Source of the DNA: Friedmanniella luteola
GTDB lineage: Bacteria > Actinomycetota > Actinomycetes > Propionibacteriales > Propionibacteriaceae
Reading direction: 5' to 3'
Length of the DNA: 64,000 nt
NCBI RefSeq assembly: GCF_900105065.1
Contig: NZ_LT629749.1
Coordinates: 3,596,001-3,660,000, forward strand
The position numbers were made by a program, and so were the translations under genes. This document shows positions 1 to 64,000 of this stretch, piece by piece; position 1 is the stretch's first letter; each line of letters begins with the position of its first letter. The notes under the pieces were generated by a model. The model searched no databases. It was not told where the DNA came from and saw only the letters and a program-made list of their open reading frames with translations.

Positions 1-43
1 AGACGGGTTCGAACGGCGTCCCGGACTCGGTCGCGCCGCTCAT
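1..43 (-). CDS. Methylmalonyl-CoA mutase family, N-terminus only (runs off the window)
   Basis: Reading leftwards from an ATG, the first 14 codons give MSGATESGTPFEPV. The ESG-PFEPV block is typical of the extreme N-terminus of B12-dependent acyl-CoA mutase large subunits, which isomerise methylmalonyl-CoA and succinyl-CoA. A GGGAG ribosome-binding site lies about 9 nt upstream of the ATG. The gene is divergent from the antiporter on its right, and the 180 bp between them must hold both promoters. Only 14 residues are visible, so the family call rests on a short motif. A separate B12-binding domain protein near 31 kb fits the presence of such mutases in this genome. Confidence 0.5.
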   Translation of the reverse strand, partial: MSGATESGTPFEPV

Positions 44-222
44 GCCGTCCCGCTCCCTGCTCCTGCCACGCCTGCATGCTCGCACAGCGGTCCGCCGCGG
101 GACCGGGGGCGACTGCTGAGGAACCGCACCTCCAGCGGCTGGACGGCTGCGGGTTCTCAGCACCCGCAGCCGCGGTCCACCGGCGGGCCGCCCGGGGCGC
201 CCCCCGCCGCCGGGGTGGGACC

Positions 223-2115
223 ATGGCGCGCGTGGACACAGCCATCGGCATCTGCGCGATCGTCGCCTCGGTCCTGGTCGTCACCGCCGTGGCGGACCGC
301 CTCCGGTTCCCGGCCCCGCTCCTGCTCATGCTCGTCGGCATCGGGGCGTCGTTCGTGCCGTTCATCGACGAGCCGGAGCTGACCCCGGAGCTGGTGCTCC
401 TCGGCTTCCTGCCGCCGCTGCTCTACGCGACCGCGATCCGCTCCTCGATCATCGACTTCCGCACCCACCGGCGGCCGATCGCCTTCCTCTCGGTGCTGCT
501 CGTGGTGATCACGGCGCTGGGGATCGGGCTGATCACCTGGCTGCTGCTGCCCGTCCCCTTCGCTGTCGCCTTCGCCCTGGGGGCCGTCGTCGCCCCGCCG
601 GACGCCGTGGCCGCCACCTCGATCGCCCGGCGGATCGGCCTGCCCCGCCGGGTGATCACGCTGCTGGAGGGCGAGTCCCTGCTCAACGACGCGACCGCCA
701 TCACGTGCCTGCGGGTCGCGCTGGTGGCGATCGCCGGCGCGGTCAGCGCCTGGGAGATCGGCCTCGGCTTCGTCATCGCCGTCGCCGGGGCGCTCATCGG
801 GGTGGGGGTCGCCGCCCTGGCCGTGGTCATCCGGCGGCACGTCCACAACCCCGTCTTCGACACCGCGATCTCCCTGCTGGTGCCCTTCGTCGCCTACCTG
901 CCCGCGGAAGCGCTGCACTACCGCGACTTCCACGGCTCGGGCGTGATCGCCGTCGTCACCGCCGGCCTGGTGCTGGGCCACAAGTCGCCGGTGATCCAGA
1001 GCGGGCAGTCCCGGCTGGCCGAGCGGGTCAACTGGGCGACGATCCAGTTCCTGCTGGAGAACACCGTCTTCCTGCTGATCGGCCTGCAGGCCCGGCGGAT
1101 CGTGGAGGCGCTGTCCACCTCGACGCTGTCGGGCGGCCAGATCGCCCTGTTCGTGGCGGCCGTGCTCGTCGGGGTGATCGTGCTGCGGCTGGTCTGGGTG
1201 ACCATCTCGCGGTTCCTCATCTACCGCGTCGACCGCGAGACCGGCGAGGGGCGGCCGCCGTGGTCGCACACCATCGTCGTCGGCTGGGCCGGGCTGCGCG
1301 GCGTCGTGACCCTCGCCGCGGCGTTCCTCATCCCCGAGGACGTCGAGCACCGGGCGGTGCTGATCTTCGCCGCCATGGTGGTCACGGCCGGCACCCTGCT
1401 GATCCAGGGCCTGACGCTGCCCGCGCTGGTCCGGGTGCTCAAGATGCGCGGCCCGGACGCCCGCTCCGACGCCCTGCAGGCGGCCACGGTGCTGACGACC
1501 GCCGGCAACGCCGGCCTCGCGGCGCTGGACCGGCTGGCCGGGCCCGAGGACGAGGCGAGCGCGGTGCAGCTGGTGCGGGACCGCATCTCCTCCCGCTCCG
1601 ACGCCCTCTGGGAGAAGCTGGGCACCGGCCGCGACGCCGGCGAGACCCCGGCCGAGCAGTACCGGCGGCTGCGGCTCGGCGCCATGCGCGCCGAGCGCGA
1701 CGAGGTGCTGCGGGTCCGCTCGAGCGGCACGGTCGACCACGACGTCGTCGAGCAGGTGCTGGCCAGCTTCGACATCGAGGAGTCGATGCTGACGATCGCC
1801 ACCGAGCGGGTGGACCGGCTCAGCGAGAACCAGTCGGTGGCCACCCCGCTGGACCCGAGCGGCTCCTGCGTCCACCTCGACACCGCGCCGGCCGACGTCG
1901 AGCCCCGCTCGGAGGTCTGCCTGGACTGCGTGCGGGAGGGCACCCGGTCGGTGCACCTGCGCCGCTGCCTGGCCTGCGGCAACGTCGGCTGCTGCGACTC
2001 CTCGGTCGGTCGGCACGCCGAGCGGCACTTCCACACCAGCCACCACCCGGTGATGCGCAGCCACGAGGACGGCGAGTCCTGGCGCTGGTGCTACCTCGAC
2101 GAGCGGCTCGGCTGA
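223..2115 (+). CDS. CPA1-family Na+/H+ antiporter with C-terminal UBP-type zinc finger
   Basis: Predicted cation/proton antiporter in the cytoplasmic membrane. Residues about 5-420 form 11-13 hydrophobic helices, and the sequence PPDAVAATSIARRIG followed by LLEGESLLNDATA carries the conserved CPA1 ion-site signature. A soluble region follows, and the last ~85 residues form a UBP-type zinc finger with CVH (C549, H551), CLDC (C566, C569), RRCLACGNVGCC and late histidines. A start 147 nt upstream is open, but the ATG chosen here follows a GGTGGGA ribosome-binding site, and the hydrophobic region begins right after it; the upstream extension is Arg/Ala/Gly-rich and looks non-coding. The zinc finger is the odd part because actinobacteria lack canonical ubiquitin. 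The fusion itself recurs in actinobacterial antiporters. Confidence 0.88.
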   Translation: MARVDTAIGICAIVASVLVVTAVADRLRFPAPLLLMLVGIGASFVPFIDEPELTPELVLLGFLPPLLYATAIRSSIIDFRTHRRPIAFLSVLLVVITALGIGLITWLLLPVPFAVAFALGAVVAPPDAVAATSIARRIGLPRRVITLLEGESLLNDATAITCLRVALVAIAGAVSAWEIGLGFVIAVAGALIGVGVAALAVVIRRHVHNPVFDTAISLLVPFVAYLPAEALHYRDFHGSGVIAVVTAGLVLGHKSPVIQSGQSRLAERVNWATIQFLLENTVFLLIGLQARRIVEALSTSTLSGGQIALFVAAVLVGVIVLRLVWVTISRFLIYRVDRETGEGRPPWSHTIVVGWAGLRGVVTLAAAFLIPEDVEHRAVLIFAAMVVTAGTLLIQGLTLPALVRVLKMRGPDARSDALQAATVLTTAGNAGLAALDRLAGPEDEASAVQLVRDRISSRSDALWEKLGTGRDAGETPAEQYRRLRLGAMRAERDEVLRVRSSGTVDHDVVEQVLASFDIEESMLTIATERVDRLSENQSVATPLDPSGSCVHLDTAPADVEPRSEVCLDCVREGTRSVHLRRCLACGNVGCCDSSVGRHAERHFHTSHHPVMRSHEDGESWRWCYLDERLG

Positions 2116-2228
2116 GGCGTCCCCGCACCGTCGGGGCGGAGACGTATCAGGGCTCCCCAGATCGCCTCCTGACCGGTACAACTGGGTGAGCGCGCCCGCG
2201 CGCCGCCCGAGCCACCGGAGAGCGAGCG

Positions 2229-4055
2229 ATGACCTCAGATCCCCCTGCCGGCCGCAGCCCCGGCCAGCGCCCGCCCCTGTCCGGTTTCGGCCCGGTCGAC
2301 ACCGCCGGCATGGACGGGTCGCCGCAGCGCAGCGCGCCGCCCGCCGACCTGCTGGAGCGCCACGACGGCCGCACGCTCGACCCCGCCACCGCGGTCCGCT
2401 CCGGCGGGCAGCCGCTGCAGGCCACGGTCTACCGGGGCAGCCGCCTGCTGGTCCGGCCGACGGCGCACGAGGACGCCGTGCTGGCCACGCTGACCGAGAT
2501 CGCCGGGAGCCGGTTCGGCCTGGACGTGCGGGTGGACCCCCTGGACGTGCGCCTCCGCGACCTGGCCCGCGCCGCCGGCATCGGCCCCGAGGAGCCGCAG
2601 CCGCTCGTGCTCCGGGTGGAGCTGCGGGCCCGCTACGACGAGGGCCCCGTCGGCCCGCCCGACGCCTGGCCGGTCCTGCAGGCGTTCCGGCACGCCTACC
2701 CCGCGGGCTCGCCCGAGCAGGCCAGCGTCCAGCTCGACCACGTCGTGACCCCGCACGCGGAGGACGGCGTCACCGCCAACCCGTACTGGAAGGTGCCCAG
2801 CGCGTCGGGCAACCCCTACTGGAAGGTGCCCGGCACGTCCGGCAACCCGTACTGGAAGGTGCCCAGCGGCAACCCCTACGTCGACACGGCGGGCGGCCTG
2901 GCCGAGTACGCCGCGCCCGGCTTCGGCGGCCGCACCCCCGTCGCCTGGCTGGGACCGGAGCCGGTGCAGAGCCCCCTGCCGCCCGGCCGCCGGCGCCCGG
3001 TGGTCGCCGTCCTGGACACCGGCATCGGCCGGCACTACTGGCTGCCCGAGGGCGAGGTGGTCGACCGCGCGCCGACGGTCGAGGGCCTGCGGATCGGGCT
3101 GACGGACCCGCGGACCGCTCCGGAGGACCCCGACGTCCGGAGCAACACCCTCGTGGGGGAGGTCGACCCGAGCGCGGGGCACGGCACCTTCATCGCGGGC
3201 CTCGTCCGGCAGAAGTGCCCCGACGCGAGGCTGCTGGCGGTCCGCGTCGTGCAGGGCGACGGGGTCGTCGCCGAGGCCGACCTGCTCGAGGCGCTGGGCC
3301 TGCTGTGGCTGCGCCAGGCGCTGGCGGTCCGCCACCACCGGCCGGACCAGCTGGTCGACGTCGTCTCGATGTCGCTCGGCTACTACCACGAGACGCCGGG
3401 CGACGCGGCGTTCGACCCCCTGCTGCTGGCCCCCGTCCGGGCGCTGGGCCGGCTCGGGGTCGTGGTCGTCGTCTCCGCCGGGAACGACGCCACCCTGCGG
3501 CCGATGTACCCGGCGGCCTTCGCGCCGCACCCCGGCGGTCTGGTCCCGGCGCCGCTGGCCGACGAGGTGCCGGTCGTCGCGGTCGGCGCCACCAACCCCG
3601 ACCGCACCGTCGCCCTGTTCTCGAACGAGGGCCCGTGGGTGCAGGCCCACCGGCCGGGCGCGTCGCTGGTCAGCACGCTGCCGGCGTTCGACGGGTCCCG
3701 CTCCCCCACCCTGGAGCGCCGGCCCACCGGGCTCGCGCCGCGGGCGACCATCGACCCCGACGACTTCAGCTCGGGTTTCGGGGTGTGGAGCGGGACCTCC
3801 TTCTCGGCACCCGTCCTGGTCGGGGAGATCGCCCAGCACCTGCAGGCGGCCGGGGTGCTGGCCGCCGACGACGTCGACCCGGCCGGGGCCGTGGCGCGCG
3901 GCTGGGCGGCGGTGACCGCCCGGGTGCCGAGCCTGGTGCGGCCGGGGCTGCCCGCGACCGGTGCGACGGGCGCGGGGCACGACGGCCCCGGCCGCGACGG
4001 GGTGGGGGCCGCCGCGGACGGCGGGCACACGGACGGGATCTGGGTCGGACGATGA
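2229..4055 (+). CDS. Cytosolic S8 subtilisin-like serine protease with NPYWKVP repeats
   Basis: Predicted subtilase with a complete catalytic triad: Asp263 in VVAVLDTG, His318 in GHGTFIAG and Ser524 in GTSFSAP. There is no signal peptide or membrane segment, so it should act in the cytoplasm, unlike most secreted subtilases. The ~180-residue N-terminal part has no family I recognise and ends in three exact NPYWKVP heptads plus a decayed fourth (residues 184-219), directly before the protease domain. The ATG follows a GGAGAG ribosome-binding site. The sigma factor begins 19 bp downstream, and two further genes follow on the same strand, so the protease probably belongs to one operon with a TPR-CHAT protein. 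The substrate is unknown; candidates are the neighbouring proteins. Confidence 0.85.
   Translation: MTSDPPAGRSPGQRPPLSGFGPVDTAGMDGSPQRSAPPADLLERHDGRTLDPATAVRSGGQPLQATVYRGSRLLVRPTAHEDAVLATLTEIAGSRFGLDVRVDPLDVRLRDLARAAGIGPEEPQPLVLRVELRARYDEGPVGPPDAWPVLQAFRHAYPAGSPEQASVQLDHVVTPHAEDGVTANPYWKVPSASGNPYWKVPGTSGNPYWKVPSGNPYVDTAGGLAEYAAPGFGGRTPVAWLGPEPVQSPLPPGRRRPVVAVLDTGIGRHYWLPEGEVVDRAPTVEGLRIGLTDPRTAPEDPDVRSNTLVGEVDPSAGHGTFIAGLVRQKCPDARLLAVRVVQGDGVVAEADLLEALGLLWLRQALAVRHHRPDQLVDVVSMSLGYYHETPGDAAFDPLLLAPVRALGRLGVVVVVSAGNDATLRPMYPAAFAPHPGGLVPAPLADEVPVVAVGATNPDRTVALFSNEGPWVQAHRPGASLVSTLPAFDGSRSPTLERRPTGLAPRATIDPDDFSSGFGVWSGTSFSAPVLVGEIAQHLQAAGVLAADDVDPAGAVARGWAAVTARVPSLVRPGLPATGATGAGHDGPGRDGVGAAADGGHTDGIWVGR
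2778..2885 (+). repeat. In-frame NPYWKVP heptad repeats inside the subtilase gene
   Basis: Three exact copies of NPYWKVP are separated by 4, 4 and 2 residues (S-A-S-G, G-T-S-G, S-G), followed by NPYVDTA as a degenerate fourth copy. At DNA level the unit AACCC(G/C)TACTGGAAGGTGCCC is nearly identical between copies, so the array arose by recent duplication or is kept homogeneous. It sits in the linker between the N-terminal region and the protease domain. A linear binding or cleavage motif is plausible. Confidence 0.9.
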
Positions 4056-4074
4056 GGGACGGGGGCGCGGGGCG

Positions 4075-4740
4075 ATGACGGGTGGGGGCACGGCGGAGGG
4101 GAGCTCCCCCGGGAGCGACGGCCGGCTGGGGTCCGCCGGCGGTGAGGAGGAGCCGGAGCGGCTGGCGGTCCGCGCGGCCCGGCTCTTCCTGGCCTACCGG
4201 GACGGTGACGCCGCCCGGATGGCCGACCTGGTCAGGCTGGTGACGCCGGTGCTCTGGCACACGGCGCGCGGCGCGCGGCTCGACGCCGCGACCGCCGAGG
4301 ACGTGCTGCAGTCGGTGTGGCTGGCCCTCGTGCGGCACGCCGACACCATCACCGAGCCGGTCGCCGTGCTGCAGTGGCTGGTGGTGAGCACCAAGCGCGA
4401 GTCCTGGCGGGTCTCGCGGGCCCAGACCCGCACCCGTCCCGAGGACTTCGAGGCCACCGACAGCGCCGCCGCGACCGTCGCCGAGGCGGTCCCCGTCCCG
4501 TCGGTGGAGGAGGAGGTCCTCGAGGCCGCCGCCGACTCGGCGCTGTGGCGGCACATCGCCCAGCTGCCCGAGCGCTGCCGGGCCCTGCTGCGGGTCATCG
4601 CCTTCGCCGACCGCCCCGACTACGCCGAGCTCTCCAAGGCCCTGGGCATGCCCCAGGGCAGCATCGGACCCACCCGGGGCCGCTGCCTGGCCAAGCTGCG
4701 CCTGGCCCTCGCCGCCGACCCCGCCTGGGAGACACCATGA
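4075..4740 (+). CDS. ECF-like sigma-70 factor of the protease/CHAT operon
   Basis: Predicted RNA polymerase sigma factor with regions 2 and 4 only. Region 2 contains AEDVLQSVWLALVRH and the following TKRESWRVSR segment. Region 4 contains LPERCRALLRVIAF, then a helix-turn-helix around YAELSKALGMPQGSIGPTRGRCLAKLR. The ATG chosen lies 19 bp after the subtilase stop and behind a G-rich Shine-Dalgarno-like stretch; an open frame continues upstream into the subtilase gene but reads as out-of-frame overlap. Its stop overlaps the next start as ATGA, implying translational coupling to the 171-aa protein. The target promoters are not apparent from this window. The neighbours suggest that protease activity controls it. 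Confidence 0.85.
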   Translation: MTGGGTAEGSSPGSDGRLGSAGGEEEPERLAVRAARLFLAYRDGDAARMADLVRLVTPVLWHTARGARLDAATAEDVLQSVWLALVRHADTITEPVAVLQWLVVSTKRESWRVSRAQTRTRPEDFEATDSAAATVAEAVPVPSVEEEVLEAAADSALWRHIAQLPERCRALLRVIAFADRPDYAELSKALGMPQGSIGPTRGRCLAKLRLALAADPAWETP

Positions 4741-5252
4741 CCGCCCCGGACCCTCACGACGACGCCCGTCTGGACGCCCTCGCCGCCCAGCCGGTCGACG
4801 CGACCGACCTCGCCGTCCTCGACGCGCTGCGCGGCCTGCTCGAGCGGGTCGACCCGGTGCCCGACGGGCTCGTCGAGCGGATCGAGTTCGAGCTCACGCT
4901 CGACGCCCTGCAGGCGGAGGTGGCCACCCTCACCCAGGTCGACCTGGTCGGCGCGGGCGCCCGGACCGCCACCGAGGCGGTCCGCACCATCACCTTCACC
5001 AGCGAGTCGGTGACGACGATGGTGACGCTCACCCCGCAGGAGGCCGGCGCCGTCCGGGTCGACGGCTGGGCCGCCCCCGGGGCCGGGGTCCGGGTGGAGC
5101 TGCTGCACGCCGGCGGCACCCTGGAGACCCGGGCCGACGAGGACGGCCGCTTCGTCTTCGAGCGCGTCCCGGTGGGGCTCGCGAAGTTCGTCCTGCACGT
5201 CCCGGTCGGCGACGGCGTCGCCACGGTGCTGAGCCCCGCCGTGGAGCTGTAG
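4737..5252 (+). CDS. Sigma-coupled 171-aa protein with carboxypeptidase regulatory-like C-terminal domain
   Basis: The N-terminal half (about residues 1-80) is acidic and helical, with the segment LLERVDPVPDGLVERIEFEL. The C-terminal ~75 residues, around VRVDGWAAPGAGVRVELLHAGG and GRFVFERVPVG, look like a carboxypeptidase-D regulatory-like beta-sandwich. No membrane segment, zinc motif or enzyme motif is visible. Start and preceding sigma-factor stop overlap by four bases. That arrangement is common for sigma/anti-sigma pairs, so an inhibitor or adaptor of the sigma factor is a reasonable guess, but no classical anti-sigma domain is recognisable. It could equally be a substrate or scaffold for the adjacent proteases. 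Confidence 0.75.
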   Translation: MTAPDPHDDARLDALAAQPVDATDLAVLDALRGLLERVDPVPDGLVERIEFELTLDALQAEVATLTQVDLVGAGARTATEAVRTITFTSESVTTMVTLTPQEAGAVRVDGWAAPGAGVRVELLHAGGTLETRADEDGRFVFERVPVGLAKFVLHVPVGDGVATVLSPAVEL

Positions 5253-5397
5253 CCGCGTCGTCGGCCCTGGCTCCGCTCGGACGCGGACCGGGCTCCTGGC
5301 CCCCGACGTCGTCGTCGCCCCGTCCGGCGGCGCCCGGGCGAGCGCACCCGGCCCGGGCCACCCTCGGCCCGCCGCCGAGCCCTCACCCGACCGACCC

Positions 5398-8013
5398 ATG
5401 TACGAGCGCGCAGTTCAGCGCCAGGATGGGCAGGTGCTCCCCCAGGCCGCCGCCGCTCACCGCCGGGCGCAGGCGCAGTGCGACCGGGGGCGCTTCGACC
5501 TCGCGCACCGCGGTCTGCTGCGGGCGCTCGACCTGCTGGACCGGTCCCCGGAGCCCGCCGCCGAGGTCCGGGCCGTCCGGGTGCGGGTGCTGATGACGCT
5601 CGCCGTGGTCGAGGAGGAGACGACGGGCGACGGTGGCTCTCGGCTGCAGGACGCCCGCCGGCTGGTCGAGGGCGTCGACGACGCCGAGCTGCGGTTCGCC
5701 GTGCACAACGCCGCGGCGACCCGGGCCCTGCGCCGCGGCGACCACCCGGCGGCGCTGGCGGAGTTCGCGGCCGCCGAGCGGCTGCTGGCCGCCGCCTCCC
5801 CGCGGGACGCGGCCATCCTGCACCTCAACCGCGGCAACCTGGCGCTGCAGCGCCTGGACCTCCCGGCGGCCCGGCGGGACCTCGAGCGGGCCGTGCAGCT
5901 CACCACCGGCGCCGAGGACGCCGGCCAGCGCTCGGTCGCGTTCATGGCGGCGCACAACCTCGGCTACCTCGAGCACCTCCGCGGCAACCTGCCGCGGGCG
6001 CTGCAGCTGATGGACGAGGCCGCGACCCTGTCGGCGGGGACCTCGCTCGCCATCTCGGGCCTGGACCGCGCCCGGGTGCTGATCGAGGCCGGCCTCACCG
6101 ACGCCGCCGACGCCGTCCTGGCCCGGGCCGAGCAGGAGTTCCGCCGGGGCCGGCTGGCCCACGAGCGCGCCGAGACCGAGCTGGCCCGCGCGGACTGCGC
6201 CCTGCTCGGCGACCGGCTGGCCGACGCCCGGGCGCTGGCCGGGTCGGCCCGCACCCGGTTCGCCCGGCGCGGTCACGACCGGTGGCGCCGGGTCGCCGAG
6301 CTCACCCTGCTGACCGCCGACCTCGCCGACGGCCGGCCACCCGCCCGCCTGCTCGGTCCGGCGCGGCGGCTGGCCGAGGAGTTCGCCGCCCAGGACCTGG
6401 AGCTGCCCGCGCGCACCGCCGCCCTGCTCGGCTGCGCCGCGCTGACCGCGCTGGGCCGGCCCGCCGAGGCGCGCGCCTGGTTCGCCGGCCTGCACCCCAT
6501 CGGCCGGACGGACCCCATCGGCCTGAAGCTGCAGCAGCGGGTGGTGGCCGCCGAGATCTCGCTGGCCGAGCACCAGGCCGCCGCCGCCCGCAGCCAGGTG
6601 CGGCTCGGGCTGACCGAGCTGAGCCGGCACCAGGCCCAGTTCGGCAGCCTCGACCTGCAGACCGCGGGTGCGGTGCACGGCCGCCGGCTCGTCGCCCTCG
6701 ACCTGCGGCTGGCGCTGGCCGCCCGCCGGCCCGCCGCGCTGTTCAACGCCGTCGAGCGCGGCCGGGCGGTGTCACGGCGGCTGACGGCGGTGACGCCTCC
6801 GGCGGACGCCTCGGAGCCGGCGCTGGCCGAGCTGCGGCAGGTCACCGACGCGCTGCGGACCCTCGGGGACGACCCGGCCGAGCGCGCGTCCGTCGTCGCC
6901 CTCCGGCAGCGCAGCGCCGAGCTGTACGGCCAGCTCAACGCGATCGCGTGGCGGGCGGTGGGGGCCGGCGCGGTGGTGCACGCCGCGCCGATGGCCACCG
7001 TCGCGGAGCAGGTGGAGGCCCAGGGCAAGGTGCTCGTCAGCTACGTCGTCGCCGACGGCCGCTGGTCCGCCGTCGTGCTCGGCCGGGACCGGCCCCGCTT
7101 CGTGGACCTGCCCGGCGACGCCCGGACCGTGGAGCTGTCCCGCCGGGCGCAGGCCGACCTCGACGTCCTCGCGCTGGGCGGCGTCCCGGCAGCGGTGCGG
7201 GCGGCGGTGGAGCAGTCCCTGCGCCGGTCGCTGGCCGTCCTCGACGCGCAGCTGGTCGGGCCGCTGCGGCTGGCGGACGAGGCCCTCGTCGTCGTGCCGA
7301 CCGGCCCCACCTCCACCCTGCCCTGGACCTGCCTGCCCAGCCTGCGCGGGCGGCCGGTCGAGGTCTCGCCAACGGCGACGTCGTGGCTGGTCGGCGGCCG
7401 CGGGGGCACGGCCGAGGGCCCGGTCCGGCTGGCCGCGCTGGCCGGGCCGGGCCTGGTCGAGGCGAGCGCGGAGGTGCACGAGGTCGCCGCGGCGTGGGGC
7501 GCGTGGGCGGAGACCAGCACCGCCACCGGGGCGGACGCCACCCGCGCCCGGCTGACCGCGGGCCTGGGGTCGGCGACGGTGCTGCACGTCGCGGCGCACG
7601 GTTCGCACCAGCGGCAGAGCCCGCTGTTCTCCTCGCTGCAGCTGGCCGACGGGGCGCTGTTCGCCTACGAGGTGGAGGCGGTCGCCCCGCACGTCGTGCT
7701 GTCCGCCTGCGAGCTCGGCCAGGCGACCACCCGGCCGGGGGACGAGGCCCTCGGCTGGACGCGGGTGCTGCTGCAGCTCGGCACCCGGTGCGTCGTCGCC
7801 GGGGTCAGCCAGGTGGCCGACGACCGGGCCCGGGAGGTGATGGTCGCCTACCACCGCCGGCTCGCGGCGGGCGACGACGCCGCCACCGCCCTCGCGGGCG
7901 CCACCGAGCACGGGACGCCCGTCCCCTTCGTCTGCTTCGGGACGTCCTGGCGGGCGGTCCCCCCACCGGCGCAGCTCCCCGAGCCGGCCCAGGTGGCGCT
8001 GGCGGCGGGCTGA
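5398..8013 (+). CDS. TPR-CHAT caspase-like protein
   Basis: An 871-residue protein. About residues 20-430 are Ala/Leu/Arg-rich paired helices of TPR type (for example HLNRGNLALQRLDLPAARRDLERAV). The C-terminal ~200 residues are a CHAT domain of the caspase/separase clan, with predicted catalytic His734 in LHVAAHGSH and Cys771 in VLSACELGQ. It should therefore be a cytosolic cysteine protease or a signalling relative. A later in-frame GTG at 5434 behind GGATGGG is an alternative start. It lies 145 bp after the 171-aa gene on the same strand, so co-transcription is likely but not proven. TPR-CHAT proteins are known as partners in type III-E CRISPR (Craspase) and other immune modules; here no CRISPR gene is near. 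Confidence 0.85.
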   Translation: MYERAVQRQDGQVLPQAAAAHRRAQAQCDRGRFDLAHRGLLRALDLLDRSPEPAAEVRAVRVRVLMTLAVVEEETTGDGGSRLQDARRLVEGVDDAELRFAVHNAAATRALRRGDHPAALAEFAAAERLLAAASPRDAAILHLNRGNLALQRLDLPAARRDLERAVQLTTGAEDAGQRSVAFMAAHNLGYLEHLRGNLPRALQLMDEAATLSAGTSLAISGLDRARVLIEAGLTDAADAVLARAEQEFRRGRLAHERAETELARADCALLGDRLADARALAGSARTRFARRGHDRWRRVAELTLLTADLADGRPPARLLGPARRLAEEFAAQDLELPARTAALLGCAALTALGRPAEARAWFAGLHPIGRTDPIGLKLQQRVVAAEISLAEHQAAAARSQVRLGLTELSRHQAQFGSLDLQTAGAVHGRRLVALDLRLALAARRPAALFNAVERGRAVSRRLTAVTPPADASEPALAELRQVTDALRTLGDDPAERASVVALRQRSAELYGQLNAIAWRAVGAGAVVHAAPMATVAEQVEAQGKVLVSYVVADGRWSAVVLGRDRPRFVDLPGDARTVELSRRAQADLDVLALGGVPAAVRAAVEQSLRRSLAVLDAQLVGPLRLADEALVVVPTGPTSTLPWTCLPSLRGRPVEVSPTATSWLVGGRGGTAEGPVRLAALAGPGLVEASAEVHEVAAAWGAWAETSTATGADATRARLTAGLGSATVLHVAAHGSHQRQSPLFSSLQLADGALFAYEVEAVAPHVVLSACELGQATTRPGDEALGWTRVLLQLGTRCVVAGVSQVADDRAREVMVAYHRRLAAGDDAATALAGATEHGTPVPFVCFGTSWRAVPPPAQLPEPAQVALAAG

Positions 8014-8047
8014 CGTCCCGTCCCGGCGCCGACGGCGTCGGCCGGCC

Positions 8048-10480
<2,433 letters not shown>

Positions 10481-10484
<4 letters not shown>

Positions 10485-10672
10485 GCGGTGGTCCTGGGAC
10501 GGGCGGGCCGCGGGGCGGCGACGGGGGCGGGGACTCCGACGGAGTCCCCGGGTCTGTGCGCGTCGCCCTCGTCGGCGTCGGGCAGCAGCGGACCGCCCAC
10601 CGCCGGGGCGGCGGGGTCGGCAGCCTCGGGCACGGCGCGCTCGGGCGCCGCGGCCGGGTCGGTCCTGGTCAC
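10481..10672 (-). CDS. Small proline/alanine-rich ORF translationally coupled to the CNNM gene
   Basis: Sixty-three residues from a GTG (VTRTDPAAAPERAVPEAADP...), acidic then Pro/Ala/Arg-rich, with no recognisable domain or membrane segment. Two signals support it. A TACGCT box lies exactly 6 nt before the GTG, the same leaderless arrangement seen at many starts in this window. Its TGA also overlaps the CNNM ATG as ATGA. It may be a leader peptide that sets CNNM translation rather than a functional protein. The low-complexity composition means chance cannot be excluded. Confidence 0.45.
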
Positions 10673-10771
10673 CGCCCCAGCGTAGTGAGCGCCGGCGACC
10701 GCCGCGACCCGGGAACCCGGGCGGCCGGTATCCCGCTTGCCCGCCGCCGTCCCGGCTGGCTTGATGGGCGG

Positions 10772-11914
10772 ATGCCCGCCGCCCCCGACGCCCCCGCGCT
10801 GGCCCGCCTCCACCCCCACGGGGTCCCGGTGCTGGGCGACCCGTCCCTGGGGGTGACCCTCCGCCCGCTGGTCGCCGCCGACCTGCCGCGGGTGGTCGAG
10901 CAGTGCCGCGACCCCGAGAGCATCCGCTGGACGACGGTCCCGACGCCCGAGGGCGGCTACGGCCTGGCCGACGCCCGGGCGTTCCTCGACCACGTGGTCG
11001 TCGAGGGCTGGCGGAGCGGGCAGAACCTGTGCTGGGCCGTCGAGGGCGCGGACCGCCCCGGCGTGTTCTGCGGCAGCATCGACCTCCGGCTGCACGGCGA
11101 CGGCCTGGCCGAGGTGGGCTTCGGGCTGCACCCCGACGCGCGGGGACGCCACCTGATGAGCGGCGCCCTGCGGCTGGTCCGCGACTTCGCCTTCGACGTC
11201 GCCCGGCTGCGGGCGGTGCGCTGGCGGGCCGTCGTCGGCAACTGGGGCTCCCGCCGGGTCGCGGCCGCGGCCGGCTGGCCGTGCGAGGGCGTCGTCCGGG
11301 CCTCGCTGGTGCACCGCGGGGAGCTGCTCGACGGCTGGGTGGGCACGCTGGGCGTGACCGACCCGCGGACGCCCCGGCCCTGGTCGGAACCCCCGCTGCT
11401 CGCCGGCCCCCGGCTGCGGCTGCGGCCGTTCACCGACGACGACGCCGACCGGGTGGTCGAGGCGTGCCGGGACCCGCGCACCCAGCACTGGCTGGTGTCG
11501 CTGTCCCGCACCTACACCCGCGAGCACGCCCTGGACTACGTGGAGGGCGCCCGGGAGTCCGCGGCCACCGGCGCCGGCCTGGTCTGGTGCGTCGCCGACG
11601 CGGGCGACGACCGCTGCCTGGGGGCGATCAGCCTCGAGGGCTTCGGCGGCTACGCCAAGCGGGCGGAGATCGGCTACTGGGCGCACCCCGAGGCGCGCGG
11701 CCGCGGGGTGCTGACGGAGGCGACGCAGCGGGTGACGGCCTGGGCGGAGGAGTCGGGGCTGGTCGACTCGGTGCTGATCCGCGCCGCCGAGGGCAACACC
11801 GCGTCCCGCCGGGTGGCGGTGGGGGCCGGCTACCGGGAGGTGGGGGTGATGCCCCGCTGCGAGCCGCTGGGCGACGGCACCACCGTCGACCTGGTGCTCT
11901 ACGCCCGGCCCTGA
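10772..11914 (+). CDS. Tandem GNAT N-acetyltransferase
   Basis: Two RimJ/RimL-like acetyltransferase domains lie in one 380-residue chain (about 25-200 and 212-378). Each has the acetyl-CoA loop region: GLHPDARGRHLMSGALRLV in the first and WAHPEARGRGVLTEATQRV in the second. The substrate is unknown; RimJ/RimL relatives acetylate protein N-termini or small amines. The ATG follows GATGGGCGG. It is divergent from the small ORF upstream of the CNNM gene, so the ~100 bp between holds two promoters. The internal duplication could be an ancient fusion, with one half possibly inactive. Confidence 0.85.
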   Translation: MPAAPDAPALARLHPHGVPVLGDPSLGVTLRPLVAADLPRVVEQCRDPESIRWTTVPTPEGGYGLADARAFLDHVVVEGWRSGQNLCWAVEGADRPGVFCGSIDLRLHGDGLAEVGFGLHPDARGRHLMSGALRLVRDFAFDVARLRAVRWRAVVGNWGSRRVAAAAGWPCEGVVRASLVHRGELLDGWVGTLGVTDPRTPRPWSEPPLLAGPRLRLRPFTDDDADRVVEACRDPRTQHWLVSLSRTYTREHALDYVEGARESAATGAGLVWCVADAGDDRCLGAISLEGFGGYAKRAEIGYWAHPEARGRGVLTEATQRVTAWAEESGLVDSVLIRAAEGNTASRRVAVGAGYREVGVMPRCEPLGDGTTVDLVLYARP

Positions 11915-11968
11915 GCGCCCTCCGGAGGGCGCCGGACCAGCGGTCGGGGTGGGTCCTACGCTGACCGC

Positions 11969-12814
11969 ATGACCCGCGCCTCCCGCTTCTCCGACGTCGT
12001 CGCCGGCCACGGGGAGGGCCCCGTCTGGTGGCCCGGTGAGGGGCTGCGGATCACCGACGCCTACCAGGGGCAGGTCGTCAGCCTGGCCGCCGACGGCACC
12101 GTCGCCCGCCGGACCGACGTCGGGGCGTTCGTCGGGGCGTTCCGGCCCCGGACCGGCGGCGGGATCGTCGCCGCGGCACTGCGCTCGTTCGTCCTCGTCG
12201 ACCCCGACGGCACCGTGCACGACCTCGGCGAGCTGTGGGACCACGAGGGGCTGCGGATGAACGACGGCGCGACGGCGCCGGACGGGTCGTTCCTGTGCGG
12301 CTCGATGCAGACCGGGGGTCCGGGCGGTGAGGCCTCCCTGCTCCGGCTGCACGTCGACGGCTCCGTCTCCGCGGTGCTGACGGGGGTCTCGGTCTCCAAC
12401 GGCCTCGTCTTCTCCGCCGACGGCCGGCAGGTCTACTACAACGACACCCCGACCCACCACGTCGACGTCTTCGACGTGGCCGACGACGGCTCCTGGCACG
12501 ACCGGCGCACCGTCGCCGACCTCGGCGAGGACTCTCCCGACGGCATGACGATCGACACCGACGGCCGTCTCTGGGTCGCGGTCTGGGGCGGCGGCCAGGT
12601 CCGCTGCCTCGACGCCGGCAGCGGCGCGGTGCTGGACGTCGTCGAGGTCGACGGCCCCACCCAGACCAGCGCCTGCACGTTCGGCGGCGACGACCTCGAC
12701 CAGCTCTTCATCACCACCTCCGACGAGGGCGGCTCCGGCGGCCCCCACGCCGGCTCGGTCTACGTCGCCGACGTCGGCGCCCGCGGCCTGCTCCCGGTCC
12801 CCTACCCGGCCTAG
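11969..12814 (+). CDS. SMP-30/gluconolactonase-like beta-propeller hydrolase
   Basis: A 281-residue six-bladed propeller of the SMP-30/gluconolaconase/LRE family, likely a metal-dependent sugar lactonase. Metal-site candidates are Glu in GHGEGPVWW, Asn in MNDGATAPDG, Asn in VSNGLVFSADG and Asp in EDSPDGMTIDTDGRLWVA. The ATG sits 6 nt downstream of a TACGCT box, suggesting leaderless transcription. It follows the tandem GNAT by ~55 bp. A 54-bp palindromic element begins 3 bp after its stop and may end the transcript. Confidence 0.88.
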   Translation: MTRASRFSDVVAGHGEGPVWWPGEGLRITDAYQGQVVSLAADGTVARRTDVGAFVGAFRPRTGGGIVAAALRSFVLVDPDGTVHDLGELWDHEGLRMNDGATAPDGSFLCGSMQTGGPGGEASLLRLHVDGSVSAVLTGVSVSNGLVFSADGRQVYYNDTPTHHVDVFDVADDGSWHDRRTVADLGEDSPDGMTIDTDGRLWVAVWGGGQVRCLDAGSGAVLDVVEVDGPTQTSACTFGGDDLDQLFITTSDEGGSGGPHAGSVYVADVGARGLLPVPYPA

Positions 12815-12816
12815 CA

Positions 12817-12870
12817 CCGACTTGTCAGGGTGGGTGGTGGCCATGGCGGCCCCTGACGCTGACGACGCGG
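12817..12870. repeat. Palindromic dispersed element, copy A
   Basis: A 54-bp element starting CCGACTTGTCAG and ending GCTGACGACGCGG, with a GC-rich centre containing GGTGGTGGCC. It shares ends and core with two other copies at 13.9 and 16.2 kb. It lies directly behind the SMP-30 stop and contains the stop of the convergent pseudogene. The inverted ends allow a hairpin in either strand. Confidence 0.75.
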
Positions 12871-13739
12871 CTCCGTGGCACCCCGAGCGCGATCAGGTCA
12901 CGAGCCAGGAGCGCGGGTTCGAGCCGGCCCTCGATGTCGGTGGCACGGAGGACTCGACGTCCGCTGATGACCGGGCCGCGCTCCCGGCGCACGTCCTCCT
13001 GCCAGTTGCGCACCTCCAGGGTGGTGGCGTCCGTCCACCTCGAGCACGGCCAGCTGCCCGTCGGACAGGTCCCACTCGCAGTCGAGATGGCGGACCCGGC
13101 CGTCGAGGTCCCGACGTCGGACCTGGCGCCGCGGCGGTACCAGGCCGAAGCGCCGGCAGAGCCGGAGCACCTCCTCCTCACCGTTCGTCAGCGGCCCTCC
13201 GCCCAGGTCGGCCACCACCAGCCGGAGATGCACCTGGTGGCGGATGCGCCCGACGCGAGCCATCGCCGCGTCGAGCTCGTCCACCGTGCAGAGGCGCTGC
13301 TGGACGACGGCGCTGACCAGTGCGCACGCGAAGCGCGGGTACGGCTGCCAGGCAGCGGCGTCGAGGGCGGACCGCGCCGTAGCGGTGCGGGCGAGGCCGC
13401 TCTCGAGCACGAGGTCGTCAGCATGGAGGCGCCGTGACCCGTGGACGCGGAGTCCGGCGAGCGGCGCGCAGCGAGCACCTCGCGGGACGACGACGTGGAT
13501 CTGCGCCGCCTCGCGAGCGAAGTCCGCGAAGCCTGCGACCTCCAGGGCCGTGTGGCTGGCCAGCGCGGCGGGCGGTCCCGCGTCCAGGAGCACCATCCAC
13601 ATCAGCTGACGCCGCGATGGCGCAGCGTTCTGGGTCAGCACCAGGTGGTCGCCCCAGCGGCTCCGTCGCCCGGCATCGACCTGGCCCGGATCTGGCTGCG
13701 CGTCCACCCGAACTCCTCCGGCCGGTCACGCCGCAGCAC
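12825..13739 (-). pseudogene. Frameshifted AbiEi-N-terminal/DUF559-type protein gene
   Basis: Three minus-strand frames join into one recognisable protein. Frame 1 reads LRRDRPEEFGWTRSQIRA, a winged-helix-like N-terminus. After a frame change near 13690 the next frame runs QVDAGRRSRWGDHLVLTQN... to LAVLEVDGRHH. A second change near 13019 (removing one C of CACC|CTGG restores the frame) gives LEVRNWQEDVRRERGPVISG and RVLRATDIEGRLEP. That architecture is a common actinobacterial family with an AbiEi-like N-terminus and a DUF559/very-short-patch-repair-like nuclease fold. Two independent shifts suggest true decay rather than one sequencing error. It lies between two copies of the palindromic element. 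Confidence 0.7.
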
Positions 13740-13866
13740 GCCGGCTCCGCGGGCTGCCCGCGCCACAGGTGTCAGCACGCGTGCACCCTGGCCGGCCGCG
13801 CCCCCAGCAGGTCACGAGGGAGAAGCCCTGTGGACGGTCGCGTCCGGGCCCCCTCGCTCGTGACTT

Positions 13867-13920
13867 CCGAGTTGTCAGCATCCACGGTCGTCAGGGCGAC
13901 CACAGGTGCTGACAAGTCGG
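13867..13920. repeat. Palindromic dispersed element, copy B
   Basis: A 54-bp element beginning CCGAGTTGTCAGCA and ending TGCTGACAAGTCGG. The ends are a near-perfect inverted repeat, with an imperfectly paired centre. It occupies the upstream region of icd, 41 bp before the start codon and about 30 bp before its TAGCCT box, so it could insulate or influence icd transcription. Confidence 0.78.
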
Positions 13921-13952
13921 CACCAACTCAGCCCCCGAACCCGACGCGATAG

Positions 13953-16205
<2,253 letters not shown>

Positions 16206-16216
16206 CCCCGCCCCGA

Positions 16217-16271
16217 CCGACCTGTCAGCCCCGGGTGGTCGCCTCGGCGGCCACCCGGGCTGACAACGCGG
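16217..16271. repeat. Palindromic dispersed element, copy C / probable bidirectional terminator
   Basis: A 55-bp element starting CCGACCTGTCAGCCC and ending GGGCTGACAACGCGG. This copy folds best: TGTCAGCCC-GGGTGG pairs with CCACCC-GGGCTGACA around a short loop. It sits between the convergent icd and kinase stops, where a two-way terminator is expected, although no T-run follows in either direction. Confidence 0.8.
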
Positions 16272-16283
16272 CACCCGCGGGGG

Positions 16284-16838
16284 TCAGGGGCTGGTCCGCA
16301 CCCAGAAGTCCGCCCGCTCGCGGGGGCGCTGCGCGGCGGCGTAGCGCTCCTCGCTGGGCATCCAGTCGGTGAGCCAGCGCTCCAGCATCGCCGCGCCGTC
16401 GCGCTCCAGGGCGCGGGCGAGCCGCACCTCGCGATCGGCCTCCACCCACACCCGGACGTCCCAGGGCACCCCGAGTCGCTCGTCGGTGCTGGAGACGCCC
16501 TCGACGACCACCGGCACCCCGGGTGGGACGTCGTACCACTCCGCGCCGGAGTCGGTCGGCCAGTCCCAGCGCTGGTAGCGGCCGGGCCGGCCGTCGCTCA
16601 GCGGCGCCAGCACCTGCGCGACGAAGCGGTCCCGCTCCCAGGTGGTGACCGAGGGCCGGGCGAAGTCGTCGACGTGGACCACGACCGCGGCGGGCAGCGC
16701 GCGGGCGACCGCCGCGGCCAGGGTCGTCTTGCCGGCCGCCCCGAAGCCGTCGACGCCCACCCAGCGGGTGCCGGGCCTGCCGGCCAGCCGGGCGGCCACC
16801 CGCGCGGGCAGGGCCGCCGGTGCGACGAGAGTGGTCAC
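16284..16838 (-). CDS. Uridine-kinase-like P-loop NTPase
   Basis: A 184-residue protein with a Walker A loop GFGAAGKTT (31-39) and an acidic partner HVDDFARPS, the layout of the uridine/cytidine kinase family. Phosphorylation of a nucleoside or another small hydroxyl compound is likely; the exact substrate cannot be read from sequence. The GTG start follows GGAGGG. It is divergent from mdh, and the ~110 bp between them holds both promoters. Confidence 0.8.
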
Positions 16839-16951
16839 CAGCCCTCCGGGTGCTGCGCGGCGCGGTCGTTGCTAACGTCAGGCCCAGGAAAGCACACCCG
16901 TCTCCCTCCGGGTCGCACCCGACCCGGGCCGGAGCCAGCCGAGGAGCGTTC

Positions 16952-17938
16952 GTGAAGTCACCCGTCAGAGTCGCCGTCACCGGAGCCGCCGGCCAGATCT
17001 GCTACAGCCTGCTGTTCCGCATCGCCAGCGGCTCGATGCTGGGTCCGGACCAGCCCGTCGAGCTGCGGCTGCTGGAGATCACGCCCGCGCTGAAGGCGCT
17101 CGAGGGTGTCGTGATGGAGCTCGACGACTGCGCCTTCCCGCTGCTGGCCGGCGTCCAGATCGGCGACGACGCCAACCAGGTGTTCGACGGCGTCAACCTC
17201 GCCTGCCTCGTGGGGGCGCGCCCGCGCACCAAGGGCATGGAGCGCGGTGACCTCCTCGAGGCCAACGGCGCCATCTTCAAGCCCCAGGGTCGTGCGCTGA
17301 ACGACCACGCCGCCGACGACGTCCGGGTGCTGATCACCGGCAACCCGGCCAACACCAACGCGCTGATCGCCATGAGCAACGCCCCGGACATCCCGCGCGA
17401 GCGGTTCAACGCCCTCACCCGGCTGGACCACAACCGCGCCGTCGCGCAGCTGGCCGCCAAGACCGGCAGCAGCGTCAACGACGTCAAGCACCTGAGCATC
17501 TGGGGCAACCACTCCGCCACCCAGTACCCCGACGTCTTCCACGCCACGGTCGGCGGCCGCCCCGCCCCCGAGCTGGTCGACCAGGCCTGGCTGGAGAGCG
17601 ACTTCCTGCCCCGGGTGCAGCAGCGGGGTGCCGCCATCATCGAGGCCCGGGGCGCCAGCTCCGCCGCCAGCGCGGCCAACGCCACCGTCGACCACATGCG
17701 CGACTGGGTGCTCGGCACCGCCGAGGACGACTGGGTCTCGATGTCGGTCCCGTCCGACGGCTCCTACGGCGTGCCCGAGGGGATCATCTCCTCGTTCCCG
17801 TGCACGGTCAGCGGCGGTGCGTACAGCATCGTCCAGGGCCTCGACGTCAACGACTTCTCGCGCGGCAAGATCGACGCCTCCACGGCCGAGCTGGTCGAGG
17901 AGCGCGAGGCCGTGCGCTCCCTCGGGCTGATCGACTGA
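16952..17938 (+). CDS. mdh: Malate dehydrogenase
   Basis: NAD-dependent malate dehydrogenase of the ~328-residue, plant-cytosolic-like group; it interconverts malate and oxaloacetate. The N-terminal [19 protein letters not shown] is the nucleotide-binding motif, LTRLDHNRA carries the catalytic/binding Arg and Asp, and [12 protein letters not shown] carries the catalytic His. The GTG start is placed 5 nt after GAGGAGC; upstream codons in the same frame lack a ribosome-binding site. A TAACGT box at 16873 is a possible -10 element giving a ~70-nt leader. With icd nearby and sucCD at 29 kb, much of the TCA cycle is in this window. Confidence 0.96.
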
Positions 17939-17963
17939 CCGCCCGGTCGGCGACACTGCACGC

Positions 17964-18653
17964 ATGAGCGACCAGCCGAGCGGGCCCGTCCACCCCTCCG
18001 ACCCCGGGGCGGACGGGCCCGACCCGTTCAGCCGGGAGGGCGCCGCCGCGTCCGGCGCCGGCGACCAGCCCGCAGGCCCGCCCGAGCAGCACCAGGACGC
18101 GACGCCGCCGCCCCCGGCGGGCGCCGAGTACCCGCTCTACGGCCAGCCGCCGACCGGCCCGCCCTACCCGCCGGCCCCGCTCCACCCGTCCGCACAGCCC
18201 TACCAACCGCCCGCGCCCTACCAGCCTGCCCCGCCCTACCAGGCACCCTGGGCCGAGCAGCCGCCGTCGGGGGGCTACGGCTCCCCGGCCGACCCCCAGG
18301 GCTACGGCACCCCCGCGCCGCCCGGCGTGCCCGCGGCCTACGGCCCACCCGCAGCCGGCTACGGCCCGCCCTACGGGTACGGCTACGGCCCGACCGACCA
18401 CCCCAAGGCGGTACCGGCCCTGGTGACCGGCATCATCGGCCTGGTCCTCAGCCTGTTCTGCGGCGTCGGGGGCCTGGTGGGCATCGCCGGCGTCGTCCAG
18501 GGGGCCCGGGCCAAGCGCGAGATCGACGGCGACCCGGCCCGCTGGACCGGCCGCAGCAAGGCGCACGCCGGCCTGGTCACCGGCATCGTCGGACTGGCGG
18601 TCCTCGGGGTCTGGGCGCTCGTCTTCGTCATCAGCGGGCTCTCCGGCAGCTGA
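17964..18653 (+). CDS. DUF4190 membrane protein with proline/tyrosine-rich N-terminus
   Basis: The first ~150 residues are low complexity (repeated PPYQP, GYG, PPAGYGPPYG), followed by DHPKAVPALVTGIIGLVLSL and a second hydrophobic helix near the C-terminus, the DUF4190 two-helix pattern. Between them lies AKREIDGDPARWTGRSKAHAG. Function is unknown; such proteins are small membrane proteins with disordered cytosolic tails. A GACACT box lies 6 nt before the ATG. Two more DUF4190 genes follow within 3 kb. Confidence 0.8.
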   Translation: MSDQPSGPVHPSDPGADGPDPFSREGAAASGAGDQPAGPPEQHQDATPPPPAGAEYPLYGQPPTGPPYPPAPLHPSAQPYQPPAPYQPAPPYQAPWAEQPPSGGYGSPADPQGYGTPAPPGVPAAYGPPAAGYGPPYGYGYGPTDHPKAVPALVTGIIGLVLSLFCGVGGLVGIAGVVQGARAKREIDGDPARWTGRSKAHAGLVTGIVGLAVLGVWALVFVISGLSGS

Positions 18654-18696
18654 GCCGGTCGCCGGTCCTGTCGGTGGTGACGCCTAGGGTCCTGCC

Positions 18697-20154
18697 ATGG
18701 CCGACGACCCCCAGCCCGCTCCCGCCACCCCGGCACCCCCCGAGGACGACCTCGTCACCACCCAGCACGCCGTCGGGGTGGGCCGGGGCCGGTTGCGCTA
18801 CACCGTCACCGCGGGCCGGACCGTGCTCCGCGAGGAGGTGGTCGAGGACGGCACGGCGCGCGGGCCCCAACCCCGCGCCGAGGTGTTCTCGACCGCCTAC
18901 GTCCTCGACGACGTCGACCCGCGCACCCGCCCGGTCACCTTCGCCTTCAACGGCGGGCCCGGCTCGTCGTCGGCCTGGCTGCACCTCGGGCTGCTGGGGC
19001 CGCGCCGCGTCGTGATGGGCGACGCCGGCGCCCTGCTCCCCCCGCCCTGGGGGCTGACCGACAACCTGGAGTCGCTGCTCCGCGTCTCCGACCTGGTCTT
19101 CGTCGACCCGGTGACGACGGGCTACTCCCGGCCCGCCGCCGGGCACCAGGCCGGCGACTACCACGGCTACACCCGCGACCTCGAGTCCGTCGGGGAGTTC
19201 ATCCGGCTGTGGACCAGCCGCCACGACCGGTGGTCGTCGCCGAAGCTGCTGGCCGGGGAGTCCTACGGCACCACCCGCGCCGCCGCCCTGGCGCAGCACC
19301 TCGCCGACGGCTGCGGCCTCTACCTCAACGGCCTGCTGCTCATCTCCTCGGTCCTCGACATCGGCTCGGTGGACTTCGTCGAGGGCTCGGACCTGCCCTA
19401 CGCCCTCTACCTGCCCACCTACACCGCCGCCGCGCACCACCACGGCAAGGTCGACGGCGAGCTGCGCGCCCGGGTGGCCGAGGCCGAGGAGTTCGCCGCC
19501 CGCGACCTGCCGTGGGCGCTGGCGCGCGGCCACCGGCTGCGCGGGGCGGAGCGCGACGCCGTCGTCGCCCGCTACGCCGAGCTGACCGGCCTCGACCCGG
19601 GCTACGTCGACCGTGCCGACCTCCGGGTGGACCTGTTCTCCTTCGTCACCGAGCTGCTGCGGGACCGCGGCCTGCAGCTGGGCCGGCTGGACCTGCGGTT
19701 CACCTCCTGGCCCGACCACGGCAACGTGAGCCGCACCGAGGAGGACCCGAGCTACCGCGCCCTCGTCGGGCCCTACGCGGCCGCGGCCAACGGCTACCTG
19801 CGCACCGAGCTCGGCTACCGCACCGACCTGCCCTACAACCTGCTGACCAGCGACGTGCACCCCTGGTCGTACAAGGAGTTCGAGGGCCGCGCCGTCGAGT
19901 CGGCCTCGGCGCTCGCCTCGGCCATGCGCTCCAACCCGCACCTGCAGGTGCACGTGTCCTGCGGCTACTTCGACGGCGCCACCCCGCACTTCGCCGCCGA
20001 GCACGTGTTCGCCCACCTCAAGGTGCCGCCCGGCGAGGCCGACCGGATCACCTGGGCGTACTACGAGGCCGGCCACATGATGTACGTCCACGAGCCGAGC
20101 CGGGTGCAGCAGTCGGCCGACCTCGCGGCGTTCGTGCAGCGGGTCTCCGGATGA
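18697..20154 (+). CDS. S10-family serine carboxypeptidase-like hydrolase
   Basis: Alpha/beta-hydrolase of the S10 carboxypeptidase type. FNGGPGSSSAWLHLGLLGP is the oxyanion-hole region, LAGESYGTTRAA contains the nucleophilic Ser, and YYEAGHMMYVHEPS contains the C-terminal catalytic His. No signal peptide is visible, so unlike eukaryotic S10 enzymes it appears cytosolic. A TAGGGT box stands 6 nt before the ATG, consistent with leaderless expression. It lies between DUF4190 genes with no evident functional link. Confidence 0.88.
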   Translation: MADDPQPAPATPAPPEDDLVTTQHAVGVGRGRLRYTVTAGRTVLREEVVEDGTARGPQPRAEVFSTAYVLDDVDPRTRPVTFAFNGGPGSSSAWLHLGLLGPRRVVMGDAGALLPPPWGLTDNLESLLRVSDLVFVDPVTTGYSRPAAGHQAGDYHGYTRDLESVGEFIRLWTSRHDRWSSPKLLAGESYGTTRAAALAQHLADGCGLYLNGLLLISSVLDIGSVDFVEGSDLPYALYLPTYTAAAHHHGKVDGELRARVAEAEEFAARDLPWALARGHRLRGAERDAVVARYAELTGLDPGYVDRADLRVDLFSFVTELLRDRGLQLGRLDLRFTSWPDHGNVSRTEEDPSYRALVGPYAAAANGYLRTELGYRTDLPYNLLTSDVHPWSYKEFEGRAVESASALASAMRSNPHLQVHVSCGYFDGATPHFAAEHVFAHLKVPPGEADRITWAYYEAGHMMYVHEPSRVQQSADLAAFVQRVSG

Positions 20155-20210
20155 CGCCGACCCCGCGCGGGTGCTGGGCCTGACGGCGCCGGTGCGCCAG
20201 AATGCTGGGG

Positions 20211-20513
20211 GTGAGCAACCCGTACCAGCCGCCGCCGGTGAGCGGCTACGGCCGGCCGCACCCCCAGGGCACCCTGGTGCTGGTGCTCGGGATCCTCGGG
20301 CTGGTGCTCTGCCCGGTCGTCGCGGTGCCCGGCCTGCTGCGTGCCAACCAGGCGCTCCACCAGATCGACGCGAACCCCCACGCCTACTCCAACCGCTCGT
20401 CGGTGGTGGTGGGCCGGGTGCTCAGCATCATCACCCTGGTGGTCTGGGCGCTCGTCATCCTGTTCTACCTGGTCGCCGTCCTCGCGCTCGGGCTGTACCG
20501 CACCACCCCCTGA
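20211..20513 (+). CDS. Small DUF4190 membrane protein
   Basis: About 100 residues: a short [19 protein letters not shown] tail, one helix [21 protein letters not shown], the conserved loop [21 protein letters not shown], and a second helix. I chose the GTG giving VSNPYQPP because a CAGAAT box stands 7 nt before it; an ATG nine bases upstream is the alternative. Function unknown. The next DUF4190 gene starts 40 bp downstream and has its own GGAGGAG site, so the two probably share a transcript. Confidence 0.78.
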
Positions 20514-20553
20514 GGCCGGCCCGCCCGCCCTCACCGCCACCTGGAGGAGCACC

Positions 20554-21099
20554 ATGACCGATCCGCAGCAGCCGTCCTCGGCCTCCGACCCCGAGCGACG
20601 CCCCGAGCCCGGCCTGAACCCGGAGCCCGCGCCCTACGCCGAGCCGCCGACCGGGGGCCAGCAGGGCTACGGGCCGCAGGGCTACACCGAGGACCCTGCA
20701 CAGCAGGGCTACGGCCAGCAGGGCTACGGCCAGGACTACGGGCAGGGCTACGGCCAGCAGCAGGACTACGGCCAGCAGGGCTACGCACCGCAGGCGTACG
20801 GGCAGCCCGGCTACGGCGTCTCCACCCAGCCCTACGGCAGCGCTGACCACCCGCAGGGCGTCCTCATCCTCGTCTTCGGCATCGCCGGCTTCTTCGTCGG
20901 CATCCTCGGGCCGGTGGCGTGGATCATGGGCAGCCGCGCGCTCAAGGAGATCCGCGCCAGCGGCGCCCACCCGGGCAACGAGCAGCTGATCGTCGTGGGC
21001 CGCATCCTCGGCATCATCGTGACCGTGCTGATGGTGCTCGGCATCCTGGCGGTCCTGCTGTTCCTCGCCATCGCGGTGGCGGCCAGCTCGGGCGGCTAG
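20554..21099 (+). CDS. DUF4190 membrane protein with QGYGQ repeats
   Basis: A 181-residue protein. Residues ~35-90 are a tyrosine/glutamine/glycine repeat tract ([18 protein letters not shown]), typical of disordered, phase-separation-prone tails. Then follow [19 protein letters not shown] and a second helix, with [16 protein letters not shown] between. GGAGGAGCACC precedes the ATG. It ends 13 bp from the convergent DUF3017 gene. Function unknown. Confidence 0.82.
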
Positions 21100-21111
21100 C
21101 CACGGGACCGG

Positions 21112-21405
21112 TCAGCGCCCGGGCGGCACCACCAGGGCCAGGGCGACGACGGCCAGCCCGAAGAGGGCCAGGACCGCGACGTCGAAGCCCTTGCCGCGCA
21201 CCTGCAGCAGGCCGGCCGCCCGGTCGCTCAGCACCAGCCGCTCGACGGCACCGACGAGCAGGGCGAGGCCGACCAGGACCGACCCCAGGCGCCAGGTGGC
21301 CTCGCCCAGCACGCTGACCAGCAGGCCCAGGGCGACCCCGGCCACCACCACGAGCAGGGGCCAGGGCCGCTGCTGCGGTGCTGCGCCCGCGCCGCCCCGG
21401 GCCAC
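21112..21405 (-). CDS. DUF3017 membrane protein
   Basis: About 97 residues with three hydrophobic helices (PLLVVVAGVALGLLVSVLG, VLVGLALLVGAVERLVL, FDVAVLALFGLAVVALALVV). The loop LVLSDRAAGLLQVRGKGFDV is typical of DUF3017. It starts with GTG 9 bp after the folD stop behind GAGG. This family regularly follows folD in actinobacteria. No function is known. Confidence 0.82.
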   Translation of the reverse strand: MARGGAGAAPQQRPWPLLVVVAGVALGLLVSVLGEATWRLGSVLVGLALLVGAVERLVLSDRAAGLLQVRGKGFDVAVLALFGLAVVALALVVPPGR

Positions 21406-21413
21406 CCGGGACC

Positions 21414-22274
21414 TCAGGCCGCCGCGCCGGCGAGCCGCTCGGCGCGGTCGACGACGTTGCTGAGCAGCATGGCGCGGGTCATCGGGCCCACGCCGCCGGG
21501 CACGGGAGCGACCCAGGACGCGACCTCGTGCACGCTCGGGTCGAGATCGCCGACCAGGCCCTTCTCGGTCCGGGTGATGCCGACGTCGACGCAGACCGCC
21601 CCGGGCTTGACCATGTCGGCCGTCACCAGCCCCGGCCGGCCGGCCGCGGCGATGACGATGTCGGCGCGTCGGGTGTGGGCGGCGACGTCGACGGTGCCGG
21701 TGTGGCAGAGGGTGACGGTCGCGTTCTCGCTCTTGCGGGTCAGCAGCAGACCCAGCGGGCGGCCGACGGTCGTGCCGCGGCCGACCACGCACACCTCCGC
21801 GCCGGCCAGCTCGACGCCGTTGCGGCGCAGCAGCTCGACGATCCCCCGCGGAGTGCAGGGCAGCGGGCCGGGCTCGGACAGCACCAGCCGGCCCAGGTTG
21901 GCGGGGTGCAGCCCGTCGGCGTCCTTCCCGGGGTCGACCAGGCCCAGCGCCCAGTTGTCGTCGAGGCTGCCGGGCAGCGGCAGCTGGACGATGAAGCCGG
22001 TGCAGGCCGGGTCGGCGTTGAGCCGCTCGATCTCGGCCTGCAGCTCCGCCGCACTGGTCGAGGCGGGCAGCTGGACCTCCAGCGACTTGATGCCCACCTG
22101 GGCGCAGTCGCGGTGCTTGCCCGCCACGTAGGAGTGGCTGCCCGGGTCGTCACCGACGAGCACCGTGCCCAGCCCGGGCACGATCCCCCGCTCGGCCAGG
22201 GCGGCCACCCGCTCCTTGAGCTCGGCCTTGATGGTGGCGGCGAGCGCCTTGCCGTCGAGGATCTGCGCGGTCAT
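21414..22274 (-). CDS. folD: Bifunctional methylenetetrahydrofolate dehydrogenase/cyclohydrolase
   Basis: Makes 10-formyl-tetrahydrofolate from 5,10-methylene-THF; 10-formyl-THF is the formyl donor used by PurN and PurH encoded just upstream. Visible signatures include [15 protein letters not shown] with the catalytic Lys region, [20 protein letters not shown] and [18 protein letters not shown]. Length of 286 residues is normal. The ATG follows GGAGAACCC. It lies 46 bp downstream of purH in the same minus-strand run, which couples folate one-carbon supply to purine synthesis. Confidence 0.96.
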
Positions 22275-22320
22275 GGGTTCTCCGATCGGTGGTGCGGGTG
22301 CGGGCGTGCGGGGACGGGCA

Positions 22321-23916
22321 TCAGTGGTAGAAGTGCCGGGCGCCGGTGACGTACATGGTCGCGCCCGCGGCCTGGACGGCGGCGACGACCTCCTCGTCCC
22401 GGACCGAGCCGCCGGGCTGCACGATGGCCCGCACGCCGGCGTCCAGCAGGATCTGGGGCCCGTCGGCGAAGGGGAAGAAGGCGTCGGAGGCCGCGACGGC
22501 GCCACCAGCCCGCTCCCCCGCCCGCTCGACGGCGAGCTTGCAGGAGTCGACCCGGTTGACCTGACCCATCCCGACGCCGACGGAGGCGCCGCCGGCGGCC
22601 AGCAGGATCGCGTTGCTCTTCACGCCGCGGACAGCCCGCCAGGCGAACTCGAGGTCGGCCAGCGTCTCGGCCGAGGCCGGCTCGCCCGCGACGAGCGTCC
22701 AGTGCGCCGCCTGGTCGTGCTCGACGCCGATCCGGTCGCGGTGCTGCATCAGCATCCCGCCGTCGATGCCGCGCGTCTCGACACCGCCCGGGCTGGGCGG
22801 CGGGACGACGAGGATGCGGAGGTTCTTCTTGCGGGCGAGCACCTCGACGGCGCCGTCCTCGTAGCCCGGGGCCGCGATCACCTCGGTGAACACCTCGGCG
22901 ACCTGCTCGGCCATGGCCACGCTGACCGGGCGGTTGGTGGCGATGACGCCGCCGAAGGCGGAGACGGGGTCGCAGGCGTGGGCCAGCCGGTGGGCCTCGG
23001 CGACGTCGGCGCCGACGGCGATGCCGCACGGGTTGGCGTGCTTGATGATCGCCACGGCCGGCTCGTCGAAGTCGTGGGCCGAGCGGCGGGCCGCGTCGGT
23101 GTCGACGTAGTTGTTGTAGGACATCTCCTTGCCGTGCAGCTGCTCGGCACCGGCCAGGCCCGCTCCGCCGTAGCCGGCCCGGTAGAGCGCGGCGGGCTGG
23201 TGCGGGTTCTCGCCGTAGCGCAGGCCGGCGGCCTTGTCCCAGGTCGCGCCGACCCAGGCCGGGAAGCCCGTCCCGTCGCTGGTGTCGGTGACGACGTTGC
23301 CCATCCAGCTGGCCACGGCGACGTCGTAGGTGGCGGTGTGCACGAAGGCCGCGGCGGCCAGCGCCTGCCGGGCCGCCAGCGTGAAGCCGCCGGAGGCCAG
23401 GGCCTCCAGCAGCTCGCCGTACTGGTCGGGGGAGGTGACGACGGCCACCGACGCGTGGTTCTTGGCCGAGCTCCGCACCATGGCGGGGCCGCCGATGTCG
23501 ATCTGCTCGATGCACTCGTCCGGCGTCGCCCCGGAGTCGACGGTGGCGGTGAACGGGTAGAGGTTGCTGATCAGCAGGTCGAACGGCGCGACCCCGAGCT
23601 CGCCGAGCTGGTCGCGGTGCGACTCCAGCCGCAGGTCGGCCAGCAGCCCGGCGTGGACCTTGGGGTGCAGGGTCTTGACCCGGCCGTCGAGGCACTCGGG
23701 GAAGCCGGTGACGTCCTCGACCGGGGTGACGGGGAGGCCGGCGTCGGCGACGGTGCGGGCGGTGGAGCCGGTGGAGACGATCTCGGCCCCGGCCTCGACG
23801 AGGGCCCGGGCCACCGTCAGCAGCTCGGTCTTGTCGTACACCGAGACCAGCGCGCGCCGGAGCGGGCGGCGGCCGTCGGGGTCGGGGGTGGCAGCGGTGG
23901 TGAGTGGCTCGGTCAT
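22321..23916 (-). CDS. purH: Bifunctional AICAR formyltransferase/IMP cyclohydrolase
   Basis: Catalyses the last two steps to IMP. The N-terminal IMP cyclohydrolase domain starts [14 protein letters not shown] and includes [14 protein letters not shown]. The AICAR transformylase domain includes [25 protein letters not shown] and [12 protein letters not shown] with the catalytic Lys-His pair. It has 531 residues. The start ATG overlaps the purN stop by four bases, so I reject the longer in-frame ATG upstream. A purN-purH-folD run is expected for coordinate regulation. Confidence 0.97.
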
Positions 23917-24569
23917 GGGTCCCAGCGCACCTTTCTGTCGACGACCTGCCACGAGCGTGTGGCGAGCCGATGGGTGGTGGTGACGAGGAGGTCGCGCTCG
24001 GCGACCTTGATCCGCTCGTGCAGGGAGGCGACGGTGTCGTCGTCCTCCACACGGACGGCCGCCTGGTCGAGGATGACGCCGGTGTCGACGCCCGCGTCGA
24101 CCAGGAAGACGGTGGCCCCGGCGACCTTGACGCCGTGCGCCAGGGCGTCGCGCGGCCCGTGCATGCCCGGGAAGGCCGGCAGCAGGGCGGGGTGGGTGTT
24201 GATCGTGCGGCCGCCGAAGGCCTCGAGGAAGGCGGGGCCGACCAGCTTCATGAAGCCGGCGCTGACCACGAGGTCGGGCCGGTGCACGGCCACGCGGTCG
24301 CGGAGCCCGGCGTCCCAGGCGGCGCGGTCCGAGCCCGGTCCCAGCGGGTGCACGAACGTCGGCACCCCGGCGGCGTCGGCGCGGTCCAGTCCGGCGACGC
24401 CCGGCCGGTCCGACCCGACCGCGACCACCCGGGCGCCGTAGCCGGGGTCGGCGGCGGCGTCGAGCAGGGCCTGCAGGAGGGTGCCGGTGCCGGAGATGAG
24501 GACGACGACGCGGGCGGGGCCGCGCGCGGTCAGCGGTCCCGTCGCCGAGGTCGGGGCGGGGGCGGGCAC
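23913..24569 (-). CDS. purN: Phosphoribosylglycinamide formyltransferase
   Basis: Transfers formyl from 10-formyl-THF to GAR in purine synthesis. [19 protein letters not shown] is the phosphate loop, and [16 protein letters not shown] contains the catalytic His. [13 protein letters not shown] completes the active-site region. I place the start at the GTG 7 nt after a TAGGGT box (a leaderless arrangement), giving 218 residues; an earlier GTG overlaps that box. Its stop overlaps the purH start. Confidence 0.95.
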
Positions 24570-24579
24570 GGCTGCCACC

Positions 24580-26040
24580 CTATCCAGAGGAGCGGGGGTC
24601 CTCCGACGCCGAGGACCCGGAGGGCCGGGGCAGCACCTCGGTCGGCTCGTGGTCCGGGAGGGCGCGCTCGAGGACCTCGGTGGGCTCCGCCCGGTCGCCG
24701 TGCTCGTCGTCCCACACGGGGATGGCGGACGCGCCCCGCCGGCGCGCCGCCCGGCCGGACCGGGTCGGCCCGGCGTCCACGGCGGTGTCAGCGCCGATGT
24801 CGGCCCCGGCACGGGCACCGGGCCGAGCGCGCCGCCAGAGCCCCAGGGCCAGGCCGGTCACCATGCCGGCGAGCCCCAGGGTGGTCACGCTCATCACCAG
24901 CAGCGGGAGCAGCTCGGGGCCCAGCCCGGTCAGCCGGACCGTCCCCAGGTCGCCGCTCGTGGCCCAGGCCAGGGCGACGAACACCAGTCCTCCGGTCACG
25001 CCGGCCAGCCCGCCGACGAGGCTGGTCTCGTCGAAGCGCGCCTGCGGCCGGGCGCGCACCACCAGCCAGGCGGCCACGGCACCGGCCAGTACGCCGGCGG
25101 CGAGCCACCACAGCGCGGCGGCGGGACCGGGGCCCTCGGCGGGCAGCGCGCCCAGCAGCGGCAGGCCGGGGACCACCCCGAGATCGGTGGAGGACGGGGA
25201 GACCAGGGACCCGTTCCCCAGCGTGAAGCCACCGCCCAGGGCGTAGGAGCCGCCCCAGACGACCGCGTTGGGTGCCAGGGCGAGCTGGGCCACGAGCAGC
25301 GCGACCCCGCCGGCCAGCCCGGGCGCCAGCCCCTCGTGCAGGGCGGTGACCCGGTCCAGGTGCCGGGCCAGCCCGGTGACCACCACGGAGGCACCGGCGG
25401 CCAGCAGGACCAGCTGGGCGGCCAGCACCGCGCGGGGCACGGCCCGGGCCCAGCCCGGCCACCGGTCGGTCCACCGCGTCCCCAGGACGCGGCCGGCGCC
25501 GTGCAGGGCCGCGGCGAGCAGCACGGCACCCACGACGACGAGATGGCCGGGAGCCGAGCCGACCCGCCCGAGCAGGCCGGCGGCGACCAGCAGCGGGGCG
25601 GCGTAGGCGCCCACCACGGCCAGGGCGACGCCGAGGGCGTGGGGCTCCTGCCCCGGGCGCGCCGAGCGGGCGGCGAAGCCCGCCGCGCGTGAGAGGAGGA
25701 CGGCCATCAGCGCGGCGACGCCCCAGGGCACGAGGGTGACGAGCAGGCCGCCGAGCTCGACGGCGACGCCGTGCCCCGCCAGCCACAGCTGGGTGCCGAC
25801 GACGAGGGCGCCGACCAGCGTGCCCGGGTCGGCCGTGACCCAGCCGACGACCGCGAGGCCGGCGACCAGCAGCCAGCCGGTGAGGGCGCACAGCAGGCCG
25901 CCCGCGACCGCCGTGACGCCCCAGCCGAGGCGGGGACCACCGGGCCCCGCGGCGTCGTCCTGCGGGACCGGCCGGGAGGGCTCGGTCGCCCGCAGGACGA
26001 TGGTGGGATCGGTGCGGCGAGGGGACAACAGGGAAGCCAT
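24580..26040 (-). CDS. DUF6350-type polytopic membrane protein
   Basis: A 486-residue protein with roughly 12 hydrophobic segments (residues ~35-400) and an acidic C-terminal tail containing two similar EPTEVL motifs (DRAEPTEVLERALPD, DHEPTEVLPRPSG). Actinobacterial proteins of this kind sit immediately upstream of purN. No transport or enzyme motif is recognisable. The ATG giving MASLLSPRR has no clear ribosome-binding site; longer starts give non-hydrophobic Arg/Pro-rich sequence. It ends 11 bp before the purN start, on top of the presumed purN promoter. Confidence 0.75.
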   Translation of the reverse strand: MASLLSPRRTDPTIVLRATEPSRPVPQDDAAGPGGPRLGWGVTAVAGGLLCALTGWLLVAGLAVVGWVTADPGTLVGALVVGTQLWLAGHGVAVELGGLLVTLVPWGVAALMAVLLSRAAGFAARSARPGQEPHALGVALAVVGAYAAPLLVAAGLLGRVGSAPGHLVVVGAVLLAAALHGAGRVLGTRWTDRWPGWARAVPRAVLAAQLVLLAAGASVVVTGLARHLDRVTALHEGLAPGLAGGVALLVAQLALAPNAVVWGGSYALGGGFTLGNGSLVSPSSTDLGVVPGLPLLGALPAEGPGPAAALWWLAAGVLAGAVAAWLVVRARPQARFDETSLVGGLAGVTGGLVFVALAWATSGDLGTVRLTGLGPELLPLLVMSVTTLGLAGMVTGLALGLWRRARPGARAGADIGADTAVDAGPTRSGRAARRRGASAIPVWDDEHGDRAEPTEVLERALPDHEPTEVLPRPSGSSASEDPRSSG

Positions 26041-26185
26041 GGCGCGTCCATGCTCACCCAGCGGGCCTGCTCGGCTGGGCCGGACACGCCCGCCGGGGGG
26101 TAAAGTCTTGTGGTCCGTGTCCCGGCGCCCGGGGGTGCCGGCCGGACCCCGACCGCACGTCCCGTGACCGCTAGGAGCTCTTCGC

Positions 26186-27985
26186 ATGGTCGACCCCGAC
26201 CCCGGGTACCGACCCCGGCGCGCCGCCGACGGCTCGACGTCGGGTGCTGACCGGCCCGCCGCGGCCTCCGCCGCCGGCACGCCGGGACCCACGAGCCCGG
26301 AGCCGGCGACGGCCGCCGGACCGGCACCCGTGGGATCGGCACCGGCCGCTGGTTCCGACCCGGCCGCTGGCCGCCCCGGCTCCGACGCACCCGCGACGAC
26401 CCCGGGCCCGGCCGCCGCCGCAGCCCCCGCGACCGACGACGAGGACCGGCCGAAGCCGCTCTACCGCGACGAGCCGGCCGTCTCCGCGCCCGCCGGTTCC
26501 ACCCCGCTGACCGGGGAGGAGACCCGGATCACCCGGCCCGTCTTCAAGCCGCGCGCGCGTCGCACCCCCGACGACGAGGACTCCACCACCCTGCTGCCCC
26601 GGACGCCCGCCGGCCGACGGCCCGAGGGCGAGCGCGAGGAGCGCCTCGACGACGACCACCCCCGCACGCTGCTGGGCCGCCGGGGACGGCTGGCGCTGCT
26701 GATCGGGGCCCTCGCGGCGGTGATCGCCGTCGGTCTGGCCGTGATGTACGCGGTGTCGACCGTCGGCGACCGGACGGCCGACCCCGGCCCCGCGACGCCC
26801 GTCCCCTCGACGGCGCCGTCCGGCTCGGCCGCCCCGACGGCGGCCGACCCCGGGGCGGTGCTCGCCGACGCGGCGCTGCTGGACCCGGCGTCGGCAGCCC
26901 AGATCGCCCCGGGCACCTGGACGGTGGCGCTGACCCAGCGCCCGCCGGCCGACGACGCCCCGGTCGCGGCCTGCTTCAGCGACGAGCCCGCCGAGGGCCA
27001 GCCGACGGGGCAGCAGGAGGTCGTCCGGCTGCTCAGCGGCTCGGGCAAGCAGGCCCCCAGCGCCCTGCACCGCGCGGCCGCCTACAACTCCCCCGAGGAG
27101 GCGGCGCAGGCCTACGCCGTGGCGGCGAAGACGCTCGGCGGCTGCGTGAGCCCCGGGACCTACATCGCCGACGGCTCGACCGTCACCGGTCTCGGCGACC
27201 AGTCGACGGGCATCGTCGCCAACGTCATCACCGCGGGCAAGACCCAGTGGCACAGCATCGTGCTGAGCCGTTCGGGCCGGGTCGTCAACCTCGTCGACGC
27301 CGCCCGCGCGGGCAAGCCGCTCGGCGTCCGGGACGTCGCCGCCGCCCTGGGTGCCGTGACCGGGAAGCAGTGCCAGGCCGCGGGCCAGCCCTGCACCACC
27401 AAGCCGGTCGTCAAGTTCGGCCCGCCCCCGCTCGGCGGGGACGTGCCCGGCTTCCTGGCCACGGGCGACCTGCCGCCGGCCGGTGAGGACGACGAGTCCT
27501 GGGTCGCCACCCCGGCGGAGCCGCCCAGCGAGGAGTTCCTCGGCTCCCAGTGCGAGACCGTCACCTGGGCACGGCTGGACGCCGAGACCGCCAGCAGCCG
27601 GGTCTACCTGGTCCCGAGCAGCACGACCTTCGGGCTCAACGAGATCGTCCTGACCATGAAGAGCGACAAGGCCGCCGGCGACCTGGTGGCCAAGATCAAG
27701 TCCGACCTGGAGAGCTGCGAGAAGCGCAAGCTCACCGCCAGCGTCTCCGACCCGGCGGAGGTGACCGGCGTGGGCGCCTCCGCAGCCGAGGTCACGGGCT
27801 GGACCGCGGCGGTCTCGCAGAAGTCGACGCAGGGCACCCAGCGCTACCGGGTGGGCATCGTCTCCTCCGGCAGCAAGGTGGCCTACACCTTCCTCAACCC
27901 GCTCGACGACGGCTACGACCTCACCGACGACGAGTGGGACATGGTGGCCGTCCGGGCCGGTCAGCGGATGACCCAGGTCCCCTGA
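26186..27985 (+). CDS. Single-pass membrane protein with long disordered N-terminus and Cys-containing ectodomain
   Basis: Residues 1-160 are Pro/Ala/Asp-rich and probably disordered in the cytoplasm. One helix at about 169-190 (LALLIGALAAVIAVGLAVMYAV) anchors the protein. The ~390-residue outer part contains six cysteines in pairs (AACF, GGCV; KQCQ, QPCT; SQCE, ESCE), consistent with disulfides. The pattern recalls sensor-like ectodomains of actinobacterial PknH-type proteins, but no kinase domain is present and I do not assign a family. The ATG follows TAGGAGC. It is divergent from DUF6350. Confidence 0.8.
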   Translation: MVDPDPGYRPRRAADGSTSGADRPAAASAAGTPGPTSPEPATAAGPAPVGSAPAAGSDPAAGRPGSDAPATTPGPAAAAAPATDDEDRPKPLYRDEPAVSAPAGSTPLTGEETRITRPVFKPRARRTPDDEDSTTLLPRTPAGRRPEGEREERLDDDHPRTLLGRRGRLALLIGALAAVIAVGLAVMYAVSTVGDRTADPGPATPVPSTAPSGSAAPTAADPGAVLADAALLDPASAAQIAPGTWTVALTQRPPADDAPVAACFSDEPAEGQPTGQQEVVRLLSGSGKQAPSALHRAAAYNSPEEAAQAYAVAAKTLGGCVSPGTYIADGSTVTGLGDQSTGIVANVITAGKTQWHSIVLSRSGRVVNLVDAARAGKPLGVRDVAAALGAVTGKQCQAAGQPCTTKPVVKFGPPPLGGDVPGFLATGDLPPAGEDDESWVATPAEPPSEEFLGSQCETVTWARLDAETASSRVYLVPSSTTFGLNEIVLTMKSDKAAGDLVAKIKSDLESCEKRKLTASVSDPAEVTGVGASAAEVTGWTAAVSQKSTQGTQRYRVGIVSSGSKVAYTFLNPLDDGYDLTDDEWDMVAVRAGQRMTQVP

Positions 27986-28030
27986 GCGGCGCACCCGCGC
28001 CCCGAGCCCGCCGCGCCCTGAGCCACCGCG

Positions 28031-28049
28031 CCCTGAGCCTGTCGAAGGG
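28031..28049. repeat. Short dispersed motif CCCTGAGCCTGTCGAAGGG
   Basis: A 19-bp motif lying between convergent genes. An inverted copy with one mismatch occurs at 59861-59879, also intergenic. This sequence is widely scattered between genes in many high-GC genomes; its role is unknown to me. Confidence 0.6.
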
Positions 28050-28058
28050 CCGTCGACC

Positions 28059-28640
28059 TCAGGCAGCGGAGCGCCCCGCGCCGGCCGGGCTCGAGGGGCC
28101 CTGGGTCCGCACCCGGTCCAGGGCGACGACGGCGAGCATCAGCGCGCCGAGGGTCTCGTTGTCGGTGACCTCGCCGCGGCCGATCATCGCCACCAGCTCG
28201 GCCCACGGCACCCGGCGGACGTCGGTGATGCCCTCGGCCTCGGTCTCGCGGCCGCCGACCTCGGTGAGGTCGGTGGCCAGGTACACCTGGCCGGGGGCGG
28301 CGGCCACCCCGTTGAGCGAGTCGACCGCCCCGATCGGCCGCCAGCTCGCCGCGGCCAGCCCGGTCTCCTCCCGGAGCTCCCGCCGCGCCGCCTCCAGCAG
28401 GTCCTCCCCGTCGGAGCCGCCGGCCGGCACCTCGGGCGTCGCCCGGCCCGTGGTGTAGCGGTCGACGGTGACCAGCACCACCTCACCCGCCGCGGTGACC
28501 GGGACGACGAACACCGCGGGCGAGCGGACCTCGACGACGCCGTACAGGCCGGGCCGCCCGTCGGGGCGCACGACCTGGTCCTCGCGGACCCGGATCCACG
28601 GGTTCTCGTAGGCGGTCCGGGTCGCGGTCGTGGTCCACAT
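28059..28640 (-). CDS. Nudix hydrolase, ADP-ribose pyrophosphatase-like
   Basis: A 193-residue protein with a Nudix box GGSDGEDLLEAARRELREET (residues 74-93, then GL). The preceding WIRVREDQVVRPDGRPGLYGVV resembles ADP-ribose pyrophosphatases. It would hydrolyse a nucleoside diphosphate linked to another group, with Mg2+ bound by the box glutamates. The ATG start is supported by a CAGGAT box about 8 nt upstream. The sucCD terminator lies just upstream, so it is transcribed separately. Confidence 0.85.
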   Translation of the reverse strand: MWTTTATRTAYENPWIRVREDQVVRPDGRPGLYGVVEVRSPAVFVVPVTAAGEVVLVTVDRYTTGRATPEVPAGGSDGEDLLEAARRELREETGLAAASWRPIGAVDSLNGVAAAPGQVYLATDLTEVGGRETEAEGITDVRRVPWAELVAMIGRGEVTDNETLGALMLAVVALDRVRTQGPSSPAGAGRSAA

Positions 28641-28693
28641 GGGCCCCGATCCTGCCTGCCGCCCTGCGCTCGCGACGACGGGGCCCCGGACGA

Positions 28694-28729
28694 CGACGTG
28701 CCCCGGACCAGGCGGTCCGGGGCACGTCG
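28694..28729 (-). terminator. Hairpin terminator behind sucCD
   Basis: CGACGTGCCCCGGACC pairs perfectly over 16 bp with GGTCCGGGGCACGTCG around an AGGC loop, 22 bp past the sucD stop. There is no clear T-tract, as is usual for high-GC actinobacterial hairpin terminators. Confidence 0.8.
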
Positions 28730-28751
28730 GTGGTCGTGCGGCTGGGCCGGC

Positions 28752-29639
28752 TCAGCCCGCGAGCCCCTGCATGATCTCGCGCATCAGCTGCGCGGTCTCG
28801 CTCGGCGTCTTGCCGACCTTGACCCCGGCCGCCTCGAGGGCCTCCTGCTTGGCGGCCGCGGTGCCCGAGGAGCCGGAGACGATGGCGCCGGCGTGGCCCA
28901 TCGTCTTGCCCTCGGGAGCGGTGAAACCGGCGACGTAGCCGACGACGGGCTTGGTCACGTGGGCCTTGATGTAGTCGGCCGCCCGCTCCTCGGCGTCGCC
29001 GCCGATCTCGCCGATCATCACGATCGCGTCGGTGTCGGGGTCGTCCTCGAACGCCTGCAGGGCGTCGATGTGGGTGGTCCCGATGACCGGGTCCCCCCCG
29101 ATCCCCACCGCGGAGGAGAAGCCGATGTCCCGCAGCTCGTACATCATCTGGTAGGTCAGCGTGCCGGACTTCGACACCAGGCCGATCCGGCCGGCCTGCG
29201 TGATGTCGGCCGGGATGATGCCCGCGTTCGCCTGCCCGGGCGAGATGAGCCCCGGGCAGTTCGGGCCGATCAGCCGGGTCTTCGACCCCTGCGACAGGGT
29301 GAAGAACTCGGCGCTGTCCTTGACCGGGACGCCCTCGGTGATGACGACGGCCAGCGGGATCTCGGCCTCGATGGCCTCGACGACGGCGGCCTTGGTGAAC
29401 TTGGCCGGCACGAAGATGACGGTGACGTCCGCGCCGGTCTCGGCCATCGCCTCGCCGACGGAGTTGAACACGGGGACGGCCGTGCCGTCGAAGTCGACGC
29501 TCTGACCGCCCTTGCCGGGGGTCACGCCTCCGACGACGGAGGTGCCGGAGGCCAGCATCCGGGAGGTGTGCTTGCGCCCCTCGGAGCCGGTCATGCCCTG
29601 CACGATGACCTTGGATGCGTTGTTCAGGAAGATTGCCAT
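28752..29639 (-). CDS. sucD: Succinyl-CoA synthetase alpha subunit
   Basis: With SucC it interconverts succinyl-CoA and succinate with nucleotide triphosphate formation in the TCA cycle. [22 protein letters not shown] at the N-terminus is the CoA-binding region, and [17 protein letters not shown] contains the phosphohistidine. [14 protein letters not shown] is also characteristic. It has 295 residues and lies 12 bp downstream of sucC in one operon. Confidence 0.97.
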
Positions 29640-29651
29640 GTCAGTCGGTCC

Positions 29652-30830
29652 TCAGTTCCCAGCCAGCTCGGCGGCGCGCTTGGCGGCGCCGTCCATCGTG
29701 TCCACCTGCTCCAGCCCGGGCAGCGCCGCCTCGGTGAGGATGCGCCTGCCCTCCTCCGCGTTGTTGCCGTCCAGCCGGACGACGAGCGGCTTGGTGACCG
29801 CCTCGCCGCGGCCCTCCAGCAGCTGGAAGGCCTGCACGATGCCGTTGGCCACCGCGTCGCAGGCGGTGATCCCGCCGAAGACGTTGACGAAGACACTCTT
29901 CACCTGGGCGTCGCCGAGGATGATCTCCAGGCCGTTGGCCATCACCTCGGCGCTCGCGCCGCCCCCGATGTCCAAGAAGTTGGCCGGTTTCGGGTGCCCG
30001 GCGACCTCCTCGCCGGCGTAGGCGACGACGTCGAGGGTGCTCATCACCAGGCCGGCGCCGTTGCCGATGATGCCGACGGAGCCGTCGAGCTTGACGTAGT
30101 TGAGGCCCTTCTCCTTCGCCGCGTTCTCGAGCGGGTCGGTGGCGGAGTTGTCGACCAGGGCCGCGTGGTCGGGGTGCCGGAAGTCGGCGTTCTCGTCGAG
30201 GGACACCTTGCCGTCGAGGGCGACGATCGAGCCGTCGCCGGTCTTCACGAGCGGGTTCACCTCGACCAGCGTCGCGTCGGACCCGGTGTAGACCTGGCCG
30301 AGGAGCTGGAAGACCCGGGCGAGCTCCGCGGCGTCGGCGGCGTCGAAGCCGGCCGCGGCCACGATCTCGTCGGCCTTGGCCTGGTCGATCCCGACGATCG
30401 GGTCGACCTCGACGCGGGCGAGGGCCTCCGGGCGCTCGACGGCCAGCTGCTCGATCTCCATGCCGCCCTCCTTCGAGCACATGGCGAGGTAGCGGCGGTT
30501 CGCCCGGTCGAGCAGCAGGGAGAAGTAGTACTCCTCGGCGATGTCGGCGCCCTCGGCCACCATGACCGTCTTGACCGTGTGGCCCTTGATGTCCAGGCCG
30601 AGGATCTCCTCGGCGCGCGCCGCAGCCTCCTCGGGGCTCCGGGCGATCTTGACGCCACCGGCCTTGCCCCGGCCGCCGGTCTTCACCTGCGCCTTGACCA
30701 CGACGACGGGGGTGCCCAGCTCGGCCGCAGCACGGCCGGCCTCCTCCGGCGTCGTCGCGGTGATGCCGCGCAGCACGGGGACCCCGTGCGCCTCGAACAT
30801 GTCCCGGGCTTGGTACTCGTACAGATCCAC
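29652..30830 (-). CDS. sucC: Succinyl-CoA synthetase beta subunit
   Basis: ATP-grasp subunit that binds nucleotide and succinate. [18 protein letters not shown] at the start, [21 protein letters not shown] and [17 protein letters not shown] are family signatures. The GTG start has an AGGAGG ribosome-binding site 5 nt before it. It has 392 residues. The divergent-looking space to the right holds the tail of the B12-binding gene on the same strand, 140 bp away, so sucCD probably have their own promoter there. Confidence 0.97.
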
Positions 30831-30972
30831 AGTGCCTCCTGGTCGCGACCTGCCGTTGCCCGCAGGTCGACCGCCTCGGACACCCGGGCCCGGCCCGGCC
30901 CTGGTGTCGGTCCACCGCCGGCGGACCGAGGACGAGCCTAGTGGTTGGGCGCCCCGCGGCGCCTGACGGGGT

Positions 30973-31404
30973 TCAGAGGCCGCGGTCGAGGCCGACGTGG
31001 CCCCGGACCCAGGCCACGATGTCCGCCATCGTCGCCCCGGGGGTGAACACCTCGCCGACCCCGAGCTCCAGCAGGGCCGCCCGATCGGCCGGCGGGATGA
31101 TGCCGCCGCCGAAGACCACGACGTCGCCGGCGTCCTCGGCGGCCAGCAGCTCCAGCACCCGCGCGAAGAGGGTGAGGTGCGCCCCCGACAGCACCGACAG
31201 CCCGACCGCGTCGGCGTCCTCGGCCAGGGCGGTCCGCACGATCTGCTCCGGCGTCTGGTGCAGGCCGGTGTAGATGACCTCCATACCGGCGTCCCGGAGC
31301 GCCCGCGCCACGACCTTCGCGCCGCGGTCGTGGCCGTCCAGGCCGGGCTTGGCCACGACGACGCGCAGCCGCCGGCCGGTCGCGGTGTGCTCGGAGGGCT
31401 CCAC
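30973..31404 (-). CDS. Cobalamin-binding domain protein (acyl-CoA mutase small subunit/C-terminal domain)
   Basis: A 143-residue stand-alone B12-binding domain. [12 protein letters not shown] is the DxHxxG cobalt-ligand motif, with LSVLSGAH and [10 protein letters not shown] completing the corrinoid pocket. Such proteins act as the small subunit of split mutases such as methylmalonyl- or isobutyryl-CoA mutase, pairing with a separate substrate-binding subunit. No such partner is adjacent; a mutase-like N-terminus lies at the left window edge. The GTG start follows a TAGCCT box by 7 nt, indicating leaderless expression. Confidence 0.9.
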
Positions 31405-31576
31405 GCGCCCGAGGCTACTGCGCGTCGCCGGCGTGCGGTGCCGGACGGTCGCGGGCGGGGCGCCGGGGCCGGACGGCCTCCTCGGCGGGGGCCAGGCGCG
31501 CGTCCTCTCCCCGACCCCCCCGAAAGTGGGGACCTAAGACCCTGCGGATCCGGTGGTCCCGCGCCGGGTTGCTCCG

Positions 31577-31582
31577 TATCCT
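31577..31582 (+). promoter_or_regulatory. Probable -10 element of the first M23 gene
   Basis: TATCCT lies about 87 nt before the GTG of the first M23 endopeptidase gene, which would give a leader of ~80 nt. No convincing -35 is visible. Confidence 0.35.
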
Positions 31583-31668
31583 GGGGCAGGGCCCTCGCGC
31601 CCCGGTCGGGACCGAGACCCCGACGCGCCGCCCCCGCGTCGCAGCCCGCAGATCCCAGGAGTAGTGCC

Positions 31669-32715
31669 GTGCTCGTCCCCACGCCTCGACGTCCGGCCCG
31701 CCGGGCCGACGTCGTCGACGTCGAGCGCCGCTCCTGGCTGTCCACCGCCACCGCCGCGCTCGCCGTCTCGGCGCTCGGGCTGGTGCTCGCGGGGTCCATC
31801 ACCGCGACCGGCAACGCCGAACCGCGACCGGCCCCGCCCGGCGTCGCGTCCCCGCAGCAGCAGGCCGTCCGGGTCGCGACGCCGTCCCCCACCCCTGACC
31901 CCTCGGTCCTCGAGGCCTTCAGCTTCGGTGGTGACGGCGGCGAGCCGCTCCGCCAGGCGATCGTCGCCGAGCACGCCGCGCAGCGGGCCGAGGAGCTCGC
32001 CAAGGACGCCGAAGCCATCAGCCGGGCGGCGAACCAGGCGAGGACGAAGGCCCGGCAGGAGGGGCTGACGGCCGCCGAGAAGGCCACCCAGGCCAAGGGC
32101 GCCGAGCTGGCCCGGCAGGCGCTGGAGCGGGCAGCGGCCGCCCGGGCCGCCGCCGTGACCGCCCGTGCCGCGGCCGAGGCCGCCGCGAAGGCCCTGGCCG
32201 CCGCACCGACCACCGCCCCCACCACCGCGCCGACCGGGCCGACCGCACCCGCGGCCCCGACGGTGCCGGACGCGCCCGTCGTCGTCACCGGCGGCGGCGG
32301 GGCCGTCTCCCCCGTCCCGGGCGCCGTCGTCGGCGCCAGCTTCGGCCAGTACGGGCTCTGGTCGCGCTACCACACCGGCCTGGACTTCCGGGCCGGCTAC
32401 GGCGTCCCCATCAAGGCCGTGAAGTCGGGTACGGTGCTCTACGCCGGCAACAGCGGCGACTGGGCCGGCAACCACGTCGCCGTCCTGCACGGGGACGGGA
32501 TGACCACGATGTCGTCGCACATGTCGTCGATGGCGGTCTCGGCCGGGCAGACCGTGCAGGCCGGCCAGGTCCTCGGGTACGTGGGCCAGACGGGTCGGGC
32601 GTTCGGCCCCCACCTGCACTTCGAGCTCTACCCCGCCGGCGTCCGGTACGGCGACGTCTACCGCGCCGTCGACCCGGTGCCGTGGCTGCGCGCCGCCGGC
32701 GTCGCCACCCGCTGA
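31669..32715 (+). CDS. M23 family metallopeptidase, membrane-anchored or secreted (paralogue 1)
   Basis: Predicted peptidoglycan endopeptidase. One hydrophobic segment near residues 24-46 exports or anchors it, then an Ala/Lys/Glu-rich helical stretch (~95-175) likely forms a coiled coil, then a Thr/Pro linker. The LytM domain carries zinc ligands His235 and Asp239 in HTGLDF and the HxH pair His315/His317 in HLHFE. GTG start with AGGAG 8 nt upstream; 348 residues. The next gene encodes a close paralogue in the same orientation, so the pair arose by tandem duplication. Confidence 0.88.
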
Positions 32716-32782
32716 GCCGTCCGCGCCGGAGAGATCGGTCACACCGCCGTCGGCGCTGAGCGGGCCCGGGGCCGCCCCGTTT

Positions 32783-32810
32783 TTGCTCGCTGTTACGCAT
32801 CCGTTATGGT
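32783..32810 (+). promoter_or_regulatory. Promoter of the second M23 gene
   Basis: TTGCTC and TATGGT are separated by 16 bp in a locally AT-richer stretch. This gives a leader of roughly 100 nt, starting just before the hairpin at 32823. Confidence 0.55.
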
Positions 32811-32822
32811 TTTGACCGTCTG

Positions 32823-32845
32823 CTGCTGGGGCTCTGCCCCAGCAG
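32823..32845 (+). promoter_or_regulatory. Perfect hairpin in the 5' leader of the second M23 gene
   Basis: CTGCTGGGGC pairs with GCCCCAGCAG around a TCT loop. It begins about 13 nt after the predicted -10 box, so it would lie at the extreme 5' end of the mRNA, where it could stabilise the transcript or regulate it. It could instead terminate readthrough from the upstream paralogue. Confidence 0.6.
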
Positions 32846-32920
32846 GGCCTCGAGGGAGCGGAACCACGCACTGTTCATGAGGCCTGACCGGCCCGTGTCG
32901 TCGTCCGTAGGAGATCCTGA

Positions 32921-33922
32921 GTGCCCAAGTCAACAACGCCGGACGCCCCCGCGCGCCGAGCGCTGATTGAGGACATCAAGGACGACCGTCGCGGTTGGTT
33001 GCAGCACGGCGCCGCGGCGCTCGCCGTGTCCCTGCTGGGTCTCGGTGTCGCCGGGTCCGTCGTCCTCACCAGCAACGCCGAGCCGGCCCAGGTGGCCGTG
33101 CCCAGCACCCGGGTCGCCGCGACCACCGATCCCGCCGTGAAGCTGCCGGCGGCCTTCGACCGGGACGCCACCGCCACCAGCCGCGACACCGCCGGGCGCC
33201 CCGCGCTGGACCAGGCGAAGCTGCAGAGCCTGGCCGACCAGCGGGCCGAGGAGCTCGCCAAGACCGACGAGCAGATCGAGCAGGCCGCCAGCACCAAGGC
33301 CGCCGACGCGCGGGAGAAGACGCTGGAGTCGGCGTCGGAGTCGACGCAGGAGCAGGCCGCGTTGATCAAGAAGAGCGCGGACGCGAAGCGGGCCGCCGAG
33401 CTGGCCCAGGCCGCCGCGCCGGAGACCACCACCACCCAGAAGGCCGCCGAGCCCGAGGCCGCCGCCCCCGCGGAGGCCGCGCCGGTCAACGCCTCGGGCA
33501 AGAGCTGCATGCCGGTCCGCGGCGGCTACAGCATCGCCGCCCGCTTCGGCCAGGTCGGCTCCTGGTCGCGCTACCACACCGGCTTCGACTTCTCCGCCCC
33601 CGTCGGCACCCCGCTGCAGGCCCCGGCCTCCGGCGTCGTCACCAACGCGGGCTCCGGGCCGGCCAGCGGCTGGGCCGGCAACTACGTGGCCATCCGCTAC
33701 CCCGACGGCACCTCGTCGCTGCAGGCCCACATGTCGACCGTGTCGGTCAGCGTCGGCCAGAGCGTCGCCGCCTGCCAGACCGTCGGCGCCGTCGGCATGA
33801 CCGGCCGCACCTTCGGCCCGCACGTCCACTTCGAGATCTACCCCGCCGGCATCACCCCGGGCGACGTCTACAAGGCCGTCAACCCGGTGAGCTGGCTGAA
33901 CGCCCACGGCATCAACCCGTAG
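32921..33922 (+). CDS. M23 family metallopeptidase (paralogue 2)
   Basis: Peptidoglycan endopeptidase-like protein with the same design as its upstream neighbour: cytosolic tail, one hydrophobic segment (HGAAALAVSLLGLGVAGSVVL), a long Ala/Glu/Lys helical region (~90-170), then a LytM domain. Zinc ligands are His219/Asp223 in HTGFDF and His301/His303 in HVHFE. Two cysteines in the domain (KSCMPV, AACQTV) could form a disulfide. The GTG start follows TAGGAGATCC. It has 333 residues, and its own promoter and leader hairpin lie upstream. Confidence 0.9.
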   Translation: MPKSTTPDAPARRALIEDIKDDRRGWLQHGAAALAVSLLGLGVAGSVVLTSNAEPAQVAVPSTRVAATTDPAVKLPAAFDRDATATSRDTAGRPALDQAKLQSLADQRAEELAKTDEQIEQAASTKAADAREKTLESASESTQEQAALIKKSADAKRAAELAQAAAPETTTTQKAAEPEAAAPAEAAPVNASGKSCMPVRGGYSIAARFGQVGSWSRYHTGFDFSAPVGTPLQAPASGVVTNAGSGPASGWAGNYVAIRYPDGTSSLQAHMSTVSVSVGQSVAACQTVGAVGMTGRTFGPHVHFEIYPAGITPGDVYKAVNPVSWLNAHGINP

Positions 33923-33988
33923 CCAGCTGCCGCGGCGGCCCTGCCGCACGGGTCTCCCAGCCCCGCTGGGTCCAGGCCCGTCACCCGT

Positions 33989-34012
33989 GGCCGGGGCCGG
34001 GGCCGGGGCCGG
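33989..34012. repeat. (GGCCGG)4 microsatellite
   Basis: Four perfect hexamers in the space between the second M23 gene and pcrA. Probably replication slippage in GC-rich intergenic DNA. Confidence 0.7.
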
Positions 34013-34038
34013 TCGCCCCGCGGCCGGGGCCTGTCCCC

Positions 34039-34110
34039 CACTTCACACCCCGACGACCGTCGCTGCGGCCGTTGCCCGAGGTGTGAAGACCACCGACGGG
34101 GTGTGAAGTG
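34039..34110. repeat. Inverted repeat CACTTCACACCCCG with a third internal half-site
   Basis: Perfect 14-bp arms (34039-34052 and 34097-34110) are separated by 44 bp. A third motif copy, GGTGTGAAG, lies at 34080-34088 inside the spacer. It lies between the convergent M23 and pcrA genes, so a two-way terminator is one role. The spaced, repeated CTTCACACC motif also resembles a protein-binding array. Confidence 0.6.
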
Positions 34111-34178
34111 ACCGGCCAGGGGAGGGCGCAGCCCGACGCGCCCGCCGGCGGCGGTCAGGCGGCGGTCCGAGGCGGCGG

Positions 34179-36716
34179 CTAGAGCTTCTCGAGCGGGGCG
34201 TGCTTGAGCGAGAGCCGCTTGAGGCCGGCGGAGCCGAAGTCGACGTCGGCCTTGGTGTCGTCGCCCGTGCCGGACGTCGCCACCACCGAGCCGAGCCCGA
34301 AGGTGGAGTGCAGGACGCGGTCGCCCGCCGTCAGCACGGGGATCACCCGGACCTTCGGCTTCGGGGCGCCGTAGCCCACCGTGCCGCGCCAGGAGTCGTT
34401 CGACCGGGTCGTCGCCGACGTGTTCCGCCACGACGTGACGGCCCGCTCGGTGCGCCGCCAGTCGACCAGCCGGTCCGGCAGCTCGGTGAGGAACCGGCTG
34501 GCCGGGTTGTGCTGCGGGGTGCCCCAGGCCGCCCGGACGATGGCCCGGGAGACGTGCAGCCGCTGCCGCGCCCGGGTGATCCCGACGTAGGCCAGCCGGC
34601 GCTCCTCCGCGAGCTCGTCGGGGTCGTTGAGCGCCCGCATGTGCGGGAAGACGCCGTCCTCGCAGCCGGTGAGGAAGACGTTGTCGAACTCCAGCCCCTT
34701 GGCCGTGTGCAGCGTCATCAGGGTGACCACACCGGCGCTCTCGCGGTCCGGCGACGGGATCTGGTCGGAGTCGGCCACCAGGGCCACGCGCTCGAGGAAG
34801 GCGCCGAGGGAGTCGTCCACCTCCGCGGCACCCGCTGCGAGGTCCTGCTCGGGGTCGAGCGGGTCGAAGTCGGCCGGCACCTCCGCCAGCCGGACGCCGG
34901 TCGACGCGGCCGGCGCCGTCAGGGCGGCCAGCTCGACCGCCGGGTCGAAGGCGTCGACGTCCAGGTCGTCGTCCGCCGCGGCCAGCACCGCGACGCCGCT
35001 GACGAACTCCCGCGCGACGGTGACCAGCTCGACGAGGTTCTCCAGCCGGGTCTGGTCCTGCGGGTCGGACGAGCTCTGCAGCTCGGCCAGGTAGCCGGAT
35101 CCCTCCAAGACGCTGGTCAGGATGGCGTCGGCCGGGGCGCCCTCGGCGACCATCGCCTCGTGGGCGTCCATCAGGTCGACGAAGGAGCGCAGCTGGTTGG
35201 CGGAGCGGGTCCCCAGGCCCGGGATGTCGTCGACGCGGCGCAGCGCCTCGCCGAAGCTGATCCGCTCCCGGTTGGCCAGGTCGGCGACGGCGGCCTCGGC
35301 CCGGTCGCCGATGCCGCGCTTGGGCACGTTGAGGATCCGCCGGACCGAGACGTCGTCGCTGCGGTTGCTGATCGCCCGCAGGTACGCGATGGCGTCGCGG
35401 ACCTCGCGGCGCTCGTAGAACCGCACGCCGCCGACCACCTTGTAGGGCAGGCCGACGCGGATGAACACCTCCTCGAAGGCCCGCGACTGCGCGTTGGTCC
35501 GGTAGAAGACGGCGGTGTCGCCGTAGCGGCCCTCCCCCGCGTCGCTCAGCCGGTCGATCTCGCTGGCCACGAACTGGGCCTCGTCGTGCTCGGTGTCGGC
35601 GACGTAGCCGACGATCATCGGGCCGTCGCCGGCGTCGGACCAGAGGTTCTTCGGCTTGCGGCCGGTGTTCTGGCCGATGACGGCGTTGGCGGCGGTGAGG
35701 ATCGTCTGGGTGGAGCGGTAGTTCTGCTCCAGCATGATCGTCCGCGCGCCGGGGAAGTCGAGCTCGAAGTCGTTGATGTTGCGGATGGTGGCACCGCGGA
35801 AGGCGTAGATCGACTGGTCGGAGTCGCCGACGACCATCAGCTCCGGCGGCTCGGCGGCGACGGTCTCCGGGCCGGGCTCGACGTCGGCCGAGCACAGCTC
35901 GCGGACCAGCACGTACTGGGCGTGGTTGGTGTCCTGGTACTCGTCCACCAGCACGTGCCGGAACCGACGGCGGTACTGCTCGCGCAGGTCGGGGAAGGCC
36001 TGCAGCAGGTGCACGGTGGTCATGATCAGGTCGTCGAAGTCGAGCGCGTTCGCCGCGATCAGCCGGCGCTGGTACTCCGCGTACGCCTCGGCGTAGGAGG
36101 CCTCGACGCTGCCCTCGGCCGCCCGGCCCCGGGCCGACTCGTGGTCGACCAGCTCGTTCTTGCAGTTCGAGACCCAGCTCATGATCGCCCGGACCGGGAA
36201 CCGCTTGGGGTCCAGCTCGAGGTCGTTCGCCACCAGCTGCATCAGCCGCTTGGAGTCGGCGTCGTCGTAGATCGAGAAGCTGCGCGAGACGTGGAACCGG
36301 CCGATCTCGGAGCGCAGGATGCGCACGCAGGCCGAGTGGAACGTCGAGACCCACATGAGCTTCGCCCGGTTGCCGACCAGGTCCATCACCCGGCCCCGCA
36401 TCTCGGCGGCGGCCTTGTTGGTGAACGTGATGGCCAGGATGGACCCGGGGTGCACCTTCCGGTCACCGACCAGGTGGGCGATCCGCCGGGTCAGCACGCG
36501 GGTCTTGCCCGAGCCGGCCCCGGCGACGACGAGCACCGGCCCGCCGGCGTGCAGGACGGCCTCGCGCTGGGGCGGGTTGAGGCCCTCCAGCAGCTGGTCG
36601 GCACTGGGCGTGGACGACTTCCGGGCGCGCGGGCGGGCCACGGTCACCTCCGGGAACAGGTCGTCGGGCAGTCCGGCGGACGGGGTGGGGACGAAGGGCT
36701 GGGGCGCACTGGTCAT
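34179..36716 (-). CDS. pcrA: ATP-dependent DNA helicase PcrA/UvrD
   Basis: Superfamily 1A 3'-5' helicase for repair and replication-fork maintenance. GLNPPQREAVLHAGGP is the Q motif, VVAGAGSGKTRVLTRR is Walker A, and LVDEYQDTNHAQ is motif II. VGDSDQSIYAFRGA and LMTLHTAKGLEFDNVFL are later helicase motifs. The C-terminal tail (RVLHSTFGLGSVV...) is the Tudor-like RNA-polymerase-binding segment usual in this family. I chose the ATG giving MTSAPQPF, behind a TAGGGT box and GGAG; the much longer open frame upstream overlaps the divergent PLD gene. It has 845 residues. Confidence 0.96.
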   Translation of the reverse strand: MTSAPQPFVPTPSAGLPDDLFPEVTVARPRARKSSTPSADQLLEGLNPPQREAVLHAGGPVLVVAGAGSGKTRVLTRRIAHLVGDRKVHPGSILAITFTNKAAAEMRGRVMDLVGNRAKLMWVSTFHSACVRILRSEIGRFHVSRSFSIYDDADSKRLMQLVANDLELDPKRFPVRAIMSWVSNCKNELVDHESARGRAAEGSVEASYAEAYAEYQRRLIAANALDFDDLIMTTVHLLQAFPDLREQYRRRFRHVLVDEYQDTNHAQYVLVRELCSADVEPGPETVAAEPPELMVVGDSDQSIYAFRGATIRNINDFELDFPGARTIMLEQNYRSTQTILTAANAVIGQNTGRKPKNLWSDAGDGPMIVGYVADTEHDEAQFVASEIDRLSDAGEGRYGDTAVFYRTNAQSRAFEEVFIRVGLPYKVVGGVRFYERREVRDAIAYLRAISNRSDDVSVRRILNVPKRGIGDRAEAAVADLANRERISFGEALRRVDDIPGLGTRSANQLRSFVDLMDAHEAMVAEGAPADAILTSVLEGSGYLAELQSSSDPQDQTRLENLVELVTVAREFVSGVAVLAAADDDLDVDAFDPAVELAALTAPAASTGVRLAEVPADFDPLDPEQDLAAGAAEVDDSLGAFLERVALVADSDQIPSPDRESAGVVTLMTLHTAKGLEFDNVFLTGCEDGVFPHMRALNDPDELAEERRLAYVGITRARQRLHVSRAIVRAAWGTPQHNPASRFLTELPDRLVDWRRTERAVTSWRNTSATTRSNDSWRGTVGYGAPKPKVRVIPVLTAGDRVLHSTFGLGSVVATSGTGDDTKADVDFGSAGLKRLSLKHAPLEKL

Positions 36717-36821
36717 GTCCGTCTCCACCCTAGACGCCGGCGCCGACAACGACCTCCTGCCGCGCGCTGCCGAGCGCACCTGCCGCAGGACCGGAGCGCT
36801 CCGGCGGGCTACCGTAGACGC

Positions 36822-38051
36822 ATGTGGTGGAGGCGGATCCGACCGGGCCGGGTGCTGCGGCAGACCGTGCTCGCGGTGGCGGCCGTGCAGGGCGCCACCC
36901 TGGCGGCCCTCGCCGTCGTCGACCACCGCCGCAAGCGCACCCGCAAGCCCGCCGTCTTCCCGCGCGTCCCCCCGCGGTCGGTCACCGCCGGCGGCTCCGA
37001 GGTCACGGTCTACACCTACGGTGAGGACCTCTACCGCGACATGCTGGACGCGATCCGGCAGGCCCGCAGCCGGGTCTTCTTCGAGACCTTCATCTGGAAG
37101 GGCGACGCGGTCGGGCAGGCCTTCAAGGACGCCCTCGTCGACGCCGCCGACCGCGGGGTCGAGGTGTACGTCGTCTTCGACGAGTTCGCCAACCTCGTCG
37201 TGCCGCGCAGCTTCTTCCGGTTCCCCGCCAACATCCACGTCGGCCGGCACCCGGTGGCGCGCTCGTGGCCCACCGTCCGCAACTCCGGCCGCGACCACCG
37301 CAAGCTCATGGTCGTCGACGACGCCGTGGCCTTCCTGGGCGGCTACAACATCGGCAGCCTCTACGCCACGGACTGGCGCGACACCCACGCCCGGCTGACC
37401 GGCGACATCGTCTGGGACGCCGAGAACGCCTTCATCGACTTCTGGAACCTCTCCGCCGGCCGGCGGCGCCCGGAGCTGCCCGACGTGGGCGGGCGGACCT
37501 GGCAGTCCGACATCCGGATCCACCGCAACATCCCGCGCAACGTCGTCTACCCCATCCGCGGCGTCTACCTGGACGCGTTCGACCGGGCCGCGCACCACAT
37601 CTACCTGACCCACGCCTACCTGATCCCCGACGGCGACATGCTCGACGCCCTGCTCCGGGCCGCCCGTCGCGGGGTCGACGTCCGGATCATCGTGCCCGCC
37701 GAGTCGAACCACATCCTGGCCGACTGGCTGTCCCGCGGGTTCTACAGCCAGCTGCTCCGGGGAGGGGTCCGGCTGCTGCTCTACCAGGGCGCGATGGTGC
37801 ACGCGAAGACGGCGACCATCGACGGGCAGTGGTCGACGATCGGCACGGCGAACCTCGACCGGCTGAGCCTGACGGGCAACTACGAGATCAACATGGAGGT
37901 CTTCAACGCCGACGTGGCGAAGCAGATGGAGGAGATCTTCGCCCTCGACTCCTCCAACACCGTCGAGCTGACCCTGGCGGCCTGGCGCCGCCGGCACGCG
38001 ATGGTCAAGTTCTCCGAGACCGTCCTGACGCCCTTCCGCCCGCTGCTCTGA
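36822..38051 (+). CDS. Phospholipase D family protein, cardiolipin synthase-like
   Basis: Two HKD motifs are present: His159/Lys161/Asp166 in HRKLMVVDD and His327/Lys329/Asp334 in HAKTATID. With one N-terminal hydrophobic helix (~13-32) this fits a membrane-associated cardiolipin/phosphatidyl synthase making acidic phospholipids. It has 409 residues. The ATG stands 6 nt after TACCGT, a leaderless arrangement, in the space shared with the divergent pcrA promoter. Confidence 0.88.
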   Translation: MWWRRIRPGRVLRQTVLAVAAVQGATLAALAVVDHRRKRTRKPAVFPRVPPRSVTAGGSEVTVYTYGEDLYRDMLDAIRQARSRVFFETFIWKGDAVGQAFKDALVDAADRGVEVYVVFDEFANLVVPRSFFRFPANIHVGRHPVARSWPTVRNSGRDHRKLMVVDDAVAFLGGYNIGSLYATDWRDTHARLTGDIVWDAENAFIDFWNLSAGRRRPELPDVGGRTWQSDIRIHRNIPRNVVYPIRGVYLDAFDRAAHHIYLTHAYLIPDGDMLDALLRAARRGVDVRIIVPAESNHILADWLSRGFYSQLLRGGVRLLLYQGAMVHAKTATIDGQWSTIGTANLDRLSLTGNYEINMEVFNADVAKQMEEIFALDSSNTVELTLAAWRRRHAMVKFSETVLTPFRPLL

Positions 38052-38075
38052 CCCGGCCGACGCCGAGCGAGCGGG

Positions 38076-38972
38076 TCAGACGTGGAGCGGCTCGCGGACC
38101 TGCTCGTCGGCCTCCGGGGCCGCGTCCCGCCGGTGCCGCCGGACGGTCACCCAGAGCCCGGCGACGGTGAGGGCGACCACCGCCCCGTAGACCACGCCGC
38201 GGGTGCCGCCGGTCGCCTCGGCGCTGGTGAGCAGGGTGCGGCTGTTGGTGAGCAGGATGAGACCGCCGACGGCGACGCCCAGCAGGTGCGCCGGCGCGAC
38301 CCGGACGAGGTGGGCGGCCAGCGGGGCGGCGACCAGGCCGCCGGCCAGCAGCACGAGGGCGAAGCCCCAGTTGATGCCCGCGGTGCCGAGCCCGACCAGG
38401 AAGCCCAGGCTGGCGGCCACGCTGACCGCGAACTCGGAGGTGTCGACGGAGCCGATCACCTTCCGGGGCGCCATCCGGCCGTCGACCAGCAGGGCCGGGG
38501 TGGCCACGGGCCCCCAACCGCCGCCGCCGGTCGCGTCGACGAAGCCGGCGAACAGGCCGAGCGGCGCCAGGAACTTCAGGGTCAGGGCCTTCTTCAGCGT
38601 GGGCCGGACTCCCAGCACGAAGCGGACGATGATGTAGAGCCCCAGCGCGGCCAGGATCGCCGCCATCGCCGGGGCCGCAGCCTCGGTGGACAGGCTGGAG
38701 AGGACGGTGGCCCCGAGGAACGCGCCGACGGCCCCGGGGCCGGCGATCCGGGCGACCACCCGCCAGTCGACGTTCCGCAGCCTCCAGTGGGAGACCCCCG
38801 AGGCGAGGTTGGTGCCCAGCTCGCTGAAGTGCACCGAGGCGGAGGCCGCGGCCGGGGTCAGCCCCGCCAGCACCAGCAGGGTGGACGACGTGACGCCGTA
38901 CCCCATGCCCAGGCTGCCGTCGACGAGTTGCGCGCCGAACCCGACGAGGGCGAGGACGAGGAGCTTGCGCAT
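38076..38972 (-). CDS. TauE/SafE sulfite-exporter family membrane protein
   Basis: A 298-residue protein with about eight hydrophobic helices and the TauE/SafE pattern (FGAQLVDGSLGMGYGVTSS near the start, FVDATGGGGWGPVATPALL in the second half). The family exports small sulfonates or sulfite. An AGGTGG site precedes the ATG, and a TAGGGT -10 box and CTAGG dyads lie just upstream. The Rrf2 regulator gene follows upstream on the same strand 157 bp away, which suggests control by a sulfur-responsive regulator. Confidence 0.88.
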   Translation of the reverse strand: MRKLLVLALVGFGAQLVDGSLGMGYGVTSSTLLVLAGLTPAAASASVHFSELGTNLASGVSHWRLRNVDWRVVARIAGPGAVGAFLGATVLSSLSTEAAAPAMAAILAALGLYIIVRFVLGVRPTLKKALTLKFLAPLGLFAGFVDATGGGGWGPVATPALLVDGRMAPRKVIGSVDTSEFAVSVAASLGFLVGLGTAGINWGFALVLLAGGLVAAPLAAHLVRVAPAHLLGVAVGGLILLTNSRTLLTSAEATGGTRGVVYGAVVALTVAGLWVTVRRHRRDAAPEADEQVREPLHV

Positions 38973-38993
38973 GCGGGTCCACCTGGGTCTGTC

Positions 38994-39029
38994 ACCCTAG
39001 CCAGTTACTAGGGATTGATAGGAACCTAG
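38994..39029 (-). promoter_or_regulatory. Promoter and candidate Rrf2 operator of the TauE/SafE gene
   Basis: On the minus strand TAGGGT (complement of 38994-38999) is a -10 candidate. Just upstream, CTAGG/CCTAG half-sites form two dyads: 39008-39012 with 39025-39029 (12-bp spacer) and 38996-39000 with 39008-39012 (7-bp spacer). The stretch CTAGGGATTGATAGG is notably AT-rich for this genome. Position over the -35 region suits repression. The adjacent Rrf2 protein is the obvious candidate ligand. Confidence 0.5.
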
Positions 39030-39129
39030 CAAGGCCACCGCGCGGCGCCGGCACCGCCGTCCACGGGCTGGACGGGCGGTCCGAGACGTGGACGGATCGT
39101 GGCTCGCGCCACCGCCGGGGACCGGGGGT

Positions 39130-39576
39130 TCAGATCCAGGCCGCGGGGTTCGCGACGAGGTCGACGACGCGCTCGGGCAGCTTGCCGGCCGCGACGTGAG
39201 CCAGGCTGACGCCCTCGAGGATGGCCCGCTCCGACGCCCGGAGGGCGATCCACACCTCCTGCAGGGGTGCCGCCGCGCCGACGTACTCGAGGTGCTCGGG
39301 CCGGCTGCCGCGGACGTTCGCCAGCTCGCCGTCCAGGGCGCGGATGACGTCGGCGATGCTGATCTCCGCGGCCGGCCGGGCCAACCGGTAGCCGCCGTCC
39401 GGGCCGCGCTGGCTGCGCAGCAGACCGCCCCGGCGCAGCTCGCCGAGGATGCTCTCCAGGTACTTCGGGGGGATCCGCTGGGCGGCGGAGAGCTGGTCCA
39501 CCGTGCGCGGCGCGTCGGCCGCGGCGAGCTCGGAGGTGGCGCGGAGCGCGTAGTCCACGCGGGCCGACAACCTCAC
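39130..39576 (-). CDS. Rrf2-family transcriptional regulator without cysteines
   Basis: A 148-residue winged-helix protein. The N-terminal MRLSARVDYALRATSELAAA and IPPKYLESILGELRRGGLLRSQRGPDGGY are Rrf2 signatures. No cysteine occurs anywhere, so it cannot hold the Fe-S cluster used by IscR/NsrR-type members. Cysteine-free Rrf2 proteins include CymR, the regulator of cysteine and sulfur metabolism. Being next to a sulfite-exporter gene supports such a role. The GTG start has only a weak ribosome-binding site. Confidence 0.88.
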   Translation of the reverse strand: MRLSARVDYALRATSELAAADAPRTVDQLSAAQRIPPKYLESILGELRRGGLLRSQRGPDGGYRLARPAAEISIADVIRALDGELANVRGSRPEHLEYVGAAAPLQEVWIALRASERAILEGVSLAHVAAGKLPERVVDLVANPAAWI

Positions 39577-39657
39577 GCGGGCAGGTCCGTCGTGGTCACT
39601 GGGCTCTCCTCCGGGTGGGTCCGCCGAGCCCGGGCGGGGCCGACCGACGTGCGCAGC

Positions 39658-40002
39658 CTAGCGCCACAGCACCGACAGGGCCGCGTTGAGCAGGGTCAGC
39701 AGCCCCATCAGCGACCACAGCCCCCGGGGCACGGAGAGAAAGCGGCGGTTGCGCGCCAGCAGCAGGACGAGGACCAGCGTGACGCCGGTCTTGACCCCCA
39801 CCGGGCCCCACCCCACGTCGTCCCCGGCGACGAGCGCCAGCACGACGAGCACGACCCCACTGCCCAGCTCGGTCCAGCCGCCCGCCAGCATCGTCGCGTT
39901 GACCTCGGGCTCGGGCGCCCGCGTCTGGACGAGGATCCCGCCGAGCAGGGCGGCGAAGCCCACCAGGTGCACCAGCACGAGGATCTGCTGGGCCAGTTGC
40001 AT
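39658..40002 (-). CDS. Small four-helix membrane protein
   Basis: A 114-residue protein with four hydrophobic segments (ILVLVHLVGFAALLGGILVQ; WTELGSGVVLVVLALVAG; VKTGVTLVLVLLLARN; LWSLMGLLTLLNAALSVLW). It resembles unnamed actinobacterial integral membrane proteins and has no motif that gives a function. A TAGGGT box stands 6 nt before the ATG. The neighbouring Rrf2 gene begins 81 bp beyond its stop and may be read through from this promoter. Confidence 0.8.
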   Translation of the reverse strand: MQLAQQILVLVHLVGFAALLGGILVQTRAPEPEVNATMLAGGWTELGSGVVLVVLALVAGDDVGWGPVGVKTGVTLVLVLLLARNRRFLSVPRGLWSLMGLLTLLNAALSVLWR

Positions 40003-40098
40003 GGGGCAACCCTACGGGTGCTCTACTGAGGGGTCCTGCAGACAGGCCCGGCACCGTGCCTCGGCCTGTGATCTGCACGTCCCACCGAGAGGCACTCC

Positions 40099-40371
40099 AT
40101 GATCGGCTTCATCATCAGTCTCGTCGTCGTCGGCCTCATCGCCGGCGCCGTCGCCCGCCTGGTCGTCCCCGGGCGGCAGAACATCTCGATCCCGATGACC
40201 ATCCTGCTGGGGATCATCGGGTCCTTCGTCGGCGGCTTCCTGGGGTCGCTGATCTTCAACAACGGCGGCAACTTCCTGCGGCCGTCGGGCATCATCGGCT
40301 CGATCATCGGCGCGATCATCGTGCTGCTGCTCTACCTGCGCTTCAGCCGCGGGTCGCGCAGCCGCGTCTGA
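40099..40371 (+). CDS. GlsB/YeaQ/YmgE family stress membrane protein
   Basis: Ninety residues with three hydrophobic, glycine-rich helices: MIGFIISLVVVGLIAGAVARLVVPG, MTILLGIIGSFVGGFLGSLI and GIIGSIIGAIIVLLLYLRF. This is the transglycosylase-associated/GlsB pattern; members are stress-induced small membrane proteins with unclear mechanism. A GAGGC site precedes the ATG. A strong hairpin follows the gene. Confidence 0.92.
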   Translation: MIGFIISLVVVGLIAGAVARLVVPGRQNISIPMTILLGIIGSFVGGFLGSLIFNNGGNFLRPSGIIGSIIGAIIVLLLYLRFSRGSRSRV

Positions 40372-40389
40372 CGCCCCTGCTCCACCAGA

Positions 40390-40423
40390 ACGGCCCGGTC
40401 GACCTCGTGGTCGGCCGGGCCGT
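40390..40423. terminator. Bidirectional hairpin terminator
   Basis: ACGGCCCGGTCGACC pairs with GGTCGGCCGGGCCGT (one mismatch in 15) around a TCGT loop. It lies between the convergent GlsB-like and response-regulator stops. Confidence 0.8.
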
Positions 40424-40436
40424 GCTGTCCCCCGCC

Positions 40437-41168
40437 TCAGACCAGGCGGCGGTCGGTGGCCCAGCGGGTCAGCTGGTGGCGGTTGGAGAGCTGGAGCTTC
40501 CGCAGCACGCTGCTGACGTGGGTCTCCACGGTCTTGATGGAGATGAACAGCTCGCGCGCCACCTCCTTGTACGCGTAGCCGCGGGCGATCAGCCGCAGCA
40601 CCTCCCGCTCCCGCTGGGAGAGCCGGTCCAGGTCCTCGTCCACGGTGGCCAGGTCGATGGCCCCGGAGAAGGCGTCCAGGACGAACCCCGCCAACCGCGG
40701 CGAGAAGACCGCGTCCCCCTCGGCCACCCGGCGGATGGCGTCGACCAGCTCGGCGCCGTTGATCGACTTGGTGACGTAGCCGCGGGCCCCGCCCCGGATG
40801 ACCCCGATGACGTCCTCGGCCGCGTCGGAGACCGACAGCGCCAGGAACTTCTGCTCCGGCGCGACGGCGTGCACCCGCCGCAGCACCTCGACGCCGCCGC
40901 CGCCGGGCAGGTGGACGTCCAGCAGGACCACGTCCGGCTTGGTCCGGGTGATCACCTCCACGGCGGAGTCGACGTCGGCCGCCTCCCCGACGACGCGGAC
41001 CGCCTGGCCGATCTCGGCCTTGACGCCGGTGCGGAACATCGCGTGGTCGTCGACCACCACCACCCGCGAGGGGCCGGCGGGGACGGCGTCGGGCACGGCG
41101 GGCGTCCCACTCGGAGCCGGGGCCGGCGGACGGGCGCCGGAGGGCGGGGTGGGCTGCGGGTGGGTCAT
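40437..41168 (-). CDS. NarL/LuxR-family response regulator of the PspC system
   Basis: A 243-residue protein. After a Pro-rich tail of ~33 residues comes a receiver domain with acidic pair Asp40/Asp41, phosphoacceptor Asp84 in VVLLDVHLPG and Lys135 in YVTKS. A LuxR-type helix-turn-helix follows at the C-terminus (LSQREREVLRLIARGYAYKEV and ISIKTVETHVSSVLRKL). Its ATG overlaps the kinase stop by four bases, so it is the cognate partner of the PspC-kinase. Likely targets are the divergent PspC genes. Confidence 0.93.
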   Translation of the reverse strand: MTHPQPTPPSGARPPAPAPSGTPAVPDAVPAGPSRVVVVDDHAMFRTGVKAEIGQAVRVVGEAADVDSAVEVITRTKPDVVLLDVHLPGGGGVEVLRRVHAVAPEQKFLALSVSDAAEDVIGVIRGGARGYVTKSINGAELVDAIRRVAEGDAVFSPRLAGFVLDAFSGAIDLATVDEDLDRLSQREREVLRLIARGYAYKEVARELFISIKTVETHVSSVLRKLQLSNRHQLTRWATDRRLV

Positions 41169-42526
41169 CGTCGGATCTCCAGTCGTACCTCGGTGCCGTC
41201 TCCCGGGCGGGAGCGGACGGTGGCGGTGCCGCCGTGGCGGGCCATGCGATCGATGATGCTGCCCCGGACGCCCATCCGGTCCTCCGGTACGTCGTCGAGG
41301 GCGAAGCCGTCGCCGCGGTCGCGGACGAACACCTCGATCAGGTCGTCGTCGACCTCGGCGTAGACGTCGATCTTGTCGGCGCCGGAGTGCTTGGCGGCGT
41401 TGACCATCGCCTCGCGGGCGGCGCGGACCAGCGCCTGGACGGCGTCGGAGGGCTCGGCGTCGCCCACGACGACCAGCTCGACGGGCACCGCCCGCTCGTC
41501 CTCGACCTCGGCCGCCGCCGTCGTCAGCGCCGCCTTGAGGGTGGTCTCGGTCAGCTCCTCGCCGTACAGCCAGGTGCGCAGCTCGCGCTCCTGCCGGCGG
41601 GCCAGCTGCTGGACGGCCCGGGGGTCCTCGGACTGGCGCTGGATCAGGGCCAGCGTCTGCAGCACCGAGTCGTGCAGGTGCGCGGCCATGTCGGCGCGGG
41701 CGTCGGCCCGGACCTTCTCGGCCCGGACGGTGTTGAGCGCGGTGCGCGAGCGGTGGATCCACGGGGCGACGACGACGGCCAGGCCGGCCAGCGCCATCAC
41801 CGTCATGGCCATCACCTCGGGCAGCTGGTCCAGCTGCCCCTGCTGGGCGACGACGAGGCCGAACGCCGCCCCGACCAGGCCCAGCCCGACGATCACCCGG
41901 ACCAGGGCGGGCCAGCCGCCGCGCGCGACGAAGGGGGCCAGCCAGGCGCGACCCCCCGCCTCGGCCTGCCAGCGCTTCTGCTGGGCGGAGTCGGCCTGCC
42001 GCCAGACCAGCGCGGCCCCCACGCAGGCGAACGCGACGGGCCAGAAGAGCCGTTGGCTGACCCCGAGCCCGCTGACCTGGACCAGCCACAGCAGGCCGGT
42101 GCCCAGCGCGGCCAGGGCGACGAGGGTCCCCCACTCCACCCGGCGACGGGGGGTGGAGGTGCGCAGCCCGGTGCGGGTGGCGGCCTCGAGGCCCGGTGCG
42201 GTGACGGGCGGCTGCGCGGGCAGCAGCAGCCACAGCGCGCCGTAGGCGATGACGCCGAGGAACTGGAAGAGCGTGAGGGCGACGAAGGCGATCCGCACCG
42301 CGAGGACGGGCCAGCCGAGGTGCTGGGCCAGGCCCGTGGAGACGCCGCCGATCATCGCCCCGTCCGCCACCCGGGTGGCGCGGGGACGACCCGGCGGGAC
42401 GGGCTCCAGCGCTGCCGCGGGCGGCACGGGGCCGGGGCGGGGCGGCGCGGCCGGGGCCGACGGAGTGGGGGGTGCGGGCAGCTCCGGGGGCAGGGCGCGC
42501 AGGCGGCTTCCCTCGGCGGTCGACAT
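41165..42526 (-). CDS. PspC-domain sensor histidine kinase
   Basis: A 453-residue membrane kinase. A Pro-rich tail is followed by a PspC domain (~50-105, ATRVADGAMIGGVSTGLAQHLGWP and a hydrophobic helix), then four or so more helices. A NarL-type dimerisation segment contains the phosphoaccepting His in AAHLHDSVLQTLALIQRQ, and a HATPase region ends in RDRGDGFALDD and SRPGDGTEVRLEI. The PspC part suggests sensing of membrane or envelope stress. The ATG follows GGGAGC; longer starts overlap the divergent gene. The kinase is translationally coupled to the response regulator. Confidence 0.9.
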   Translation of the reverse strand: MSTAEGSRLRALPPELPAPPTPSAPAAPPRPGPVPPAAALEPVPPGRPRATRVADGAMIGGVSTGLAQHLGWPVLAVRIAFVALTLFQFLGVIAYGALWLLLPAQPPVTAPGLEAATRTGLRTSTPRRRVEWGTLVALAALGTGLLWLVQVSGLGVSQRLFWPVAFACVGAALVWRQADSAQQKRWQAEAGGRAWLAPFVARGGWPALVRVIVGLGLVGAAFGLVVAQQGQLDQLPEVMAMTVMALAGLAVVVAPWIHRSRTALNTVRAEKVRADARADMAAHLHDSVLQTLALIQRQSEDPRAVQQLARRQERELRTWLYGEELTETTLKAALTTAAAEVEDERAVPVELVVVGDAEPSDAVQALVRAAREAMVNAAKHSGADKIDVYAEVDDDLIEVFVRDRGDGFALDDVPEDRMGVRGSIIDRMARHGGTATVRSRPGDGTEVRLEIRR

Positions 42527-42686
42527 GGTGCTCCCAGGGTTCCACGCGCAGGGCGGTCTGACCACCAGGGACTTCCCCGGCCGCACCCCCAGGGAGGCGT
42601 GGCCAGGTCGGCGCCAGGGCGGACGAGGGGGCCACTGGGGGTCGTCCCTGATGTCCTCGGCCACCCCGGATGGGCAGGATGGCGCC

Positions 42687-44024
42687 ATGAGCTCGATCTG
42701 GACCGTGCGCCGCAGCGCCACCGACACCAAGCTGGCCGGCGTGTGCGGCGGCGTCGCCGAGCACTGGGACATCGACCCCGTGCTCGTCCGGGTCGCCTGG
42801 GCGCTGCTGGCGCTGAGCGGCGGCATCGGCGTCGTCCTCTACGTCGCCGCCTGGCTGCTCGTCCCCGTGCAGGGGCGCCCCACCGCCACCCTCGACGACC
42901 TGCTGGGCGACCGGGCGCGCCGCTGGCCCAAGGAGGTCTGGGTCGCGCTGGTCGCGCTCGCCTGCCTGGCCGTGTTCGCCGTCTTCGGCTCCGCCAGCCC
43001 CTTCGGCGTCGGACCCGCCGTCGTCATCGCCTGCATCTGGTACTTCGGCTTCTACAAGCAGCGCGAGGGCGCCACGCCCCCGGCGCCGCCGGCCCCCGTC
43101 GACCGCGGCCGGCCCGCTCCCGACCACGGCGGCATCCCCACCTTCGTCACCCATCCCGGCCCGGCCACCCCCTTCACGGTGGCGGCCGAGGGCTGGCGCC
43201 GGCGGATCGAGGAGCACGTCCGGGAGACCCGGGCCGCCGCCGCGACGGCGACCGCCACCTGGCCGACCCCTCCGGCCGCGACCAGCACCGTGCAGGACCC
43301 GGCCCCGGACCCCGAGGTCGTCGAGCGGACCGCCTTCCTCGCGACGCCCGACCCCGTCGGCCTCTACAGCGAGCCGGTCGCGGCCACCGCCCTGGCGGCG
43401 CCGGTGCCCCGCCGCCTCAGCCTCGCCGCCCGACGCCTCCGGCTGCTGACCCTGCTGGTCCTGGGCCTCGTCCTCGGCGGCCTCAACCTCGCCGACCGCT
43501 CCGGGGTGGCGGTCACCCCGGCGGCCTACGCGGGCGCCGCCCTGCTGGTGGTCGGGCTCGCGCTCGTCGCGGCGACCTGGTTCGGCCGGGCCCGGGGGCT
43601 GCTCGCCGTCGGGCTGCTGCTGGTCCCCGTCGTCGTGCTGACCTCGGTGGCCGCGCAGATCCTGCCGGCCGAGCCGTTCGGCCACACGCAGCGGGAGTAC
43701 AGCCGGGTCGCCGACCTGCCCCGGACCCCCGAGATCTTCGACTCCGGCCAGGCCGAGGTGGACCTCAGCAGCCTGGTGCTCACCGAGGACGCCAGCTACA
43801 CCGCGCAGCTCGGCACCGGCCAGCTGGAGGTCCGGGTGCCCGACGACGTGAACGTCGAGGTCCGCTACGGCGTCGACCTCGGGGCCGTCGAGGGCCTCGG
43901 CCAGGAGATCGACTCCGGCTTCGACCTCCGCGGCACGGAGGACCTCCCCGCCCCCGTCGAGGGGCGGCCCACCCTCACCCTCGACCTCACCGTCGACGCC
44001 GGCCAGGTCGCGGTGATCCGGTGA
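42687..44024 (+). CDS. PspC-domain protein with C-terminal LiaF/toastrack-like domain
   Basis: A 445-residue membrane protein. Residues ~5-65 are a PspC domain (WTVRRSATDTKLAGVCGGVAE then a hydrophobic helix). A Pro-rich linker and three further helices (~100-115 and ~260-330) follow. The last ~130 residues, with GTGQLEVRVPDDVNVEVRYG, form a beta-rich repeat like the LiaF/toastrack fold. Such proteins are predicted envelope-stress sensors that partner with PspC kinases. It is divergent from that kinase. A CAGGAT box stands 6 nt before the ATG. It is coupled to the next gene. Confidence 0.85.
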   Translation: MSSIWTVRRSATDTKLAGVCGGVAEHWDIDPVLVRVAWALLALSGGIGVVLYVAAWLLVPVQGRPTATLDDLLGDRARRWPKEVWVALVALACLAVFAVFGSASPFGVGPAVVIACIWYFGFYKQREGATPPAPPAPVDRGRPAPDHGGIPTFVTHPGPATPFTVAAEGWRRRIEEHVRETRAAAATATATWPTPPAATSTVQDPAPDPEVVERTAFLATPDPVGLYSEPVAATALAAPVPRRLSLAARRLRLLTLLVLGLVLGGLNLADRSGVAVTPAAYAGAALLVVGLALVAATWFGRARGLLAVGLLLVPVVVLTSVAAQILPAEPFGHTQREYSRVADLPRTPEIFDSGQAEVDLSSLVLTEDASYTAQLGTGQLEVRVPDDVNVEVRYGVDLGAVEGLGQEIDSGFDLRGTEDLPAPVEGRPTLTLDLTVDAGQVAVIR

Positions 44025-44215
44025 GCACCCCGCGCACCCCCCGTCCCCGGCTCGACGTCGTCTCGCTCGTCCTCGGCCTGCTGATGGTCGTCGTCGCCGC
44101 CGCGGCTCTCTGGCTCACGTTCGTCGGCCCGCTCGACTGGGGCCTGCTCCGCACCGCGGCACCCCTGGTCCTGGTCGCCGTCGGCGCCCTGGGCCTGGTG
44201 CTCACCCGACGCTAG
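44021..44215 (+). CDS. Two-helix small membrane protein of the PspC cluster
   Basis: Sixty-four residues with two hydrophobic helices (LDVVSLVLGLLMVVVAAAALWL and TAAPLVLVAVGALGLVL) and basic ends. The GTG start overlaps the preceding stop as GTGA, and the stop immediately precedes the next gene region, so it belongs to one transcript with both PspC proteins. No family is recognised. Confidence 0.75.
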   Translation: MSTPRTPRPRLDVVSLVLGLLMVVVAAAALWLTFVGPLDWGLLRTAAPLVLVAVGALGLVLTRR

Positions 44216-44266
44216 ATGACCAGCTCACCGTCCTCACCCCGTCCGTCCAACCTCAGGAAGGTCACC

Positions 44267-44704
44267 ATGAACCACCCCACCCCAGGCCCGAAGCGGCTCA
44301 CCCGCAGCCGTGACGACCGGGTCGTCGCCGGCGTCTGCGGCGGGCTCGCCCGCTACCTCAACATGGACGCGTCGCTGGTCCGCATCCTCACCGTCGTCCT
44401 CACGCTGGTGACCAGCGGTGCGGCCCTCGTCGTCTACGCCATCGCCGTCCTGGTCGTGCCGGAGGACGAGCGGGTCGGCCCGGGGGCGTACGCCGGCCCG
44501 CCGCCCGTCTGGCAGCCGCCGCAGCCCCCGGCGCCGGCGCCCGGACCGGCCCCGCAGGACCCCGTCTGGGGTCGTGAGGGTGCTCCCTGGGAGCAGGCGC
44601 AGGCCAGCTCGGCCGAGCCGACCGGGTGGCCGCCGGCTCCCGGCGGGACCTCCGCCGAGGGCGGCGACAGCCCGACCGAGGCCGGCCGGCCGGACGCCCG
44701 CTAG
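44267..44704 (+). CDS. PspC-domain protein
   Basis: A 145-residue protein: KRLTRSRDDRVVAGVCGGLARYLNMD and a following helix are a PspC domain (~8-70), and the rest is a Pro/Gly-rich tail. AGGAAGG lies 5 nt before the chosen ATG; an ATG directly after the previous stop lacks a ribosome-binding site. It is the third PspC-bearing protein in 4 kb and probably the regulated output or a partner of the kinase. Confidence 0.88.
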   Translation: MNHPTPGPKRLTRSRDDRVVAGVCGGLARYLNMDASLVRILTVVLTLVTSGAALVVYAIAVLVVPEDERVGPGAYAGPPPVWQPPQPPAPAPGPAPQDPVWGREGAPWEQAQASSAEPTGWPPAPGGTSAEGGDSPTEAGRPDAR

Positions 44705-44732
44705 GGCCCGTCCCGGACCGCGGGCGGCCGGC

Positions 44733-45500
44733 TCAGCGCAGCACGTCGAGGCTGCAGCCGCGCCGCCCGTGGTCGACCAGCTCGCAGCGGTGGCCGTTCG
44801 CGGCCACCGCTGCGGTCACGTCCGCAGCCGTCCGCAGCCGACCCGGGTGCTCCAGCAGGACCCGGGCGACCTGCCCGCGGGTGTGCTTGGCCAGGTGCGA
44901 GACCACGGTCCGCCGGCCGGCGACCTCGGTGAACACCCGGACGGCGAGCAGCTGCCGGGCCGCCTCGCCCGCCGGCGTCCAGGCGGCGGCGTAGGTGCTC
45001 GAGCGGCAGTCGACGACGACGCCGTCGCCGGCCAGTGCGGCCATCGGCCCGGGCAGCACCGCGCGCCACAGCCGCGCGAGCGGGCCCAGCCCGGGCAGCG
45101 TCACCGCCATCGACAGCCGGTAGGGCGTGATCCGGTCCGCCGGCCCGACCGGCCCCCACAGGGCGCTCTGCACCCGCAGACCCCGACCCGCCCGGCGCTT
45201 GGCGGCCGCGGACAGCGTCGCGAAGTCCAGCGCGTCGTAGAGGACGCCGGTGTAGGTCTCCAGCGCCCCGGACGCCGGCGTCGAGCCGAGCCGGGTGTTC
45301 TGCTCCACCTCGGCCCGGAGGCTCTCCCCCACCCCGAGCACGTCGAGCGCACCCCGCGCAGCGCTCGCGGCGACCAGGGCGTCGCGGACCGCGGCCCGGG
45401 TGGGCGTCAGCTCCGGCAGCCCCAGGGTCGCCAGGTCGACGGGTCGGCCGCGGCGTCGCGGCGCGGCCTTGCCCTCCGACGGCGGCAGCAGGATCAGCAC
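44733..45500 (-). CDS. yaaA: Peroxide stress protein YaaA (DUF328)
   Basis: A 255-residue protein beginning LILLPPSEGKAAPRR, the signature of the YaaA family, which lowers free iron and limits oxidative DNA damage in E. coli. Further matches are VLYDALDF, LRVQSALWGPVGPADRITPYRLSM and VSHLAKHTRGQVAR. The start is GTG with a poor ribosome-binding site, 32 bp after guaA on the same strand, so it may depend on guaA transcription. Confidence 0.9.
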   Translation of the reverse strand: MLILLPPSEGKAAPRRRGRPVDLATLGLPELTPTRAAVRDALVAASAARGALDVLGVGESLRAEVEQNTRLGSTPASGALETYTGVLYDALDFATLSAAAKRRAGRGLRVQSALWGPVGPADRITPYRLSMAVTLPGLGPLARLWRAVLPGPMAALAGDGVVVDCRSSTYAAAWTPAGEAARQLLAVRVFTEVAGRRTVVSHLAKHTRGQVARVLLEHPGRLRTAADVTAAVAANGHRCELVDHGRRGCSLDVLR

Positions 45501-45530
45501 GAGGCCGGTCGGGAGACCACGTGCGTGCGC

Positions 45531-47142
<1,612 letters not shown>

Positions 47143-47302
47143 CGGGACTGCACCTTCCGGGCGACGCTCCCCGGCGGCGCGGGGGCCCGGTCAGCCCGGG
47201 CACGGGCAGTCTAGTGGTGCGGCGCCGGACCGCCGGGCCCCGGGACGGGGCCCGGACGGGGCCGCGGTCGGGCGTCCGGGAGCGGGGGCTAGCGTCGGGA
47301 CC

Positions 47303-48490
47303 ATGCGAGCAGTCACCTGGCAGGACCGGCGCAAGGTCAGCGTGGACACCGTCCCCGACCCCGTCATCGAACAGCCCACCGACGCCATCATCAAGGTCAC
47401 GAGCACGAACATCTGCGGCTCCGACCTGCACCTCTACGAGGTGCTCGGCGCCTTCATGGACCCCGGCGACATCCTCGGCCACGAGCCGATGGGAATCGTG
47501 GAGGAGGTCGGCACCGGCATCACCAACCTGAAGGCCGGCGACCGCGTCGTCATCCCCTTCCAGATCGCCTGCGGGCACTGCTACATGTGCGACCAGACCC
47601 TCTACACCCAGTGCGAGACGACCCAGGTGCGCGAGCAGGGCTCCGGGGCCGCGCTGTTCGGCTACTCCAAGCTCTACGGCCAGGTGCCCGGCGGCCAGGC
47701 GGAGTACCTGCGGGTGCCGCACGCCGACTTCACCCACGTCAAGGTGCCCGAGGGCCCGCCCGACGACCGCTTCGTCTACCTCTCCGACGTGCTGCCCACC
47801 GCCTGGCAGGCCGTCGCCTACGCCGACGTGCCGCTCGGTGGTTCGCTCGTCGTGCTCGGCCTGGGTCCCATCGGCGACATGGCCTGCCGGATCGCCCTGC
47901 AGCAGGACCCGACCCGCACCGTCATCGGGGTCGACCGGGTGCCCGAGCGGCTGGCCCGGGCCAGGGCACGCGGCGTCCACGTCCTCGACTTCGACGAGGT
48001 CGGCGACGACCTCACCGCCGTCGTCCAGGAGCTGACCGGCGGCCGCGGGCCCGACTCCGTCGTCGACGCGGTCGGGATGGAGGCGCACGGCTCGCCCGGC
48101 GCCTCGATGGTGCAGCGGATGGCCGCGCACCTGCCGGACGCCGTCACCGCGCCGCTGCTCAAGACCGCCGGCGTCGACCGGCTGGCCGCGGTCCACTCGG
48201 CGATCGACCTCGTCCGCCGGGGCGGCACCGTCTCCCTCAGCGGCGTCTACGGCGGGATGGCCGACCCGATGCCGATGATGACGATGTTCGACAAGCAGAT
48301 CCAGCTCCGGATGGGCCAGGCCAACGTCAAGAAGTGGGTGCCCGAGATCCTGCCGCTGCTGGGCGACGACGACCCGCTCGGCGTGGACAGCTTCGCCACC
48401 CACCGGGTCCCGCTCGAGGAGGCGCCGCACGCCTATGAGATCTTCCAGAAGAAGCAGGACGGTGCGGTCAAGGTCATCCTCAAGCCCTGA
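47303..48490 (+). CDS. Zinc-dependent alcohol dehydrogenase, formaldehyde-dehydrogenase-like
   Basis: Medium-chain dehydrogenase of 395 residues. Catalytic zinc ligands lie in NICGSDLHL and GHEPMGIVEE, the structural zinc loop in CGHCYMCDQTLYTQC, and the Rossmann motif in VVLGLGPIGDMACRIA. The long inserted region and length match the glutathione-independent formaldehyde dehydrogenase-like group, but substrate cannot be fixed. A TAGCGT box stands 7 nt before the ATG. The DUF2231-Rieske gene follows 33 bp downstream and is probably co-transcribed. Confidence 0.9.
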   Translation: MRAVTWQDRRKVSVDTVPDPVIEQPTDAIIKVTSTNICGSDLHLYEVLGAFMDPGDILGHEPMGIVEEVGTGITNLKAGDRVVIPFQIACGHCYMCDQTLYTQCETTQVREQGSGAALFGYSKLYGQVPGGQAEYLRVPHADFTHVKVPEGPPDDRFVYLSDVLPTAWQAVAYADVPLGGSLVVLGLGPIGDMACRIALQQDPTRTVIGVDRVPERLARARARGVHVLDFDEVGDDLTAVVQELTGGRGPDSVVDAVGMEAHGSPGASMVQRMAAHLPDAVTAPLLKTAGVDRLAAVHSAIDLVRRGGTVSLSGVYGGMADPMPMMTMFDKQIQLRMGQANVKKWVPEILPLLGDDDPLGVDSFATHRVPLEEAPHAYEIFQKKQDGAVKVILKP

Positions 48491-48523
48491 GCCGTCCGAC
48501 CCGTCGACGTCCCAGGAGCTGCC

Positions 48524-49405
48524 ATGTTGAACAAGCTGACCGACGCCGTGACCACGCGGATCGAGCGGGCCCAGCTGCTGGACGGGCCCGGCGAGAAGCT
48601 GGCGGCGCTCGTCATGCCCCTCTACACCAAGCCCGCGGTCCGGCACGCGGCCAGCGGGACGGCGCTGGGGCACCCGCTGCACCCGCTGTTGGTCACCGTG
48701 CCGATCGGGGCCTGGACCTGCGCCTTCGTCTTCGACGCCCTGGGGGACGAGAAGGCCGCGAACGTCCTCGTCGCGACCGGCATCGTGACCGCGGTCCCGA
48801 CGGCCTTCACCGGCCTGAGCGACTGGTCCTACACCTCCGGGGCCGAGCGGCGGGTGGGGCTGGTGCACGCCGCGGCCAACACCGTCGGCCTCACCGCCTA
48901 CGTCGCGAGCTGGCTGGCCCGGCGGCAGGGCCGCCACGGGCTGGGCCTGCTGCTGTCGACGGTCGGGATGAGCGCCGTCGGCCTCGGTGGCTGGATGGGC
49001 GGCCACCTGGCCTACGCGCTGGGCGTGGGGGTGGACACGACCGCGTTCTCGCACGCGGAGGACCAGTGGACCGACGTGGCGGGGGCCTCGGAGGTGCGGG
49101 CGGGCGAGCTGGCCCAGGGCGACCTCGACGGCGTCCCGCTGGTGATGACCCGGCTGGCCGACCGCGTCGTCGCCTACGCCGACCGCTGCACCCACCGGGG
49201 CGGGCCGCTGCACGAGGGGACGCTCGAGGACGGCTGCGTGGTCTGCCCGTGGCACCAGGGGACGTTCGACCTGGAGGACGGCTCGGTGGTGCTGGGGCCG
49301 CCGACACGCCCGGCTCCCGCCTTCGAGGTGCGCGAGGTGGACGGCCGGCTGCAGGCGCGGCGGGTCGACCCGCGGTCGCTGCGCACGGAGCCCGTCGGCC
49401 GCTGA
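48524..49405 (+). CDS. DUF2231 membrane domain fused to a Rieske [2Fe-2S] domain
   Basis: A 293-residue protein. The N-terminal ~170 residues carry HAASGTALGHPLHPLLVTVPIG and four hydrophobic helices of DUF2231. The C-terminal ~100 residues are a Rieske ferredoxin with cluster ligands Cys222/His224 (CTHRGG) and Cys241/His244 (CPWHQG). It is likely a membrane-bound electron carrier. Being in one transcript with the dehydrogenase suggests it moves electrons to or from an oxidation step, which is inference. Confidence 0.88.
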   Translation: MLNKLTDAVTTRIERAQLLDGPGEKLAALVMPLYTKPAVRHAASGTALGHPLHPLLVTVPIGAWTCAFVFDALGDEKAANVLVATGIVTAVPTAFTGLSDWSYTSGAERRVGLVHAAANTVGLTAYVASWLARRQGRHGLGLLLSTVGMSAVGLGGWMGGHLAYALGVGVDTTAFSHAEDQWTDVAGASEVRAGELAQGDLDGVPLVMTRLADRVVAYADRCTHRGGPLHEGTLEDGCVVCPWHQGTFDLEDGSVVLGPPTRPAPAFEVREVDGRLQARRVDPRSLRTEPVGR

Positions 49406-49421
49406 GGGCCCGGCCGCCGGC

Positions 49422-51203
49422 TCAGCCGAGCTCGGCGGCGGCGGCGGCCCGGCGGATCCGCTGCACCGCGGGCCCGGCGGGTCCCGCCCCGCCGCTCCGC
49501 GTCTGCGCCGCGCGGCCGGTGGGCCGGCCGGTGACGGGTCCGGCCAGCGGGTGCACGACCCGCTCGCGCGGCAGGGGTGTGGTCGCGCACACCGTGTCGC
49601 GGGCGGGCAGGACGCCGGAGAAGAGGAAGGCGTCGCCGATCCTCTCCACGCAGGGCGAGACCCCGGACAGGTAGACCCCGTGCTGGCCCTCGTCCTGCAC
49701 CGAGACCAGCCGGCTCCGGCCCGCCGTTGCGCGGTGCGCGCGCAGCGCACCCTCGTAGCCGGTGGCCGGGTCCCCCTCGGACTGGACCATCAGCACGGTC
49801 GGGGCGCCGGTCAGGTCGATCGTCCGGGTCGACGCCGGCTGGGGCCAGTAGCTGCACATCGTCAGGGAGTTCCAGTAGCCGACGAAGGTGTGGCGCCGGG
49901 CGTCGGCGTCCGTGCGGCGCTGGATCGCCGCGACGTCACGGGACCAGACGCTGTCGTTGCAGCGCACCGCCATCAACGGCTCCCAGGCCACGTCGTCGTC
50001 GGCCTGCGGGCGGGCGGTCCGGCCGGCCCGGACCGCCAGCGGACGCGGCCGGGCAGCCGCGCGGCGGACGGCGTCCGCACCCGCGGGCTCGGCCAGCGCT
50101 GCGTAGTCGAGCAGGAGCTGGGCCGCCTCGGGGAAGTCGGCGTCGAGGTAGAGCAGGTCGAGGAGCTCGCGGTCGAGGTCGGCCGCGCCCGCCGGGGAGC
50201 GGCCGTCGTCGAAGCTGGTCTGGACCCCCGCCCGGATCCGCTCGTAGCTCCGGCGCACCGCCGCCGGGGTCCGGCCGAGCCGGTAGCTCTTCGGGTGCCG
50301 CGCCACCCAGGGGAAGAACATCTGGTCCCGGCGCCGCTGGAAGGAGGCCGAGTCCGCCGCCTGGTTGGCGGCCATCGTCGCCGTCCAGTCCATGTTGGAG
50401 TCCAGCAGGAAGCGGCCGGTCCGGCCTGGGTAGGTGTCGGCGTACCAGGCGCCCAGCCAGGTGCCGTAGGAGAAGCCGACGTAGTTGAGCCGTTCGTACC
50501 GCTGGTCACCGGCCGGCCGCTGCGCCTGCAGGTAGGCGCGCACGAACTCGAGGTCGTCGACGGTCTGCTGGGTGCCCAGGAAGCGGGTGAGCTCGCCGGT
50601 GCAGCTGCGCGCCTCGTGGCGGGCCCAGGCCACCTCCCACCGGTGGGTGGCGCGGTCGCGCACCCGGGGGTCGGCCACCGTGGGCAGGGCGGCTCGCTGC
50701 GCCGGGGTGTCCCGGCAGGTGGCCGGGGTGCTGCGGCCGTAGCCGCGCGGGTCGAAGCCCAGCAGGTCGAAGTCGCGGAACATCCGTGGTCGCTCGGTGG
50801 CGAAGAAGGCGGTGGCGTCCAGCGCGGCCAGACCCGGCCCGCCCGGGTTGAGGGCCAGCAGGCCGCGCGACCGGCCGGTGGCCAGGCTCAGGGCGACGGC
50901 CACGGTGACGTCGGGGTGGTCGTCGGGGTGGCGCCAGTCCATCGGTACGACGACGTCGGCGCAGCGCGTCTCCGGCGCCGACGGCACGACGCTGCGGACG
51001 AGGAAGTCGAAGTCGCAGGGCTCCCAGCGGACCTGCTGCTGCAGGTAGCGAGCCGGCACCCGGGCCGGGCCGAGCTCGCGGGTGGCGGCCGTCGGCGCCG
51101 CCTCGGCCGCCGGCAGGGCCGGCACACCGCCCCCGACCACGAGCGCGAGACCGACCAGGACGGCCACCCGACCGGCCAGCTGACGACGTGCTCGAGCGAT
51201 CAT
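49422..51203 (-). CDS. Secreted TAP-like alpha/beta hydrolase (tripeptidyl aminopeptidase type)
   Basis: A 593-residue exported hydrolase with a signal peptide (QLAGRVAVLVGLALVVGGGV, then an Ala-rich cleavage region). NYVGFSYGTWLGAWYADTYP holds the catalytic Ser, GGPGLAALDA the oxyanion region, and the C-terminal TAP-like part holds GDPATGYEGA and EGQHGVYL with the catalytic Asp and His. Such enzymes release tripeptides or cleave esters outside the cell. I use the ATG behind GAGGAAG; a TTG three codons upstream is the alternative. Its very end is Arg/Ala-rich. Confidence 0.87.
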   Translation of the reverse strand: MIARARRQLAGRVAVLVGLALVVGGGVPALPAAEAAPTAATRELGPARVPARYLQQQVRWEPCDFDFLVRSVVPSAPETRCADVVVPMDWRHPDDHPDVTVAVALSLATGRSRGLLALNPGGPGLAALDATAFFATERPRMFRDFDLLGFDPRGYGRSTPATCRDTPAQRAALPTVADPRVRDRATHRWEVAWARHEARSCTGELTRFLGTQQTVDDLEFVRAYLQAQRPAGDQRYERLNYVGFSYGTWLGAWYADTYPGRTGRFLLDSNMDWTATMAANQAADSASFQRRRDQMFFPWVARHPKSYRLGRTPAAVRRSYERIRAGVQTSFDDGRSPAGAADLDRELLDLLYLDADFPEAAQLLLDYAALAEPAGADAVRRAAARPRPLAVRAGRTARPQADDDVAWEPLMAVRCNDSVWSRDVAAIQRRTDADARRHTFVGYWNSLTMCSYWPQPASTRTIDLTGAPTVLMVQSEGDPATGYEGALRAHRATAGRSRLVSVQDEGQHGVYLSGVSPCVERIGDAFLFSGVLPARDTVCATTPLPRERVVHPLAGPVTGRPTGRAAQTRSGGAGPAGPAVQRIRRAAAAAELG

Positions 51204-51330
51204 CCGCCACAACTTCCTCGACCTGCCCCCGAAGCCCGCGCTGGGCCCCCGCGAGTCCCCCCGCCCGACGACGGTGCCACGGCTCGGACGACCAGGGCAA
51301 GCCCGGGCCGCGCGGAGGCGCCGGCTCCGG

Positions 51331-51627
51331 CTAGTGCTGCGCCGTGGCGATCGCCTCGTGGTGGCGGACCACCTCGGCCACCACGAAGGTGAGGAACTTC
51401 TCCGCGAACTCCGGGTCGAGCTTGGCCTGCGCGGCGAGGGTGCGCAGCCGCGCGATCTGCTGCGCCTCCCGCGCCGGGTCGGCCGGCGGCAGCCCGTGCT
51501 CGGCCTTGAGCACCCCCACCTGCTGGGTGATCTTGAACCGTTCCGCCAGCAGGTGCACGAGGGCGGCGTCCATGTTGTCGATGCTGTCGCGCAGCCGGCC
51601 CAGCTCCGCGGTCACCTCGTCGCTCAT
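51331..51627 (-). CDS. Chorismate mutase, AroQ type
   Basis: A 98-residue all-helical chorismate mutase, converting chorismate to prephenate for Phe/Tyr synthesis. LGRLRDSIDNMDAALVHLLAERFKITQQVGVLKAEHGLPPAD carries the active-site Arg/Lys pattern of the small intracellular actinobacterial enzyme, which usually needs DAHP synthase as an activating partner. A TAGGGT box stands 7 nt before the ATG, so the transcript is probably leaderless and the longer open frame upstream is not used. Confidence 0.92.
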   Translation of the reverse strand: MSDEVTAELGRLRDSIDNMDAALVHLLAERFKITQQVGVLKAEHGLPPADPAREAQQIARLRTLAAQAKLDPEFAEKFLTFVVAEVVRHHEAIATAQH

Positions 51628-51799
51628 GGGGCTCACCCTAGGGGTGCCGACGGCGGGTCCCGGCCGGCCGGCCCGGCGCCGGACGGCGGCCCGCCGGCCG
51701 TCGCCCGGGCCGGCCGGGCTGCGGGCGGCCTGTGAGGTTGGCCACCCGTCGTGGCCGCTGCGATGGCCGTCGACGTGGCGCACGACACCAGACCAGGGC

Positions 51800-51914
51800 G
51801 CCACTGGCCTCATACCAGTGGCCCGACGCGGGGCCCGCACCGGGGACCGTGAGCCCCCCGCCCCGCGCGACCGAACCGGTTGAGCACGTCGAGCACCGCG
51901 GGGATACCAGTGGC
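51800..51914. promoter_or_regulatory. Palindromic operator candidate and repeated half-site upstream of the GT2 operon
   Basis: GCCACTGG and CCAGTGGC form a perfect 8-bp inverted repeat with a 7-bp spacer (51800-51822). The right part, ATACCAGTGGC, recurs exactly at 51904-51914, 92 bp further. Both sites lie in the 707-bp space between chorismate mutase and the GT2 gene, which otherwise holds no convincing gene. A transcription factor could bind both and loop. Confidence 0.5.
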
Positions 51915-52011
51915 GGCCGGGATGACACCGTTGTCGGCGCCGGGCTCCTCAGGTGCTCCTCAGGTGGTCGAGGCCCGGGCCCGAGCCCGTCCGGCAGCCC
52001 CGGATCCGACC

Positions 52012-52060
52012 TATCGTGGAGTCATCGCGATCGAGGTCGACTCTCCTGATGATCATCGGG
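52012..52060 (+). promoter_or_regulatory. Possible promoter and near-palindrome in the GT2 operon leader
   Basis: TATCGT at 52012 could be a -10 box, giving a leader of about 310 nt. CCTGATGATCATCGGG at 52045-52060 is a near-perfect 16-bp palindrome (14 of 16 positions) just downstream, a possible operator or RNA hairpin. I do not see a match to a known riboswitch in the remainder of this leader. Confidence 0.35.
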
Positions 52061-52334
52061 AGAAGAAGTCGATCATGGTCACGGCCCGTCACCAGGCGGG
52101 CTCTTCCCAGCGTCCACGATGACGCCGGGCCGAATCGGGGGCGGTTCGCAGCACGTGCGTGCTGAGCGTCCCCGGTGGCAGTGCTGCCGCACCCCGTCGC
52201 CACCGGAGCGCCACTGCTGAGCCCTCTCGACCCGCGCAGGTCCAACCCGAGCCTGCTGCGCTCGACCGTGCCATCCGACAGCTCGTGGTCTCAACGCGAC
52301 GGCCCACCGCAAACACCGAGATTGTGGAGTGCCC

Positions 52335-54116
52335 ATGGCCAGACCGGCCCACGACTACCGGCGCGTCGACCAGCACGTGCCCGTGACGCGACGAGCGGAG
52401 ACGGCGAACCCGTACCCGCCCGTCCTGATCCTGATCACCCTGCTCGCGACGCTCGGGATCATCCGCTACGCCGCCTTCCTGCTCGCCCCGGGCAACCGCG
52501 GCGACCTGCTGCCCTACCTGCTGGTCCTCGCCGCCGAGCTGATCCTCGTCGTGCACGCCCTGCTCTCGGGGTGGACGATCCTGACCGGCACCAAGGGCCC
52601 CCGCGACTTCCCCTTCTACGAGGCGAAGAGCGGCCTGTTCGACGGCCGGGCGATCAAGGCCGGTGGGCTGCGGAACTCTCCCCACCTGTGGCCGATCGTG
52701 ATGGACGGTCGCGAGATCACCGTCGACGTGTTCATCCCCGTCTACGGCGAGGACCCCGCGATCATCCGGCGGACCGCCGAGGCCGCCGTCGCCCTGAAGG
52801 GCCGGCACCGCACCTGGATCCTGGACGACGGTCGCTCCGACGAGGTGAAGGACTTGGCCGGCGAGCTCGGCTGCCACTACGTCCGGCGGCTGAGCGGCGG
52901 CGGCGCGAAGGCCGGCAACATCAACCACGCGCTCGCCATCGCCAAGGGTGAGTTCTTCTGCGTCTTCGACGCCGACTTCGTGCCGAAGCCCAACTTCCTC
53001 GTCGAGACGGTGCCCTTCTTCGTCGACGACAACGTCGCCTTCGTGCAGACCCCGCAGGTCTACGGGAACCTGGGCAGCCTCATCTCCCGGGGCGCCGGCT
53101 ACATGCAGACCGTCTTCTACAAGTTCGTCCAGACCGGGCGCAACCACTTCAACGCGGCCTTCTGCGTGGGCACCAACGTCATCTACCGCCGCGCGGCCGT
53201 CGACGACATCGGCGGGATCTACACCGACTCCAAGTCCGAGGACGTCTGGACCTCGCTGATGCTGCACGAGCGGGGCTGGCGCACGATCTACATCCCGACC
53301 GAGCTCGCCGTGGGCGACGCCCCCGAGACGATCGAGGCCTACACCAAGCAGCAGCTCCGCTGGGCCACCGGCGGGTTCGAGATCATGCTGACCCACAACC
53401 CGTTGAGCCCGCGGCGCAAGCTGAGCATGGACCAGCGGCTGATGTACCTCGTGACGGCGACCCACTACCTGACCGGCATCGCCCCCGGGCTGCTGCTGCT
53501 CGTGCCGCCGCTGGAGATCTTCTTCGACCTGCGCCCGGTGAACCTCGACATCACCATCACGACCTGGCTGCTCTACTACGCCGGCTTCTACCTGATGCAG
53601 ATCCTGCTCGCCTTCTACACCCTCGGCTCGTTCCGCTGGGAGGTGCTGATGCTGGCCGCCGTGTCGTTCCCGATCTACCTGCAGGCCCTGTTCAACGCCT
53701 TCGTGGGCAAGGAGCAGAAGTGGCACGTCACCGGCAGCAAGACCAAGCCGGAGTCGCCGTTCAACTTCATCATCCCGCAGGTGCTGACCTTCGTCTTCCT
53801 GGCGCTGACCTCGGTGGTCGCCATCTGGCGCGACACCGACAACAGCCAGCTGACGCTGGCCACCGCCTGGAACGTGACCAACACCGCGATCCTCGCCGTG
53901 TTCATGGTCGTGGCGTTCCGCGAGTCCTGGCGCAACAACCACCCGGCCCCCGTGGCCGCGACCGGGCCCGCGCCCGGCTGGGACCTCGTCGAGGCACCCC
54001 CGACCGAGGTGCGCCAGCCCGAGCCGGCGCTGCACGGCGCCCCCGCCCTCGCCACCTCGCCCACCCCCCGCCGCGAGCTGTCCGACGCTCACACCCAGAA
54101 AGAGGTCGTCGCATGA
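52335..54116 (+). CDS. Cellulose-synthase-like family 2 glycosyltransferase
   Basis: Processive polysaccharide synthase in the membrane. Two N-terminal helices (~30-75) precede a GT2 domain with all catalytic motifs: DDG (164-166), DAD (212-214), ED (302-303, the catalytic base) and QQLRW (339-343). Four or five C-terminal helices follow (~370-540). The product is a beta-linked glucan or similar; motifs alone do not separate cellulose (1,4) from curdlan (1,3). It has 593 residues and lacks a PilZ domain, so direct c-di-GMP control is not apparent. The ATG follows GGAG by 5 nt. Its stop overlaps the next start as ATGA. Confidence 0.9.
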   Translation: MARPAHDYRRVDQHVPVTRRAETANPYPPVLILITLLATLGIIRYAAFLLAPGNRGDLLPYLLVLAAELILVVHALLSGWTILTGTKGPRDFPFYEAKSGLFDGRAIKAGGLRNSPHLWPIVMDGREITVDVFIPVYGEDPAIIRRTAEAAVALKGRHRTWILDDGRSDEVKDLAGELGCHYVRRLSGGGAKAGNINHALAIAKGEFFCVFDADFVPKPNFLVETVPFFVDDNVAFVQTPQVYGNLGSLISRGAGYMQTVFYKFVQTGRNHFNAAFCVGTNVIYRRAAVDDIGGIYTDSKSEDVWTSLMLHERGWRTIYIPTELAVGDAPETIEAYTKQQLRWATGGFEIMLTHNPLSPRRKLSMDQRLMYLVTATHYLTGIAPGLLLLVPPLEIFFDLRPVNLDITITTWLLYYAGFYLMQILLAFYTLGSFRWEVLMLAAVSFPIYLQALFNAFVGKEQKWHVTGSKTKPESPFNFIIPQVLTFVFLALTSVVAIWRDTDNSQLTLATAWNVTNTAILAVFMVVAFRESWRNNHPAPVAATGPAPGWDLVEAPPTEVRQPEPALHGAPALATSPTPRRELSDAHTQKEVVA

Positions 54117-54850
54117 CCTGGACCAACCGCTTCCGTCTCCTCGGCGGGCTGCTGGGCGTCATCGCGCTCGTGGCCGTCCTGACCATCGTCTTCAACCAGC
54201 GCCAGACCCAGGCGCAGAGCCAGACCGCCACCATCAACACCGACGCCTACGACGTGGGCGCGGGCTACGGCGGCACCGTGACGAAGCAGTACGTCGAGGA
54301 GAACGACTCCGTCGCCGTGGGCGACAAGCTGTTCACCATGCAGAGCCCGGCCATGCAGCAGGACGTGGCCAACAAGGTCAAGGTCAAGGACACCGAGGCC
54401 TACGACGTCAACACGAAGAAGGGCACCGTCACCTACAAGGCGACCGTGGCCGGCCAGGTCGACCAGCTGGGCGCCAAGCTCGGCACCACCCTCACCGGTG
54501 GCCAGTCGTTCGCCCGGATCACCGTGACCGGGTCCCAGTACGTCGAGGCGCAGTTCCTGCTGACGCCGCGGGACTACGAGCGGGTCCAGACCGGCGCGCC
54601 GGTGTCGATCCTGCTGCCGAACAACCAGAAGATCGCCGGCTCGGTCAGCACCATCAAGGTCGCCACCGACCAGGGCAACGCCGCCGCGAAGATCCGCGTC
54701 GACAGCCCCGAGCTGGAGAACGCCGCGCTGAGCACGCTCACCCGCAGCGGCACCCCGGTGATCGCCACCGTCCGGCTGCGCGACGACGGCCCGCTGGCCG
54801 GCACCAGCGACGCCGTCTTCGGCTTCCTCCGCCAGATCGGGCTGCAGTAG
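54113..54850 (+). CDS. Membrane-anchored adaptor (HlyD/biotinyl-lipoyl-like) of the polysaccharide operon
   Basis: A 245-residue protein with one N-terminal helix (~8-27, LLGGLLGVIALVAVLTIVF) and an extracytoplasmic part resembling a membrane-fusion protein. Two half-motifs of lipoyl type (VGAGYGGTVTKQYVEENDSVAVGDKLFTM and ATVAGQVDQLGAKLGTTLTGGQSFARI) flank a short insert, followed by a beta-barrel-like region. It is coupled to the GT2 gene by a 4-base overlap and probably forms part of the export path. A related helper role is known for adaptors of alginate and curdlan synthases. Confidence 0.8.
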   Translation: MTWTNRFRLLGGLLGVIALVAVLTIVFNQRQTQAQSQTATINTDAYDVGAGYGGTVTKQYVEENDSVAVGDKLFTMQSPAMQQDVANKVKVKDTEAYDVNTKKGTVTYKATVAGQVDQLGAKLGTTLTGGQSFARITVTGSQYVEAQFLLTPRDYERVQTGAPVSILLPNNQKIAGSVSTIKVATDQGNAAAKIRVDSPELENAALSTLTRSGTPVIATVRLRDDGPLAGTSDAVFGFLRQIGLQ

Positions 54851-56949
54851 TGCGGCGCCCGCCCCACCGCGCCGCTGCCCCTGACACCGCTGCCCCCGGC
54901 GGGCCCGCCGCGGGCCTGCGCCACGCCGCCCTCGCCCTGACCGTCGCCCTCGCGGTGGCGGTCGGGGGGTCGGCCTGCACCCCCGGCACCCCGGACGGGA
55001 CCGACCCGCCGACGCCCAGCACGGACGCGTCGTCGACGCCGGTGTTCCCGCGCACCGAGGTGGCGCCCCTGGTGGACGCGGTGACGCACCGGACCGTCAA
55101 GCCGCTCGCGACGAAGCGGCTGGCCGGGGGCCTGGTGCCGCCCACCAACCGGTGGTTCTCGGGCCTGGTGTTCGGGGAGCAGCCGCAGCCGGTCTTCCCG
55201 CTGCCGCTGTCCTTCGGGCTGACCGGGAAGGGCTTCGCCTTCGGCCAGCCGACGGTCACCACCACCGCCAAGAACATCGCGGGCGGCTTCAAGCCGGACG
55301 TGGACGTCGACCTCGGCGCGGCGAGCACCGTCGTGAGCGGCTACGACGCCCTGACCGTGACGCTGGCGAGCACCGACACCGGCGGGAAGGTCCTCGGTCA
55401 CACCACCATCGCCGAGGGGTCACCCTTCGTGACCTACACCGCGGCGGAGGCCGGCACGCTGACCAGCGCCCTGCCGTTCACCGCTGAGGGTGACCACTTC
55501 ACCGCGACGGCGGGGGGCGTCGGCTACGGCCTCGTCGTGCACGACGGCTCCGTCGAGAACGGCACCGTCGCGCTCGAGCAGGACGGCACCGCCACGTTCT
55601 TCGTGGTCCCCGCCGACGGCTCGGCCGCCGCGCTCGCGGCCCTGGCGGCCGACCCCGTGACGGGCGGCAGCCTGGGCTACGCGGTGGACGGCGACGAGGT
55701 GTCGACGTCACTGACCTACACCACCGGCGGCCGCACCGCGTTCGCGGCGATGCCGCACCAGCAGGCGACCCTCGACCCGGCCCTCGCCTGCGACCTCGGC
55801 ACCTACCCCAGCATCTACGGCACGCTGAAGGTCTGCTCGGGCACGACGCTCGCCTGGACCGTGCCCCGCTCCCCCGCCACCGGCGAGCTCGACCTCGGCG
55901 CGCTTGACGCCGACGAGCGGACGGAGCTCGCGACGCAGGTCGAGGCCGACGTCGAGGCCACCCCGGCCTTCCCCGCCGACACCTACTTCGGCGGCAAGGC
56001 CCTGTACCGCGCGGCCATGCTGTACCGGCTGGCCCGCCAGCTGGGCGAGGAGGACGCCGCGGCACGGATCAAGACGCGGCTGACCGACACGCTCGCGCAG
56101 TGGACCGACCCGCAGGGCTGCGCGACCCGGACCTCCTTCTGCTTCGTCTACGACGAGCAGGCCCACGGGCTGGTCGGCCTGACCCCGTCCTTCGGGTCGG
56201 ACGAGTTCAACGACCACCACTTCCACTACGGCTACTTCCTCTACGCGGCGGGGGTGCTGGCCCAGGACGACTCGGAGCTGGCCACCCGGTACGCGCCGGT
56301 CATGGACCTGCTCGCCGCCGACCTCGCCTCCTCGGCCGGCAACGGGGCGTTCCCGGACCAGCGGGTCTTCGACGCCTACGCCAGCCACTCCTGGGCCTCG
56401 GGCACGTCGCCGTTCGCCGACGGGAACAACCAGGAGTCCAGCTCGGAGGCCGTCACCGCCTGGACCGGCCTGGCGCTCTGGGCGCGGGCCAGCGGCAACG
56501 CCGGCCTGGCGACGGAGGCGGACTGGCTGCTGTCCAGCGAGGCCCACTCCGGGCTGGCCTACTGGACGAACGTCGACCGCGGCCAGCCCGTGTACGACGG
56601 CTTCGACCACCAGGTGGTGTCCCTCAACTGGGGCGGCAAGCGCGACTACGGCACCTGGTTCTCGGCCGAGCCCGCCGCCATGCTGGGCATCCTCGTCATC
56701 CCGATGAGCCCGGCGTCGACCTACCTGGCCGGCGACCCGGCGCAGATCGAGGCCAACGTGGCCGAGGCCACGAGCGGGACGTTCGACCAGAAGTTCGGGG
56801 ACTACCTGCTCATGTACTCCGGGCTCGCCGGTGAGGAGCAGCGCGCGGCGGCCCTGGAGCTGGCCCGCGGGCTCGACGCCCGGTGGATCGACGACGGCAA
56901 CAGCCGCGCCTACCTGCTGGCCTGGCTGATGAGCGTCCAGGCCGACTGA
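54850..56949 (+). CDS. GH81 endo-beta-1,3-glucanase lipoprotein
   Basis: A 699-residue secreted glucanase. The N-terminus is basic, hydrophobic and ends in a lipobox-like GGSAC, so it is probably a lipoprotein. The body shows GH81 signatures: PTNRWFSGLVFG near the start, FNDHHFHYGYF with the candidate acid Asp455, YASHSWASG, and NNQESSSEA with Glu529 and Glu533. GH81 enzymes hydrolyse internal beta-1,3-glucan bonds. The GTG start overlaps the last base of the adaptor stop. In one operon with a synthase, it may trim or release the polymer, which favours a beta-1,3-linked product. Confidence 0.9.
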   Translation: MRRPPHRAAAPDTAAPGGPAAGLRHAALALTVALAVAVGGSACTPGTPDGTDPPTPSTDASSTPVFPRTEVAPLVDAVTHRTVKPLATKRLAGGLVPPTNRWFSGLVFGEQPQPVFPLPLSFGLTGKGFAFGQPTVTTTAKNIAGGFKPDVDVDLGAASTVVSGYDALTVTLASTDTGGKVLGHTTIAEGSPFVTYTAAEAGTLTSALPFTAEGDHFTATAGGVGYGLVVHDGSVENGTVALEQDGTATFFVVPADGSAAALAALAADPVTGGSLGYAVDGDEVSTSLTYTTGGRTAFAAMPHQQATLDPALACDLGTYPSIYGTLKVCSGTTLAWTVPRSPATGELDLGALDADERTELATQVEADVEATPAFPADTYFGGKALYRAAMLYRLARQLGEEDAAARIKTRLTDTLAQWTDPQGCATRTSFCFVYDEQAHGLVGLTPSFGSDEFNDHHFHYGYFLYAAGVLAQDDSELATRYAPVMDLLAADLASSAGNGAFPDQRVFDAYASHSWASGTSPFADGNNQESSSEAVTAWTGLALWARASGNAGLATEADWLLSSEAHSGLAYWTNVDRGQPVYDGFDHQVVSLNWGGKRDYGTWFSAEPAAMLGILVIPMSPASTYLAGDPAQIEANVAEATSGTFDQKFGDYLLMYSGLAGEEQRAAALELARGLDARWIDDGNSRAYLLAWLMSVQAD

Positions 56950-57075
56950 GAGCTCGCGCAGCCGGGCCGCCGGCCCCGGTCGGGGCCGCCCTGACGGCCC
57001 GCCCGGAGTGCCCGGCATCCCCGGCTGCGCGCAGGACCTGGTCCCCTCTTCGGTGGAGACGGACCAGGATCGGGT

Positions 57076-57107
57076 ACGACGTCACCTCATCGTCGAGGTG
57101 ACGTCGT
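57076..57107 (+). terminator. Hairpin terminator of the GT2-GH81 operon
   Basis: ACGACGTCACCTC pairs perfectly with GAGGTGACGTCGT over 13 bp around ATCGTC, and TTCGTCGT follows. It is 127 bp past the GH81 stop and before the M6 protease promoter region. The next ~80 bp (57108-57190) are unusually AT-rich for this genome. Confidence 0.8.
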
Positions 57108-57262
57108 TTCGTCGTGCTATGTAGTTGAATCTTCACATCGAGAAATCAATTGGCGTAAACAAACGTCCCGGTGCCCCTATCTTTCCTGTGAGACCGATGC
57201 CTAGGGTGGCTGGACATCCGACGGTTCGAGGGTGGCCACGAGCCACCCACAGGAGGTTTGTC

Positions 57263-59782
57263 TTGCGGAGAACAACGATCGGGCTGCTGGGCCTGACGCT
57301 GACGGCGGCGCTCGCTGCCGGCAGCGGAGGTCTGGCCGTCGCAGGACCCAGCTCGGGAGGAACCCCCGTCACCGGCGTGGGCAAGGACGGGCCGCTGACC
57401 CAGAGCGGCAAGGCGGAGAAGACCACCGACGAGCTCTCCAACCCGCTCGAGGCGCAGCGCCGCGAGCTCCAGGAGAAGGCGCTCGACCTGGTGCTGACGG
57501 GTCAGCGCGAGGTCGAGAACATCAACGGCTCGGACGTCGTCCGGGTCGGCACCAAGACGGCGTCCTACAGCCCGGCCGACCGCCGCAAGCTCGCCGCCGG
57601 CCAGAAGGTGCAGGCGCGGAAGGTGGACTCCTACGTCCAGCTGTCGCGCGAGAGCACCGACAAGATCTTCGTGGTGCTGGCGGAGTTCGGTGACCAGCGC
57701 GACCCCGCGTTCCCCGACCGCGACACCGACCCCACCACTGCGGGCCCGACCACCTGGGACGGCCCGCTGCACAACGCGATCCCCGAGCCCGACCGGGCGA
57801 AGGACAACTCGACCATCTGGCAAGCCGACTACAGCGCCGCGCACTACCGTGAGCTCTACTTCGGCGAGGGCGCCAAGACCGAGTCCCTCAAGACCTTCTA
57901 CGAGAAGCAGTCCTCGGGCCGGTACTCGGTCGAGGGCGAGGTCACCGACTGGGTGAAGGTCAAGTACAACGAGGCGCGCTACGGGCGCTCCGACGACAAC
58001 CCGAAGGACGCCAACGGCGACGACCCCGCGGTCTGCGCCTCGAACGTCTGCCCGAACACCTGGGACCTGCTGCGCGACGCGCTCGACCAGTGGGTCGTCG
58101 ACCAGAAGGCGAAGGGCCGCACGGCCGCCCAGATCAAGGCCGACGTCACCGCTTTCGACCAGCAGGACCGCTACGACTTCGACGGCGACGGCAACTTCAA
58201 CGAGCCGGACGGCTACATCGACCACTTCCAGATCGTGCACTCCGGCGGCGACCAGGCCGACGGCGACCCGATCCAGGGCGAGGACGGCATCTGGTCGCAC
58301 CGCTGGCGTGCCTACCAGGGCGGCGAGGAGGGCAACGGCCCGGCCAACTTCCCGATCGGCGGCACCGAGATCGGTGACACCGGCATCTGGGTGGCCGACT
58401 ACACCATCCAGCCGGAGAACGGCAGCCTGTCGGTCTTCGCGCACGAGTACGGCCACGACCTGGGCCTGCCCGACCACTACGACACGGCGACCAGCGGGGA
58501 CAACCCCGTCAGCTGGTGGACGCTGATGGCGCAGAGCCGGGTCAAGGCCAAGAACGACGTCGGCATCGGCACCCGCGCTGCCGATCTCGGGGTCTGGGAC
58601 AAGCTGCAGCTCGGCTGGCTCGACTACGAGACCGCCGTGGCCGGTCAGAAGAAGACCTTCCAGCTCGGGCCGCACGAGTACAACAGCAAGAAGGCCCAGG
58701 CGCTGGCCGTCGTCCTCCCGAAGAAGGAGGTCGTCACCGCCCTGCCCACCCCCGCCACCGGGACCCAGCAGTGGTGGAGCGGTACCGGTGACGACATCAC
58801 CAGCACGCTGACCCGTTCGGCCACCCTGGCGGCCGGCACGTCGACGCTCAGCCTGAAGGCGGCCTACGACATCGAGGCCGACTACGACTACGCCTTCGTC
58901 GAGGTCAACAGCGGCTCCGGCTGGACGGCCCTGCCGAGCAGCATCACCGACCCCGCCGCCGGCAACGGCATCGCGGGGGCGACGACGGGCTACGTCCCGG
59001 CCAGCTTCGACCTGTCGGCGTACGCCGGCCAGACGGTCCAGCTGCGGCTGCGCTACACCACCGACACGGCCCAGCAGGGCAACCCGGGCAACCCCGCCGC
59101 CGACGGCCTCTTCGTCGACGACGTCACCCTCACCAGCGGCGGCACCGCGGTGTTCACCGACGGTGCGGAGACCGGCACCGGCGGCTGGACGGCGGCCGGC
59201 TTCACCGCCGTCGGCGCGACCAGCACCACGCTCTACCCGCAGTACTACCTGGCGTCCAACCGGACCTACCAGTCCTACGACCAGTACCTGGAGCACGGTC
59301 CCTACAACTTCGGCTTCGGCGCCTCGGCGCCGGACCGGGCCGAGTTCTTCCCCTACCAGACCGGCCTGCTGGTCAACTACTGGGACACCTCGTACAGCGA
59401 CAACAACACCAGCGCGCACCCCGGCAACGGGCTGGTCCTGCCGATCGACGCGCACCCGACGCCGATCTACAACCTCACCGGGCAGCCGTGGCGGGGTCGG
59501 ATCCAGACCTACGACGCCCCGTTCTCGCTGGAGCGGGCCGACTCGTTCACCTTGCACGTGGACGGCCAGGCCAACTACATCCGGGGCGCCAAGGCCCAGC
59601 CGCTGTTCGACGACACGCGCAGCTACTGGGACGCCACCCTGCCGCGGGTCGGGGTCAAGACCCCCGGCACCGGCGTGACGCTCAAGGTGACCAAGCAGAA
59701 GGGCACCTCGATGACGGTCAAGCTGGGCACGAGCAAGAAGGTCTCCGCCGCCGCCACGTTGGCCAGCGCGCGTGGCCACTGA
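57263..59782 (+). CDS. Secreted M6-family (immune-inhibitor-A-like) metalloprotease
   Basis: An 839-residue exported protease. The start is TTG, 6 nt after a perfect AGGAGG; it opens LRRTTIGLLGLTLTAALAAG, a signal peptide. A propeptide of ~100 residues precedes the catalytic domain, whose zinc motif is HEYGH (394-398) in VFAHEYGHDLGLPDHYD. C-terminal beta-rich domains (including FVDDVTLTSGG) follow. The immune-inhibitor A family degrades extracellular proteins. A TAGGGT box at 57202 gives a ~50-nt leader. Longer upstream starts would hide the signal peptide. Confidence 0.9.
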   Translation: MRRTTIGLLGLTLTAALAAGSGGLAVAGPSSGGTPVTGVGKDGPLTQSGKAEKTTDELSNPLEAQRRELQEKALDLVLTGQREVENINGSDVVRVGTKTASYSPADRRKLAAGQKVQARKVDSYVQLSRESTDKIFVVLAEFGDQRDPAFPDRDTDPTTAGPTTWDGPLHNAIPEPDRAKDNSTIWQADYSAAHYRELYFGEGAKTESLKTFYEKQSSGRYSVEGEVTDWVKVKYNEARYGRSDDNPKDANGDDPAVCASNVCPNTWDLLRDALDQWVVDQKAKGRTAAQIKADVTAFDQQDRYDFDGDGNFNEPDGYIDHFQIVHSGGDQADGDPIQGEDGIWSHRWRAYQGGEEGNGPANFPIGGTEIGDTGIWVADYTIQPENGSLSVFAHEYGHDLGLPDHYDTATSGDNPVSWWTLMAQSRVKAKNDVGIGTRAADLGVWDKLQLGWLDYETAVAGQKKTFQLGPHEYNSKKAQALAVVLPKKEVVTALPTPATGTQQWWSGTGDDITSTLTRSATLAAGTSTLSLKAAYDIEADYDYAFVEVNSGSGWTALPSSITDPAAGNGIAGATTGYVPASFDLSAYAGQTVQLRLRYTTDTAQQGNPGNPAADGLFVDDVTLTSGGTAVFTDGAETGTGGWTAAGFTAVGATSTTLYPQYYLASNRTYQSYDQYLEHGPYNFGFGASAPDRAEFFPYQTGLLVNYWDTSYSDNNTSAHPGNGLVLPIDAHPTPIYNLTGQPWRGRIQTYDAPFSLERADSFTLHVDGQANYIRGAKAQPLFDDTRSYWDATLPRVGVKTPGTGVTLKVTKQKGTSMTVKLGTSKKVSAAATLASARGH

Positions 59783-59815
59783 CCCCTGACGGTCGACCGT
59801 TGACCGCCTGAAAAC

Positions 59816-59848
59816 GGAGGGCGCCACCGCACCGCGGTGGCGCCCTCC
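59816..59848. terminator. Bidirectional hairpin terminator
   Basis: GGAGGGCGCCACCGC pairs perfectly with GCGGTGGCGCCCTCC over 15 bp around ACC. On the minus strand it is followed by GTTTTC, a T-run that favours terminating guaB3; the AAAAC before it on the plus strand is the same feature. It also lies 34 bp behind the M6 gene. Confidence 0.85.
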
Positions 59849-59860
59849 TGGCGTCGGTGG

Positions 59861-59879
59861 CCCTTCGACGGGCTCAGGG
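59861..59879. repeat. Inverted copy of the CCCTTCGACAGGCTCAGGG motif
   Basis: CCCTTCGACGGGCTCAGGG differs at one base from the complement of the 28031 copy. It lies between the M6 and guaB3 genes, next to a degenerate GGGTCGGGG-rich tract. Confidence 0.55.
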
Positions 59880-59947
59880 AGCGGAGTGGGCTCGGGGAGC
59901 CGGGTCGGCTCGCGGAGCGGGGTCGGGGCGCGGGGTCGGGGTCGGGG

Positions 59948-61051
59948 TCAGCCGACGACGATCTCCACCCGCTGGAACTCCTTGACGTCGGTGTAGCCCG
60001 TGGTGGCCATCGCCTTGCGCAGCGCACCGGCGAGGTTCATCGTCCCGTCCGGCACCGTCGAGGGGCCGAGCAGGATCTGCTCGAGCGTCCCGACCGTGTC
60101 GAAGTGGGCCCGCTCTCCGCGCGGCAGGGTGGCGTGCCAGGCCTCGGGGCCCCAGTGGTAGCCCCGACCCGGCGCCTCGACGGCCTTGGCCAGCGGTGAG
60201 CCGACCATGACCGCGTCCGCCCCGCAGGCGATCGCCTTGGCGATGTCACCCGAGCGGTTGACGGAGCCGTCGGCGATGACGTGCACGTACCGGCCGCCGG
60301 ACTCGTCGAGGTAGTCCCGCCGCGCGGCGGCCACGTCGGACACCGCCGAGGCCATGGGCACCGCCACCCCGAGCACGGAGCGCGTGGTGGACGCCGCTCC
60401 CCCGCCGAACCCGACGAGGACCCCCGCGGCGCCGGTGCGCATCAGGTGCAGGGCCGCCTGGTAGGTGGCGCAGCCGCCGACGATGACGGGCACGTCGAGC
60501 TCGTAGATGAACTGCTTGAGGTTCAGCGGCTCGCTGGCCGAGGAGACGTGCTCGGCGGACACCGTGGTACCGCGGATGACGAAGAAGTCGACCCCGGAGT
60601 CCACGACCGCGCGGGCGTAGGCCTGGGTGTTCTGCGGCGACAACGCGCCCGCCGCCGGCACCCCGGCGGCCCGGATCTCGGCCACCCGGGCGCCGATCAG
60701 CTCGTCCTTGATCGGCTCCGCGTACAGCTCCTGCATCCGCCGGGTGGCCTGCATCGGGTCGGCGATCGAGGCGATCTCCTCCAGGCACGGCTCGGGGTCC
60801 TCGTAGCGGGTCCACAGGCCCTCGAGGTTCAGCACGCCGAGGCCGCCCAGCCGGCCGACCGCGATCGCCGTCGCCGGCGACATCACCGAGTCCATCGGCG
60901 CGGCGATCAGCGGGAAGGCGAAGGTCTGGGCGTCGATCCGCCAGGTCATCGACACCTCCTCCTCGCCGCGGGTGCGCCGCGACGGGACGATCGTGATGTC
61001 GTCGAACGCGAACGCCTGCTGCGCGCGCTTGCTCAGGCCGATCTCGAACAT
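59948..61051 (-). CDS. guaB3: GuaB3-family IMP dehydrogenase-related protein
   Basis: A 367-residue TIM-barrel protein of the actinobacterial GuaB3 group, beginning with FEIGLSKRAQQAFAFDDITIVPSRRTRGEEEV. It lacks the paired CBS domains of GuaB. The catalytic-loop Cys/Thr motif expected in active IMP dehydrogenases (GSICTTR in its neighbour) appears as GGGAASTTRSVLG, without the cysteine. It may therefore not be an IMP dehydrogenase; the family's reaction is not settled by sequence alone. It follows guaB by 61 bp and is likely co-transcribed. Confidence 0.88.
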   Translation of the reverse strand: MFEIGLSKRAQQAFAFDDITIVPSRRTRGEEEVSMTWRIDAQTFAFPLIAAPMDSVMSPATAIAVGRLGGLGVLNLEGLWTRYEDPEPCLEEIASIADPMQATRRMQELYAEPIKDELIGARVAEIRAAGVPAAGALSPQNTQAYARAVVDSGVDFFVIRGTTVSAEHVSSASEPLNLKQFIYELDVPVIVGGCATYQAALHLMRTGAAGVLVGFGGGAASTTRSVLGVAVPMASAVSDVAAARRDYLDESGGRYVHVIADGSVNRSGDIAKAIACGADAVMVGSPLAKAVEAPGRGYHWGPEAWHATLPRGERAHFDTVGTLEQILLGPSTVPDGTMNLAGALRKAMATTGYTDVKEFQRVEIVVG

Positions 61052-61112
61052 GTGGGAGCCTTCCCCGTGCTGGGTCTGCGGTGGCCGTGCGGAGGGTTGG
61101 GTGGGGTCGGGT

Positions 61113-62669
<1,557 letters not shown>

Positions 62670-62743
62670 CTAGCCGAGCAGGCCCCCCCAGCCCGCCGTG
62701 CCCAGGGGCGGCCCCGGCCTCCCGACGGGCCCCGGCGGCGGGC

Positions 62744-63379
62744 TCAGAACCCGGCGGCCAGCCCCAGCTCGACCGGTGCCACCGCCGGCCGGAGGAAGCC
62801 GGCGAGCAGCTCGCGGTGCTCGTCGGAGCCCTCGATGAGGTGCCGCAGCTTGGCCACCCCGCGGTGCTGGGCGACGCGCACGGCGTTGGCGGTCATGCCC
62901 AGCCGCTCCCCGACGGCGTCGGCGCTGAGGCCGCCGGCGCGGAGCAGCAGCACCTGCTGGGTCCGTGGCGGCAGCCGGGCCAGCAGGTCGTTGGTGGCCC
63001 GGACGACGGCCGCCGAGACGGCCTGCTCCTCCGGCGTCGGTGAGGGCTCGGTCTGGTCGGGCATCTCCTCGACCAGCACGGCCGCCCGGCGGAAGCCGCG
63101 CTGGGCGTCGGCGACCTTGTGCGCGGCGATGCCGTAGACGAAGGCGGCGAACGGCGCACCCTGCTGCTGGTAGCGGGGCAGCACGTCGAGCACGGCGACG
63201 CAGGTCTCCTGGGCGACGTCGTCGGCCGCCTCGGCACCGCCGGCGTAGCTGCGGAGCCGCGACCGGCAGTAGCGCAGCACCACCGGCCGCACCGCCGCGA
63301 GGAGCGCGTGCAGCGCCACCTCGTCCCCGGTCTGGGCCCGGGCCACGATCGCCGGGTCGAACTGGTCGTGATCGGTCAC
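62744..63379 (-). CDS. SigD/ShbA-like RNA polymerase sigma factor
   Basis: A 211-residue two-domain sigma factor. Region 2 includes RYCRSRLRSYAGGAEAADDVAQETCVAVLDVLP, and region 4 LPPRTQQVLLLRAGGLSADAVGERLG with NAVRVAQHRGVAKLR. Position between guaB and groEL matches SigD of mycobacteria and ShbA of streptomycetes. The GTG start opens VTDHDQFDPAIVARAQTGD; the longer frame adds a non-family sequence. No anti-sigma gene follows. Confidence 0.88.
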   Translation of the reverse strand: MTDHDQFDPAIVARAQTGDEVALHALLAAVRPVVLRYCRSRLRSYAGGAEAADDVAQETCVAVLDVLPRYQQQGAPFAAFVYGIAAHKVADAQRGFRRAAVLVEEMPDQTEPSPTPEEQAVSAAVVRATNDLLARLPPRTQQVLLLRAGGLSADAVGERLGMTANAVRVAQHRGVAKLRHLIEGSDEHRELLAGFLRPAVAPVELGLAAGF

Positions 63380-63545
63380 CCTACGTACCCCCTGTCGTCC
63401 CCGAGAGAAGGCCACCTGCTGCGCGCCACTGTTCCAGACGCCTGCGGGCGCCACAACCGGATCGGGCGCGCCGCTGGGCGGGCCGGGGTAACGAAGGGGC
63501 AACGATCACCGTGCCCCCTGGCTGCCGGGGGGTCCCGGCACGCCA

Positions 63546-63577
63546 CGAGGGCCCTCCCCTGCCGGGAAGGGCCCTCG
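63546..63577. terminator. Hairpin terminator behind groEL
   Basis: CGAGGGCCCT pairs perfectly with AGGGCCCTCG; CCC and GGG extend it with one bulged base. It lies 33 bp past the groEL stop and no T-tract follows. The rest of the 230-bp space holds nothing else I recognise but must contain the sigma-factor promoter. Confidence 0.7.
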
Positions 63578-63609
63578 CGGGTCGTACGGGTCGTGCGGGT
63601 GGAGCAGCC

Positions 63610-64000
63610 TCAGTGGCTGTGACCGTGGCCACCGGCGGCGGCCGGCTCCTCCTCCTCGGGCTTCTCCACCACGAGGGTCTCCGTGGTGAGCAGCAGCGAG
63701 GCGATGGACGCCGCGTTGGCCAGGGCCGAACGCGTGACCTTGACGGGGTCGATGACCCCGGCCGCGATCAGGTCGACGTACTCACCCGTGGCGGCGTTGT
63801 ACCCGCTGCCGGGCTGCAGCTCGGCGACCTTGGCGGTGACGACGTAGCCCGGCTCGCCACCGTTCTCGGCGATCCAGCGCAGCGGCTCGACGGCCGACTT
63901 GCGGACGATGGCGACGCCGGTCCGCTCGTCACCCGTGAGGCCGAGGTCGCCCTTGAGCGCCTCGACGGCGTGGATGAGCGCAGAGCCGCCACCGGCGACG
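63610..64000 (-). CDS. groEL: Chaperonin GroEL, C-terminal end (runs off the window)
   Basis: Translating the minus strand from the edge gives [18 protein letters not shown] through [16 protein letters not shown] and [27 protein letters not shown], unmistakably the last ~129 residues of GroEL. The tail is [15 protein letters not shown], histidine-containing instead of the common Gly-Gly-Met repeat. In mycobacteria a His-rich tail marks GroEL1, and actinobacteria often have two groEL genes. The start lies outside the window. Confidence 0.95.

Follow-up and report, generated by a model that had tools for sequence, protein, structure and literature searches.

A conserved actinobacterial operon of a subtilase, an ECF sigma factor, a small two-domain protein and a TPR-CHAT protein as a possible intracellular protease relay

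The window analysed here, a stretch of 64,000 nucleotides from Friedmanniella luteola, holds a same-strand operon of four genes that encode a subtilase (S8), an ECF-type sigma factor (SIG), a small protein of 171 residues (ADP) and a TPR-CHAT protein (CHAT), with catalytic residues that are intact as judged from open reading frames, profiles and alignments (Table 1). By Pfam, the locus is flanked by a Na+/H+ antiporter gene on one side and by trpS on the other, a CNNM/CBS protein being a further immediate neighbour; trpS adjoins CHAT in loci L003-L006 too. An earlier, sequence-only reading had described the four open reading frames, their strand and a four-base (ATGA) coupling of SIG to ADP, and re-derivation of the coordinates agrees with all three. 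The intact subtilase triad and CHAT His/Cys pair that it reported, along with the residue numbers Ser524 and Cys771, proved correct in alignments of 44 S8 and 95 CHAT sequences. The tandem repeat of S8, the invariant arginine of ADP and the promoter-like motif upstream were absent from that account.

Table 1. Features of the operon and of its promoter-like motif; positions are those of the window unless a genome coordinate is given.
Feature	Position	Strand	Basis or remark
Promoter-like motif GTATCA-N16-CTCCT, 58 nt upstream of the S8 start	2144..2170	+	Motif in upstream regions
S8 subtilase, 608 aa	2229..4055	+	ORF, Peptidase_S8, alignment, AlphaFold2 model
S8 N-domain, aa 39-175, putatively propeptide-like by element order	2343..2753	+	AlphaFold2
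Tandem peptide NPYWKVP(SAS/GTS)G, three copies and a partial copy, aa 184-217, disordered linker	2778..2879	+	Sequence, model
S8 Arg235, in the GGR-x-P-V that follows the repeat, another candidate P1-Arg site	2931..2933	+	Alignment
S8 catalytic Asp263	3015..3017	+	Alignment
S8 catalytic His318	3180..3182	+	Alignment
S8 catalytic Ser524	3798..3800	+	Alignment
SIG, ECF-type sigma factor, 221 aa	4075..4740	+	TIGR02937, PDB profile matches; frame open from 3961
ADP, 171 aa, candidate anti-sigma-like protein	4737..5252	+	ORF, alignment, model; ATGA overlap with SIG
ADP Arg76, invariant, low-confidence inter-domain linker, candidate cleavage site	4962..4964	+	Alignments, model
TPR-CHAT protein, 871 aa	5398..8013	+	ORF, PF12770, family profile
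CHAT catalytic His734	7597..7599	+	Alignment
CHAT catalytic Cys771	7708..7710	+	Alignment
Further motif sites in the window genome (L164-L167)	G000:C1:1180112, 1553993, 3547079, 3677992		Two precede small-secreted-protein-like genes

SIG matches the sigma70-ECF model TIGR02937 (E 1.3e-13; 50.9 bits against a cut-off of 42.9), which places it among the ECF sigma factors as had been claimed, and its profile matches SigH, SigE and SigW in the PDB; with Pfam Sigma70_r2 it scores 23.6, marginally below the cut-off of 24. The CHAT protein matches PF12770 (E 8.7e-21; 75 bits against a cut-off of 24), and His734 and Cys771 are present in 94 of 95 aligned sequences, the remaining row being a gap; domain and dyad together identify it as a CHAT-domain cysteine protease. 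The TPR part of its earlier description holds at the level of the family, the family profile matching TPR proteins strongly, while the window protein taken alone gives TPR matches below threshold (E 0.014 and weaker).

The subtilase itself matches Peptidase_S8 (E 1.2e-17), and its triad Asp263/His318/Ser524 is invariant in 44/44 sequences. The AlphaFold2 model shows well-predicted blocks over residues 41-170 (pLDDT 87-97), a linker at 177-239 with pLDDT below 50 and then the catalytic domain. Foldseek matches the model to subtilisins, with a few alignments of about 500 columns that include PCSK9 and pro-subtilisins, at TM-scores that are low by query length (0.25-0.39 among the matches listed). 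Pfam found no I9 propeptide domain in the window's S8, and no hydrophobic N-terminal stretch or export signal was seen in it by eye. From the modelled order of its elements, S8 may be a zymogen shut by its N-domain. Position 235, within the linker, is arginine in 39 of 44 sequences, lysine in 2, threonine in 2 and leucine in 1.

A check on whether the four families co-occur in relatives had been suggested, and both gene order and co-occurrence are kept. CHAT relatives (E 1e-5) are present in 34 of 77 genomes, the window genome counted. Among 36 larger stretches around CHAT matches, the order S8-SIG-ADP-CHAT is found in 12 and SIG-ADP-S8-CHAT in 4, and all four genes stand in other orders, often with a divergent S8, in another 12; the remainder comprise S8-CHAT without SIG-ADP (4), S8 with CHAT and SIG but no ADP found (2) and CHAT alone (2). 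In the four genomes with S8-CHAT, the SIG-ADP pair lies elsewhere, still together in 4/4. A search of the genome contigs with SIG gave at least 584 confirmed matches, and in the best 80 of these ADP directly follows SIG in 80/80 loci. These best 80 comprise 52 loci of the order S8-SIG-ADP-CHAT and 11 of the order SIG-ADP-S8-CHAT (63 with all four genes in two orders), 11 of SIG-ADP-CHAT without S8 and 6 that are otherwise arranged or truncated; they overstate uniformity because they hold the SIGs closest to the query, and at least four of them (L068, L069, L070, L111) appear to overlap the CHAT-match genome set. More widely, of 293 genomes from the order 131 have SIG (E 1e-45), and of 394 genomes sampled from the class 68 have ADP (E 1e-12). 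In 16 stretches around distant ADPs, SIG adjoins ADP in 16/16 and all four families are present in 9; the other 7, with neither S8 nor CHAT, consist of six 17-kb stretches and one (L273) at a contig start. The module is thus not a chance neighbourhood. A Nitriliruptorales locus (L116, 35-11085) has one SIG beside three genes for ADP and two each for S8 and CHAT, in the order S8-ADP-CHAT-ADP-S8-CHAT-SIG-ADP.

The loci without S8 show that ADP and CHAT may persist with no S8 close by. Of these 11 SIG-ADP-CHAT loci among the best 80 of 584, 8 have a divergent trypsin-fold protease upstream, and in two more (L096, L139) neither a subtilase nor a trypsin-fold protease was found within about 10 kb on each side; L119, with merely 0.6 kb of upstream sequence, is not counted as protease-less. 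Relatives of the trypsin-fold protease are found in 18 loci. As a core part of the module it was rejected, matches at E 1e-15 being present in 3 of 77 relatives and absent from the window genome.

ADP has no Pfam or NCBIfam match above threshold, CarboxypepD_reg being a sub-threshold one (E 5e-4). Its AlphaFold2 model, from 66 sequences and with a mean pLDDT of 90, predicts helices at 9-73 and strands at 83-165, that is, a three-helix N-domain and a beta C-domain joined by a linker whose block 71-80 has a mean pLDDT of 53. Arg76 lies within this linker and shows zero entropy in three overlapping sets (66/66, 27/27 and 95/95); by reading, it is also present in 16/16 distant ADP relatives. The flanking columns are variable and gapped, the preceding residues are mostly small or hydrophobic, and in 65 of 66 sequences the arginine is followed by G, S, A or T. 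An invariant arginine in a loose linker between two domains has the look of a possible protease site, and a folded-linker-folded design with such a residue is what would be expected of a cleaved sigma inhibitor, for which ADP is a candidate. For a putative anti-sigma role of ADP the data are those of linkage: SIG and ADP are adjacent in 80/80 of the best 80 of 584 loci and in 4/4 when unlinked from S8-CHAT. Partial correlations failed to split the halves of ADP into a SIG partner and a CHAT partner. Searches of the PDB, which we take to include Csx30, gave no significant relative of ADP by profile and no Foldseek fold match, to an anti-sigma factor or otherwise, at E 0.001; no Csx30 stood among the chains matching the ADP profile at E 5 or among the 50 fold matches listed.

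If CHAT cuts after Arg76, the sigma-binding half of ADP would be split from the beta half. The cut could instead be made by the subtilase, acting after arginine in a kexin-like manner, with TPR-CHAT activating or scaffolding S8, or with the two in reverse order. S8 is intact and adjacent, and the conserved GGR in its own linker could be a self-processing site; the 11 loci of SIG-ADP-CHAT without S8 among the best 80 of 584, L096 and L139 included, argue against such a role, and we consider it somewhat unlikely. It is less likely still that ADP acts by a conformational change, with no cleavage and with Arg76 as a structural or binding residue. Invariant residues are usually structural, and D39, F87, W111, G137 and P167 of ADP are invariant too, but Arg76 sits in the lowest-confidence block of the model, between variable neighbours and beside indels.

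The linker of S8 carries a tandem peptide in 78 of 102 S8 proteins by automatic scan, with a period of 6 residues in 52 and of 7 in 15 (67 of 78 together). Of the 24 without an array, 12 represent a shorter S8 type that comes from two further families of the order, 3 are truncated by the start of a contig or stretch (L078, L082, L116), 5 have few, degenerate or spaced copies by eye (L035, L037, L053, L069, L085) and 4 have none that is clear (L044, L050, L058, L147). Among S8 proteins beside distant ADPs, one of nine (L275) has an array and eight do not. Repeat-less, shorter S8s with a CPATEP-like motif ahead of the catalytic domain are seen in L052, L054-L057 and L059-L065.

Of the changes that separate copies within an array, 328 are synonymous and 30 nonsynonymous, where a nonsynonymous share of 74-77% is expected; detection by amino-acid periodicity favours a synonymous excess, the S8 proteins with an N-domain that it missed being few. 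The copies are therefore held alike at the amino-acid level. After identical and single-copy arrays were dropped, 76 remained with 61 units, or 60 without the L073 array, which lies outside the linker. Of these 60 units, 55 contain an aromatic residue, all 60 contain proline or glycine, and 6 contain lysine or arginine. G019, a genome with two S8-CHAT loci, bears a different tag in each; the copies of the second tag are spaced and were read by eye. Elsewhere in the window genome, beyond the three S8 copies, there is a single one-mismatch match, in a substrate-binding-lipoprotein-like gene, which was judged to be chance. When CHAT, ADP and SIG were searched for the repeat motif as a mimic for binding or cleavage, a locus's own unit scored no higher than others. 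The repeats are also unlikely as the CHAT cleavage site if CHAT is Arg-specific, since 6 of 60 units have K or R.

The distances between repeats agree more closely with those of the TPR-CHAT protein than with those of the S8 that carries them. In trimmed distance matrices of 66 loci, from which shared ancestry is not fully removed, the rank correlation with the repeat is 0.58 for the TPR part, 0.55 for the CHAT domain, 0.53 for ADP, 0.46 for SIG, 0.33 for the S8 N-domain and 0.28 for the S8 catalytic domain, so that ADP comes nearly equal to TPR-CHAT. Given the S8 catalytic domain and SIG, the values are 0.41 for TPR, 0.36 for CHAT and 0.33 for ADP.

Tags are also carried by the trypsin-fold protease. 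Loci of the Cellulomonas type that lack S8 have a divergent trypsin-fold protease with long PFTE arrays, and in L091 (Knoellia sinensis) the unit GWGDGI occurs six times in S8 and four times in a non-homologous trypsin-fold protease. This is the sole match among 1242 pairings of S8 units with trypsin-fold proteases (units of 69 loci by 18 proteases). No tag is common to both proteases in seven other loci that combine an S8 array of period 8 or less with a trypsin-fold protease, nor in L143 (period 9). A PFTE-array protease divergent from SIG is found in L124 (7973-9718) and in L102, L106, L113, L115, L126 and L127; NAL1_N is a sub-threshold match in one of the two that were scanned. A wider use of PFTE arrays was not borne out in seven genomes with or near the Cellulomonas type: six have one cluster each, that of G311 spread over two contig ends, and the seventh has none, its S8 bearing a related, different unit.

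The covariation, the tag common to a second protease and the near absence of K and R in the units argue for the array, in its disordered linker, as a multivalent docking tag that TPR-CHAT may read. We would tentatively go further and propose that the tandem peptide is a lineage-specific address which enrols an intracellular protease of any fold into a TPR-CHAT relay, tag and TPR reader diversifying together as in self/non-self recognition. Such lineage-own sequences might insulate one system from another. The array could also be a homotypic assembly element whose copies pair with one another or with those of other proteases. The near-identity of copies within an array and the presence of GWGDGI in both proteases of L091 would suit this, but units such as PFTE, NPVHDP and PYWDPV are proline- or charge-rich and presumably poor for stacking, and the repeat distance follows TPR-CHAT, which makes homotypic assembly an improbable reading. 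RRNPP and arbitrium signalling work by short signal peptides that bind a TPR domain, and repeats freed to act in this way would account for multi-copy, hypervariable units of mostly 6-7 residues (67 of 78 arrays) beside a partner with TPRs, but we hold this to be very unlikely, as K or R in 6 of 60 units leaves no common trypsin-like site between copies and inspection of the window's S8 by eye revealed no export signal.

The promoter-like motif upstream of S8 recurs in relatives: of 116 upstream regions, that of the window included, 54 hold it in the form GTATC-N17-CTCC, against 0-1 in each of three shuffles, and 60 hold the relaxed form GTATC-N17/18-CTCC on either strand. Many Intrasporangiaceae loci have a second copy toward the divergent side, and in L225 and L226 (from the genomes of L092 and L121) a trypsin-fold protease gene lies downstream of the divergent-side motif. 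The window genome has 5 motif sites against 0 for the control; they precede S8, two secreted-protein-like genes and a PLP-dependent decarboxylase-like gene, with one site before no clear gene (names given by reading the sequence, with no search). Among the part of the matches covered in relatives, related proteins recur downstream of the motif in the groups L159/L193, L161/L171/L173, L176/L190 and L208/L219. Within the genus, seven genomes that bear SIG have 34 matches against 8 for the control, and six shown to lack SIG have 11 against 10 (Fisher p 0.036 against the SIG-bearing set); with G013 and G015, chosen by their lack of a CHAT match, added to the latter six the count is 14 against 14 (p 0.009). 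Over 16 SIG-bearing genomes the count is 85 against 31, and in G019, with 3 against 6, there is no excess. Many genomic matches are thus due to chance, and SIG may use GTATCA-N16-CTCCT promoters.

Taken together, the conserved module, the linker arginine of ADP, the linker of S8, the covariation of the repeat and the motif favour control of an ECF sigma factor by an intracellular protease relay that has no CRISPR effector among its immediate neighbours, a reading to which we give a little less than an even chance. At rest, the helices of the ADP N-domain would hold SIG, and the N-domain of the subtilase would keep it shut. A signal sensed by the TPR part would lead CHAT to cut after arginine, in ADP at Arg76 and probably also in S8 at Arg235, which would free the catalytic domain; the freed subtilase might then finish ADP or other targets. 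SIG, once freed, would transcribe its own operon and a small gene set from the putative promoters. The sequence-only reading had cast the locus as a proteolytic transcription switch, and it is partly supported: the conserved module and the folded-linker-folded ADP with its invariant arginine speak for it, with contact, cleavage and a part in defence as hypotheses.

The closest known parallel is Craspase of type III-E CRISPR, in which a TPR-CHAT protease cleaves the small inhibitor Csx30 and thereby relieves the ECF sigma factor CASP-sigma (PMC10028731). Both systems have a TPR-CHAT protease and an ECF sigma factor, along with a small protein that in the window module is a candidate inhibitor. 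Csx30 is cut at a site described as non-conserved (PMC11106740), in contrast to the invariant Arg76 of ADP, and the window module adds a subtilase with a peptide tag. The TPR-CHAT protein is not of the Csx29 family (NCBIfam NF041237; 20.2 bits against a cut-off of 300), no Cas7-11 (gRAMP) is among the immediate neighbours of the window operon that Pfam named, and no kinship with the Craspase partners was found beyond CHAT, TPR and ECF sigma factors in general. The same logic of protease, anti-sigma factor and ECF sigma factor is seen in CalpL/CalpT/CalpS of type III CRISPR, where a Lon protease cuts the anti-sigma factor and the ECF sigma factor is freed; that protease is a Lon-SAVED protein driven by cA4, and neither CHAT nor a subtilase belongs to the system in the available parts of the two papers (PMC11229360, PMC11417357). 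A type III-B SAVED-CHAT protease acts through a proteolytic cascade (PMC11229360). The sensor there is SAVED, whereas the window module and its relatives have TPRs with a subtilase or a trypsin-fold protease. The cascade is said, after Steens in 2024, to run from SAVED-CHAT to PCaspase, the second protease being of the caspase fold. The EACC2 conflict systems likewise link a predicted caspase-clan protease to an ECF sigma factor and a TPR protein (Kaur 2021; PMC8195603). They differ in having separate caspase and DUF1822 TPR proteins, and the available part of that paper mentions neither a subtilase (the word 'subtilisin' occurs 0 times) nor a protein like ADP.

By its parts the module is a variant of a known protease-sigma logic, and the tag seems new; among the open-access papers listed by literature searches, none describes this operon in its title or abstract start. 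We know of sigma-inhibitor cleavage by a CHAT or SAVED-Lon protease from CRISPR-linked systems only so far. The same logic of sigma factor, inhibitor and cleavage now seems to stand apart from CRISPR in many actinobacteria, soil species included, and the CRISPR-linked forms would then seem to be part of a broader group of switches. To this logic the relay would add another protease, together with a tag kept constant within a protein and replaced between lineages, much like private docking codes. With its 60 natural units it offers a testable pair of tag and reader, and there are candidates for both the cleavage residue and the promoter. Should the reading of addresses prove true, bacterial signalling would have gained a new class of code for protein-protein recognition, one linked to a protease-sigma switch that works without CRISPR. 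The circuit would be a new immune one if its trigger is infection, and a new stress circuit if it is not.

A search for nearby defence genes had also been suggested. With the four operon proteins, PADLOC gave no match to a system model, and S8 alone scored, with a generic 'subtilase' profile (E 4e-6) and weakly with IetS (E 0.07); the neighbours are the antiporter, trpS and CNNM/CBS genes named above. The antiporter (76-2115) carries a C-terminal zf-UBP zinc finger (Pfam, E 5e-8), a fusion that we judge unusual for a bacterial transporter.
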